Part shown: piece by piece, positions 1-64,000 of the stretch
Layout of the letters: every line of letters starts with the position of its first letter
Numbering within the stretch: the first letter of the stretch is position 1
DNA from: Loxodes magnus
Lineage: Eukaryota; Ciliophora; Karyorelictea; Loxodida; Loxodidae
DNA: 64,000 nt
NCBI GenBank assembly: GCA_946699065.1
Contig: CAMPDV010000043.1
Coordinates: 434,001 to 498,000 of the forward strand
Direction: 5' to 3'
Notes under the pieces: model-generated
The model's input: the letters and a program-made list of their open reading frames with translations, nothing else
Told to the model about the DNA's origin: nothing
Database searches by the model: none
Position numbers and translations under genes: made by a program

Positions 1-3000
1 TTATAACTCTAAATTAATATTTTCTTCTTCTTTCAAATTTTATTAATATTGGTAACTAGCATATTCCTCATTATTTTCCTATTCTCTTTAATTACTTTCT
101 TATTCTTTCTTTCTATTTAATAAATCTTAATTAAACATTTCTTGCTTTCGTTTATCCTTTTGATATTAAAAGATATCATATTCAGCTCTTTAATTAAAAT
201 CTTGGTCTAATAAGTCTTAGGTTTCTTGTTGATATTGCTTATTTGTTCATATCTAACTTGCACCCTGCTATTGAAGATATTCTTACATTGATTTATCGTT
301 CATAAACTAATCTACAAACTTTTAAACAACAATCTTCTTAGAACTTTCTTGCTCTTAATCACTTTCACTCTATATGTTTAATTTCCCTTTTAAAAACCAA
401 GTTGATTAATTAAATTGAGACAGATCTTACTATTAAATACTTTCAAATTGATTATTTATTTAATTTTACTAAAATCATGATTATTTATTCGTAGTTTATT
501 TATCTTCTTTATTCAATCTTTCATTTTATTTATTCTCCATACTTTTTTAAAACCAATTCGTTTGGTTTTTCTTAAATGCCTCTTTACTGTTGGTATAATC
601 TGTTTCCTTATTATATTTGTCTGAATTAAACCAAGCTGATTTATTTGTTTAAAATTGCCCTTTTTACTAAATATTATCGCTTTATTTATTTTACTTACTT
701 TTTTAAAACCAATTAGTCTAGTTTTTCCACGATTGATCTTCTTCAAAAGATTTTTAATTCTATTTATTAGATTTACCTTTCTAAAACCAAGCTGATTTGG
801 TCATTTGAGATAATTAGTTTTATTAAAACCAAGATGATTTGTTTATTTAAGACTTTTACTCAATCTTAAGTTATTTCTATTATTAGAAATACTCTTCAGC
901 TTTACTTATTTCTTAGTATAAAGTTACTAATTTGATCTTTCATTTCTTCTATTAATCTAAAACAAAGAAGATTTTGATTAGTTGATACAGTTTTATTATA
1001 ATTTAGGCTTTCTTTAGTAGCATAAAAAGCTATTTAAATGTGATTTCATTGTCCTAAGTTAAGTTATGCTCTTAAAGCATTTAATCAATTTTATCTTTAT
1101 TTTTACCTGAGAATTTCTTTGAAATTTTGATAAGAAAGCTGCTTTTTAGCATAGTACTTTGTTCTTTGTCGAAAGATAGAACATCTAGTATGTTCTGTTC
1201 ATCTGTCTAGAAATTTTCATTTTGCATAAAATTTAAGTTAAAGTCAAATCCATATCCTATAGCATGGATTAACTAATTTATGATATACTTATCAAGTTTC
1301 GTTATTGATCACATAAACTCTAAAATCTTCCCACAAGGGATTTTGCTTTGTCAGTTTCTCATTTTCTACATTGTGAATTTCATATCCATCTTTCTATTTT
1401 GAGCCATTTAATCAAACTGTTAAATAGCAAGGCAATCCAAAATGCCTATCTTTTTATTTTTCTATTTAAAAGTGTTTTCTTTCTCTTAGATTTCTATTAT
1501 TAGCTACTAAATATTATCTTTCGTTTCAGGTTTTAATAAGGTAAAAACATGCTGTAGAATTAACCTCTATTTTAGTCACTTTTAAGTATAAACTATAAGA
1601 TTTTCTACCTCATCTTCATGAGATAAAATAAAATCTATTTTTTTCATAAAGTCAACAGAGTCATTTTCTAAGGCAAACTAGAACTAAGTAAAGTTATCTA
1701 GAATGTATATCCTTTTAAACTCTTCAAATTCATTTTATAGCTACTCTAAACTTTGCTAAATTGCTTCAACTTCCTGCTTTTTCAACTCTAGGTTTTCTTT
1801 TAATAAATTTTGCTAATTATTCATATACAAAATTTAGGTTTGAAAATCCTCATATTACATATTTAATTTTTATTCCAGAATAAAAATTCTTTCCTTTAAA
1901 GTAGCGAACTAGGAAACTGCGTCTTTAGTAGTCTATTCATTTTATTCAAAGCTTGATTTATAAAAAGTTAACTTCTCTCTCAAAATATCATATATATTTA
2001 AAAAATCTTCTCTTAGCATATTAAAGTTTTCCTATAGCCATGTATTAGTTTCTTAATAATCCCCTAGTTTATTTTCTTAATCTTTTATTTTTTAGTCAGA
2101 ATTTTAGATTATTGTCTCTAGCTCTTATTTTTACTTGCTAATACATTCTTACGCTATGACTAATTAAGCCTATAATTCTGCTAGCTTTTAGGAGCTTTGT
2201 TTTTGTTATTCTTCTATATTAAACTAAAATTTTTCCTATTCTTTACTAATAAATTCTTTAAGGTTAAAGATCTTGATTTCATAATCTTCAATTGACATAT
2301 TTAATCTTTACTCTTAGCTAAATAAAATAGCTTTTTAATTATTAAATTTCTATTTTTTCTTTTCCATTTTTAATTTAAGCTACTAGTTCTCCTAAGAAAG
2401 CTACTAGCATTTCTCTGATAGACAATTTTACTATTCTTAAAATTCTCTAATAGTTTACTGGGCTGTCTTATTCTATATCTGCAATGTTTGTATTTGTAAA
2501 TTAAAGTTTTAAATTGATATTTCACTTTATTACTCTTATTCTTCAGTTTCATTCTTTTTTTCTTCTTTTTGTTAATCAGCTTAAATATTTTCTACAATTG
2601 GTTCTTAATAAACTTAGTTAAAAGTAGAATTGCTGCTTAATTCTCATTCCTGCTATTGCTTATCTTTTTCTAAGATTTACTCTTTTAACTTCTGCTTTTT
2701 CGTTTTATACTTCTGCTTAATTTCTTCCATTTCAGCCTTTGTGAGCTAATTTTGCAGGTTTAAATTTTTATTTTATTCTTGAAATGTTTTTATTTACTGC
2801 TGCAAATTCTCTTACACGCTTTGCTGTTCTTAGTAATCCTTTTTAAGTTAGGCTATTTCTTTTTCACTTTTTAGATTAGAAATTCTTAAGTTTTAATTTT
2901 AGTTTTCTCAATCCTAAATTTCCTTTTGCTTTTCTTCAAAAATTATATTAATTTGGTTGTGCTTTTCATGCAATATATCAATTTCCTGCTAGCATTTCTT

Positions 3001-6000
3001 CAACTTTTAGCTAAGATCTGTATATTCTTAGTTTTTTATGAATACCTCTATTTTAGAGTTTTCAAGATCTTATGCTAAATTTTTGCTTTTTTATCATTCT
3101 TATTTTAGCTATTCCTTTAGTTCATTGTTATTTTACTCTAATTAATTAATTTTGCTCTTTAATAGTTTCTTTACAGTAGAGCCTTGCTCAATAGATTAAG
3201 AAGTTAGTTCCTTAATTTGCTGCTGATATTCTTGGATTTGCTTATTCTTAGTTTCTATTACTTCTTTTAAGTTTTCTTGATTCTAATTTTCTATTACCTT
3301 TTCAGCTTATTCTGTTTCTAGTATAGTATCTAAGTTCTATTTCTCAAAGTTATACAATTTTTCACTTTTTTGAGACTCACTTAAGGATTTTCCTACAGAT
3401 TAACTTCTTAGATGTGTGCCTTTACTTAATTTGCTTATTGATTTGTTGAGATCTCCAAAATTCTGGGTTTTTTATTAGCTAGCTGTAGTTTCTGCAAGCT
3501 CATTAGGGAATTAAGAGTCATAAGACATAATGGAGTAAGAACTTTCTTCAAGATCCTTATCAATTTTAAGTTTGGTTTACATTTTCAGGGATTAAGGAGC
3601 TTACTTTTTCTTCTCCTTTTGAATAGCAGAAATAAGCTGCTTTATTATTTAATCTTTATTTTGGTTCTATAAATCTTTTAACTATATTTCTTCATTTTAA
3701 ACATTCTAAATCAACTGCTATGAAGAAAGTACCTGCTCTGGAGAATTTTCCAGATATGTTTATTTGCCTGTGAAATTTTGATTATATTCATTTATTTTGG
3801 CGTTATTCTCTGTTCTATTGTCATAAGTTTAAGTTTAATATTTATGAGGAGTGTTGCTTTAAGAAATAGTTTGTTTAATCATGTTATTCATTTGTTGCTT
3901 AACGTACTTTTACTCTTAATCAATGCTTTATTGCTTTTTAAAGCTAAATTATTACTCTGAATCTTTATTTTCTCTTCTCAGAATACTTTACTACTGCTAT
4001 TTTTATATAATAGGAATGGCTTTTATTTGCCTGATTGCTTGATGCTTTAATTGAGTTTATTAATTATAAAGATCCTTTTCAGCTCTCTGGTTTTATTGAA
4101 ATCGTTAGTTTTAAAGATTCTCGAAACTTTTTTCAGTGTATGTTTCTTCTGGAAACGTGTCATTTGCTTAATTTTTTAAGCTTTGAAGACTTATTTTATC
4201 AATCTAAGTTAAATCTATAGCTTTAGGGTTTATATTGGATTTCTGTTTATACTAATTTGGCTCCTTAATTATTTACTGTTTCATGCTTTATGTTTCTGCT
4301 TTCTCAGTAAAGAAAATGTTTTAGTCCTTATCTTAAGTAAATTGTTCTGAACGATTTTATACTTTTTTGAAATTTTCCTTTGTTTTGTTAGTTTTCAAAT
4401 CATGGAATTCTATTGGCTTAGTAAATGTTCAGCTTTTTTGATTAGAACTAGAGTTATTTTCTTAAGAAGGAATAATCTCTTCACTAATTTTTTATTGAAG
4501 CATGCTCTAATCTATTTCATTTCTTTCTTAATTTAAAAAAAAGGAATTATGTTCAATGACACTATTGGAAGATAGTTGGTTAATATACATTTTTTCATCG
4601 ATTAAGTTAATTTAATTGTCAAATGAGTCATTTAACTCTTCATAGCTGCCTAATTAAAGTTGCTCCTTTTTTTAATCTTCCTAATCTTTATTCTCTTACT
4701 ATTAAAAATGTACCCTTTAAACTTTAACGTTTTGATGATCCTGGTCATAATCATTTTCATCAACATTTTCTTTGAACTCATCTTCAGACTCATGATTATC
4801 ATAAGTTTTAAGAAAAACACTGCTTTTAGAAGTTTATTACTGATATCTAAATTATTACTATGTACTCTCTTTGTGAGGGGAAGTACTTACTGATCTAAAT
4901 TTATTTGATTTATCCTTGATTTACACTTAACGAATTCCAAACAAATTATTCTTCTATTTAACTTGGTAAGTCTTTTATTTTTAGACTTTAGACTAATCCT
5001 CTTTGAAGTTCTTTATGTTTTATAAAGATCCAGGAATCTTTGAAAACTATTATTTGATTAATTCTAATTAAGCTTTTCTCTTTAGCAATGGAGATTCGCG
5101 CTGTAAAATAATATATTCGCTCTCTGAATTAAGATTATATGTTGTCTATTGGATGATCTAGCTTTTCTGAGCCTAGTTAAGTAGTTATATTATTTTAAGG
5201 TTTTTACAATAGTCAACTGCCATTTTTCCACTATAATCTCTAAGCCATACCTAAGCATTTGACTTTATCAATAAACGAGCTACCTTATGTTTTTTCTACT
5301 AAATTGCATAATGCAAAGCTGTTTTTTGCTCAAAATCTACAGCGTTAATGTCAGTCTCTTTAGCTATGAGAAGTTTAACTATTTCTACTTGATTTTCCTC
5401 TTCGCTAAAAATAGAGTAATGAAGAGCAGTTTTTTCTTTATTATCCTTCATAAAGACTAGCTATCTACAGCAGCTTATTAAATACTAGATTATCTCTAAA
5501 CTATTTCCACAAACTGCTATGTGAAGAGCTGTTCTTCCTAAACTATCTTAGGCTGTAATATCGCACTACTACTTTACCCTAAAGGATAGTAAAGCTTCCA
5601 CATTCTGGAACTTCTAATTTTAGCAAGCGAGATGGAGAGGAGTACTTAGATGTCTATCTCTAGCATTAATATTCCATCCTAACTACCCTAAGTTCCAAAC
5701 TATTTATTTATCAGCATCTCTACATGCAATATGCAAAGCGGTTTTTTTAGTAGAGTCAACAGCCTGCTTGCATTTTTAAACTCCTACTTTATGTATGAAT
5801 TCTAATAACTTGGACAGATTGTTTTAAGAAGTGAAGTAGAAAAGAGGTTCAAGCTAATAGTTACTTTCATTGAAAGCTAAGTTCTTCATATTTTTAAATT
5901 TGTACAGCTTTTAGAACTATTACTAAGCTTATTGCTGGAAGTTATTGCTTCACCCTTAATTTGTCATTTCTTTAAACTTATCTTGAAATTCAGGTTCAAA

Positions 6001-6111
6001 CATTATAACTGTTAGTTCCTCCATGTTAAGGTCTTTCATCTAAAAGTTAGGCCTTTTTAGCTTATTAATTACATGCGAAGAAGCATAAGTCTAATTTTCT
6101 TAGGATCACAT
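1..6111 (-). CDS. Giant ankyrin-repeat/coiled-coil protein with WF-motif repeats, 3' end beyond window
   Basis: An uninterrupted reading frame of 2,037 codons runs to the left edge when TAA/TAG are read as Gln and TGA as Trp; no intron is needed. From the N-terminus: residues ~115-315 hold about six ankyrin repeats, with TALH(I/Y) starts such as KTALHIACRDAD, GRTALHIAV and KTALHYAI. Residues ~315-850 are Gln/Ser/Asn-rich and probably disordered. Residues ~880-1500 are long charged heptad-like coiled coil. A more ordered helical stretch without a recognised family follows (~1500-1730). Residues ~1757-1905 carry seven short Trp-Phe motifs (separate entry). The start is the ATG at 6111, with an in-frame TGA upstream near 6207; its second codon is TGA, and the next Met is at 6039, so the start is moderately sure. 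About a dozen in-frame TGAs are read as Trp. Family unknown; a scaffold role is only inferred from the domains. Confidence 0.85.
385..840 (-). repeat. Seven-copy WF motif repeat within the ankyrin/coiled-coil protein
   Basis: Read on the minus strand from 840 downward, the protein repeats a short core of Ser/Thr/Asn-Trp-Phe, usually followed by Gln and a basic or polar tail: KSSWFQQNQ, KSAWFQKGK, TNWFQKSK, KSAWFNSDK, TNWFQKSM, SWFQQNQ and STWFLKGK. On the plus strand the DNA echo is the recurring word aaaaccaa, at about 391, 551, 628, 707, 785 and 824. Spacing is irregular (roughly 40-90 nt) and filled with Lys/Asn/Gln. This looks like an array of short linear binding motifs in a disordered tail rather than a folded repeat. 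I do not recognise the motif. Confidence 0.8.
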
Positions 6112-6514
6112 TTAAGTTCTAATGTTGTTTAAATTTAAGAAAATTAACTTACTTTCTAATTACTTTCCCTTAAGTAAACTCTAACTCTAAGTCCAATTTA
6201 TTAGTAATCAAATAGTACTCTAACTTAAGTAGCTTATATTCCTAAATATATAATGATTATTTAGATACAGAAGTCATTAGAATATACGTTATTAGAGTTT
6301 GGATATAACTCATAAGGTAACTTAAAATATGAGCATTAAGCAGAAATAATATTAGTGTACTGTTAGCTTTATTAGCTAAATACTTTAATGAATATATTAG
6401 TAGATTAATTACACTTTCAGAGTATATGTAACAGAAACGCTTTAACTATATTATCATACTAGTTTACTTTATGACTAGAAGTACTAGGAAGTTATATTTC
6501 ATATAAATAGAAAA
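6112..6514. other. Divergent intergenic region
   Basis: AT-rich spacer between two genes transcribed away from each other (minus-strand gene starting at 6111, plus-strand gene starting at 6515). It presumably holds both promoters. I see no clear motif, RNA gene or conserved reading frame in it. Confidence 0.5.
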
Positions 6515-7540
6515 ATGAAATTAAGATTAGAGTCTTAAGAAATAAATTAAAAGGCAAGAAATGAAATAATATAGTAGTATGTGCAATAGAATGAGAAGAT
6601 ACCTTATTAATCCCCTAGAAACGTTTTAACAAATCGTAATAGATGTGTTAGAACTTTCCCACAATGCTTAATAAAGCAAAATTAAAGAATTAGAGATTAT
6701 ATTCAAAATCCAGATAGCTAGTAAGAAAACTCTAAGCTTCTATAAAGGTAGTTTAAAGTAAGCAATTTCAAAGGTTGAACATCTTAGTTTTAGGATAAAC
6801 AGTTAGATTTTCAATATTAAAGCAAAGAAAGCGATGCTTATTTGAATTCTGAGCCTAATGAGGACAACAAGAATTCATAAAGGGCCTTTGATGTAGAGTA
6901 TGATGAATTGTATATATAAAAAGAGTATCATTAAAGATCTTAAACTCCAGCTCCTACCCAAATGCCTAGATATGCTTAACTTAAAGATGATCATGTTTAA
7001 ATTTTCCTTTAATAAAAGTAAAAACAGTAGTAGGGGCAGAAAATATAGATACCTAAACGTGAATATGCTGATTATGCTATTGGTAGTAAAAATTACTATC
7101 AAAAAATAAAAAATCCACTTTTTAAGCCTTAAACAGTGAGATTATCAACAAGAAGCACAATTAGAGTGCATTTAAGAGATGATCAATGAACTACAGCAAA
7201 TATTCCAATCAAAGAATCTTAATAAATATAACCCAGTTAATAAAGATGTTAAACAGCAACTCAAACAAAATCATCACTTGGAAATATTGTCTAGCGCATA
7301 AACCAGCTTTTTATTAGTAGAAATGATAAACTAAATTAATAGTCTAAACCTTAGTAGTTCGGAATAAGCTCTCCTAAGAATTCAGTTTTGAGTAAAAAAA
7401 AATTCACAAAACTCATTGCAAATCCTATAAAAACATAATAAGAGAAGGAAGAAATACTAAGGATAATAAACAAGTAGCCAAAAATAAAGCACACACTAGG
7501 AGATAAATTACTTTTACTACAGGTGTTTAAAGAAGGATGA
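6515..7540 (+). CDS. Basic Gln-rich orphan protein (341 aa)
   Basis: One open frame from ATG 6515 to TGA 7538-7540 in the recoded reading. The protein begins MKLRLESQEINQKARNE and is rich in Lys, Arg, Gln and Ser. Short Pro/Arg patches such as IPYQSPRNV and PAPTQMPRY suggest a mostly disordered chain with phosphorylatable sites. Two in-frame TGAs (near 6776 and 7187) are read as Trp. No domain is recognised. The next gene starts 255 nt downstream on the same strand, and the LRR frame there has its own in-frame TGA upstream of its ATG, so the two are taken as separate genes. The ORF composition (coding-like codons, fewer A/T runs) supports a real gene, but no homologue is known to me. Confidence 0.6.
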
Positions 7541-7795
7541 TAAAGAAAGCAAAAGCTTTTAAATATAATAATACATATAATATCATATTAAGTTACTTTT
7601 ATTACCTTATTATCAACTTCTTTAGATCTACTTCCTTATTTTTAATTACGAGAGTAGAAGAGGACTTAACTTTCATTTTGAAACGTAAAATTTAGAAGTA
7701 GATAAAGTGTTAAAGAGAGTTTCTCTTTAGAGACTAATATAAATATATAAACTTTAAAGTGAAGATACTGGTAATGAGTTTAGAAATAATATTAA

Positions 7796-10700
7796 ATGGA
7801 ATATTAAAATATTAAAAAGAAACAAGATCAAAAGGAAGGAAACAACAGTTTACCTTTCATTCCTAGGAAGATGATAAATCCTTCTGTTATAGTAACTTAA
7901 AACCTAAAAAGGAATTATAAACAGAAACTTGAATATTATAAGAAACTGCATGATTAGAAGGGATATAAAGATTTACTTGTAAAATAATCTTCTACTAGAA
8001 GATATCCTGGCAGTACTTTAGAATAATTAAACTTTGTAGGCTTAAACGCCAAGAAAACATACTATAGAAATTATCATGGACTTAATAAAATTTCAGATCA
8101 AAATAGCTTTAATAAACTCGAAAACTCAGCGTTTACAGAGTATTAAATTAAGTTAAAAGAATTAAATTTACCTCCACATCCAATGGGTATAGTTAGAAAT
8201 AAAGGACATGATTAAATAATTGAAATAGGAGGTATGAATATTGGAAATAATTATGCTAGTGCTTTGATTCAAAGTTTAAAGAGAGTGCCTAAAATTTAAA
8301 GCTTAAACTTAAAAGATAATGGAATATCTGATGAAAATTTACAGCAATTGCTATTGTCATTGAAACCTGCTGATATTTTAATTTTGAATTTAATTAACAA
8401 TAGAATAGAAAAAGGAACTATCATGATTCTTAACAAACTACTACTTGATCCATACTGCTCATTATAGATTTTAAAATTGAGTAGGAATAAATTATAAGAC
8501 AGAAATATAAAAATGCTTTAAGATGCTTTAGAGTAAAATTAAACTTTGACTGAGATGGATTTGGGAAGAAATATGATTACAGAGGTTGGAGCAATTCATC
8601 TTGGGAAATTTATATCTAGCAGTTTTACTTTAAACTCTCTAGATCTTAGTTGAAACAAAATAAAAGGAAAAGGAGCTATAGTACTTTTTCAAAGTATTAA
8701 GGAATGCCAAAACTTGAAATATTTAGATCTTTCATGAAATAATTTGGCTCAAATAGATGAGATAGAAATAGCTAATTTAATAGCAGATTGCTTTGAATAG
8801 AATTTATCTTTGTTTCATGTCAGTATTGCCCATAATCATTTTACTAGAGAAGCCATAGCTATTATGAGTAGTAAACTAAATGATAACAAGTCTTTATATG
8901 GACTACATGTAGAAGGTAATGAAGGATATACTGATGCTTTTAGTTTTTTAATACCTGAACAGGAGGCAAAAAATGTATGTCTTGGAATTCTAAACAGGAA
9001 GCAGACAAGAGTATTTAATAAGACTGTTTCTGGGTATTTTTCAACAAGAATGTCTCCAGAATTTTTTTTAGTGAATTCCTAAAGTCAACAAGACCAAGAT
9101 TTACCATATGTTCAATCTTAATCGCCATAAGGATAATCTCCTGTTAATACTTAAGAAGAAGGCTTTTTATCTTGCTGCTGAGTGTGCTAAAAGTGGGAAG
9201 AGGTGACTTTTAAATGAAAACCTGGGAAATCTGGTGATTTTGATTCAGAGCCTCTGTTCATTCATTTAGAAGTTGATAATTTTAATTTCTCATTTATGCC
9301 TAAAAACTCTTAAGGATATTACGAAGTAAAAAGAATGGTTCCACCTGGTTTTAATAAGTTCTTTTACAGCTTTGATGGACAAATAGCACTCAATGATTAA
9401 AAGCCCAAAGTGTTTTTCCCTTTTTAAGGAACTTACATTTATTATGATGACATTGAAAAGAGAATTTAAACTGATGATGTTAATCAAATTTAAATCATTC
9501 AAAGTGAAACATAAATCACTCCTTCCACTTTGCCTTCTTTGAAGCCACGTGATCGAGGGCCTTAGTATAACTTTGTTAAAGTAGTAGTAAAAAAATAATG
9601 GAAGCTTGAAGAAAGTATTTTCAAAGATTATAAATTTGATAATGAAAAATTAATTGATAAGTGTTTTGAGTTTGATTGGAGCTGCTCAAAAATACCTAGA
9701 CTTATTAAAGATGAAAATGAGCTGAATTTAGCAAAAGAAATACTAAGAAAGGTCTATGTACATATTAAAGAGACTTATAAATACTTTGCTGGACTCTCTA
9801 ATATTAAAGGAGTTTCATCTATTTCATAAAATGCTATTACTGAGGTTGCTAATGAGTGTAACCTTCTAGATAGTAGATTTAGGCTTAAAGATTTAGATTT
9901 CTAATTTATTTCTTCAAACTAAGTTGAAGATAAAAAGAACCCTAGATTACCGTAGAATGCTTTGGTAAGATATTAATGAATGGAGCTTTTTGTGAGAATA
10001 GCTTTAGATAAATTCTTAAAATGTAATTTTTTATTCAGCTGGAACATATCAAATACCTTCATAAGCTGTAAAGGCTATTTTCGACCAAGATTTACTTCGT
10101 CCAATGGAAGAATATGATTCAAATCACTGGAGATGAGGAATATATATTTGCGAAGAAATAGATAATGTATATAAGTAGTATGAAGCTATTTTGAAAGCAA
10201 TCTACTTTAAGTATAGCGGGATGAAAGCTTTGCCAGGAAAGCCTAAGTAAGTTATAATTCAGATTTATGTGCTTGGAAGAATTTGAACAACTCTGTAACG
10301 ACTCAAATATATTAACTGAATCATTTCCAGTCAGAGAAATTGGAACTTGCTTTAATTAAGCAATGATGACATAAGTTGATGAAATTAATTATGATAGACA
10401 CTTTTAAATGCAGTTCATAGAATTCATTGAAGCTCTTGCAAGAGCAGCAGAATTGGCAAATATTTAGACTCCTGTTATAGCTAAAGCAGCTCAAACCAAT
10501 TCTAAGAAGTTTTAAATTATAGGGTTGTTAAAAGAAGATGCTTCTTAATTTCCTTTATATAGAAAAATAGAAAACTTATTCCCTCACTTAATTACTGCGT
10601 GCAATTCAAGCTTTAGAGATTAATTTTCATGACCTAAAGATTGTCCTTTCTTCGCAGACGAATCACACCCTCTCTTTACTAAAATAGGAAAGAAAAATTC

Positions 10701-11151
10701 TGGTAATTATAACGAGACTGAATCACAAGAAACTTAATAAACAGAAATCTTCTAAAGTCCTTCTATCAGTTAAATTACGTCACCTAAAATTACATATCCA
10801 AAGTAATCATCAAAACGAACTTCCTCAGTGTTCATGAAAGGAGAAGTTTTAGCAAAAAGTAATAACAGTTCAATAAACTCACCTATAATGACCAAAGAAA
10901 GTGTATTTGAATAACTTTTAATTGATATTTTACGAATTGAGACTCTACTTGTAATTTTGACATAACTAACACTTAACATCAAGCCAATAATATCAATAAG
11001 CTCTGATGCAAATATCTTAATTATAGTTCCCTATAATAACAATCCTGCTTCTATATTTTTTACTATCTAGTCCTCTTTTATCTGCTTTATTGTTTTATTT
11101 ATATTAAACAATATTTCATCTTATTTAAAATTGGTTTTTTAGGGCAAATGA
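7796..11151 (+). CDS. RNI-type leucine-rich-repeat protein, two 16-nt introns
   Basis: The frame opens at ATG 7796 (in-frame TGA just upstream). Residues ~140-380 form about eight ribonuclease-inhibitor-type LRRs, including LDLSWNKIKGKGA and LDLSWNNLAQID; both Trp are TGA, exactly where this repeat wants a large residue. After a linker with a CCWVCQKW segment (residues ~455-460), a conserved C-terminal region contains NALVRYQWMELFVRIALDKF, IDNVYKQYEAILKAIYFKYSG and FIEFIEALARAAELA, a signature I associate with protist LRR proteins. That region is continuous only after removing introns at 10023-10038 and 10247-10262. Coding character fades after about 10985, while the first in-frame TGA is at 11149, so the last ~50 residues are doubtful. 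Function unknown; LRRs imply protein binding. Confidence 0.82.
10023..10038 (+). other. 16-nt intron (gtaattttttattcag)
   Basis: GT...AG intron in the LRR gene. Removing it joins DKFLK to SGTYQIPSQAVKAIF and shifts the frame as the conserved protein requires (length is 1 modulo 3). Confidence 0.9.
10247..10262 (+). other. 16-nt intron (gtaagttataattcag)
   Basis: GT...AG intron in the LRR gene. Removing it joins ALPGKPK to FMCLEEFEQLC, restoring the conserved C-terminal frame (length is 1 modulo 3). Confidence 0.9.
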
Positions 11152-11895
11152 ATAAAAAGAAACAATAGAATCAAGAAATTTCAATTATTTTAATACAATA
11201 TATTCTTATCACTTAGTCTTGCTGCGTTTCTTACATTAATGCATTTAATATTAGCTATTCTATTAAAATATTAATACAGTTATTCAATAACTAAAATAAG
11301 TCAAAATTAAATAACCAATTAGTTAATTTTAACATATGCAAGTAGACTAGAAACTATTAGTTATGTTATTTCATAGTCATTATTTAAAAGTAGATAGTAT
11401 TTAAATTAATACTATTTCTTTTCTATATTTTGACTTCCCCTTCTTTTGTACAGTCGCAATCCTTTTTCTATTACTACCTGCTTTTAATAAGATAGTATAT
11501 TTAAATTAGTAACAAATTGTATAGTATTGGCTATTAATAGATCTTAAGTAACTATTATAATTAAAGCTTCATGTCTATTATTTATAATAATAAGAAGTGA
11601 TATATAATACTCATTCTTATTTTAGTCCTATAGCTTATTATAACTTTTAGCAGCCTAGCAAATATAGATGCTTTATTTAATATTGATAGATTAATTTATT
11701 AAACTATAAAGGCTATATAAGTATTAGACACTTTTAAAAGCATTGCTAAAGATAGCTCTGCTACTTAATTCTAAATATACTATAAACATATGATAATTTA
11801 GGTATGATAATTCTTATTAAAACCTACAAAATTTTTTTAAAGGTTATAACTAATTCAATTCATTCTGAGTTATTATTACATTTTATAATTATATT
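11152..11895. other. Convergent intergenic region
   Basis: AT-rich DNA between the 3' ends of the LRR gene (+) and the WNK-like gene (-). No gene, RNA or repeat recognised; both flanking stop positions are uncertain, so the boundaries are approximate. Confidence 0.4.
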
Positions 11896-14800
11896 TCAGC
11901 TTCTATAAAGTTGAACTATCTCTTTATGATTTATATATTTAAGAGATTCTATATTGTAAATGTTTGACTGAGCTTATTTAAAATAATGAAGATGATGTTA
12001 ATTAATTGATTATTAATTAAGTACATTTTAAGTTATTTAATTCAACGCTGTTCTTCTGATTTTCTATGTCTTTCTTATAAAGCTTTTTTCTTAAGAGCTA
12101 ACTATTCTTTTTAAAGCTTTTGCTTGCTTTTTAAAAGTATTAGTTTTTACTTGTTTGAACTGCATATTTATCTGGCTTCACCTAATTTAATTAAAAAGCT
12201 TACTCAAAATTCCTTCCCAGGTTTTTTGATTAACTACTCCATTTGCTGCTTCTTTATTTTTCTTTTACCAGGTTTTTACTAGCTTCTCAGTTTACGATTT
12301 ATATTAAACCTGCTGTAGTTTCACGTTAAATATTAACTCAAGAGCTTTTTATAGTTTCCTTACATCCCTTTCTAAATTGGTAAGTTTCCTTGCTAATGGA
12401 TTGACAAGCTCAGAATATAAAAATACGTTTTTATCAAATCTTGATCCAATAAACAATTTTGAAGGAGGAGTTTGTTGGTTAAAAGAAGGATTAAATTGCT
12501 AACATATATCACTTTACCTACTTTTCCTTTCTAAACTAATATCTTATATATCTTCCTAAAATATCTATTATCTTTGTCTGACAAAACTTTATTAACTTAA
12601 TTCCGTACTTAAACTAACGTCAGATTTTTGAGTTTGTAAAACATCTTTTAGAGTTCACTGAGAGAAAGATTTTTTGTGTCATTTGTTTTTCTTAACAATT
12701 TATGACTCTAGTTAAGCACTATATTTTCTAATCCTTCTAGAGCTATTTTATTTTATGCTTTATAGCTTTCTTTCGTTTGTTTAAAAAGAACTTTGTTCTG
12801 AAATTGAAGAGTTACTATCCATTATGATAGATTAATAGAATGATTATTCAGTTCTAAAATCGCTCGAATATTTGCTACTACCAGAACTCCTTAGTTCAAC
12901 TTAAATCTATCTAACCTTATTATTTGGTTCTTCACAAGACTTTAAGTTGGAGCTTTTTTCCGTTATCATTTTATGAAGTTATCCCTCTATATCCTTAGCA
13001 AGCCTTCTATCAAAATTTAAACGTTATACAATTTCTTAAGCTACTTGTTCATAACTATCTTATAGAATATCAAATTAAAATTAAACAATCGTTTTTTCTT
13101 CTTAGTTTTAAAAGACTAAAGTGATCATTACTTTATTCTATGGCTATCTACTATTAGCTCCTACTAATTAATTGCTTCTTAATTTTTACACTTTGGGTTT
13201 AACTGTTTATAGATCTATAGAGTTCTAGCTTGATTATATAGGAGAAAGCTCTTAGAAGTTATGAGAAATTTGATAATCCATAGTTTCTTAACGATGCTAA
13301 TCTACCAGTTTAAATTGATTTAATTTATTGTCATACTGATATTATTATTATTAAGCTACTCTTTTCTGCTGATGCTGCTAGATTTACTATTTTCCGTAAG
13401 AATAGTCTTAAGATTAATTTTCATCAAGATCAGGAATTTCCTCAAGTTACTTTTCAATCTAAAAATATGCTGGAAAAATCTAGTTTTACTACTATGAAAG
13501 TTACCTTTGCTGTAAATCTGACTTTTTAATGACTTTGCTTAGTTTTGACTTCTTATTAGTCTAAATAGAGAAATTCTATGGAATCTCAGTTTTCGATTAT
13601 GATATTTTAGTGATAGGCTTTTACTTAGAACAGATTGACATTTGTCTTTTTGATTTGTTGTTTATTACAACCCTTTAGGTTAAACTATTAGCAAAATCAT
13701 CTCCATTACTAGATGGAATGGAGTTATATGATAACTGTATACTTTAAAAGGGATTTTGCTTATCAGAAATATGACTGTAATAATAACCTTTTGCTAGAGA
13801 TGACTGTAAAGATTCGGTTTTACTCCTTAAATTTTCATTTTCTTCTTACTAATTCTGCATTTAGGCATTTTAATGATCATCAGATGCTTCTTAAAAGATC
13901 TTTTAGTAGCTTTATCTAGGAGAAATAACTTCTTTAGGAGAGTGTACATTACTTAATTAAGTTGATTAGTGAGAGTGATGGGATATTTGGAATTCTTAAC
14001 TTTAATTAGAGCTTTTTTTGGAGCTTTTCCTTTCATTTACTATTATAACCATCTAATTGTTGCTTTCATCTGTCGTATTATTGAGTCACTCCGATTCTAA
14101 TAAATCTATAGCTTTTGGCCTTTATTGAGGAGGTAAGAAGCACTATTTTATAAATTACTACAATTCTTCGTCTTTAATGTTTCAGAAGCATTCAGGTAAA
14201 ATTCGATTCTTAATCTTGGCGACTAAAGTAGGAAACTGTTGGCATTCTCCATAGGGTGTTTCTCCTGTAACCATTTCTAGCATACACATACCAAAGGCAT
14301 AAATGTCTGCTGAAATATCATAATGTTCCTCAAAAACTTCTGGAGCCATAAATTCAGGTGTTCCAATTATAGATTTTTGGAAATTTTGGCAAGCAGCAGC
14401 GAGTCCTAAACCTCCAATTATAATCTATCTTTAGCCGTTTATAAACAAATTATCACATCTAATATCTCTATGAATGATAGGGATTTCTTAACTATGCAAA
14501 TAGCAAATCCCTTATAATATCATTTTGAAGTATGACTTTAGATTTTTAAACTTTAATTGCTTCACCTTTTTTAAATACTATTTAAGCAATCCTTATTCGT
14601 AGTACTCAGTTATAATTATTACCCTTTGCTCTTCTTTATTGAATCAAGCCTATATAAATTTGATAAGGTTTGGATGATTTAAGTTTTTCATAGTAGTAAT
14701 TTCTTTGTTAATCTGCTCTCTTTCTTATTTAGATAAGTCTTTAATCCAAATATCATGCCAAGCTACTTATGTTCCTGTCTCAGAATCAAATGCTTTATAA

Positions 14801-15000
14801 GCTGTTCTGAATTTATCCTTGAAAATTACTTCATTGAAACGCTAATACCTTTTTTTTGGTGATACTTCAACCACCTAATTCTAATTATCTGAGGTTTAAC
14901 TAGAGTTTTCGGAAAAATATCTCTCTCTTTATCCTTTGGAGTTAAATTCTTTCTCATTATGTTAATTAAGAAAGCTTAATGGATTAGTTTTAAGGTCCAT
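11896..15000 (-). CDS. WNK-family kinase-like protein with degenerate catalytic motifs and OSR1-C-like domain
   Basis: Start ATG 15000. Residues ~50-298 are a WNK-type kinase fold: [14 protein letters not shown] (no Lys in the VAIK position, as in WNKs), [33 protein letters not shown] and [20 protein letters not shown]. Three features suggest loss of activity. The Gly-rich loop reads [11 protein letters not shown] with no glycines. The Lys that WNKs place in that loop is Arg. The DFG-type motif reads GGLGL, so the metal-binding Asp is Gly. The HRD motif is kept. Residues ~617-673 ([35 protein letters not shown]) resemble the OSR1-C/PF2 domain that binds RFxV motifs. The rest is Ser/Gln-rich. 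The TGA at 12178-12180 may be the stop or Trp; coding-like residues continue past it, so 11896 is used. WNKs regulate ion transport and osmotic responses elsewhere; here a scaffold role is inferred. Confidence 0.85.
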
Positions 15001-17424
15001 TTTTAGTATATAAAATAGTAAAAATACATAGAAACTCTTATTAAAGATTAGACTAAATACTGTATCAGTTATTACCTATTCTTATTTTTACTTCCACATT
15101 CCATATTAATCCTATCATCTCACTTTCATCATTTTCTTTTTAATTCAATACCTAGTTATTACCATATTATGAGAGTTATATATAAAGGCAGCAAAATATG
15201 TTTAAGAACTATTAAAAGAAGATAGAGTTTAATTACTATGAAAGATAGTTATTAAAGCAGATGATAAGGATTATATATTACTAAATTCCTATAGTTTGGC
15301 AAATGAACTATCAGCAATTACAAGGGTGCAATGTATAGCATAGGACTTTAAGTCATAGGTAATTTCCTTATTGCTTTATTTATAAAGTCTGCTGTTGTAA
15401 TATTAGATTATTTGCATAGCAGATATATATAATTAATAAAAGACAGATCAGTTCATAAGCTATATTAAAACCTAAATCACTTGCATTAGAATAAAAATTC
15501 CTGGCGTCAACCAGACTAAAAAGTTTATTAAAAAGCTTAATTAAAAACTTAGTTGATTTGTTTGATTTAGAGAGATTAGAACACTTTGTAGCTTCAATAT
15601 AAGCAGCATAAAATGATAGTTATTTGCTAATCTTTTTTATAATAAAAATAGAAGATTTTAACTATTTATTGATATTAAGATTTATATATATTTCAAAGCT
15701 TTTATTTTCATTAAGCAGCTAACTTATATTCATATCTTATATTTTCTATGCTTTAGTAGTTTTCTATTAAATTAGGAATATTTCTAGAGCTAGAAGTTTA
15801 TAGAACTTAAATAAAGAGCAGAAATTATATTATAAAGAGTGCAGATAATTATTTTATCTGACCTTAGTTAGAAATCTAATTTTAGGCTAGTTGTTTTATA
15901 TCAGAGTGATACTTGGTTGCATAGTATTCTCTATTTATCATTAAAAACAAAGCTAAAATGAAAATTTGATATTTTAGAATCTTAGTAGTAGAAGATTTAT
16001 TATAAACTAAGCTTAAATTTGTTAAGATAAGCTTTATTCAACTTTAGCAATACATCACTTTAAAATTATTCTAATCAAGCTTATATTAAAGATTATATGA
16101 ACTAATTTATAAGCTAAGATTGTACTAGACTAGAAAATTAACCCTATAAGCACATTAAGACCATATCAAATAAAAGGGAGATTATTTTTTAATAACTTTA
16201 GTCCAATTCCATAAGCCAATTAATTATAGCAATTTAGTTGCTCTAATAAACTGTATTAAGTTAAAAAGAGCAATAGAATAAATATAGTACATTTGAAAGC
16301 TACTGATTTAATATAATGAAATAAGGTAGCAAAGGAGCATATTTCTTAAAATCAGCTTATTAAGAGAGATATTATCTGCATAATGTAATTTATTTTAGTA
16401 TCGAACTGTTTTGCTTTAATATAATAATCATTTAGAACAGCTTCATATTTTGGTCTTTGCTCTGAGAATAAAATTTGAAGAATATTAAACAGAAAGAGAA
16501 AATAATATAGCATTAAACTTAGCTTTATTTAGCCTTTAGGAATTAATAGCGCAAAGATAGCAATTATTTAACTACCTTTTATAGTATAAAGTATATTTAT
16601 CAAAGCTAAAGTTTAGAGGTAAAGTAATAGCTTCTAATATAGTTTTATAGTGAGTTTTAACTTAACTATTAAATACCTTAGTTATATGTAAATTTATAAA
16701 GTTAAGATTAAACTAATTTGAGAATTAAATTTATAAGAAGACTTATACAAAATGCTAATTCGTCTCTAAAATAATCTATTTTACTAATAAAGTAGTGATC
16801 CTTTGGGAATTAAAGCCAAAAGCGATTTCTAACTTATAATATATCTGTAGACTAAGAATTAAGTAGCCTTATAAAGATATAATAATGTAGAGCGAATAAA
16901 AGAATATGTACTAGAATGTAGGAACTATAAGTTTTAAGTACTTAATGCAATGCTTTGTTATTCATTTCTTTCTATTTCTTATTCCTTTTAATTAAAGTAT
17001 TCCATCAGACTTAACATTTTATCTTCAAAAATTTGTATTCACTTTTATGCTAAGATGGATATATAAGAAGGAGTTAGCAGGAAACATAAATGCATTTAGT
17101 AAAATACTAAACCAAATTTAATGATATTGTATATAGCTAGATAGCATTTTTGGAAGTATGTGTAATTTTAGCAATGTGATCCTAGTGCTAAATAGAATAT
17201 AAATAAAGCTTTCTAATTTATAAATAATAAGAATGTGAAGTTACTTCTATATATAAGGGGACTTAAAGTGCAAAAAAGATAACAAATAAATATAAAGTAG
17301 TTATAAATATGCTTTTCTTAATATTTACATCTGTTTTTTATATTGAAAAGCTAATAAACTTCTATTAATATTATGTATTTAGTTAGTTCTAGCATTTAAC
17401 TTAATTATATACAATTCTTAAAAT
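15001..17424. other. Long divergent intergenic region
   Basis: About 2.4 kb of AT-rich DNA between the WNK-like gene (-) and the first MGSC-family gene (+). Words such as agctt and tagct recur and CpG is rare, as in the other spacers. I found no open frame with coding character, tRNA, rRNA or clear repeat. Confidence 0.45.
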
Positions 17425-19527
17425 ATGGGGTCTTGTCAAGGCTGCGATTCTAAAATGAAGCAAGTGGATTTCAGTTATTTCAAAGTAAAGGATATGTAGC
17501 AGTATGTTGAACTAGGATTCTATAAGCTCCTTTATAAACTTTGCCAAGTTCATAAAATTCGGATTAAGATTCCTAGAATTTTTTCTTGCTTTCACGAGTT
17601 GCGCTAACCTTTCTACTTCAAAACTACTAAAGAGGGTATGTTGGAAGTGAATGACATATCTGACTATGAAATTTAAAAGTAATTTAGTAGTATCTTTTAA
17701 AAGAGGTAGAAATGGCCAGGATTGATCCTTAAAATTGGACTGAATGATCAAAACGCAGATTTGTGCTGGCCAATAATGAATTAGGAAAACGCAATGAAAG
17801 TTTGAAAATTCTGCAAACTTAACTAAATTCCATGTGCCTTCCAAAAATATGTAATTCCTTAAGACGGAGTTCCTTAAATAATCACTACTAGCTATTAAGC
17901 TCATAGAGAGAAGAAGAAAATAAAGTGAAGACTAGAGTCTTTCATGTTCTAGAAAAGAAAGTTTAATTTGGATAGAACTTACAACAACTTTAGAGATTAA
18001 GTATTGCTTGATATTTTTAGCAATATCCTTTCCAAGAAATCTATCTCTAGCACACTCAAACTTGCTAATAAAGACTAATGCAGAAGAGAATTTTGCATTC
18101 CTAACTATTAGATTGAAAACAATTGTATATCTTAGCAAATAACTTAGTAAGACCACATTGAACAATTCCTAAGTGATCTAATTCAGAACCTCAACAAGGT
18201 TATTTACCAAAATAATTAAAAAATTACACATCTAACCGCAAGTTTTATAGTAGGAAAGAATCAAAAACTTTACTTGATTAACGTAAAATAATGAGGAGTA
18301 AATTACTCTAATAGTGCTCAAAAATATTAAGCCTAACAATTAAGTAAATCATAATGGTCTAAAGATTTAGGTTCTTTTTGTGATGAAAGTGTTTAATCTT
18401 CATTGGTAATAAAACAGAATTTGAAAGACAGCTTAAACCAAAAAAGTTTGAAGATAACAGATACAAGTAAAATATCTTCTTCTAAAAGAAATAAATCAGA
18501 GATTTCATTAAATAAGAAAGATATACAATAAATAGCAAATAAAATGCTTGCCTCTAAATCTAATATTATACTTCTTTAGAAAGTTACTTGTACTAAAAAT
18601 GAATTGTTACAAGAAGAATCAGAGATAAATACTAAGAAAAATGGTTATGATGGCTAAGAAACTAGCTAAATAGTTTCTTATCCTTAAAAGTAAAAAATAA
18701 GATAAAAGCAAAGATAAACTGTTGGGACTCAATTTTTACCAAGTTTAAAAAGAAATTAAAGTATTGACATAGATTTGAATACTTAAAAGATTAAGAAAAT
18801 TCGCTTAAATGCTAGTTAAGATCTATCGACTGAAATATCTAATACTTCTGTGCAATTAAATTCAAGTATTAGAAACGATAAAACTTCTTAAGGAGTTCAA
18901 TAAAGATTTCCCAAAGAATTAAAATTTAAGAGATTAGCAAACTAAAATAAAACTTAAGCGCCTAAACACATTTTTCTAGAGTCATAAAGTCCTAAAAAGA
19001 AAAATAAAGAGTAGGATATAAACTCGTTTTCCTTTGATTAATCTTAAAACTTCAAAACTCCAAAAACAGAATAAAGAAGATTGCTTTAGAATAAATAAAG
19101 TGTTGATTTTGGTATCAATCAAAAATAAAAAGAAAGAAGCACATTAATCCAGTAAGTTAGTCCTATCAATTCAATAGAAGCAAGACAGGGTTAAAATATG
19201 GAGATATTTGAAAGAATAAAAAAAAGTAATAAAACCTAAATTTAAAAATAAAAGCAATTTTAGCAAACCCTTATTTCACAAAATGCATCAACTATTATAG
19301 AGGAAAACTAAAACAATGATTTTTTTGAGTTGAATCAATTGAGAAATAACTTCCACAAAGCAATAAGCCATAAATAAGAAGAATTAAGAAAGAAGACTTT
19401 TTAAGATCTTAATAGAAGCATGGATTCCCTAAAATTGAGGCCAATTCCTAATAGGAGTGAAACAGCTTTCCAAAAGCTGAAAGATATTTCTAGGGAATCA
19501 AATTTCGTCGGGATAAAATTAAAATGA
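17425..19527 (+). CDS. MGSC-family protein A: acylation-type N-terminus, conserved domain, disordered tail (700 aa)
   Basis: One frame from ATG 17425 to TGA 19525-19527. The protein starts MGSCQGCDSK; Gly2 with nearby Cys is the classic pattern for N-myristoylation plus palmitoylation, so membrane attachment is likely. Residues ~10-290 form a conserved domain shared with the next gene: IKIPRIFSC, DLCWPIMNQENAMKVWKFCK, NQIPCAFQKYVIPQ, and later LTASFIVGKNQKLYLINV. The tail (~300-700) is Lys/Ser/Gln-rich and probably disordered. In-frame TGAs near 17800, 17926 and 18289 are read as Trp. The one after KKKIK aligns with a TGA-encoded Trp after KKKMV in the paralogue, which supports reading through it. 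I do not recognise the family. Confidence 0.78.
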
Positions 19528-20100
19528 TTGTATAATCTTAGTCTACTTACGTTTAATTTATTAATTCAAACCATTTCTTTCAATTTAGCTGTAAATTATA
19601 TAATAAAGAAAATTTAAATTAAGGAAGCCAGATAAGTAATATAAACTTAAGCAGTTCTTAATACTTAATTACACAAATTATTTTACTTTTTGGCTCTGTT
19701 GAGTATTATTATAAAGAGTAATAATATATGTTACATTAGATATAATAAAGCTATTTTCATTATGTATTAATAAAATCAGGCTATTTTCAGTTCTTCAATA
19801 TTTCTGCTTGCCTAAATTTATTTTATTGCTTTTTTTATTTGTAGACTGTATTTTGCACACACTTTAGATCTTTCTCATAATGCTTATTTACTAAAATTTG
19901 AGATCATAGACAAGTTTTTAATATATTTACTTAAATTTTTGCAAGTTTATAAAATCTTCAGTTTAGGAAGAAAGTCAATAACTAAAAGGAAGTAGAGATA
20001 ATTAGCTTGATAACTGTAATTTTTAAATTCTTTAATGCTTCTTTTCTGTTTAAAGATTCAATTTTTATTAAAGATTTCATTTTTTCTACTTTATTTAAAT
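19528..20100. other. Spacer between tandem paralogues
   Basis: AT-rich DNA between the two MGSC-family genes. It carries the 3' end of the first and the presumed promoter of the second. No further gene seen. Confidence 0.5.
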
Positions 20101-22345
20101 ATGGGAAGTTGCATGTGCTGCAAGACCTAAATTAGCAAAACTAAAGTTTAATAATTAAACCATCTGCATATATAGAAGTATAAGCAACTCTAGCTGTTTT
20201 AGTTTTTGAGTGAGCTTTCTTAATGTGCTAAAATTAAGATTAAGATTCCTAGGACTTTTACTTATTCCTTCTAAAAAGAGCAGACTATTGAATACTTTAC
20301 TAATAAGTAAGGCATTTTTGAGTCTAGAAGCATTTCTTCTTAATTTGCTTTTAACTATTTTAGGAGGATTCATGCTAAGAATGGAAATCTTCCTTCTATA
20401 ATGCTAAAAACTTGCTTGCCAAGATCAAGCCAAGATATATGCTGGCCTTTAATGAATACAGATTAAACAGAATTTGCTTGAGATTTCTGTAAGGTAAATT
20501 AAATAGAGTGTCTCTTTCAGAAATTTATAGTACCAAAAGAAAACTAAGCTCACATCATTAAAACTACATGCAAAGTTACAGAAAAATTCTAAACTAGAAT
20601 TAAAAAGAAAATGGTTTGATAGAATTTGGATAACCACAGTCAATAGCTTTAAGACTAGCATAACTTACGTTTATTTCTAGAAAGCATTTGCATGCAAAAG
20701 CCCTAAGAATAATATTATACAAATTGCCTTTCAAGACCCTCTAAGGTCTTAATTTTGTATTAGTAGTTAAATATAAACTTCTTACCATTTTTCTTAAGAT
20801 AAGGTTGAAGCGAATAAAGTAGACGAAGTTTTAAGAAGGTTGCAAAGAACCTTCAACTTGATATATGGAGAATATAACTAAATAGATAAGATACATGCTA
20901 CATTTATGTTAAGCAGATCAGGACAAGCTTATTTAATAAATGTGACTGATATCTTCTAATCCTTAATAGAAAACACTAACTAAGCTTTTTAACTTAAGAA
21001 ACAAAAGTCAATTCTAGATACCAATGAATCTCCGTTATTAGATTAAAACATTAAGTTTCAAGCCAAATCAATGAATGACATGTCATAAATTAATCAATTC
21101 AAGGGAGGAAATAAAAAGCGCCAACAAGTATTTTAACTGTATTAGCCTCTTTAGTAATAGGCAACTTAAGAAGTTACATAAAACTTAAATAAAGAGTAGC
21201 CCTAAAGTATTATTTTAAAGTCTCCTTAAAAGTGCTTTAGACCAAAAATTGCTAAAATATAAAAATCTAGTGATAATAGTTAAACTTAATCAAGTAGCTC
21301 CTCCAAATTTAATGCAAGCAAGTAAATCAACAGTCCTAAGAATGACTCTACTATTTAGTCACCTCAAAAAAGTAACTAAGGATAGCTACAAAAAGTGTAA
21401 AGCACTTAAAAAAGCGAGTAATTTTAATTAAGTAAATCAAAAAAGTTAAATAGCTCTTTAGAATATGAACCTTAAACCTGCTAATCTTTAAATTACTCAC
21501 CTCTATTTAAACAAGTAAGCAAAAGATCGACCCAAGAGCATTCTCCTTTGCTTCATAAACAAAAAACTCGCATATAACTAAATTAATCCTTCCTCCCCGA
21601 AATAAAAAAGAATAGTAATAAAATATTAAATTCTTAGTCTTAAAATGAAGAAAGGAAGATAAAGTTTTCTCTTAAGAAAATAGAAACTACTAATAATGCT
21701 AAAGCTTAGAAAAATTAAAGTAAAGACATTTATAGTCAAGATGTGAAAAGTGCTACTATATACTAAGATGAAATCTATTAATAGTCTTAACCCAACAAAA
21801 TACTTGAATAGTAATGGAAAAATCATGCTTCTTTAAAATTAGGGAAAGAAGAGCTTATAATAGAAGAAAAAGCATTTAAAGCTAACTATCAGAAACAAAC
21901 TAAGAGAGGATTTAAAAATTTGAAAGATATCTGTGAACTAGAAGATGTGATAGTAACTTAATAAGTCAGCATTCAGAAGTTTAAGGATTAAAAAAAAGAA
22001 TAGAATATTGACTAATTTCATTAAAATGAATTTCCACAATTATAATTTAGTCAATCAGAAGATATAAAATAAGTAGCATATTAAGCAAAAATATTAGATA
22101 TGCAAGATTCAAAATAATAAATAAGAAAGAAGAGTACATTTAAATTAAAGCTGAGGAAAGTGAAAAATTAAGAACTAACTAATTTTAATAATAATATATA
22201 ATTCAAAAGTTAATAAATAAGCTCTATACCTTTTTTAGTAGCTACTTAAATAATTTCCAATTCATTTATCTATAATTTCCTTTTACTTTTTATGAGCGAT
22301 AAAAAACTTAAAATCAATGTTTCAAAATTATATATCACAATTTGA
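20101..22345 (+). CDS. MGSC-family protein B, tandem paralogue, one 16-nt intron
   Basis: Starts at ATG 20101 with MGSCMCCKTQ, again a Gly2 plus Cys acylation-type N-terminus. It matches the preceding gene along its first ~290 residues: IKIKIPRTFTYS, DICWPLMNTDQTEFAWDFCK, NQIECLFQKFIVPKEN, and THFM-type sheet ATFMLSRSGQAYLINVTD. A 16-nt intron (20669-20684) is needed to keep this alignment in frame. The rest is Ser/Gln/Lys-rich and probably disordered, with little sequence shared with the first copy. The first in-frame TGA after the coding-looking part is at 22343-22345, but composition becomes AT-rich from about 22200, so the C-terminus may be overextended. Family and function unknown; membrane-associated by inference. 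Confidence 0.75.
20669..20684 (+). other. 16-nt intron (gtttatttctagaaag)
   Basis: Removing this GT...AG segment changes the frame by 1 modulo 3 and restores the frame that encodes NKVDEVLRRLQR and QAYLINV, which aligns with the upstream paralogue. The donor is weaker than the usual GTAA, so the exact borders are less sure. Confidence 0.7.
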
Positions 22346-23258
22346 AGAATTTATAACATGATGAAATTTGAAGATATAGTACTTTTCAATATTACAAATA
22401 AAATTACAATGATTCTTTCTTTACCACCAAATATTAAAATAATATTACATACACATTGAAGCTTTAAGATTTCACGATAGATTTGAACAGTTTTCAAACT
22501 ATTAAATATCTATATCATCAGCCTTTCAAAGTATTTTTAATAACTCGTGGATAATTCTGAAAGTACTTAATAATAGTAAATTTTTTAGCCTGTTTAATCT
22601 TAATATTAATAAAGCAGTGTATTCACAAAGCTTTTAAAAATTGTTAGAAATAGATATTTAATCTGAAAGCTAAAAAGATTTAATCTAATAACTGTCTTTG
22701 CTCTAATGTATAATATATATTACGATTTTCAGTATTGCAATTAGTAATATTAAATCTTAATTTATTATATAGTTCCTCATTTCTTGTGATTATAAAATTA
22801 ATCCTTCTGTTATGACAATATATTGCAATGGAACTCACTTATTTTTTCATTACTCTGCAAAAGAAGGAAGTAAGTTATAGTAAAATAGTTTAACTTACTT
22901 TAAGAGCATCCTAATTCTATAATTACTAAGCAGAGATATCTTGTATATCTGAATTGTTCCATTTCTATTTTATCTTATTAGTTTTATTTAGATGCTTACA
23001 AGTTTATTGCTGTTTTTATTCCAAAGTAGTTCTTATTATTAATTAATTAACTGAGGATTTAGTTTAAACTAAACTTATTAATTGTTTTTATGCTTTCAAA
23101 AAATTAAGTTATGAATGAAGAAAACTTCTTAAAGGAAAGGCATTAATGATGTTTATAAGACCCTATTCTTTATGAAATTTTATATGGTAGTGTTATTTAA
23201 CTTGATAGACTAATTGGATTTATAGATTATTTTAAATAATTAAATAAAATGGTAAATA
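22346..23258. other. Convergent intergenic region
   Basis: AT-rich spacer between the 3' ends of MGSC-family gene B (+) and the B-box/EF-hand gene (-). Nothing recognisable inside. Confidence 0.45.
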
Positions 23259-25214
23259 TCAGGATATATGCCGCAAAAACTCTTGATATTTAACTTTGCC
23301 ATCAGATGATTTAGGAACAACTTGTAGTACTTGATCATATTCTTATAAGCTTATTCCTAAATCAGCCTTAAAAAGAGCACTTCTAAATTCATCTAATGTA
23401 ATTTCCTATAAGCCTAAAGCATCATACTGTTTACATATATTCTCAAAAACTGTCTTTTTATAACCTTGCAGTTGCTATAATTTTTTTCCAACTTCATTAA
23501 CTTTTCCTGGAGTAGGTGGTAATTGCTATAACATTTATACAGTTCCTTTGTTTAAATTATAAGGATTACTAGACTAAGCAGAAAGATAAGGATTTTACTA
23601 TGCAGTATTTGGCTTGTATAAGTTTTGAATTGCTTAGTTCTGTGAGCTTAATAAATGGCCTTATTATTATAGTTGCTACTGGCTTTGTTCTTTTCCTAGC
23701 ATTTGATTTATATACATTTCAGCTCCTATGTAACTGTTTTGCTTAAGATTGAGGATTTATTCTTCAAGAGGCTTTGTATAAAGCTCTTTTATGAAAAATT
23801 AGTAAAAGACAGTGTTGTTTTTATTGAAATCGAATATTTCAGCAATCCTTATGCTAGTTTTTTCAGGTACTTCGAAATACATTCATAGTAAATACAAAAA
23901 CTCAGTTCTAGAAATGATGCCAGATTAGTCTCTGTCAAAGTCTTTGAACATAACCTCTAAATTAATATTCTTCTTACAAGCCATTTCTTTTATTTTCTTA
24001 TATACATTCTCTAGTGGCTCCTATATTAATTTCTCAAAATCAACTTAGACAAAGTAATGTCTATTTGATCCAGTAAACTGGAAGTTCACGTTCAGTGTTT
24101 ACTCTATTTGACTAGAATAAGCAGCATTGTTTGGACATTATGTGTTAATTGAATTTTCGTTGAGCATAACTTAGCAAAATTAGCATCTCATAATTGACTT
24201 AGCTATAGTTTTTTGATACTTTTCAATTAATGTCCTTCACTCTTAGATTTCTTGTCTCACTTCTTCAGCTTAATAAACCTCTTCCTTTTATTACTAGCTT
24301 TTATTTTTATGAAGTTAGTTAATATGAACAGAAGGTTTAAACAGAATTCTGTATAATAGCTCATCTTTAGCTTTGTTTAGTAAGAGTAAGTTTTAATATT
24401 TTTCTACCATTTATCTGTATTAATCCAATTCTCTTGGTATGTCTTATAAGGTAAACTCAAAATCTTATTTTACAGGCTTAGCAATAGCTGCTTCGATATC
24501 ATGCTATAAGGCATTTTAATTCTATAAAAATCAGGCAGGATTCATTTGCGAATCTTAAAGAGAGTCAGAGAGTTATTATAAACGCTCTACGTCTTGTTAA
24601 AGCTCAGACAAAGAAAATGACAGCATAGTTTTTTTAAGCTTGACTACATTATTTAATCGTTCTTCAACTTATTAGAATTCCCTTTTGATATCTCTTTGTA
24701 TTTCTATATAAGTTTACTCTAACTCTTCCATTTAAAGATTTCTTTAATGCAACAATCTAGATAATTAATCTTTTTTTGGTTGAAGTTAAGTATGCTATAA
24801 GCTGTACATTCCTTAAATTCTTAGTTTGAAAGCTTATTGGATTTATATAAAAGGATGTCCTTAATGAGTAGACTATACACATTGATCACAGGTTAGTTAC
24901 TAGCAATTTTCACAAAATTAAGTTACCAATTTTTTATGAAAATAGCATTCAGGCTATTGATAAAGTTCAGGTCTTTAGGAAAGAGGATATTATTATCCAT
25001 AGTTTTTCTAATTTTACTCTTACATTGAAGTGTCCATTTTACTCTAATCATTTTTTTATTTGCTTCTAGACTTTTTTACTTTCGTTTCTTCTTCTTTTTC
25101 AGTTCTAGGAGATTTTGATCTTGATTTCGATTTTGACTCAGATCTTTTCCTTGACTTAATCTCACTTCCGCTTTTAGAGTGAGATTTTGAAGACGATTTT
25201 GTTTTTTCTGCCAT
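23259..25214 (-). CDS. B-box zinc finger, coiled-coil, EF-hand protein with SR-rich N-terminus (651 aa)
   Basis: ATG 25214 to TGA 23259-23261 in one frame. Residues 1-55 are an Arg/Ser/Lys-rich tract (SRKRSESKSKSRSKS). Residues ~91-122 fit a B-box zinc finger: CYFH, FCENC, LTCDQC and THQGH supply the Cys/His ligands in order. Residues ~140-400 are mainly charged helix, likely coiled coil. From ~425 come EF-hands: FDRDQSGIISRTEF is a good calcium loop, FDFNKNNTVFYQFF a weaker one, and two more degenerate hands lie near the C-terminus (YDALGLQEITLDEF, SDGKVKYQEF). Several Trp are encoded by TGA. The stop follows FLRHIS. B-box plus coiled coil recalls the TRIM layout without a RING; the calcium-binding tail is unusual. 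Likely a calcium-responsive scaffold. Confidence 0.87.
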
Positions 25215-26140
25215 GTAAATAAATTTAAAAATATTCTTAAAAAATGATAAAACTGCTATAAGTGTAAGTTACTTATTCTATATTGCATTTCTTTCCTTTA
25301 ATGCTCTAACTAACTCCAACTAGCTTACATTCTCTTACTCTATTAATTAAAAACATTCTTCAAATATCCCTTTTACTCAATAAGCAAGCACCCTTTCCAT
25401 TAATAAAATAATACTCCTATACCTTTGCTTAATCTAAAGATTTTATTCTAATCTTATTTAAACAAAATTATAGCTTGGAATATAACTATCTAACTATAAA
25501 GAGCAATATCTATTAATGCATTTATGATAATAATCTAGAAGCCTAATTAGAAACTTATATCAAATATATAGCTATTAAGTTATACCACTCACTCCTTTAG
25601 TCTATTTATTGAATGAAAATAGCTTGATTGATAGCTAGTTATTTATAATAATCAGATATAGGTACAAAGCTGTTATTTCCCAGTTAGAGCAGTTATTTAA
25701 AGATAATTATAATGTTGTTCATTTTCAATTTCTAAGCTTATTTTATGCTTGCTTATCAGTAACCAAGCTGCTATTTTAAATTAGTCTAATTTTGCTAACT
25801 TTGACATATCAAGCTAAAAGCTAGTGAATAGAGGGAAATTTGATAAGGCTTATTTGAATAAAAATGCTTATAAAGTACTGATCTGCAAATCACAGTCAAT
25901 AAATATTGATAAGCTATCTAATATTAACTCTCTTAATATCGCTCAGACACTTCCTTTAACTTAAAGCTTACATATTATTACATAGAACTCTATGAATGAG
26001 AAATAACTTGATAGATATACAAATAAGGGCTGTAAAGTAAAGCATTAAAGAGTATGATAGAGAAAGGAAATATAAATAGGTAGAATAAAGTAAGGTAAAG
26101 GGTAAAATTAAAATATTACTATATTTAATAAAGTATATAA
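25215..26140. other. Divergent intergenic region
   Basis: AT-rich spacer between the B-box/EF-hand gene (-) and a plus-strand orphan. It presumably holds both promoters. No RNA gene or repeat recognised. Confidence 0.45.
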
Positions 26141-27706
26141 ATGAAAAATCAATCCAAGAGAGAAACATCTAAACAGCGCTCTTCTTCTAATAATTCATAA
26201 AGTAAACAAGTCAGCTAACTAATGGAAAATACCCATGAAATGGCTATTATAGAGTAGGTAGATAATTCTCAAAAAGAATCAAGATAATCTTTTAATAAAG
26301 GAATGGATTCTAGAAAATAATTTTCTCACATAAAATCAAGTTTCGCTGAAAAGATGAACGAAATACTGAATAAAGCTTAGCAATATGAATAAGAAAAAAA
26401 TTATTAAAATGAAACTAAACAGAATGAATAAAGCATCAACTAGTTATAATAAAACAAGCCATTAAGCTCATAAAATAAGAATAAAAGTAAAGAACAAAAA
26501 ATAAAAGAATATAAGACAAATTAGTCTGATCCTAAAGAAGATTACTCTTAAGTTAATGAAAAAGAAATGAAGAGCATACAAGAAAATAAGTATATTTCTC
26601 CAATGGAACAATTTTAATAAATAGATTAGATTAACTAAGGACCTTAGTTTTGTCTCCGATCTCATGAATAAACCTATCTCAATTATATAGAAGATTTAAA
26701 TTCGAACGATAAACTTTTTGATTTAAGTAGTATAGAAGGATAATAGGATCTAAGTCACGTAAAGCTGACAAATCCTAACTCTATTTTCAATAACTTTGAG
26801 TTTTTTTGTGATTTTATTTCGGGAAGAATTGATAATCAAGCAATGCTATAGAAAATAACGTAAGATTTAGGAGAAAATGTAATCAGAGATGTTATGGAAA
26901 AATAATATGTAGATTTGGAGGAAAATCAAGAGATTTTCAACTTTAGTGCTAATGAGCTGTTTAATGCTTTTAACTAAAACTCTAGTAATCGACCTTCTTC
27001 TCAATAGTAAGATTTAATTAACTTTTCAATGGAACATTAATAGCAAATACCATATAATCCTAAAGTTGATAGCTAATAAGAAGAAGATGAATCTGAAAAT
27101 AGTAAAGGAATTAGTTTTAACTAGTTAAAGGATAGCAAATAAACCTTTGGAAAAGAAAGTGAAGATGAAATAAAGTACTCAAAAACAACAAATTCCAAAT
27201 CTTCACGCTATAGCAACAAAAGTAGCTAAAATAAAGAAAACGAAGATTAAGGAGTACCTTAAGATTTTTAACAATATAGAAACGAGGAGAAATATAACTT
27301 ACTTCTCAAGAACATTGATAAAGAATATAAAATTTAGACTTCAAAAAGTAAGTTAAAGAACTAAAAGATTATTCAAAAGAAGCCTGAGAGCTAAACAACA
27401 AGAGTGAAAAATGAAGAGTATTACTATAGTGAAAAAGATTTAAAAACTACTTAAATGAATAAGGGATGATCTACAAATTCCTAGCCAAAAGAATTCCAGA
27501 ATAATTATGCTAAAATAAAATAAGAACCTAGAAGACAAGTTAATTTGCCAAACAATTAGTAATTATAATTTGCTAAAGGGAAAAAAATCTAGCCAAGCAG
27601 TAAAGGAAGCCAAAAATAATAAAAAAACGAATAATCTGAAGAATGAATAGGTGGGGGATAATTCCAAGACTAACTAAACAAAGAATTTGAAGATTCTCCT
27701 AGATGA
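26141..27706 (+). CDS. Disordered Gln/Asn/Ser-rich orphan protein (521 aa)
   Basis: Frame from ATG 26141 to TGA 27704-27706. The N-terminal ~190 residues are low-complexity and charged (MKNQSKRETSKQRSSSNN). A more ordered acidic/hydrophobic segment lies at ~residues 210-275 (NPNSIFNNFEFFCDFISGRI, ENVIRDVMEKQYVDLEEN). The remainder is again Ser/Lys/Glu-rich with possible phosphosites. Two in-frame TGAs (near 27469 and 27644) are read as Trp; the second lies about 20 codons before the stop, so an earlier stop there is possible. No family recognised. It is divergently paired with the B-box/EF-hand gene. Confidence 0.65.
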
Positions 27707-28522
27707 TTGAACCATGTATTAGTATAAATTTTTTTTTTCATTAATAATTAGATAATCTTATAACATCTAAATATACTATCACTCTAAGTTATAATACTTT
27801 AATTATCATTAATATTTAAATATGTCAGCTTCTTTTAATTTAGTCATAAGGTATTTTACATCAGTATTTAAGCTTTTACTTTATTAATGTTTTATCAAAG
27901 TACTGCAGAAGAATTTTTTATTAAGCCTAAATGATAAATAATGACAGTTTTTATTTCTAAGTCAATAAGATTTATTAATATAAAGCTTACTTTTTATATT
28001 CTTCTTCTAAAATAATTACATCCTATAGCTTATTTTTGCATTCCATTACTCTAAAATAATAATTAAATTACTTCAGCTTTGTAAATATGTGACTTAGATC
28101 TGTTTATTTATAAGAAGTACTTTATGGAAAAATGATCAAACATACTAGTTTAATAAAGTGAAACTAAAGTTTCCTACTACTTTTATATGAAAATATATAA
28201 ATATAATTTTGTATAGCAACTTCAGCTGCAAGAAGTATTAAACTAAATATAAATTTAGTCTCAATTTTAAATTAAATTGATTATTATACCAAATATTTCT
28301 AGTTATTATAACTTTATAGTAGAAAAGCAGTTATTTTTATAATTCAATTAATTTACTCAAAGTAGGAACTAAAGCTTATAAATATCTAAACTCTTGCAGA
28401 GTATTAAAGACTTAATTGATATTGGAAATTTGATTAGAAGGTCTTTAAACTTATGAATCTTAGAAGCAAAATTAAGTAGTTGAAAAATAAAAAGAATAAA
28501 GGCAGTAAAGTAGATTGTCAGT
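27707..28522. other. Convergent intergenic region
   Basis: AT-rich spacer between the 3' ends of the orphan (+) and the Rab gene (-). No gene or structured element recognised. Confidence 0.45.
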
Positions 28523-29156
28523 TCATTTACAACATTTCTTGCTATTTTTATTTTTCTTTTCAGTTGCTTCTTTTGTTACGGTGAAGCCTCTCTAATTTGT
28601 TTTTCGTCTTTTATCTTTTTGACTTAATGCAAGCATGGCTACATTAGTTAAACTTACATTTACTCAAAGTTTCGAAAACTTTATTTAAACCTTCGCCAGT
28701 TTTGGCCGATGTTTTGAAATGCTGAATTTTATTTTCATTGCAGAACTTAGCTACTAAGGCTTCTTCAACAGTTCTTTATCCTTACTTATCACACTTATTA
28801 CCACATAGCACTACCTAAACATGATCTCCTTCTCTTGCACGAAGTTCAAGTAATCAGTTTTTAACCATATTAAAAGAGTCAATATTAGTAATATCATACA
28901 CAATTATAGCTCCATCTGCATTTCTATAATAAATAGGCTGAAGACTTCTATATTACTCTTATCCAGCAGTATCTCATACATTGAGTTAAATGTTTTAGCC
29001 TTCAACTAAAAGTTATTTTTCTAAGTAATTAGCTTGCTTTGTTGATTGCTAAGTTTCACTGAATTCGTCATACACATATTTGTAAGTAATGCTAGTTTTA
29101 CCTACTCTTCCATCTCCTAAAGTAACAACTTTGAACACCATGCTCTAAGTCTGCAT
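28523..29156 (-). CDS. Rab-family small GTPase, Rab21/Rab5-like (204 aa)
   Basis: Start ATG 29156, one 19-nt intron, stop TGA 28523-28525. All G motifs are present: P-loop GDGRVGKTS, switch II WDTAGQE, GNKCDK and TSAKTG. Effector-side residues ([35 protein letters not shown]) are closest in my memory to the Rab21/Rab5 group, so a role in endosomal traffic is likely. The protein ends KNSKKCCK, a Cys-Cys tail suited to double geranylgeranylation. The gene is the clearest key to the genetic code here: Trp in WDTAGQE and in KNWLLELR is TGA, and Gln in WDTAGQE is TAA. A second Met at 29141 (MVFKVV) is an alternative start. The neighbour at 29495 is divergent. Confidence 0.96.
28639..28657 (-). other. 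19-nt intron in the Rab gene
   Basis: On the minus strand, gtaagtttaactaatgtag is flanked by the codons for TLSK and for [12 protein letters not shown]. Removing it shifts the frame by 1 modulo 3 and exposes the C-terminal Cys-Cys prenylation tail with an adjacent TGA stop, which is strong support. Confidence 0.9.
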
Positions 29157-29494
29157 TTTATTCTTTTTATTTATTTAATTCAGAATCCTTTTACTTTAAA
29201 TCTCTCTAAGCAAAGAAGCCTTAACCATTTAATCGCCAACTTATTGTTTTTACCAAAATAAGGCTCCTAAGCCTAGCCTTTATCTCTATAGTAATAGAGA
29301 AATCTCTAAATAGAGTTTATTCTTAAAGCATCTAGTAATTTGCAATACTAGATAGGTATAGAAATAGTCCCATAAGAGAGGAACGGCTAAGTATAATGGT
29401 AATAAAAGTAAATAAGTGACTTACTAAGTATTTATATTGCTTAGTGTATCTAGTTTCAACCATTGATTGATTAATATTTAATTAAAAGGCATAA
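29157..29494. other. Short divergent promoter region
   Basis: 338 nt between the Rab gene (-) and a plus-strand orphan. A partly palindromic stretch of ctctat/atagag words lies around 29283-29315. No other signal seen. Confidence 0.4.
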
Positions 29495-31417
29495 ATGAGT
29501 TAGAGCTTCAAAGATTAAATTAAAAGCAATACGAGTGAGGAAAAAAAGCACAAGTAGCTAAAGAAAAAGACTTAACAAACTTCTGATAAAGAAATCTTAA
29601 TTCCTAAGAGTTTTAATATTGATTTTAATAACCTTAATCAAAAGTCACAGCTAAACTAGGATAAAAAAGAAGCTATCTAGTTAAGTAAAAAATTCATTAG
29701 CATCACCTCCAAATCTAAATCAAACAAATAATCCTATTATCATAATTTGAAGTAAAATGATCTAATTCCTAGCAAATCTTTTGATTTTGACTGGATATAG
29801 AAAGTAAAGCATAAAAATGAAGAGAAGGTAGAGATGGTAAAGTAAAACATAGATAATAAGATAGATAAATTCCTCAAGAAATACGAATTCAATAAAACTA
29901 AAATCAACTAAGTAACCAAAAAATTGGAAGATATATCTCCTATTAAGTCTATAGATAAAAATTCTTCTCAAACTCCTTTAAATTAAAACCCTAAATCCTT
30001 TATAAAGCATCTATCAACCTTTCAAAACTAAAATGTTTAAACAGATCCTGTTATTATAATTAAAAGTGCTGAAGGATAAGATTAACTTCCAAACATTCAT
30101 TCTAGTATTTCCTCTAAAAGAAGAAAATCAAAATCAATGAATGAAAAGCTATGGTAGTAGGTAATTCAGGCTAGTAAGATAAAAAGGATGAATATAAAGC
30201 AGTAAATAAAAAGTAAAAAGCAGATACTAAGAAGTGAGACCCCAACAATACATAGTAATCTAAAGATCCAAAATACTAACAATGCAAAGCTAAATTTTAA
30301 TGTCTATGAAAAATACTTGGATAATAACTTTTAATCCCTAAAGGAAAATATAAAACTTAAAATTGATTAAGGAGGTTGATTCTAGGGAAGAGATGAATGA
30401 AATCCTTTTAATAAGTAGAAGAATAAGTTTAAGAATGATAAGCCTTAGAAAGGATTTTTTCTAAATAAGATTTAATTGTAAACTTAAAATATAGAACTAG
30501 AAAATGCACAAAACCAAAGCTTAGAAATTAATCTATTGTCAAAAAATTCAAACCTAGCTTAACCTGAGCATGATAACTAGTCTAATTAAAAGTCTGGATT
30601 GATAATCTAATTTGACTAAAAAGAAGGTAAATATACATTAATTAAAAGGAAGTTCAATAAAAATTAAAAATAAAAATAAATAGCAACATAGCAAAGATAA
30701 AACTCTTGAGACACAGAAAGCATTTAGGAGATTGAAAAAGGGCTTTCTAAAGAGTAAAGAAAATAGTAAGTACTAAATAGATTAAATAAATATCTTTTAA
30801 AAAAAACGGAATATATGTTAAGATAAATAAGCTATTAAGAAGCCTCTGTAGATTAAAAATAAGAAAGCATTAATTAAAACGACTGAATAGCTGCATTAAA
30901 TTCAGAGTTTAAATAAAAAAAACTAAATGAAACTTTAAAAGAAACAATTAGACTTTGTGATATGGATGGTGAAGATCTTAGCGAAGCAATTAATCATCAT
31001 TAAATAATAACAAACAAATGAATTCTAATACAATGTGAAGATATTATCTTCAAACTGTTTAATAAGAAATCATTTGAATTTTAGTAGATTGTGGATAACA
31101 AACAAAACTATCAAGAAGATAGTTATTATAACTTGAACTACTAGATCAAAAGCTTAAAAAAAATAACTTAAAAGTTTTTCTAGCGTTTAGAATCGAGAGC
31201 TTAGCTTTTACCTGTATAAATTTAGTATTTCCTAAAGAAAACATTTATCTAAGGTAATAAAGTAATGCCTTCAAACTACTTTTCTCAATTTGAAAAAAGT
31301 AGACTGGACTCTTCATAAGTAAATGCCTAAATGTAAGTTTTAAATATAGACTAAGAGATTCAATGCTAATAGCTTTCAATATAATAACTAAGTCCTTTAT
31401 CCAGAATTGTATTCTGA
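29495..31417 (+). CDS. Lys/Asn/Gln-rich orphan protein (640 aa)
   Basis: One frame from ATG 29495 to TGA 31415-31417. The chain is basic, low in complexity over most of its length, with tracts such as SSKRRKSKSMNEKLW and ASKIKRMNIKQQIKSKKQ (residues ~205-250). A more hydrophobic helical region lies at residues ~490-600 (LCDMDGEDLSEAINHH, EDIIFKLFNKKSFEF). Five in-frame TGAs are read as Trp. After the chosen stop two more in-frame TGAs follow within about 10 codons (near 31421 and 31433), which favours termination here. No domain or family recognised. Divergent partner of the Rab gene. Confidence 0.62.
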
Positions 31418-31886
31418 AAATGATTGAACTAAATTTGACTTCGAAATAGCGATAAAACTTGACTATTTTTGCAAGTATAATTTAGCACTTGATATTTAGG
31501 ACTTTTATTTTTGATAACAGGAACATAAATCTTGATAAACGAAAAATTTTATTTGATCTAAGCGAAGAAATGTTTTAATCAAAAATGAGTGTAAGATTTA
31601 ATACAGAAAAACTATGATGGAGTAATAGACCAATTATATCCAATTACTAAAATGTAGCTTTTGCTAAATGAATTAGATTGGAACAGTTACATGTATTAAC
31701 TCATAAGGAATTTTTGCTGTAATGTTATAAATTATACAAGTAAAAGAAATGAATTTTGACTTTATTTATTTAATTGGCATATTTGAAATAAATTACATCC
31801 TCCATTTAATTAAGTGAGCTTACTTATAGCTTTAATATGAGCTTATAAAATTTTTCCATCTACTTAAGCTAAATTCTTAAATATTA
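31418..31886. other. Spacer at the 3' side of the LINE insertion
   Basis: AT-rich DNA between the plus-strand orphan and the 3' tail of the LINE fragment. No gene recognised and no convincing target-site duplication found by eye. Confidence 0.4.
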
Positions 31887-31906
31887 TAAATAAATAAATA
31901 AATAAA
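31887..31906 (-). repeat. (TTTA)5 tail of the LINE
   Basis: Five perfect TAAA units on the plus strand (TTTA on the element strand) lie immediately beyond the LINE 3' hairpin. Simple-sequence tails in place of poly-A are known for several LINE clades. Confidence 0.85.
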
Positions 31907-31915
31907 TTTGATTAT

Positions 31916-31948
31916 AGAGCGCGTAGCACCTCGTTGGTGTGCAGCTCT
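31916..31948 (-). other. 3'-terminal stem-loop of the LINE
   Basis: A GC-rich stem-loop in an otherwise AT-rich area: outer arm agagc/gctct, inner arm gcacc/ggtg(c/t), loop around tcgtt. It lies between the stop codon and the tail, the place where LINE reverse transcriptases recognise their own RNA. Confidence 0.7.
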
Positions 31949-31960
31949 TTAATAAATGTT

Positions 31961-33868
31961 TCAATACATGTCTATTTCTTCAAGTAAGCCTTCAGGTAAT
32001 AAAAATTCTTCTCTTATTAGTTCCATATCCCCAACATTTTCTTCTTCAATATCTCTTGTTCTTCTGTCTTCTATCTATCTACGTTTTATTGATTCTTTGT
32101 TACAAGCGTCCATTATTTTTTTTACATACTTTGCTAATTTTCGTTTCTAATTCTTTTCTTCTTAATCAAGCTTTTATAAACTCATAAAAATTATCCTTTT
32201 CCTGCTCTTTAATCTTTTCCTATTTCTTTTTTTCATTCAATTTTCTTTTCTAAGTATCCTTTTTTTCTTTTTTCTAATATGTTTTTGATATAATCTTTTA
32301 TTATCAAGTCAGATTTAGCTCTTTTTTACTCTTCTTAGGTTCTAATGAATTTTTCGAATTTTACCGTACCTCATATTATATCAAATAGTTCCATTCCTTG
32401 TCTTTCTACTCCTATTATTCTTAACTTTCTAATACATATTTATCTACTTTCTTTGTATTCTGAGCATTTTTCTATGATATGCCTTTCGTTTTCTCTTGCA
32501 TCATTACAGAAAGGGCATTTGCTTGTTGCAACTAGGTGTCTTTCTTTTAAACAATCCTGGCTTCCATTACATCTCGTTCTTATTCTAAATATGTAGCATA
32601 TTTCTTCTTTTCTATTTTTATTGTATCTCAGGTAGTTGGGTGGTCCTACTACATATTCATCAAATCATGTTTTTTTATACTGTAGAGTTGTTATTATTTA
32701 CTCCATTCTTTCTCTATCTTCTACGTATACTCTATGTTCTCAAATTGCACGATTAATGTTTTTCTTCCCTTTTTGATTATTATTACCATCATCTATAAAT
32801 ATAATTTTGTCTTCAATTTTTAATTCTAATTTTATTGTCGTGCAGTATTGTTCAAAAATAAAGTTCTCTTCTTTACTTAGGTCGAACATTAATCCATCTA
32901 CTGTTTTTCCTTAGTTACCTATTAGTCTGTCTCTTAATCTCAGCGTTTTCTGCCATAGGTAATGTTTAAATTTCATAAACTGTAACTCGTATTCTAGCAT
33001 CTCATTTTACACTTAGAAAGGGGCATCTTTGATTGCTCTTAAAAATCTTCTCTATATTATTTCTAATTGTTCCATCACTTATTTTCTTACAAATTATTCA
33101 CAATATGGGATAACTTCTGTCCCATAGCTGAATACTGAGCTTACGAACGTTTTTATCATTATTCCTGCATTATATGGTGTTAATCCCTTATTCATTGTTA
33201 TTTTACCCAGTATTCATGTTTACATCTTTTATGCTGCTTCTAGTCTGTTCTCCATGTGTTTTACAAAGCTGATGGTCTCTTCTATTATATGCCCTAGGTA
33301 CTAAAAGAACGTTACTCTTTCGATTCTTAAATTTCCCACCTCAATAGTATTGCCTATATTTTCTCAGTTTCTATTTTCTTCTGCTTTTCATATCATTCAT
33401 TTTGTTTTATCTGCAATTTCCAGTTTGCATTTTTCTGCCCATGAGGTTAAACTTTTGTTTACTTCCTCTAATTATTCTCATTCACTTATTAAGGATAGGT
33501 CATCTGCATATGCAAAACATCCTGCATATATTTCTTGTGTTCATCCCTCTTCGTTTTTAAAGTCTATCGTAATTCATAGCTTTTAATCTTCCAAGCTATG
33601 GAGAAGTCTTGCTATTATTAAGTTAAATAGTCTTGGCGACGTTATGCTTCCCTGTTTTAGTCCTTTATTTGTCGCGAATGATTTTGCCATTTATTCATTG
33701 ATTTTAAGTTTAATTTCTTCTTCACAGTAGAAGTTTGCTAGGAGTTTAATTATCTATTCCGGTACTTTTAGATAGTTTAGGATTTATCATATATCTTTTC
33801 TTTGCACCGAGTCGTACGCTTTTTTAATATAAACAAATATTACGAAAACATCTTTTTTGTTCCGTATT
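31961..33868 (-). pseudogene. LINE reverse transcriptase fragment with frameshifts and a mutated catalytic Asp
   Basis: Recognisable RT blocks from the 5' border: IKKAYDSVQRKDIW (motif A), KGLKQGSITSPRLFNLIIAR, and FAYADDLSLISEW with an intact ADD. In motif A the residue where LINEs have the catalytic Asp is Tyr (VYIKKAYDSV), so this copy is probably inactive. Farther on, RCNGSQDC and CPFCNDARENERHIIEKC form a Cys/His cluster like the C-terminal zinc knuckles of LINE ORF2. Two frame changes are needed to follow coding character to the end (LLPEGLLEEIDMY then TGA at 31961-31963). Both fall at A-runs on the coding strand (plus-strand T-runs near 32260 and 32115) and both are consistent with one extra A. 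They are mutations or assembly errors at homopolymers. Confidence 0.83.
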
Positions 33869-33883
33869 GATAATAATAATAAT

Positions 33884-34413
33884 CTCCTTATTAGTTAAGT
33901 TACCCTACTGAAATGCTTATATCTAGTCTATAAAACAATCATCAATATAACCTATAATTTACTTTTATTAGCATTAAAGAAATGTAAATTACTAGTTTTA
34001 CTCTATACTATAAAGGATTATTATGTATCTAATTTTTATCCTCTTATTTAGATCTAAGGGAATACTTATAAAAGGCTAATTCTTTATGATCATTATACAT
34101 TCTTTAAGTTATTAAGATAAGTAATTAGCTATATAGTTTATTATTACTACTAGGCTTTAGAAATAAGCATTTAGCTTTAAATTAAATAAAAGAAAATCTC
34201 AGGTATACTACATATCATAGAGAGATATTTAGAATAGTATAAATTTTATATTTTTAAGATAAACTAAAATCTACTATCATATGAGTAGCTTAACCTCTTT
34301 CATCTATTAAGCTTAGACTTTAAGGATATCCTTAGAAAGCTGCTAATATATTAAAATTAGAGTTAAGATTTAAACAAATAAAGTAAGTATTATTGGTTTA
34401 AAGTATAACTAAT
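33884..34413. other. Intergenic spacer at the 5' side of the LINE insertion
   Basis: AT-rich DNA between the LINE 5' border and the next plus-strand gene. No gene or further element sequence recognised. Confidence 0.4.
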
Positions 34414-35852
34414 ATGAAATAAGAGACTATTATTTAAAACTCTACTGATCAAAGTCCTAGAAAAGCTTTGAGGTTTAAGAAGGAAAAAATAACAAAAGAA
34501 ATACACAAGTTTGCTGGGTAAGTTCTCAATTTAAATTTACCTTCCTTACATGAAAAATTTACTCCAATGCTTAGTGTAGAGGTTATTAATTAAGCTGAAG
34601 CTAATTCTAACTCTTCAAGATGAGAGAAAAAAAGCAAAATAAAAGAAAAAAAGTTAAAGCAGCATAAAGTAATACATAACAGCTAAGAATTTCTTTAAAG
34701 CTAGATAAAATGCAACACTGATAGAGATTCAATAAGAGTAAAACCGTTCATCTTCCCATAAATTAATTTGTCAAATAAACTAAAAATAAGCAGATAGAGA
34801 AAATAAAGCCTTTAAATATAAAATAGCGATGGATCTGCTTCTCCTAATGAAAAATCTGCCTTTAGAGAATAAAAATTTTAGAAAAATTCTTAAATTTCTG
34901 CAAAGTAAATTTAAAAGGCCTTAAGAAGTAAATCTATAGGATTTTCTAATTCAAAACTGGAAAAAACTTGAAATATTAAAAGAATGGACAACGAAAATGG
35001 TAGCAAATCATAGAACTATAGTACTACATTTATATCCTAAGCTAAAAAAAGAGTCAGCTTATTTTTTAAAAATTCTAACCTAAATTTAGAGGAAATTTTA
35101 TCAGGAAAAAACCTAAAAAGAAATTCCTAGAATTATTCCTAAAATTAAAAACTTAAGAAACTAATTAACAGCTTAGGTTATGAATTTTCTAATGATAAAA
35201 CGATAACTTCTAACTTTTCTGATAACGAATCTGAGGAAGATAACACAGATAATAATCAAATTAAGAAACATCACAAAGCATTCCAAGATTGGCAGAAATA
35301 GATTAATGCCTATAAAATTTAGCATCAGCCAGTATTAAGTCACCTAATAAAAAACAAGCAGAACAAGCCTTGATTTTACAAAAAAATGATTTAAGACCAA
35401 GAAAAAATAATTCTTAGTAAGCATGTTCGGAAGAATTATGTAAAGCTATGACAGTAAGAAAAGAATGATATTAAGCTATACAAATTTAAAAACTTGAAAG
35501 GCTTTACTATTGTTAAACCAGGAGATTTAAGTATTAAGAAAACTTACAATTCAATAATTCATAATCCTGAGAGAATTCAAACTCCGTATGTTTAATTATA
35601 TGCAGATGAGGTTTGAGAAAGTGTAAAAATGAAAATATATAACTCATCGACCCAAAAAACGATGGTACTGAATCACTTCTAGGTTTTGAAGATAATTTAT
35701 TGGGTCTATATGATGAAAGTAAGCACTTTATGAAACTTCTATAGCAAAAACCAAATAAGTCTAATTATGCAAAACTCAAGAATCTTAAAAAGTATAATTT
35801 AATATATTGCAGACTCATTTAAGTAGAAACTTAAAAAATGCTCAAAAGATGA
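34414..35852 (+). CDS. Basic orphan protein with one 20-nt intron (472 aa)
   Basis: ATG 34414; frame continues to an intron at 35586-35605, then DPKNDGTESLLGFEDNLLGL and on to TGA 35850-35852. The N-terminal ~250 residues are Lys/Ser/Asn-rich and probably disordered. Residues ~290-470 look more ordered (KAFQDWQKQINAYKIQHQP, KNLKGFTIVKPGDLSIKK). In-frame TGAs near 34621, 34960, 35368 and 35449 are read as Trp. Without the intron the frame runs on for 150 codons of AT-rich noise, which argues for it. No family recognised; the KPGDL stretch is not enough to assign one. Confidence 0.65.
35586..35605 (+). other. 20-nt intron (gtatgtttaattatatgcag)
   Basis: GT...AG segment whose removal (2 modulo 3) joins ERIQTP to a frame of clear coding character ending at a nearby TGA. 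Supported by frame only, since the protein has no known homologue. Confidence 0.65.
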
Positions 35853-36126
35853 TTCGTTCTCGTACAGTTATGATAAAAAGACTTGTATTTCTTAGATTAT
35901 TAAGCTTATTATTTAAAGCATTTTTATTTATTATATAAAATAAAAGCATTAATAATTTCAAGCCAATTAAAGGATAGAAAAGTAGCTTATTATTGAATAA
36001 TTTAATCTTGAAAGCAATAAGATTAAATAGTTTCAGCATGTAAAATGAAGATTGAAGAGAGTTTATTGAAGTATGTTGATTTAATCAAAATTATTTAATT
36101 TAAAAATAAAGCAGTTTAAATGTGAA

Positions 36127-36648
36127 TCATTCAGCCTTCTCATCAAGTAATCCTGTCTAGAGAGGATTATTCTATTTGGTAAATTTGACTTTTTTGCTTA
36201 AAACGTAAATAATGGCTACAGTAATAAATAACCCAAGTATTTTCAAAAGAGTAAGGACTCCTTCGTCTTCTTCTGTATATAAAGCATTACGATTGATCTT
36301 TTTGATTTCATTTGCTACATTTTGATTTGTTTATTGGTCTTTCTAAGCTAAACCTTCATTTTACATGGAAGATGCTTATTAGGTATCTTTTCCTAGCTAT
36401 ACAAATTTATTTTAGAATTCGCTAATCAGTTGAGTTTCACTAAGCTGAGGATTTGACAGTTTAAACTATTCCCATTGAACAATAATATCTTAAATCTTAT
36501 TCTTTGGCTCAGAATTAAGTCTTAAAATCTAAGAAGTTACGTCAAGGGGCTAGTCACTCCATTCATTAGCGACTTATCTCATTAAAAATGGAATTTGAAT
36601 AGAAAGGATTAATCCAAGAGCTACGTAAGTCACATGCTCTCTTTTCAT
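36127..36648 (-). CDS. Small membrane protein with two transmembrane segments (173 aa)
   Basis: ATG 36648 to TGA 36127-36129. Residues ~8-22 (VALGLILSIQIPFLM) form a hydrophobic segment that may be a signal anchor. The middle (~30-125) is soluble, Gln/Glu/Asn-rich and probably helical. Residues ~137-155 (LLKILGLFITVAIIYVL) form a second transmembrane helix, followed by a short basic cytosolic-type tail (SKKVKFTKQNN). This suggests a hairpin or two-span protein with a ~110-residue loop. No family recognised. It is divergent from HYDIN across 2.1 kb. Confidence 0.72.
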
Positions 36649-38771
36649 TTTTAAAATGGTTGATTAAACAGCTACTAATAAAATTAAAACCTATCATTAT
36701 AATTTATTTAATGTCTCTTATTTATATTGTCTAGTTATCCATCTATCTCATGCTCTAGCCTATCCTACTTTTATAGAAACTTTTAATTAACACCTTTAGA
36801 TTTCTAATCCAAATACCTTTCCAGTATTCAATTATTACTATAGCTACAGGCATTATTTTACTGCAATTACTTATAAATCATGCTAGTAAGGCTATTTTAA
36901 ACTAAGCTAGTTGAAGGTAATTTTAATTAAATTTTAGACTAAATATGATTTTTTATAAAAGAATAAGCTTTAGTTTACTAAAGTAATTAAGCTACTTAGT
37001 ATAGCTAACTTAATAAGGTATTAAATTGTTTAAATAAAGCTAAAGCTATACAATAGTGATACTTATCACTCTATCTTTGTATTAAATACTAAGAGTCTTC
37101 GCTTTGGATTTTCCTATTTTAATTATCTGATTTAAATAGTTTTGATCCAAGTAAAATTCTTAGCAAATGAGATTAATAGGAAGTAATAGAAAGCTTTATT
37201 TACTTTCATATTATTTCGTTATATTGCTCTTATACCAGGAAATAGAGATAAAAATTAAGGCTTAAAGTGATTAATTAAATAAGAGATATTAGGTATACTT
37301 GAATAACTAATTTTCCTAAAAGAAGCTATAATCTTGGATAGTTTTAAAATAAAAGGGAGAGCTAAGCAAAGTGTTACATTGCTAGTAGAGCTAAATTATA
37401 CTAAAGAAGCTTTTATTAAGAAATGAGTAAACTAATTGGTAAACCTTCTTCCTTTATAAATGTAATAGCTATTAACATCATAAGCAGTAGTTATAATAAA
37501 TTTTAAAATTAGCTATTGTATTACTTAGTTTATTCATATAAAGGATTTATAATCCTAATATTAATTGCTTCATATATGCTCATCAGCTTTAAATACTAAA
37601 TATTCTAGATAAATATTCAAACACTTTTTAAGAATTTTCTTTAGTTTTAAATGAGTCTAAAATTTCATGGTTTACAGAGTAGTGTCCATTAAAGAATTAT
37701 AGTGTAATAATAATAGTTAACGATAACTAAGAATTTAATAGTTTACTAAGAAACTTCTTCAAATATTAGCAAGGAATATACTAAATCTTATATATAAAAC
37801 AATTAAAGCTCTATTTAAAAACTTAAACTAGTAATTTTGATAACGTCTATATATTTTAGATTTTAAAGGGGAATACATTGATATGTTTAGAAATATATAC
37901 AGAACATAAAAGAAGCTAAGAAGATAATTTATTGGAGAGCTTTATGGGATTGCATTAGGAAGGGTGGCTTTTATAAATAATGCAGTTGATTTATTATTTT
38001 AAACTTTCCTTAAGAATAGATCATTCTTATCAAATTTTATACAAATATATTATAAATCCTTTCCACTAAAAAGCTAACTTTCTGCTATTTCTAATCAACT
38101 ACGAACATTCTTATGAATGAAATAAGTTTAATCTGAAATTATAAAGAATCAGCTAATCATAATTAATAGTTGAATGAATTAAGATAGAAGGTAGAGCACA
38201 CTTATTACTTTAGTTGTTTATTCTAACTTATATAGTTTAATTATATAAATGCTTAGTTTACTGTTAATTAACTAGAACCTTTTAAATGATATGCTTTTGA
38301 TAGTTTACTTTAATTTATTTGGATTAATTCAAATGAGCTATTAGCTATTTTAATTTAAATCATTTTCCTTACATTAAATGCATAGATTCGCTATCTTATG
38401 ATTATATTAGCGAAAGAACTATAAAGTTATTATCTTATAAAAGGATTTGAAATTGAAGATAATGCTTATAATCTGGTATATTAGCTAAGGAAGGCTGATT
38501 AAAAGAATTGATAGATAAGCTTATTTTTATTTAAACTAATATTGTATAAGTAATCCAGTCTATTCATTAAGAAAGCTTCTATTTTCATATAAGAGAATAT
38601 CAAATAGTGGATAAAGTTAATTTAAATAAGGTTAAGCTTGCATTATGGCTTAATTTATCAGATAGTTTGGTAGTAATAGCAAATTAAAGAATAAAAGAGT
38701 TTCTGAAGCCATGTCATTTTCAAGTCAAATTTCATTTAAAAGAAGTTACTGTTTATTAGTTTAAATTAGAT
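36649..38771. other. Long divergent intergenic region upstream of HYDIN
   Basis: About 2.1 kb of AT-rich DNA between the small membrane protein gene (-) and HYDIN (+). I see no coding frame, RNA gene or repeat in it. Confidence 0.45.
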
Positions 38772-41700
38772 ATGTCTATTGTGAAGAATACCAACGTGCA
38801 GAAGAAATCTCCTTCAGCATTAATCAAAGACTAGAAGTCGGGAAAATCGCTTATGGACAGATATGGAACACCAGAAATAGTACAGTTTCTGAACATAGCT
38901 GATTTTTCTATTTACCCTGATTCACAAGTTCCTATTGACTAACCGTTATTTTAGCCTGATCCTGTTGTAGTCCAGTTTTCAGATTATGAGCCTTTGCAAT
39001 AGAAAGAAGGTGTTTTGTATTTAAGAAACAAAGACAAGGTAGCTAGAAGAGTTAAAATAATATAACCTGATTCTCGCTTATTTTCAGTTTAATTATATTA
39101 GCAGAGCAAGACTCAGACAGTTAAAAAAGGCAAAAAAATTTAGTAGTTGAATAATGAGTCTGGAAGTAAAGTGGCCCCAGGAATGACTGTATCATACTTA
39201 ATAAAATTTATTCCAGAAGCAAAGGTTGATTATAGTTATGATTTGCTTGTTGTTACTGAGAGAGAAAAGTTTATAGTTCCTATTAAAGCTGTTGGATAAA
39301 GAGCTATGATTGATTTTCCAGACCATGTTGACTTTGGTGTTTGTCCTGTCAAACATAACAGTAGCAAACCTGTGATGATAAGAAATGTAGGCGAAAAGCC
39401 AACTAAATGGAAGCTTAAAATACCACCACCATTTTCAGCTGAAAAATTAGAAGGACTTTTAGAAATAGGATAAATTGAGTAGCTAGCTTTATTCTTCCTA
39501 CCTTAAGAAAGCAGAATTTTTAAAGGTGAAATAATCCTTTAGTATGATGGCTTGGAAGCTTATATTACTACAGTTGGAGAAGCTCATAATGATTCTAATG
39601 TCTATCTATCCAAGAACTATATTCCAATGAAAGAAGCTTATATTGACTTGACTTCTCAATCTTCATTCAAAATTGTCAACAAATCGAATGTTCCTGTCGA
39701 GTTTGAGTGAAGAGCATTTGCTAATGAAAAGGAAGAATAAGAAAAGAAATAAAGACTTTTACTTCAATTGGCTTAGGAAGAAGCAGAAGAGAGAATGTTG
39801 ATAGAAGAAAGCCTCAACGAAAGTAGTGGAGATGAAAGTCTAGATTCAGATGATTCTTGGGATGAACTTGAATGCAGAAATATGCATGAAAGAAGACAAA
39901 TGAGAGCCCTTTTAACTCTTGACAGAAAGTATAGAAATATTAGATAAGCAGTAGAAGAAGATCTTATGCTCTTTTAAGACGATATATTCAATATAGAGCC
40001 TCAGGCTGGTAAAATTTGGCCTAACAGTGAACTTAGTATTACAATTACTTTTCGTCCAAAGGCTGCTTTGCATTATGAATGTACTGCTTACTGTAATGTC
40101 ACTTGTAGTGAAGAAAGATTACCTCTTTAACTGGTTGGAGAAGGTATAGGACCAAAAGCTCAAATTGGACCTCAGACTGATTATGATATGGGTGATGTCC
40201 CAGTTAACTGTCCTTAGAGACAAGAATTTACGATAGAAAACAAAGGTGCAATTGAATGTATGTTTAAATTAGCTCCTTATGATACTCCATTCGGAAATAA
40301 ATTCACTTTTGATTGCGAATCTGGAGTTCTTGCTGTAAAGGAAAGTAAAATAATAAATGTTAATTTCCAAAGTGATTTACTAGGAGAATTTTGTGAAACT
40401 TTTAGATTCTAACTATAAGGATCAAGCGAAATGCTCAGTATCACTTTCAAAGGTCACGTCGTAGCTCCAACTTTCAGCTTTAATAAAGAAAAAATAGACT
40501 TCGGTGACGTTAGTTATAATCAACTTATTCGTGAGATTATCAAGTTGACAAACACATCTGATGTTGGATTTACCTTTAATATTAGAGTTCCAGGAGATGG
40601 AAAACTAACTAAGAAAGAGTTTGATATAATTCCTTCAAGAGCTTTTCTATAAGCAAATGAAACATGCACCATATAGATAGACTTTATATCTCAAACAGTA
40701 AAGAAATATGATATGGTTTTAGTTGTAGACATTGAAGGAGTAGGTCAGGATATGCTTGCTATTCCTATTAAAGCAGAATGCCACGTCCCTGAAGTGTAAA
40801 TTATTCCCAAGGATAACTTAGAATATGGTCATATTTTCCTTAGATTCCCCTGCTATTAATTCGTAGAGCTATTTAATAAAAGCAAACTAAGAGCAAAATA
40901 TGAAGTTCTTCCTCAAGAAGAACAAAGTAAATTACTAGCTATTTATAAAGCAGAACCTTAGGAAGGATATATAGAACCTGGAGATCATTCAGAAGTTAAA
41001 GTTACATTAGAAGGATAAAAGCGAGGACAAATTAGAATTCCAATTTACTTCAAAGTGGTAGGAGATTCGCAGCATCCTACAATGCTTACAATAAATGCAG
41101 AATGCACAGGACCAATAGTAAAAGTTCTTACTCCTGAAATAGATTTCAGTAGAGTAGAAGTATTAAAAGATGTGAGTAATCAAATAAAATTACATAATAA
41201 CTCTGATATTCCTGCTAACTACAGAGCTTTTACTAAAAAGAGAGATAGCATTTTTAGAATACCTGAGAAGTAAGGAACTTTACAGCCAAATGAAACTAGA
41301 ACTCTTGAAGTAATTTGCTGCGCAGATGAATGCATGGCATTTACAGAGCAACTGCATTTCAGTATTACAGATGGAAAAGATGTGGATGTAATGCTAAAAG
41401 CAAAAGGATTTGGCGTTACTGCATATTGTAAGGATAATTTGAAACTTATTGATTTCGGTACTTAGTTTACTTGCACAAAAATAGAGAAAACAATAATAAT
41501 TGAAAATAAAGGAAGGAAACCATAAAAAATATAATGGAATAGAGTTAGAGGAGGATTTGTAGATCCTAATAAGGTAAAATAAGATAAAAATAAATCTTCA
41601 TCCAAATCTATAATTGAAGTCTCTAAAGTTTAATCTTAAGAAGAGAAAAAAGAAAAAGGCAAGGAAAAAGGTAAAAAGGGAGAAAAAGGAGATAAAGAAA

Positions 41701-44700
41701 AGGAAGAGAAAAAGGAAAAACCATAATATGTATTTTCAGTTTACCCTGAAAGTTATGCCATTCAAACAAAACATGCAGTTAAATTCAAATTCATTGCTGA
41801 TGCCGCAACTGCTGCTACTGCATCAGAAGGCTTTTTATGTACTTCAATTGTAGGAAATGACAAAAAGCCTAAAAATATTTACGAAACTGTAATGACTGGA
41901 GAGTTCATTGATCCAATGCTATAGTTTTCGGATAATTTATTATCTTATAAGTACATATGGAAGAAAGATGAGCCAATTTTACCTCTTTCTAAGGATCTTG
42001 AAATACTATCAGTTACTTAATTGAACGTTAAGTTCTTAGTAAAAGTTTAACCTCCATTTTCAATCACAGGACCTGAAGAATGTGAATTAGAGCCAGGTTA
42101 AAGCATTCGATATAAAGTAGATTTTGATCCTGGTAGATATGACAAAAGATCTTGCGAAATAAAGCAGTAACTGTAAATTTAGCACATCAATCATCCAAGA
42201 AAAGATGCAGTAGACTTGTTTGGTGAAGTAGTATATCCCAATCTAAGCTTTGATTCTTACGAAATAGATTTTGGAAGCATTTTAAATGATACAAGTAAAA
42301 AGATGTATATAAACATTAAGAATATTACAGAAATCGATGTTAAATATGAATGGTCTCTCGTTTAAGAAATGATTGTAGATTAAGATTTTGATTAGGAGTC
42401 TGCTACGACAGCAGAATAACTACCTTTAAATGAATTTTTTGATATATTGCCAATTAGAGGTCTTTTAAAGCCAGGTGAAATGGAGTAAGTTGAATTCGTT
42501 TTTAATGCTTAATCAGGAATATAACTTGATACAATTGCAACTTGTTCAGTAGAAGGTGGTCCAGAATATGAAATAAGACTCATCGGATAGGCAAGTCATG
42601 TTGACTATAAATTAAGTTGCACAAATCTAGATTTTGGAGAAGTACAGTTCAACGAAACTGTTTCATAAGAGTTTTTCATTGAAAATACAAGCAAAGTAGC
42701 ATTCTAATTCAACATTAGTTTACTTTCATTATCCAGACCCGGTATTATTGAAGTTTAACCTTCAATTGGAAAAATTGCTGCTCAAGAAAAATAGAAGATA
42801 TTAGTTAGACTTTTTGCAGGAATTCCTGATTAAATATGTGAAAACTTTATGGTAGAAGTTGCTCATTTTGCTCCTGTTTCATTCTAAGTCACAGCAACTG
42901 GAACATATCCTGGATTTGTGCTAGCTTTGCCTAGAATAGAAGATGCTAAATTCTAAGAAAGATTGGAAGCTGCTTCCGCTAAAATACTTAGCACTAGCCA
43001 ACAATCCAGTTATGCACTTCCTCCAAAAAGTTAAAGATCAAATGAACATTCATCATATCCTCCAGAACTTGAAGCTGAAATTGATAGACTATTTATGTGT
43101 GAATCATTAACAACCATTCTTGATGACTTATATGTAAGAGGTTTAAAGCCTCTATTTGACATACCTAAAACTCCAAAAGAAGGAGGACCAGCTCTTTCAA
43201 AAACATAGAAAGCTCCAGAAGGTTATTCTCCTGTAAAAGTAGTGGTTGGAAACTGGCTTTGTAACTTTGGTTCGATTGTATTAGGATAGAGCAGAATGAA
43301 AAAGTTTAGACTTTTTAATATTTCAAATTCAGTCCTTTAATTGGTGATTGACTAGAATATGTTAAAGAATGCTGGGTTTTAGATGGAACCATCTAAAATA
43401 AATAAACTTGGTCCTAAAGAATCAATTGAAATAAAAATGACTTATTAGACTAGAAGATCTGCACCTCTAGGAATCAACAAAACAAACTGCTTCGTTGATG
43501 TTAAAGGTGGGCTTACTTACTAGATGACACTTTAAGCAAATTTAACTATTCCTGATATCTAACTTTCAACAGATTTCTTGGATTTTGGAAAGGTATGTGT
43601 AGGTCATCTATGCTTAGGAAAAGTAAAATTCTAGAATATTAAAGATGTTCCTTGTGAATGGAATTATATAGTTAAGCATGTAGCTACAGGTTTAGGTCCT
43701 AAAGATCGTGACTGGGAAAGATATTAAGTTGAACCAAGTAGCGGTGTTCTATAACCCAACTAGAAGTAAGTAGTAGATATTCTCTTTGTTCCATCTACGG
43801 AAAAACTTATTGCGGCAAAATTAAACTTCAGAGTGAAAGAAAACCCAAATTAGAAGCAGTTAAACGTAAAAGGGCAAGGTATTCTATACAAACTAGAAAT
43901 AATTCCAAATGCACTAGTAATGGGACCTGTTTTACCATATGAAATCAGTCAACACTTAATCGAAATAAAAAATACCACTGAGCTTCCAATAGAGTTCTTT
44001 TGTGTAGAATTTGATTCGAAGTACAAAGAAGAGGAAGAAATGTTAAAGGAATTTTATAAATTTGAAACTGAAATATTTGATATGAAAAAACTTTCATAGA
44101 AAGGATTAGGAGATAGACCAATTTTAATGACTCCTAGACACCCTGGAGATCCTCTATGGAAAGAAGTAGTAAATAATTACGAAAAGAAGAAAAAGAAATA
44201 ACTTAAGGATTAAAAAATCTAAGAAATGAAAAAGAAATTGGAATCTGAAAATCCTGAAGAATAGCAATAAGCAAAGAAATTCCTAGAAGAGATTTAATTG
44301 GTAGGAGACGATGAAGAAAGCGTTACAATTTCATATCCATAGTATATACCATTAAGAGAAAGATTCAACATCATAGTACATGGAAAACACTTAACTGGCA
44401 AAACTACTTTTTCATAAAATCTACAGAAAAAGCATAACCGCGCTTTGATTAACATTGACTAGCTAATTTAAATTTTACTGGATTACCTAAAAGTAGAAAA
44501 TCCTATTTGCTCCACATAATAACTTGAATTAGCTCAATAGATTCAGAAGAATTTAGACTAACTTCATTCTGCTTTTGAAACTGAAAAAGAAGAAAGGTAA
44601 AAAGCAAGGAAAGGTAAGAAAAAGATAGAAGATGATCATGAATTCGTAGAAACATTTTACATTGACGAGAAGCTAATAAAATAAGTTATTGATGATAAGT

Positions 44701-47700
44701 TAAAAGGTCCTGAATGCAATGCTGGTGTTATTATCGACTCTTTAGATAGCAAATATTGCTAAAATCCTCTTAAAATGGCGAAAATAATAGCTGAAGCATT
44801 AAGTAAACAGTAATTAAGGCTTGTATTTTTAACAGATGACTAGCACTTAATCTAAATTGAAGATAAACCAACTGAAGTACAGCCTGAAGAAAAAAAGGTT
44901 TCACCTGCTCAAGCCAAAATAAGTTCTTCTGAGTAAGTAGATGTAGATGCTTAATATATTGAGCTACTTAGATGGTTCAAAGAAGCTTAGCAAGAAGAGA
45001 GTTATGAGGAGATGAAGATGACTGAAAAAGATCTAGAACATGAAAAGCTAGCACAATAAGATAAATCAACTGATAAACTTCCCGGTTAAGGAACTTAAGA
45101 TAAATTAACCAAAGATAATAAAACTTAAGAATAACTTTCAGCATAGTTATCGTAAGAAATTTCAGGAATAGCTGGTGAAGGAGGATAATTTGACTAAACT
45201 GGGCCAAAATATGCCTACAGATCTTTAGTTTATTGCCTTCCTTTAACAATAATTCCTCCATAAGATTAAGAAATAGTTTTAGAATAGCCCTAAATTACAG
45301 AAGGTATGACTGAAGAAGAAATATAATAGCTTTAAACCAAGTATAATCAACAAAAGGAGGCTCTAAAATAAGATAAAATAATGCAGTAGTTAAATGATTA
45401 GTTTGAAGAGCTTCTAAAGAATGTACCTGCACCTGTTTTCCCAGATCCAGATACTATTCCTCTTCCTCCTCCATAAGTAAAATAAATCGTATATAAGCCT
45501 AAAGATAGAGATGCCAAATAGGGTAAAAAGTAATAAGCAAGTACATAATCTCTAGCTATTTAAAAGTTTAAAATTGGAACTCCTATTGTACACCAAATGG
45601 AAGACTAAGAAGTGGAAGAATAAGAGCTTTAACTTGACTTTAACAAAACTAGATGGATTGTTCCTCCTTATAATAGTCAGGAATTATATCTTTAGTTTTA
45701 GAGCAAAGAAATTGGAAATTTCGATCAAGTTTTCAATTTTGAAATGTGCTAAGGCAAGGAAAAACCCATTACTTTAAGTGTGTAAGGTATCTGCGATTTT
45801 CCTATGATTAACAATAATTATTAAAACTTATTCATGAAGAGAAAAAGAGTAAGACCTACTGACGGAGTCATAAGTCATCATTTTATAGTTTCCGAGAATA
45901 AATTCGAATTTGGCCCTTTGCTCATACATAAGAATCCTGAAACTCGTGGTACTCCAGCAGCTAAATAAAATTCAGATGTTATTAGAATAAGTAATTGTGG
46001 AAAATATCCACTCCATATTGATTTTGTTCTTCGCTCATCTGCTCAAGAACCAGGAGTTGATATTGCTAACAATCCGTTTATTATGGAACCCGAATCCTTA
46101 GATTTAGAGATAGATGAAACTTAAGAACTTAAGATATTCTCGTTCCCTTAAATTAATGGAAATTTCACAGATGAGATTATATGCCTCGTAAAGGATAATC
46201 CAAATCCCGTAGTCATACCAGTATAATGCTAGGGGGAGTCACCAACTGTAGAAGTAGATACTGATGTAGTTGAATTCCAGCGATAACTTCTTTAGTAAAC
46301 AACTGTAAAACAACTTACAGTCAAAAATGTATGTAACCTACCTGTTATTTGGAACTTAAAGAATACTGAAAACTTGCCTGAAGAACTTAAGATTAGCCAA
46401 ATCGAAGGAAGACTGAAACCAAAAAGTGAAATAGTTCTTGATGTGACTTTTAAGTCCATTTAGCAGAAGAAATTCAACGAAAAAGTAATTTTAGAGGTAA
46501 AGGATTGCGAAAACTTGAATCAAAATTAGGACCCTAAGCCAATTCAAATTATAGCTGAAGCCTTCAATATTACAGTGGGCATTACATTCAACGATCCTGA
46601 TGATATTCTAAATTTTGAAAATGTTAAAGTGTTTGAGGAAAAGGAAGAAACATTTTACCTGAAGAACAATGGTATGTATGATGTTAAATATAAGTTTAAT
46701 ATTACCAAGAAGTAAATTAGAGAAGTTTTTACTATTGATCCTATTGAAGGAGTTCTAACACCTAACTAAGAGTAACCAATTAGCGTCACTTTCAAAAGCA
46801 ATAAAGAAATGAAGTTCAACACTAAAGACACCAAATCAAGGAAACAAACTAGCGATATAATTCTCTAAATATTAGAAGGAAAGACATTAGAACATTTTGA
46901 AGAAGTTCCTATACATTATAATGTAAATGCTGTATTTTCTAAATTTTCAATTAATCCCATTAGAAACATTAACTTTGGTCCTGTTTAGTTTGAGGATAAA
47001 AAAATTAGAAATTTTGAAATTAAAAATGAAGGAATTTTCGAATTTAACTTTAACATATATGAACTGATTGATGGAAAGGCTCCAGTTAAAGAAGAGGAAG
47101 AAGTAAAACCTAGTGGTAGAGGAGCAGGTAAATAAGAAGCCAAAGATTAAAAGAAAGGAGGAAAAAAAGATTAACATTTGGCTTAAAGTGTTGAAATTGG
47201 ACAGTTTGTTATAGCTCCATCTATTGGTACGATTTAACCAAATCAATCTGCATTAATTGAGGTACATTTCAATGCAACTGGTGCAAAATTATATACAAAG
47301 TAATTGGGAATTGATATTTAAAATAGAGATCCATCACTATTTCCAGAAGGCATTCCATATGATCTAGCAGGAGAAAGTTGTATTCCTGGAATAAACACTT
47401 GGGATTTAGACATGATTTTTGAGGAATAGACAGTTATAGCAACTTTGGACCCAAGTGCTAATGCTAAATAAATTCATACTTCTAATGTATTTGCATAGGC
47501 TGAAAGAGTATTTTTATTTGGAACACTAATTGCAAGTAAACATCCAGAGGGAACAGTTGAAAAGTTTAAAATAATGAACGCAAGCAAAATTCCATGCACA
47601 GTGAACTTTTCAGTTAAACCAAGAACCTCTTCTAAATCTGAAGGCTTTGATTTTGAAGTAGCTCCTTCGCAAGCTAAAATCCCTCCTCATGAACATATAT

Positions 47701-50700
47701 ATGTGAAGTGCTCTTTCAAACCCAAAAATATGATGGCTTATGGAGGAATTTTTGAGGCAATAGTTGAGAATGGATAATAAAATCCAAAGACTGGAATATT
47801 GAAATTTGAGCTTAGAGGAGAAGGAACTCTCCCAACTGTTACTGGATAGAATACTGCATGGACTGAAGATGGAAAAGCTTTAATAAGATTTAAGAAAACA
47901 AGATGTGGTAAGAGATCAGTCGCAAATTTCTCCGCTAAAAACGAAGGACTAGTTCCTGCAACAGTTCGATTTGATAATCTTCCAAAAGAGAACTTTGCAT
48001 TTATGGGATCAGTAACTGCAACAATTGAGCCAAAAGCTTCTAGAACATTTGAATTTGAATTTTTCCCAAAAGAGCCAGGAAAGCATAGAGAAGAAGTTAA
48101 GATGTCGACAATACACAATCCTTATGAAAACCCTTTTATATGTTTAGAAGGAGAGGCTTATATAGAGGATGTTTCCTTTGAAAATCTACCTTTTGATTAA
48201 GAGGATACACTTAAATTCGGAGATTGTGCAGTAAATTAAGAAAACTGGACTAAGTTTAGGGTTACAAATCATACAGAAAATGTTATCAAATTTGTATGGC
48301 CAAGCTTGCTATAATAAATTCAATTTTTCCCTGGTATAGGACATCTTTCAGGAAAATCTAGCATGGATATCAAAGCTAAGTTCTTGTCAAGTGAGCCTCT
48401 TTCCTTGAATTAAGCAATTTAACTTAATACCTAGAAAATTAAACAGAAAGGAGCTACCTTTGAAAGCTGGAATTCTGAAGAGACAATTACTTAAGTAATA
48501 AGTGAAAAGCAAAAAAGATAAAATCAAAGAAAAAGAGAAATGGAAGAAAAACTAAGGAAGGAGCAAGAAGAACTATAGGCTTAATAAGCAGCCAAAAAGC
48601 AAAAAGGAGGTAAAAAATAAGTAGAAATAGGGGAAACACCTAGAATTTAAGTTTAAGTTGAAGACTCTGGTGATGAAGAAGGAGAAGCAGTAGAAGTTGA
48701 GGAACCAAAGTCAGAGCCTGATTACTAAGCAATGGATAATAGTACGAAAGAAATTCCGCTTAAAATCCAAGCAACCTCAGATTGGAATAAATACTCTTGT
48801 GAAATAAGAAACTTAGTTTTCAAACCAACTTTGATGTTTGCAGTAAGATCCCATAAATTTAACTTGAGAAATGAAAGTAACATTGCTATGAAATATAAAT
48901 TCAAAATTTGTAATATGGATTCTGGTAAATTGGATGCAGGTCCTTATTAAGTTTTACCAAGAGAAGGTACTATTGCTGCTTAGAGTGACGAAACTGTTAC
49001 TGTAAAATTCGCACCCAAAGAAGTAGACGAAAAGAATAGCAGATTACTGGTTTGTTCTATATCTGATTTAGATCCTTCACTAGAACCATTAGTTATTGAA
49101 CTAAGAGGTAAATCGGAGCGTCCTGTATGTCACTTTGAATTGCCACCATCTAATTATAGAGAGAAAAAAGCTTAAGATATGACTCCAATTGACTCAAATC
49201 TCTTAATTATTGAATTTGAAAGCTTAGGTACAAAAGTAAAAAACACCAAGCGTTTCTATGTTGTTAATCCAACTTCATAAGGGTATGAATTCGAATGAAT
49301 ATGTACACAAGAAGATAGAAGATTCATCTGTCAAACTCAGAAAGGTCTCATATTAAGTGGTAAAAAATTCGAGATGGTATTTGAGTATATTCCTGATTAA
49401 ATAGGAACACATGAAAGCTATTGGAGTTTTAAAATACCATAAGAAGGAATCAATCAGTAATTTTTAGTAGTTGGTGTTGTCAATGAACCCGTTGTAGAGT
49501 TCCAAAAAGGTAAAATTAGTTTTGGTGCTTTATTGATAGGAGGAAAAGCAAAAGAAATAATAAACTTGGTAAACCAAGAGCACATTCCATTTTCATTCAC
49601 ATTCAACAAAAATAGTATCTCTGGTGAAGAGAACTATGCAGATTCTCTTTAAGTCACTCCTTAGAGTGGTGTTGTAAGTCCCAATTCACAAATTCCTATT
49701 GAAATTATTTTCTCACCTAAAATTGAGCTTGAGTTCAACTATAATTTGATTTGCAACATAAAGAGAAAAAATAGACCTTTAGTACTTAACGTAAAAGGAG
49801 AAGGTTATATTATTAAGCATAAAGTCTTCGTAGAAAATACTCCTATTACATACTTAGATCCTTTCACTCTTGAAATGGAATAAGTATTTGTGAATGAATC
49901 ATTCTCTAGAAGGGTTTATTTACAGAATTTAGGACAGTTTAATTTCGATTTTTCTTGGAAGAAAATAAAAGCAAGATATATTGTTATAAATCCTGAGCAA
50001 GGAACTGTAAAAAAGGGAGAGAAATTTGAAATTGAAGTGAAATATAGTCCATAAACTGAAAATAAGTTAAACGCTAGAGTCCAACTTAGCATTGTTTCAG
50101 GACCAACTTATAATATTAATATCCTTGGAGGAGCAAGGAAACCTGGAGTTTCCTTAAGTTTTACCTAGTATGATTTTGGACCTTGCTTCGTACTAAGATA
50201 GCCTATTCCGAAAATGGTAGTCTTAGAAATGGTAAATAATGATAGCATGGCCATTTCAGTTGAAACTAATTTTATGCGCTTACCACATTTAGATGTTTAA
50301 CTATCACCTGGCCAAGTTCTATTACCCTCAACAACAACAGAACCTAAGAAACTAGAGATCCCAATAGTATTCACACCTAGAGAAATAATGCAATACTAAT
50401 AAACAATAGAGTTTGACTTTAACAATGTACATAAAGTACAAGTTTAAATTAAAGGAGAAGGTTGCCCTCTTAAACTTGAGCTAGAGAATCGTGAGTAAGA
50501 GCAAATAGACTTTGGAGTTATAAGAGTAGGAGGTGACTTAACCAAAACAGTAAATTTGGTGAACAGAAGTAAGAAAGGTGTAGAATTTATACTTTTAGAC
50601 TAAGCAGGAGATTTAATTAAAAACTTTGTGACTTTTGCTCCAAGTAAAGAAGTCTTTTTGAAGCCAAAAGAAATATTGCCAATTGAAATTAGATTTAAAC

Positions 50701-52647
50701 CAACTGAAAGAATCCCTGGATTTAAGCGAGATTTATCACTTTAAATTATAAAAAGTGAAACAAGGAAAATGCTTAGTATTTAAGGTGTCTGTCATGGTAT
50801 TGAATTGAAACTTATGGAAGAAGTAGTTGGTTTTGGAAGTGTTGTTGTTAACTCATAAACAAGCAAAAAAATTCAACTTGTTAATTTAGGTGACGTAAAT
50901 GCCAGATTTTAATGGGAATCTGGACCATACCAGCAATATTTTGATATCTAACCTAATAAAGGAGTCTTACCTGCTCATGAAGATATGTACTTCGAAATTA
51001 CTTTTGCTCCTAATGCAGTGGATGATGATATTAAATTCACGAAAGTTCATTGTAACATTGAAAACTCAGATCCTCTGCTTCTTTCATTAATGGGACGTTC
51101 AGTTCCTTAACCTGCAGAATAAATAAAGGAATTGAAATTTGATACAATAGTTAGATAGTAGCAAGTTTTGAAAGTTTAAATCAAAAATCCTACTTAAAAG
51201 CCCTGGAGAATTAATCCTTCTATTTCCACTACTTTGGAAACTACAAAAGGATATTTCAAAGGACCTGCGGCTTTAGATATTCAGCCAAATCAAACTTCAG
51301 ATTATGAAGTTAAGTATTAGCCAATGACTATGACTAAAAAAGAGTAAGAAGGTAAACTTGTAGACCATCCACATGAAGGTGCTCTTTTCTTCCCACTTCC
51401 TGATGGGTCAGGATTACTTTACAATTTGATTGGTATAGCTAGAGAGCCTAAAGCAGAAGAAACAATTGATTAGGAAGTTGTTAGTAAAACCCCTTCAATT
51501 ACAAATATCAATGTAAAGAATTGGCTTCCAGTCACTTAACGTTTCAAAGTTAGTTGGGTATAAGAAGGTGAGGCAGTTTAAAGCACTCTTTTGAGAGGAG
51601 CAAATACAATTGACGTTCCAGGGAACTCAGTAAAAGTTTACAAACTCAATATACTTGCCCATAAGACAGGGATAAACAAATTCAATATAAAGTTCTTGAA
51701 TGAAAATAGTAATGAATATTAATTCTTTTTGCTCAATCTAAAGATTGTTGCCAAAGATAAAATAGCAGCTTTCAAAATGGAAACTCCAGTAAGAGAAACA
51801 GCAATCAAAGTAATTACAATAGAGAATCCTTTGTAGAAGGAAATTACTTTTTCTAAAATCACATGTGATAACTAAGCTATCATGCTTCAGCCTGATTAAT
51901 TAAAAATTGGAGCTAGAAGTGAGAAAGGATTTGAAATTCATTATCGTCCTTTGGTAGTAGGAGATTCTAAAGCAAAAGTTATTGCTACTAGTGAAGATTT
52001 AGGTGACTATTTATATGAGTTGACATTAAAAGCATTATAGAGTTCTTAATAGAGATCAATGCACTTTAAGACTTCTTTAGGAACTGAACTTGTTTAAGCA
52101 TTCAGATTTACTCATTTCCTTAAAAAATAAGTTCAATATTAAGCTAAAATAGAAACATTAACAGGAGGAGCTTAGGAATTCTTTGTTGATAAACCTAACT
52201 GTGATGTAGGTATCGCCGAAAGCTATGAAGGAATAGAAGGAGTCTGTGATGTAAGGTATGAACCTTGTAATTTGCGCGCTAGTAGAGCTATTCTGACACT
52301 AACTCATGTAGAAGGTGGAACATATACTTGTTTATTAAACGGTCAAGCAACAGCTCCAAAACCATAAGGCCCTTTCAAAAGCACTGTAAAAGGTCTAACA
52401 ATAGATTTCAAAAATCCTTTTGCTGAAGATAGTGAATTTGAGTTTAGAATTGATAATCCAAGTTTCACAACTGCAATGTAAAAAGCAAGTACAAAAATAC
52501 AAGTAATATTTTTTATTTCAGGCTAAAAAATAGATACAAGTGAACATAGCTTATAAGTAGGTGGAAGGTTATCCAACTACTGGAAGATTAATAGTATCAA
52601 CAGGTGACTTACCACCTTGGATATATTACTTGACTGGAATAGAATGA
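38772..52647 (+). CDS. HYDIN: HYDIN homologue, axonemal central-apparatus protein (~4,618 aa)
   Basis: ATG 38772, one frame for 13.7 kb, a 19-nt intron near the end and TGA 52645-52647. Length is close to animal HYDIN (about 5,100 aa). The N-terminal third matches the family segment by segment: DFPDHVDFGVCPVKHNSSKP, VEFEWRAFANEKEE, DDIFNIEPQAGKIWPNSEL and DFGDVSYNQL. The protein is mostly a chain of Ig-like ASH/MSP domains (recurring DFG-x and EPxxG-type turns). At residue ~1870 IIVHGKHLTGKTTFSQN is a P-loop, followed by GVIIDSLDSKYCQNP, corresponding to the adenylate-kinase-like insert known in HYDIN. Lys/Glu-rich linkers sit at ~955-980 and ~3240-3310. The end VEGYPTTGRLIVSTGDLPPW is conserved. 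HYDIN builds the C2 projection of the ciliary central pair. Trp is often TGA (e.g. FEWRAF). Confidence 0.96.
52503..52521 (+). other. 19-nt intron in HYDIN
   Basis: gtaatattttttatttcag, only about 125 nt before the stop. Removing it (1 modulo 3) links STKIQ to AKKQIQVNIAYKQ and the conserved C-terminal GYPTTGRLIVSTGDLPPWIY, ending at TGA. Without it the frame reaches TGA after unrelated residues. Confidence 0.92.
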
Positions 52648-53999
52648 TGAAATAATACATTCACTTTTATAAATTTAATATATAAAATATTACCTTTCTA
52701 CCTTCATCTCTCCATTATCGTATTTTTAGAACGATATTATCTCTTTAAACTATCTATTTGTTCTCATCTCTACTATAAGCTATGTTAAATAATATGCAAA
52801 GCATTATAATAAAAATAGTTAGTCAGAAATTAAAAATAGCATCAATTGAATAGCGAAAAAACGATAAATAGTAAAGGATTAAGTATCATTAAGATATAAA
52901 CTTAGTATAATATTATATTATTATACTAACTTCTCTTGGTAGGAAAGAACTTGCTTTTGATTTCATATATCAATTAATAGTTACTATAGCACTAATAAGT
53001 TATATCAATATAGATGATATAATACTTGCATATATTGACATGAAAAAAGATTTAAAGAGCTAGTATCAAATAGAACAGTTAGATAATTAGAAGTTTAGAT
53101 ATAAGATAAAGGATTTATTAGAACGAATATTACATAAACTTTATACCATCTTAGCTTTACTATTTACCTTCAAATTTTTAAGTTTATGCTTCTTATTTCT
53201 AGAAATCATTTGATAGATTCCTTACAAAACAGTTCTTGTTTAATTTTTATCTTTTAAAGTAATTAATAAACTCAAAAGCTATTTGAAGCTTCTATTTAAA
53301 TAGATAAGCAGTAACTTGATAAAAGCTTAGGTAAGTTAAATATGAAATTAAAGCTTCTAATTTTAAAATAAATAAAGAGCTGAATATTTTAATCCAAACT
53401 TAAGGAGTAAAATAAAGTACAATATCTCCATTTAATTTCCTCAAAATTCTCTTTTTCATTCTAAATTAATCTAATTTTAATATTTAGTCAGCATTATATA
53501 TATAATAAGAGCTTAAACAATTTTTTCTTTAAAATAAAAGAGTGAAAATCAGTTTAATTGGTAGTTCTTTCATTATAAAGCAGGAAAAGATAAAGATCCT
53601 AGAAATATAATTTAGTTAGCTTGCAAACAGTAAGCATACCTTATTTTCTAATTTTAAGTAGAATGGGAAAAAGAAAAGGATAATAAAGTATAAGGTTTGC
53701 ATCAATATAAGAGTAGATTAATCTATTAATACTAATGCTTATTGTTATAATAGGAGAAATTTTAAATAGATAAGAGCAAAAATGAAGTAAACTTCTTCTT
53801 ATATCTTAGCTTTATCATATTTAAGCTTTAGTTAATCTAGTTCATTAAAATACCTTCAATAAAGCTGTCTATTGCAAATAATATGGCTGGGAAATGTTTA
53901 AAACTAGTATTAAATATCTTTTTATATAAGCTTGAATTTAAGATTTTTATTTGATTGATATAGTTTCAAGGAGCTAAATATTAAAAAGGTTAAATTTAA
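52648..53999. other. Intergenic region
   Basis: About 1.35 kb of AT-rich DNA between HYDIN and the SGNH-UBA gene, both on the plus strand. A 57-codon open frame at 53040 is too short to trust. Nothing else recognised. Confidence 0.45.
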
Positions 54000-54989
54000 A
54001 TGGAGTAAAGTAATGCAAACTAAAAAATTGTATTGATTGGAGATTCTACAATTGATAATTTAGTATGGGTTGAAAGTCCTAAATAATCTATTCCTGAAAT
54101 ATTAAGAGCTACAATGCCTGATTATAGTATTATCAACTACGCAGCAGATGGATTTACTAGTTCAGATGTTGTAAAAGGAGCTGTCCCTGCAATTTCTATG
54201 TTTCAGAGAAGACAATCAGGAGATCCATTTCCAAATGAAGTATTGTTTTGTCCTTTAGAAGAGCTAAAGAAATTAGAAGGAGTTTCTCACATCGTTATAT
54301 CAATTGGTGGAAATGATATTAGAGAGATACTTGGAAATATGTCATCACTGTTTTCAAAACTACAAGTGTTCAATGAAAATTATCCTTAAATAATAAGATA
54401 AAGCTTGGACGTAACTCTTAACGTAATAGTTATGCTTTAATATCGACCAAGTTTCTATCAAGATGAATGTTATGGAGTTTATTAAGCAATGGAATAAATA
54501 CCAGGACTTGGAAACAGCATAAAGAAAATAAACATATTAATGGAGTCTATCTATAATGTTATTTTTAAGTAGTTAAGAAAATACAGCATTGCAATCATAG
54601 ATTTACCTAATACATTCGATATCTTCAATCCTGTTTTATTTAACACTTAGATAGAACCAAGTGCTGAAGGAGGCCTCTTAATCGCACACCTTATAAAATA
54701 CGTTGTTTAGAACCATACATTTTAAAAATCTGCTCTTTATAGCATTTCAAATCCTAATGAAGATTAATCCCAATGAAAGGTGGAAGTTACAGATAATCCT
54801 GAGGGATATTAATGAAAAATCGTTAATTTTAATGATTTTGACGAAGCTTAGATTTCTACTGCTTTTATTAAATAGTTAGAGTAATTAGAATAAATGGGAT
54901 TTACTAACCTAGAAGCAAATAAAGAAGTTTTGAAGTCTACTTAAGGAAATGTAGAAGCTGCAATAGAAGTTTTACTAAGCAAGTTGTGA
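54000..54989 (+). CDS. SGNH/GDSL-type hydrolase fused to a C-terminal UBA domain (329 aa)
   Basis: ATG 54000 to TGA 54987-54989, no intron. The N-terminal ~240 residues are an SGNH hydrolase: IVLIGDSTIDN carries the nucleophile Ser (block I) and ISIGGNDIREIL is block III. In block V the usual HPS...G motif reads IEPSAEGGLLIAHLI, so the expected catalytic His is Glu; a His occurs eight residues on (IAHL). Activity is therefore uncertain. Residues ~280-328 match a UBA domain: EQMGFTNLEANKEVL, then TQGNVEAAIEVLLSKL, which would bind ubiquitin. The two parts are linked in one frame with Trp encoded by TGA (SQWKVE, YQWKIV). SGNH enzymes are esterases or lipases; a ubiquitin-guided esterase or adaptor is inferred, and the substrate is unknown. 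Confidence 0.88.
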
Positions 54990-56292
54990 TTTAATGAAAA
55001 TATAATAATTACCTTTAAATTCTATATTATACACTATTTAACTTATTAATCCAACTTACACTATTTCTTTCATTATTTAACCATATTTTAGCAAAGTTTA
55101 CGTAATAGCATAATTTAAGAGATATCTAGAAAGTATGTTTATCATAGTAAATTAAATATAGAATCTTTATTATTAATGCTAGCATTTTTATTGTTATTTT
55201 TATAATTAATCTCTCTTTCTTAATCAGTCCAATTTTAGAAAGTCTATTACTTTATTAATTCTAAAAGCAATAATTCCCTTTATTTCGTTTAATAGCATTA
55301 AATCTGCTGAAGCTTTAATTTGCTTAAAAATTTTAATATTTCTTATCTAAACAATTAGAGTAACTGAGTGAAAATAGCTATCAAGAAAGTAAGCAATAAC
55401 AGTCTATTAAGAATATTTAGAAAGTAAGCTTAAGTTATTTACTAGTTACTCATATATCTTTTGTATTAATTAACTTATATAATGCATTAACTTTAACACT
55501 ACTAGCTAAAAAGAACTTCTTTATAGCTTTATGATATCTAGTTTAGCAAGAATAGAGATTCAGCTTAAATAAATCATATAAATTATCCTCGCAAAGAGTT
55601 ATAATATATGCACTATTAAAAAAGAGAGGATTTAGGAAAACTATATTGAAGATATTATAGTAAGCTTGCTAAAATTAAATATTTGGCTATATCTAATCTA
55701 GTTGGATTCTTTAGCTAAGTCTTTTAATTATTTCTCTAAATTTTATACTTTATTTTTAATATCTTACTTAACTCTTCTATATCAAACCTCCTATTACTTC
55801 TGTATATGCTATTAATTGAAATTATTTTTGCTTAAAAACAGTAAAGCAAGTAAAGAGGAAGTTAATATTATGGAAAGTAAAACTAGTAAATAGAGATATA
55901 GCTCCTTAAAATTTAGTTATAAAGAGTAAGTTAAGCATCACTACATTAATATTATAAGAGTAATTATATCAAAACTTAGCTTAAGTAATAGTAAAGTTTG
56001 TATTTACCTAAATAAAAATGGTATTTATTTTAAGATATCTAATAGTTATTAAGCTAATTAACTTAATTTACTTCATAAGTACTTATTACTTTATTATCTA
56101 GCAGAAGATATGTTATATCTTATTAAGTTTAATAGAAGTGTATTATAATTGCTAATAAAGCTGACTGGAGTCTTATAACATCTGAGGAAATTAGATTTAT
56201 AAAAGACTAAAGCTGCTTATGGATTATAGGAGTTAAAAGTAAGAATGAAATAATTATAAAATTAAATTTATGCAAATAATTGTCTTTGGAAG
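54990..56292. other. Convergent intergenic region
   Basis: About 1.3 kb of AT-rich DNA between the 3' ends of the SGNH-UBA gene (+) and the RING gene (-). No gene or element recognised. Confidence 0.45.
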
Positions 56293-56793
56293 TCAATATA
56301 CTACGTTTGCGAAGTTGCTGTCGAAAAATAAATTATATACAAGCAACAAAAAACTTCCTACAGTAAATATTAAGACTATTTTGCCTATTTCTGGATTTTA
56401 ATTTTAATAAGTTCCTCTGTTCGCAGTTTAACCTCCAATATTCCAACTAAATCCTAGTGTAGTAAAAGGAAAAAATCCAAAAAACATGTTGAACTAACTT
56501 TAATTATTAGGGAAAAAGCCATTATACCAACTCTGTTAATTTTACTCTTACTCTCTTCTTGCTTAAGGCCTTCGGGGTATTTATTCCGCTCTGGGATCTT
56601 TTTAATTTTCTTAAGTGAATATAGGAGTCACCTTTTCTTAAGTCACATGTCCTTTACAAACAGGACAAACTTCTTTATTATTTAACCATTAATACAAGCA
56701 ACTCCAACAGAATAAATGTCCACATGAAGTGACTACTGGACTCTTTGCTTCAGTAAGACAAATAGCACAATTAAATTTAGATTAATAATCCAT
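56293..56793 (-). CDS. RNF5/RNF185-type membrane-anchored RING E3 ligase (166 aa)
   Basis: ATG 56793 to TGA 56293-56295 in one frame. Residues ~8-50 are a complete C3HC4 [34 protein letters not shown] and VCPVCKGHV, with all eight zinc ligands. Then comes the family feature KVTPIFTQENQKDPRAE and a Pro/Arg-rich PRRPQARRE. A hydrophobic middle ([20 protein letters not shown]) and a C-terminal transmembrane helix ([19 protein letters not shown]) anchor it. This is the layout of RNF5/RNF185, ER-membrane ligases of ER-associated degradation. Size matches (about 180-190 aa in animals). The gene is divergent from the next orphan. Confidence 0.93.
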
Positions 56794-57499
56794 CTGCCTT
56801 ATATTATATTATAACAATATATACTAAATACCACTTCATTAATTACTTATCTCTTACTTTTTATCTTATACTTCTTCTAGAATTGTTCTTTTGGCTTTCT
56901 AAAATACTTTTACTATTTCAAGTAACTATTCATGCTTATCTAGTCTGCTTTATTTAATTGTTTCTAGTATCAACTAATCTCTCATGCTTTAAAGCAACAA
57001 AAGAGAGTTACTTTCTAACTAGGATGCTTTAGTTAAAAGATAATGTTTTATATTAAATGCGATTTTAATTTAAAGCTGAAGTAAAGAAAATAAAATACTT
57101 AACCATAAAAGTATTTTCTATCTATACTCTTTGAGCTATCTTCTAAAATAAGGTTAGTAATTCTTAGAGTAATTAGTTAAGCTAGTCAAAGTTTAAATAC
57201 TTCTTATTTTACATATAGTCTAGGAAAATATTATTAGGTGTAATTAAAATTAAGTCTTAATTACTCTCACTTTATTATGTTTAAAACGCTTTCTCTCCTT
57301 AAAAAGAGGTGAAAAGGATATATAAACCATTTTAATTGGTTGCTTATCTGCTTAAATAGATGCTATATTTTTTTCTTTATATCTGAAACATTAGCTAAAC
57401 CTCTTAAACAAAGTACCTTATCTTGATTATTTTTATTTAAGGTTAAAAGGAAAGTGATAATATTGATGAGATTAATTATAAAGGAACAATAAAGGGAAA
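56794..57499. other. Divergent intergenic region
   Basis: AT-rich spacer of about 700 nt between the RING ligase gene (-) and the following orphan (+). No distinct signal seen. Confidence 0.45.
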
Positions 57500-59248
57500 A
57501 TGTTATTATATTCTCATTTGAATATAAAAGTGGAAGATGAAAACTCTGAAAGCAAGCAAAGATTTAAAACTTAGTCTTATTCTAAACCCACTACTCCCCT
57601 ATTTCAAAAACGTAATTTAGTTAAATCCTTTGAAGACACAGTTTAAAGACTAAAGTCTAAGAAAGTAAGTTTAATTAAGAAATTGCCTTAACCTCCTTCA
57701 CTAAAGCAGATTCTAAAATCTGGAAACTAAGTTTCCCTTTCAAAATAGAAAAGAATTAGAAAGTGGTAAAAAAGCCACATCAAAGCCTCTCTTCCTAAAA
57801 TTAATCTAATGATTAACCATAATAAATCTTGTCAAAGCACTCAGCGAGAAAATTCAGTTCATATTATTCCAAAATATGCCTTGTATTTATAATAAGTTTT
57901 ACTAAATAACTATAACAAGAAGAGCATAAAAGATAAATCCTTTTAAGTATAAGATGAATAAATGGACTGCTAGAACTAGCTAAGCAAATCAGTAGACAGT
58001 TAATAAAGTATAACTAAACTGTACATTATGAAGTCTTCATATAATAATCATTCTTTTTAAGCCACAAGTAGTAAATGTTAAAGGTAAAAGAAAAAGCAGG
58101 CACAATGAAATAAATTGGACAACATAAAGTTCAATATGAGAATTAATAAATTCAAGTAAGGGTAAGATCTAAAAGCTTAGAATATAATGAATATTCCTTA
58201 GTATTTTGATTTTCAAGCTTATACACAACAAAAGTAACTATTTAATAAAAGGTAACACATTAACTAGGTTTCTTAAAAATTAGCTTAAGAAGATCATTTA
58301 AAGTAGTAGTTTCATCAGGATAAAGTCATTTACACTTTACAAAAATTTGATTAATAATAATAGCCTTTCATCTCTATTAGGCAATAAAATACATAGAGTC
58401 CATAAAAAGACATATAACAAAAAGCTAAAAAATAGCAGGATAAAAAAATGTAATTATAAAGCTTAAATTCATCTTTATATGAAACAAACTTGACATAAGA
58501 AGCTTCAAAAAACTGACAACCATAATATTTGAAGCAAGTATCAAACCAAAGAAGTTTTGAGAAGCAGATAGAAATAACAGGAACAGAGGTTATATTAAAG
58601 AATCAGCCAAAAGCAAAAAATACAAACAAAAAAATAGATATTAGCATTCCAGTCTACAATTAATCCATAAATAAAAACATAATGATTAAGATTCCAAAGA
58701 ATATCAAGGATACTTAATAAATTTATAGCTTATTTACTTATTTCTATCAAATTTATACTTTTAGACAATTTTATTTCATTTTATAGTTTAATTTTACCTT
58801 TAGCAGTACTATTTGCTAATTCTCTCAATATTAATTTTCTTCTATATTAAAATGCTCTTTAAAGCTTACAATATAGATATATACAACAAGTCATTTAACT
58901 AGTTATTCAAATTATTTGTTTAATAGTGCTAGAGTTCTAAGTACTAACAATAGTAAAACTAAGACTATCCTAAATAAATAAGCTTGGAGCTGTTATTATT
59001 TGTTGGTATCAACTACCTAACAATACTTCTAATACAACACTAGTAACTAAAGAATTCTACAGCTAAATTAATTCCCTTACTTTGGATAAATAGCCACCTT
59101 AATTACTTTAATAAGCAATATATAGCATTAGTTTATATTCTTAATGTAGAATAGCTTTATCAAGTAATTAAAACTATTACTTTGCATCTTTATCCTTTAT
59201 ATCTATAATTATTATGGTATTAAACTAAGGGAATTAGTATTTCAGTGA
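57500..59248 (+). CDS. Basic orphan protein, 3' end uncertain
   Basis: Frame from ATG 57500 (MLLYSHLNIKVEDENSESK). The first ~407 codons, to about 58720, have coding character: Lys/Gln/Ser-rich with ordered-looking patches such as KALPKINLMINHNKSCQ-type basic runs, QVLLNNYNKKSIKDKSFQ (~residues 133-150) and IEITGTEVILKNQPKAKN (~362-380). After that the frame stays open only by chance through AT-rich sequence to TGA 59246-59248, which is given as the formal end. Earlier candidates are the in-frame TGA near 58517 and an unrecognised small intron (a 17-nt gtatcaaaccaaagaag at 58538 would put a TGA directly after). No domain or homologue recognised. Confidence 0.5.
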
Positions 59249-60426
59249 ACTATAAGGATTTTAGATTGCATCTATAATCTCTTTTATATAGCTAAGCACT
59301 AAAAAGTATCTTAAATTTGATCTTGCATAGTTAAGCACATATATTAGGATATTTAATCTGGTATATAATCTATAATGCTGTAACTAATAAATAAGTGTAT
59401 ATAAATTAGAAAAATAATAGATGCTTTATATGATAAATAATCAATTAGTCTCATTACCTTAGTAATTACTTAAATACAGCATTAAAAGAATCTTGCTCTA
59501 AAGCAAAGAGACTTAGTATTTAGAAAATAAACTTTAATTATTTTGTAAAAGTTTTAGTAATTAATCTAACTAGAGACCCATTGATATGAATACAAGTATG
59601 ATTGAATAATTAGCAAATGCAATAATCATAAGGAGAGATTATAATCTAAATGGTAGTAATAATTAATCATTAAAGTAATAAAATATCAATATTTCTTATT
59701 TAGAGAACTAAGGAAATACTGATAATGTAATGATAGAGCTTATTTAAGTTAAGTAATAAAATTAAAAACAAGTTAATTATTTATATATAAATATTTCTAA
59801 GAATAGCATTAACTAGGTTATAACCTTGTCATTATAAGTATAAAAAGACCTATTATTATGGTACTATCAATTAGATTAAGAAGTACCTTTAACTATATCT
59901 AATCTTTTATAATATTTCAACTTTTAAAGGAAATAAAAATAAAGATAGAAAAGCATTTACAAGTAGCATTTGCAAATACCCTAGCTAATTTTTAATTTTT
60001 ATAGTATTAAATAATTTTAATTTCATGGCAAATTAGTATGTTTAAGAGAATAGAGGCTACAGAAATATTTGAAGAAAACAAACTAAAATTAATCTATTAA
60101 ATTCTATATAGTTTGGTTTAGCTTGGTAAGTTATTACTTTTCCTTAAATCAAGAACAATTAAAATGAAAAATACTTGAGAAAGTTAGAAAAGAGAAAGAA
60201 GTTTAAGAAATAGATCCAATTTTAATAATTTAAACTCAAACTAAACTATTTTAAATATAGCTTACTACTATAATTAAATTCATCCTACTCTCTTAGTAGT
60301 AAAAAATAAATAATGACTTAATTATTTCTTAAAAGTAATGTTAAGTTTAATTTTGTAAAAGATTGAAAAATAGAGTAAATTGAGGTTTTTAATAGAGAAA
60401 AGTTTAATTTTTGTTATTGATATTAA
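59249..60426. other. Intergenic region
   Basis: AT-rich spacer of about 1.2 kb; it may effectively begin near 58720 if the preceding gene ends there. No gene, RNA or repeat recognised. Confidence 0.45.
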
Positions 60427-62104
60427 ATGGGAGAGACATTAAGTTGCTGTGCTGAATCAAGAACAGAAAATTAAATGGGCATAAAAAAGAAAGACGAATA
60501 GAAGACGACATAACAAGCAACCAAAGATTAGGAAACAGAAGATGACAATGAAGAAGGAAATTAAGTATTAGGAAAAAAAGATCTTAACAGAAAGATGCTT
60601 AACCAATAATGCAAAAAATATATAAAACTTTTTCATGATCAAATTTTCGTATAGAAAGTTAGACCTTTTAAAGATATTTATCAAGAATTAGAACCTTTAA
60701 ACTAAAATGAAGAACAATATATTCATTTTGTTCAATACAAAAAAGTCTTTAATAAGCTAACAAACAGTCATTTTATGATGTAAGAGTTACCAAAAAGATC
60801 AAATAATGTTCTCTTTCTGAAGAAGATCTCAATTCTAAATCATCCTAATATTATTCATCTTTAAGAATATTTTGAAACATCATGGGAAAATTATATCATC
60901 TATGATTTAATTGAATATGGAGATCTATAAACCTTGATATAGAAGAGAGGAGAAGCTAAATAGGGTTTTGAAGAGGCTGAGGTTATTTGCGTGGCAAAAT
61001 AAATGCTTTAAGTATTAGCATATGCGCATGATAATAACTATATTTGCTTGAATGTATATCCAACTAACATTTTATTGAGTAAAGAAAATGACCCTAAAAG
61101 CGGTTTGAAGTTAGCTGGATTCAACTTTTCTGCCAGAATAGTTTTAAATAAAGTAAAAAATGCAAGTTATGATTTCAGTGATACGATTAGACCTCCTTCT
61201 GAATATTATTTTCCTCCTGAAAGTAGAGCGGCAAATCATAATAGTTTAGATTAAAAGTCCGATATATTTGCGTTGGCTGCTATTCTTTTTTAAATGATAA
61301 CTGGAGTCCAATGCTCTTAAATTAATGCTTCAGCTGATAATCTCATTCGCTAATGTCTTAAAAGTGTTTAACCTTAAATTTAGCCAGATTTTTATGACCT
61401 TCTTGTAAAAATGACTAAAAATGACCCTCTAGCAAGAATTACTGCTTTAGATGCTTTAAAGAATCCAATATTTACTGTAACTCCTCTGAATTAGGAGATT
61501 TGTAATGAGGTAATAAAGCAATTTCACAGGTTTAGAAAAGTAGGAGCAGTTAGATAATTCACTTACTCCTTCATAATATAGCAATATACTAAGAAAGATT
61601 AGAGAGAAAAAATAAACCAACTATTTTTATAATTTGATCAAGATATGGATGGTTATCTAGGGGAAAAAGACCTAATCAATATTTACAAAAGCAGCTCAAG
61701 GAAAGGAATTGACGTTCAACATAATAACGAAGTATAGAAACTTTTAAAAGAGTAGAGCCTATAGAAAAAGAAAGATTCAAATGGGAAGCATAAATTAGAG
61801 CTATACGGTAATTTATTTTTAATATTAAGAATTTGAGGCCATGTATTTGACAATGGATTAAGAATAATTTTAAAAGGCCAGCTAACTTTGCTTTTATAGC
61901 TTAGATTTTGTAAGTTAAAAATAATACAGAAAACAGGGTTAAAAAGAAATTTGAGCCTGGATAGATTTTTAAAAAGCATTTATGAATTCGGAAAACCATG
62001 ATAAACACATCAGAATTTTGTTTGATCTGTAAGATGAAGACAAAAGTGGAACGATTGAGTTTGAGGAGTTTATTTAGGCATTAAGATTTAAGATGCCAAA
62101 ATGA
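60427..62104 (+). CDS. CDPK-like pseudokinase with EF-hands and acylation-type N-terminus (~551 aa)
   Basis: ATG 60427; starts MGETLSCCAES, a myristoylation plus palmitoylation pattern common in CDPKs. Residues ~85-355 follow a Ser/Thr kinase fold (ISILNHPNIIHLQEYFE, IYDLIEYGDLQTLI, SDIFALAAILFQMITGV, ALDALKNPIF), but the active-site motifs are gone. The VAIK-type strand reads FMMQEL (Lys lost). The HRDLKPEN loop reads CLNVYPTN (His, Arg, Asp and Lys lost). The DFG region reads AGFNF (Asp lost). The C-terminal half has EF-hands: FDQDMDGYLGEKDL and DEDKSGTIEFEEF are good loops, KDSNGKHKLEL a weaker one. A 22-nt intron at 61808-61829 restores frame within the weaker hand; another near 61918 (gtaagtt...) is possible. 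Stop TGA 62102-62104 follows FKMPK. Likely a calcium-binding membrane scaffold without kinase activity. Confidence 0.85.
61808..61829 (+). other. 22-nt intron in the CDPK-like gene
   Basis: GT...AG segment starting gtaatttattttt and ending aatattaag. Its removal (1 modulo 3) joins HKLELY to EFEAMYLTMDQEQF and leads in frame to the final EF-hand DEDKSGTIEFEEF. Confidence 0.8.
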
Positions 62105-63903
62105 GAGAAAAACTAAAAACTGTGACTTTAAATAATAAAGTTATTATCTTATTAAATAATTAATCTTTTCAATATTAAATAGACAGAGATTTCTTTAACT
62201 ACTCTATCTCATATGATATAGATATTTAGCAACTTTACTATAACTTTTAGAAATTATAATTATTTTTAGTTTTAAGCAAAGCAATTTAAAATTATAGTTA
62301 AGTAAATTGATATTTTTATGTTTCTCTACTAAACTTAATTTATAATGTTATCAGATATCTTTAAGAAGGCTTTATATGGCTTATAGTTAAGTAATTTAAA
62401 CAAAATATTAAATCTAAAGTCTAAAATTATCTCTTTTCGGCTCAAAGATAAAGTAACTTTTTATCCATTTTTTAATTTATTCTATGAATTATAATCCTTT
62501 TCATTGTAGAAAGCTAGTAATTATGAAATATAAAGCTTCCTCATTTAGATTTGCTTTATCTTTAAATATTTTAAATTATTTTCTCAATAAAATCTTCTTA
62601 TTTAAAATATCTTATGCAGCTATATAATTAAGCTACTAGATACTTTTATTTATTTAAATAGGTAGTAAATTTGACTCTTCTTAAATTATTTGTTAAGATC
62701 AGTACAAAGGTTATAAGTTTATTCAATCTAAAGAATATTTTATATTTTACACTCTCTATTTTAGTAAGGTTGCTTTTTTATAACTATCTGTATGATGAAG
62801 CAAGAGTCTTTGATAAATTAATTAACCAGGTGTTTCAAATTAATATGGCAAGCTTTAAAAATTATATATTAGTTTCATTTCAAATGCCTGCTCATTAGAG
62901 CAGCTATATTGATTATTTTAAAGAAAAGCTTCTTATATACCCTAAGTAAGTTTCTATGAAATAAGGTTTACTTAACTTAAACAAGAACATCCTTCTTATT
63001 ACGGTTATAAATTAGTAGCTTGGCGTTTAATCTCTAATCAAAGCTACTTAGAATTAAAATTTAAAAGTGTAAGTAAATGATTGCTAGTGTAATAAGGAAC
63101 TGTTTATAGTTTATTTGCTAATAGATTAATTTACTATGCTCATAAATGTACTTTATAAAATAATAATAAGGACTTTGATTTTATATACCAGCTATTAAAT
63201 ATCTAGATTTATAGCTAAAATTTCTAAATGGAATTTATCCTTAAAACTTTAAATAAAAGAATCAACTATTAGAGAAGGAAGTTATTTTCAACTTAAAGAT
63301 AGAAAGAAGTAAGAGGAAGCAAAGATTACAGTATAACCTTAAAGACTAAGAAAAGCCAAGAAAATTTAGTTAACTCAATTCATTTAGATTAAATGATTTA
63401 TTACTAAAATAAGCCTAAAAATAAAGATTTCTTATTAGAGTCATTTGAGATTAAAAGATAGAAAGTATTAAAGAATGAATTATGATTAAAATATAATACT
63501 TTAATTTAATATGTTCTAAGTACTTTTAAACAGTCTATTAATAATACTTTATATAACCTATAAATAAACTTTATTTATTTAAGATTTCTAATTTGAATTC
63601 TCTGAATATTATAATTGTAGAGACTGAATCATAATAAATAAGAAGTTGAGCAATGAGATTAAAATTTTACTGAAAGCAAGATAATTGAAAGAAATATAAG
63701 TATTAAAGAGACTAGATGATGTACTATAGCTAAGAATGATATCATATTTATTTTAGTAACTTTCAAATAAGATAACTTTTATATAATCATCCCTCTCTTT
63801 GCTATGGCAATCTAATTAACTTAAATTTATATCTTAAACTACGTGATATGTCTTATTTTACCTTAAGTTTAATAAAGGGGCTAAAACTTGCACTCAAAAA
63901 TTA
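62105..63903. other. Intergenic region
   Basis: About 1.8 kb of AT-rich DNA. Open frames such as the one at 62671 have hydrophobic low-complexity translations typical of AT-rich noise. No convincing gene or RNA seen. Confidence 0.4.
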
Positions 63904-64000
63904 ATGAATTGTATTAAAAGCAAAAAAGTTAAGGAATATTTTGGAAGTGTTGCTATTAGAATAAATTAGGAGATTGAATTTAAACTAAATAAACATAAAA
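63904..64000 (+). CDS. Possible N-terminal end of a gene running off the window
   Basis: The last ~100 nt read in one frame from ATG 63904 as MNCIKSKKVKEYFGSVAIRI followed by charged residues to the edge, with codon use like the genes and unlike the adjacent spacer. An in-frame TGA lies upstream at 63844. The stretch is too short to identify. Confidence 0.35.

Follow-up and report, generated by a model that had tools for sequence, protein, structure and literature searches.

Three described genetic codes come closest to the one discussed here: the karyorelict code (NCBI table 27), the code of Condylostoma magnum (table 28), and that of Blastocrithidia (NCBI table 31). In karyorelicts, exemplified by Loxodes magnus (PMC11441545) and Parduczia sp. 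(PMC4967479), the passages cited here give UAA and UAG as Gln and UGA as Trp or stop by position. For L. magnus the cited part of PMC11441545 states that table 27 is used, UGA being either the sole stop or, at a sufficient distance from the poly(A) tail, Trp; it further reports a GC content of 18.6% in 3' untranslated regions, introns with a mode of 17 and a mean of 19.3 bp, depletion of UGA and UAA but not UAG before the stop, about 2,700 reverse transcriptase domains, and assemblies of 848 Mbp (MIC) and 706 Mbp (MAC). A tRNA-Trp(CCA) with a 4-bp stem has been found in Loxodes, according to the cited part of PMC13092985, and an earlier study scored karyorelicts as using UGA as stop and UAR as Gln (PMC6935857, in the passage cited).

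The other two codes resemble the karyorelict one in part. In C. magnum all 64 codons are sense and termination depends on nearness to the transcript end, for which the cited portion of PMC4967479 proposes a model of translation by default; UAA and UAG terminate there as well. In Blastocrithidia UGA also encodes Trp and all three stops are reassigned, and as a further likeness highly expressed genes avoid the reassigned codons; unlike in the karyorelict code, UAR is Glu and UAA is the stop (PMC12153298, as far as the cited passages go). Thus, the code described below is not new: published accounts of the code, of how context decides the reading, and of a candidate tRNA mechanism already exist for the karyorelict lineage, and the code has apparently been described in L. 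magnus itself.

We analyzed a window of 64 kb (434001-498000 of contig C43) together with the assembly that contains it, which has 705,730,643 bases in 7,843 contigs. The window is almost certainly nuclear DNA of L. magnus using NCBI code 27, in which TAA and TAG are translated as Gln, while TGA is read as Trp inside a gene and as stop close to the mRNA end. Compared with the karyorelict systems as far as the cited sources describe them, it shares AT-rich DNA past stops, probable tiny introns, and a LINE piece; no difference was found in the window, and two paralogues elsewhere in the assembly have TAA ends that are unexplained.

Sense and stop codons in genes of the window

A small GTPase gene carries the main features, all on the minus strand:

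28523..29156, minus strand: small GTPase gene (Rab21/Rab5-like) from ATG to stop, encoding 204 amino acids once a putative 19-nt intron is removed
28974..28976, minus strand: TGA as Trp (Trp61) in the switch II motif WDTAGQE, aligned to Trp of Rab21/Rab5C
28959..28961, minus strand: TAA as the catalytic Gln of WDTAGQE, from translation and alignment with solved Rabs
28854..28856, minus strand: TGA as Trp (Trp101) in VKNW, with Trp in Rab21 and Rab5C at the aligned position
28639..28657, minus strand: probable 19-nt GT...AG intron, which brings the KKCCK end into frame
28523..28525, minus strand: TGA as terminal stop after CCK (KKCCK-TGA)

Translated with table 27, this gene (28523-29156, minus strand) reads MQTQSMVFKVV...LNVWDTAGQEQYRSL...VKNWLLELR. 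The product matches the Pfam family Ras (E 3.6e-51), and its best solved relative is Rab-21 (E 1.8e-40). Both TGA-encoded Trp residues align to Trp in solved Rab-21 and Rab-5C, so that translation and alignment bear out the claim of an earlier note on this DNA that WDTAGQE is encoded with TGA for Trp and TAA for Gln. Near the C-terminus the reading frame shifts; excising a 19-nt GT...AG stretch (28657-28639), which the frame marks as a probable intron, yields 204 residues that end in KKCCK-TGA. A prenylation end such as KKCCK is what a Rab should have, and the gene does end at TGA (28525-28523), as had been stated, once the putative intron is removed. The next 60 nt have a GC content of 0.27, higher than the mean of 18.8% for Rab loci of the assembly. 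With two TGA codons as Trp and one TGA at its end, both TGA meanings occur within one short gene, and this clean example is what the window contributes.

Further TGA codons fall in other genes of the window:

8651..8653, plus strand: TGA at LDLS-W-N of a leucine-rich repeat, by motif
8735..8737, plus strand: TGA at LDLS-W-N of the next leucine-rich repeat, by motif
31922..33900, minus strand: LINE-type reverse transcriptase piece with many in-frame TGA codons
38841..52607, plus strand: HYDIN gene, whose coding segment spans about 4,575 codons when read with table 27, by codon-model gene finding and alignment
39708..39710, plus strand: in-frame TGA in the HYDIN motif FEWRAF, where the motif alone assigns Trp
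49296..49298, plus strand: TGA at the Trp of three solved HYDIN sequences, by alignment
52605..52607, plus strand: TGA, in frame, a possible but weakly indicated end of HYDIN
53967..54989, plus strand: GDSL/SGNH hydrolase, ending ...EVLLSKL-TGA (54987-54989)
56293..56799, minus strand: RING gene, ending ...NFANVVY-TGA (56293-56295)

The earlier note had read TGA as Trp in three of these genes and as the end of several. The TGA at 49296 lies within a 600-residue stretch of HYDIN for which solved Hydin is found with an E value of 2.2e-131. The TGA in FEWRAF is in frame as claimed, and no solved relative was found for the HYDIN stretch that holds it, leaving this Trp with its motif and no alignment support. 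The TGA at 52605-52607, at which HYDIN may end, is in frame as well, and the following 60 nt, with a GC of 0.30, give it no independent support as an end. In the leucine-rich repeat gene, TGA does occupy two LDLS-W-N positions, and the gene's Pfam match scores under the curated threshold. The LINE piece is rich in TGA; no endonuclease match was found in the frames scanned, and this copy may have been truncated and have decayed, which makes it weak evidence for TGA as Trp.

Regarding ends, both the SGNH gene, whose C-terminal part resembles a UBA domain, and the RING gene, presumably RNF5/RNF185-like, reach TGA as had been stated, and the 60 nt following the SGNH stop have a GC of 0.12. A B-box gene, also said to end at TGA, was not found again in a motif search of the window. 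On the minus strand at 12679-15000, a protein kinase gene has a WNK-like HRDIRCDN motif, a weak OSR1_C match, and in-frame TGA codons.

Rab paralogues and their ends across the assembly

The assembly gave 150 scored Ras-family matches; 60 from the top 66 were taken and joined with the window gene, which ranked lower, to make a set of 61 Rab loci. Six of the top 66 matches were omitted (on C102, C279:377093, C1661, C1564, C1655, and C1155) and have no TGA listed in them, so the share of TGA in the set is somewhat high. DTAG is in frame in 55 of the 61 loci. The codon preceding it is TGG in 29, TGA in 22, TAT in 2, and TAC and TTA in 1 each; the codon following it, that of the catalytic Gln, is TAA in 37, TAG in 11, CAA and CAG in 3 each, and ATG in 1. 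TAA or TAG thus occupies 48 of 55 catalytic Gln positions, and the reading of both codons as Gln, claimed from the window, is upheld at an invariant position in tens of paralogues.

When TAA, TAG, and TGA were masked in the Rab alignment columns, 54 of 62 TGA codons fell in columns with a majority residue, which was Trp for 50, Phe for 3, and Lys for 1; the TGG control gave Trp in 62 of 67. Together with the codon before DTAG, these columns identify UGA as Trp inside genes. For TAA and TAG the same test scored zero Gln-majority columns and was equally uninformative for the CAA/CAG controls, so the masked columns are silent on these codons and the evidence for them is the catalytic Gln position. 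Outside the Rab family, the invariant Trp preceding FDEFN of dynein is TGA in 4 of 28 loci and TGG in 24. The pattern of TGA, TAA, and TAG among the 61 Rab loci is not due to chance.

These columns bear directly on the idea that the ordinary ciliate code (table 6) applies, with TGA as the only stop and in-frame TGA codons arising from pseudogene mutations, sequencing errors, or RNA that is edited or spliced. The LINE piece, whose many TGA codons may mark a decayed copy, would fit that idea. However, TGA (22 of 55 Rab loci) and TGG (29) interchange at one invariant Trp column, and Trp is the majority residue in the columns of 50 of 54 masked TGA codons; random nonsense mutations would not be so confined. 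We therefore regard table 6 as scarcely credible here, and the table 27 reading, with TGA as Trp inside genes, is retained.

Rab ends were scored by a rule requiring CC or CxC at most 200 nt from the domain end and then TGA within at most 3 codons. It was satisfied by 47 of the 61 loci, or by 46 after L034 was dropped as spurious, its match lying in another frame and far from the real end. L034 and the 14 loci outside the rule were inspected by eye, and several of these 14 lack the motif and end at TGA (e.g., L018, L020, L027, L056, and L065, which have similar ends, ...Y-TGA). UGA accordingly terminates at 46 of 61 Rab loci, and where TAA or TAG lies between the Cys motif and TGA (7 codons in total), TGA still comes after.

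In two loci, L034 and L047, TAA stands at the terminal CxC/CC motif or one codon past it, where their paralogues have TGA, with no in-frame TGA nearby. These unexplained ends are signs against TGA as the sole stop, and they would suit a Condylostoma-type code (table 28), in which all three codons are sense internally and all three are able to terminate at ends. Yet TGA stands at the end in 46 of 61 Rab loci against TAA alone at two, it still follows the 7 intervening TAA/TAG codons, and the cited part of PMC11441545 gives UGA as the only stop in L. magnus. Table 28 is consequently very improbable, if slightly less so than table 6.

Under table 27, sense UAA and UGA are expected to thin out before the stop. 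In the 46 loci the share of TAA among Gln codons is 28/96 near the end versus 194/384 elsewhere (p 2.3e-4), and TAG shows no reduction; thinning is thus found for UAA. TGA is absent from the last 20 codons, versus 56 occurrences elsewhere, which proves little since just one TGG occurs there and the comparison is underpowered. The 60 nt past the stop of these 46 loci have the mean GC of 18.8% mentioned above. In 21 Rab loci the end lies in a different frame than the domain, and a candidate GT...AG intron of fitting length class was found in 20 of the 21; the search was limited to 15-25 nt and run without a control, so the lengths are partly imposed and the result is agreement with short introns, not proof. 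The values measured here agree with the L. magnus figures given in the cited part of PMC11441545.

Taken together, the observation of the earlier note, that one codon has two meanings, is confirmed, and its interpretation as the karyorelict code is supported by the invariant Rab positions and by TGA at 46 of 61 ends. Short introns would account for the frame shifts, and suitable tRNAs, eRF1, and nearness of the poly(A) tail may together decide how each codon is read. No tRNA-Trp reading UGA and no Gln tRNAs for UAR were found in the 64-kb window. A tRNA family search of the assembly returned 63 scored matches from 42,786 candidates, six of which were read, and all six are tRNA-Lys(UUU), one each on C942, C504, C1, C478, C91, and C78. 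The matches mostly score equally, and some are evenly spaced, at about 527 bases on C103 and about 1,752 on C78 and C158.

Scarcity of sense TGA in HYDIN and at a dynein Trp

Trp codons of HYDIN are TGA in 2 cases and TGG in 25 (2/27), versus 62 and 69 in Rab domains (Fisher p 6.4e-5). The invariant Trp of dynein is likewise TGA in 4 and TGG in 24, versus 22 and 29 (22/51) at the invariant Trp of Rabs (p 0.012). The share of TAA/TAG among Gln codons, by comparison, is equal, at 227/318 in HYDIN and 404/559 in Rabs. The contrast is drawn from one HYDIN and one dynein position, and the choice of Rabs slightly favors TGA; moreover, paralogues do not give independent counts (some dynein stretches encode identical protein), and expression and length are confounded.

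The dynein loci (L089-L116) are the 28 of 42 AAA_6 matches that score above 400 bits, the 14 weaker or partial ones being dropped. Eight of the 14 hold TGA (4, 3, 2, 2, 1, 1, 1, and 1 per matched stretch; six are on C19), and their inclusion would therefore weaken the contrast between dyneins and Rabs. On C19, at about 848-931 kb, weaker or partial dynein matches carry up to 4 TGA per domain and are perhaps decaying or divergent copies. Codon-model gene finding was sensitive chiefly to HYDIN, along with a small number of other segments; in three of four 50-kb blocks of other contigs it gave two segments on C15 and none on C10 and C21, too few to help a comparison by gene length.

A tentative explanation, to which we give somewhat less than even chances, is that sense UGA is costly. 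If tRNA-Trp and eRF1 compete at UGA alone, each sense UGA would risk early termination, and long genes would be selected to keep TGG. Avoidance of reassigned codons by highly expressed genes in Blastocrithidia (PMC12153298, in the part cited) offers a parallel, and trade-offs of premature termination are the related subject of PMC3161013. Among the titles and opening abstracts listed on UGA reassignment and gene length, no result relating TGA to gene length was found for ciliates. The scarcity is a small hint of a possibly new result. If it is general, the cost of an ambiguous codon would be measurable within one genome. More broadly, a code in which no codon is reserved for stopping matters for the question of how ribosomes recognize the end of a gene.
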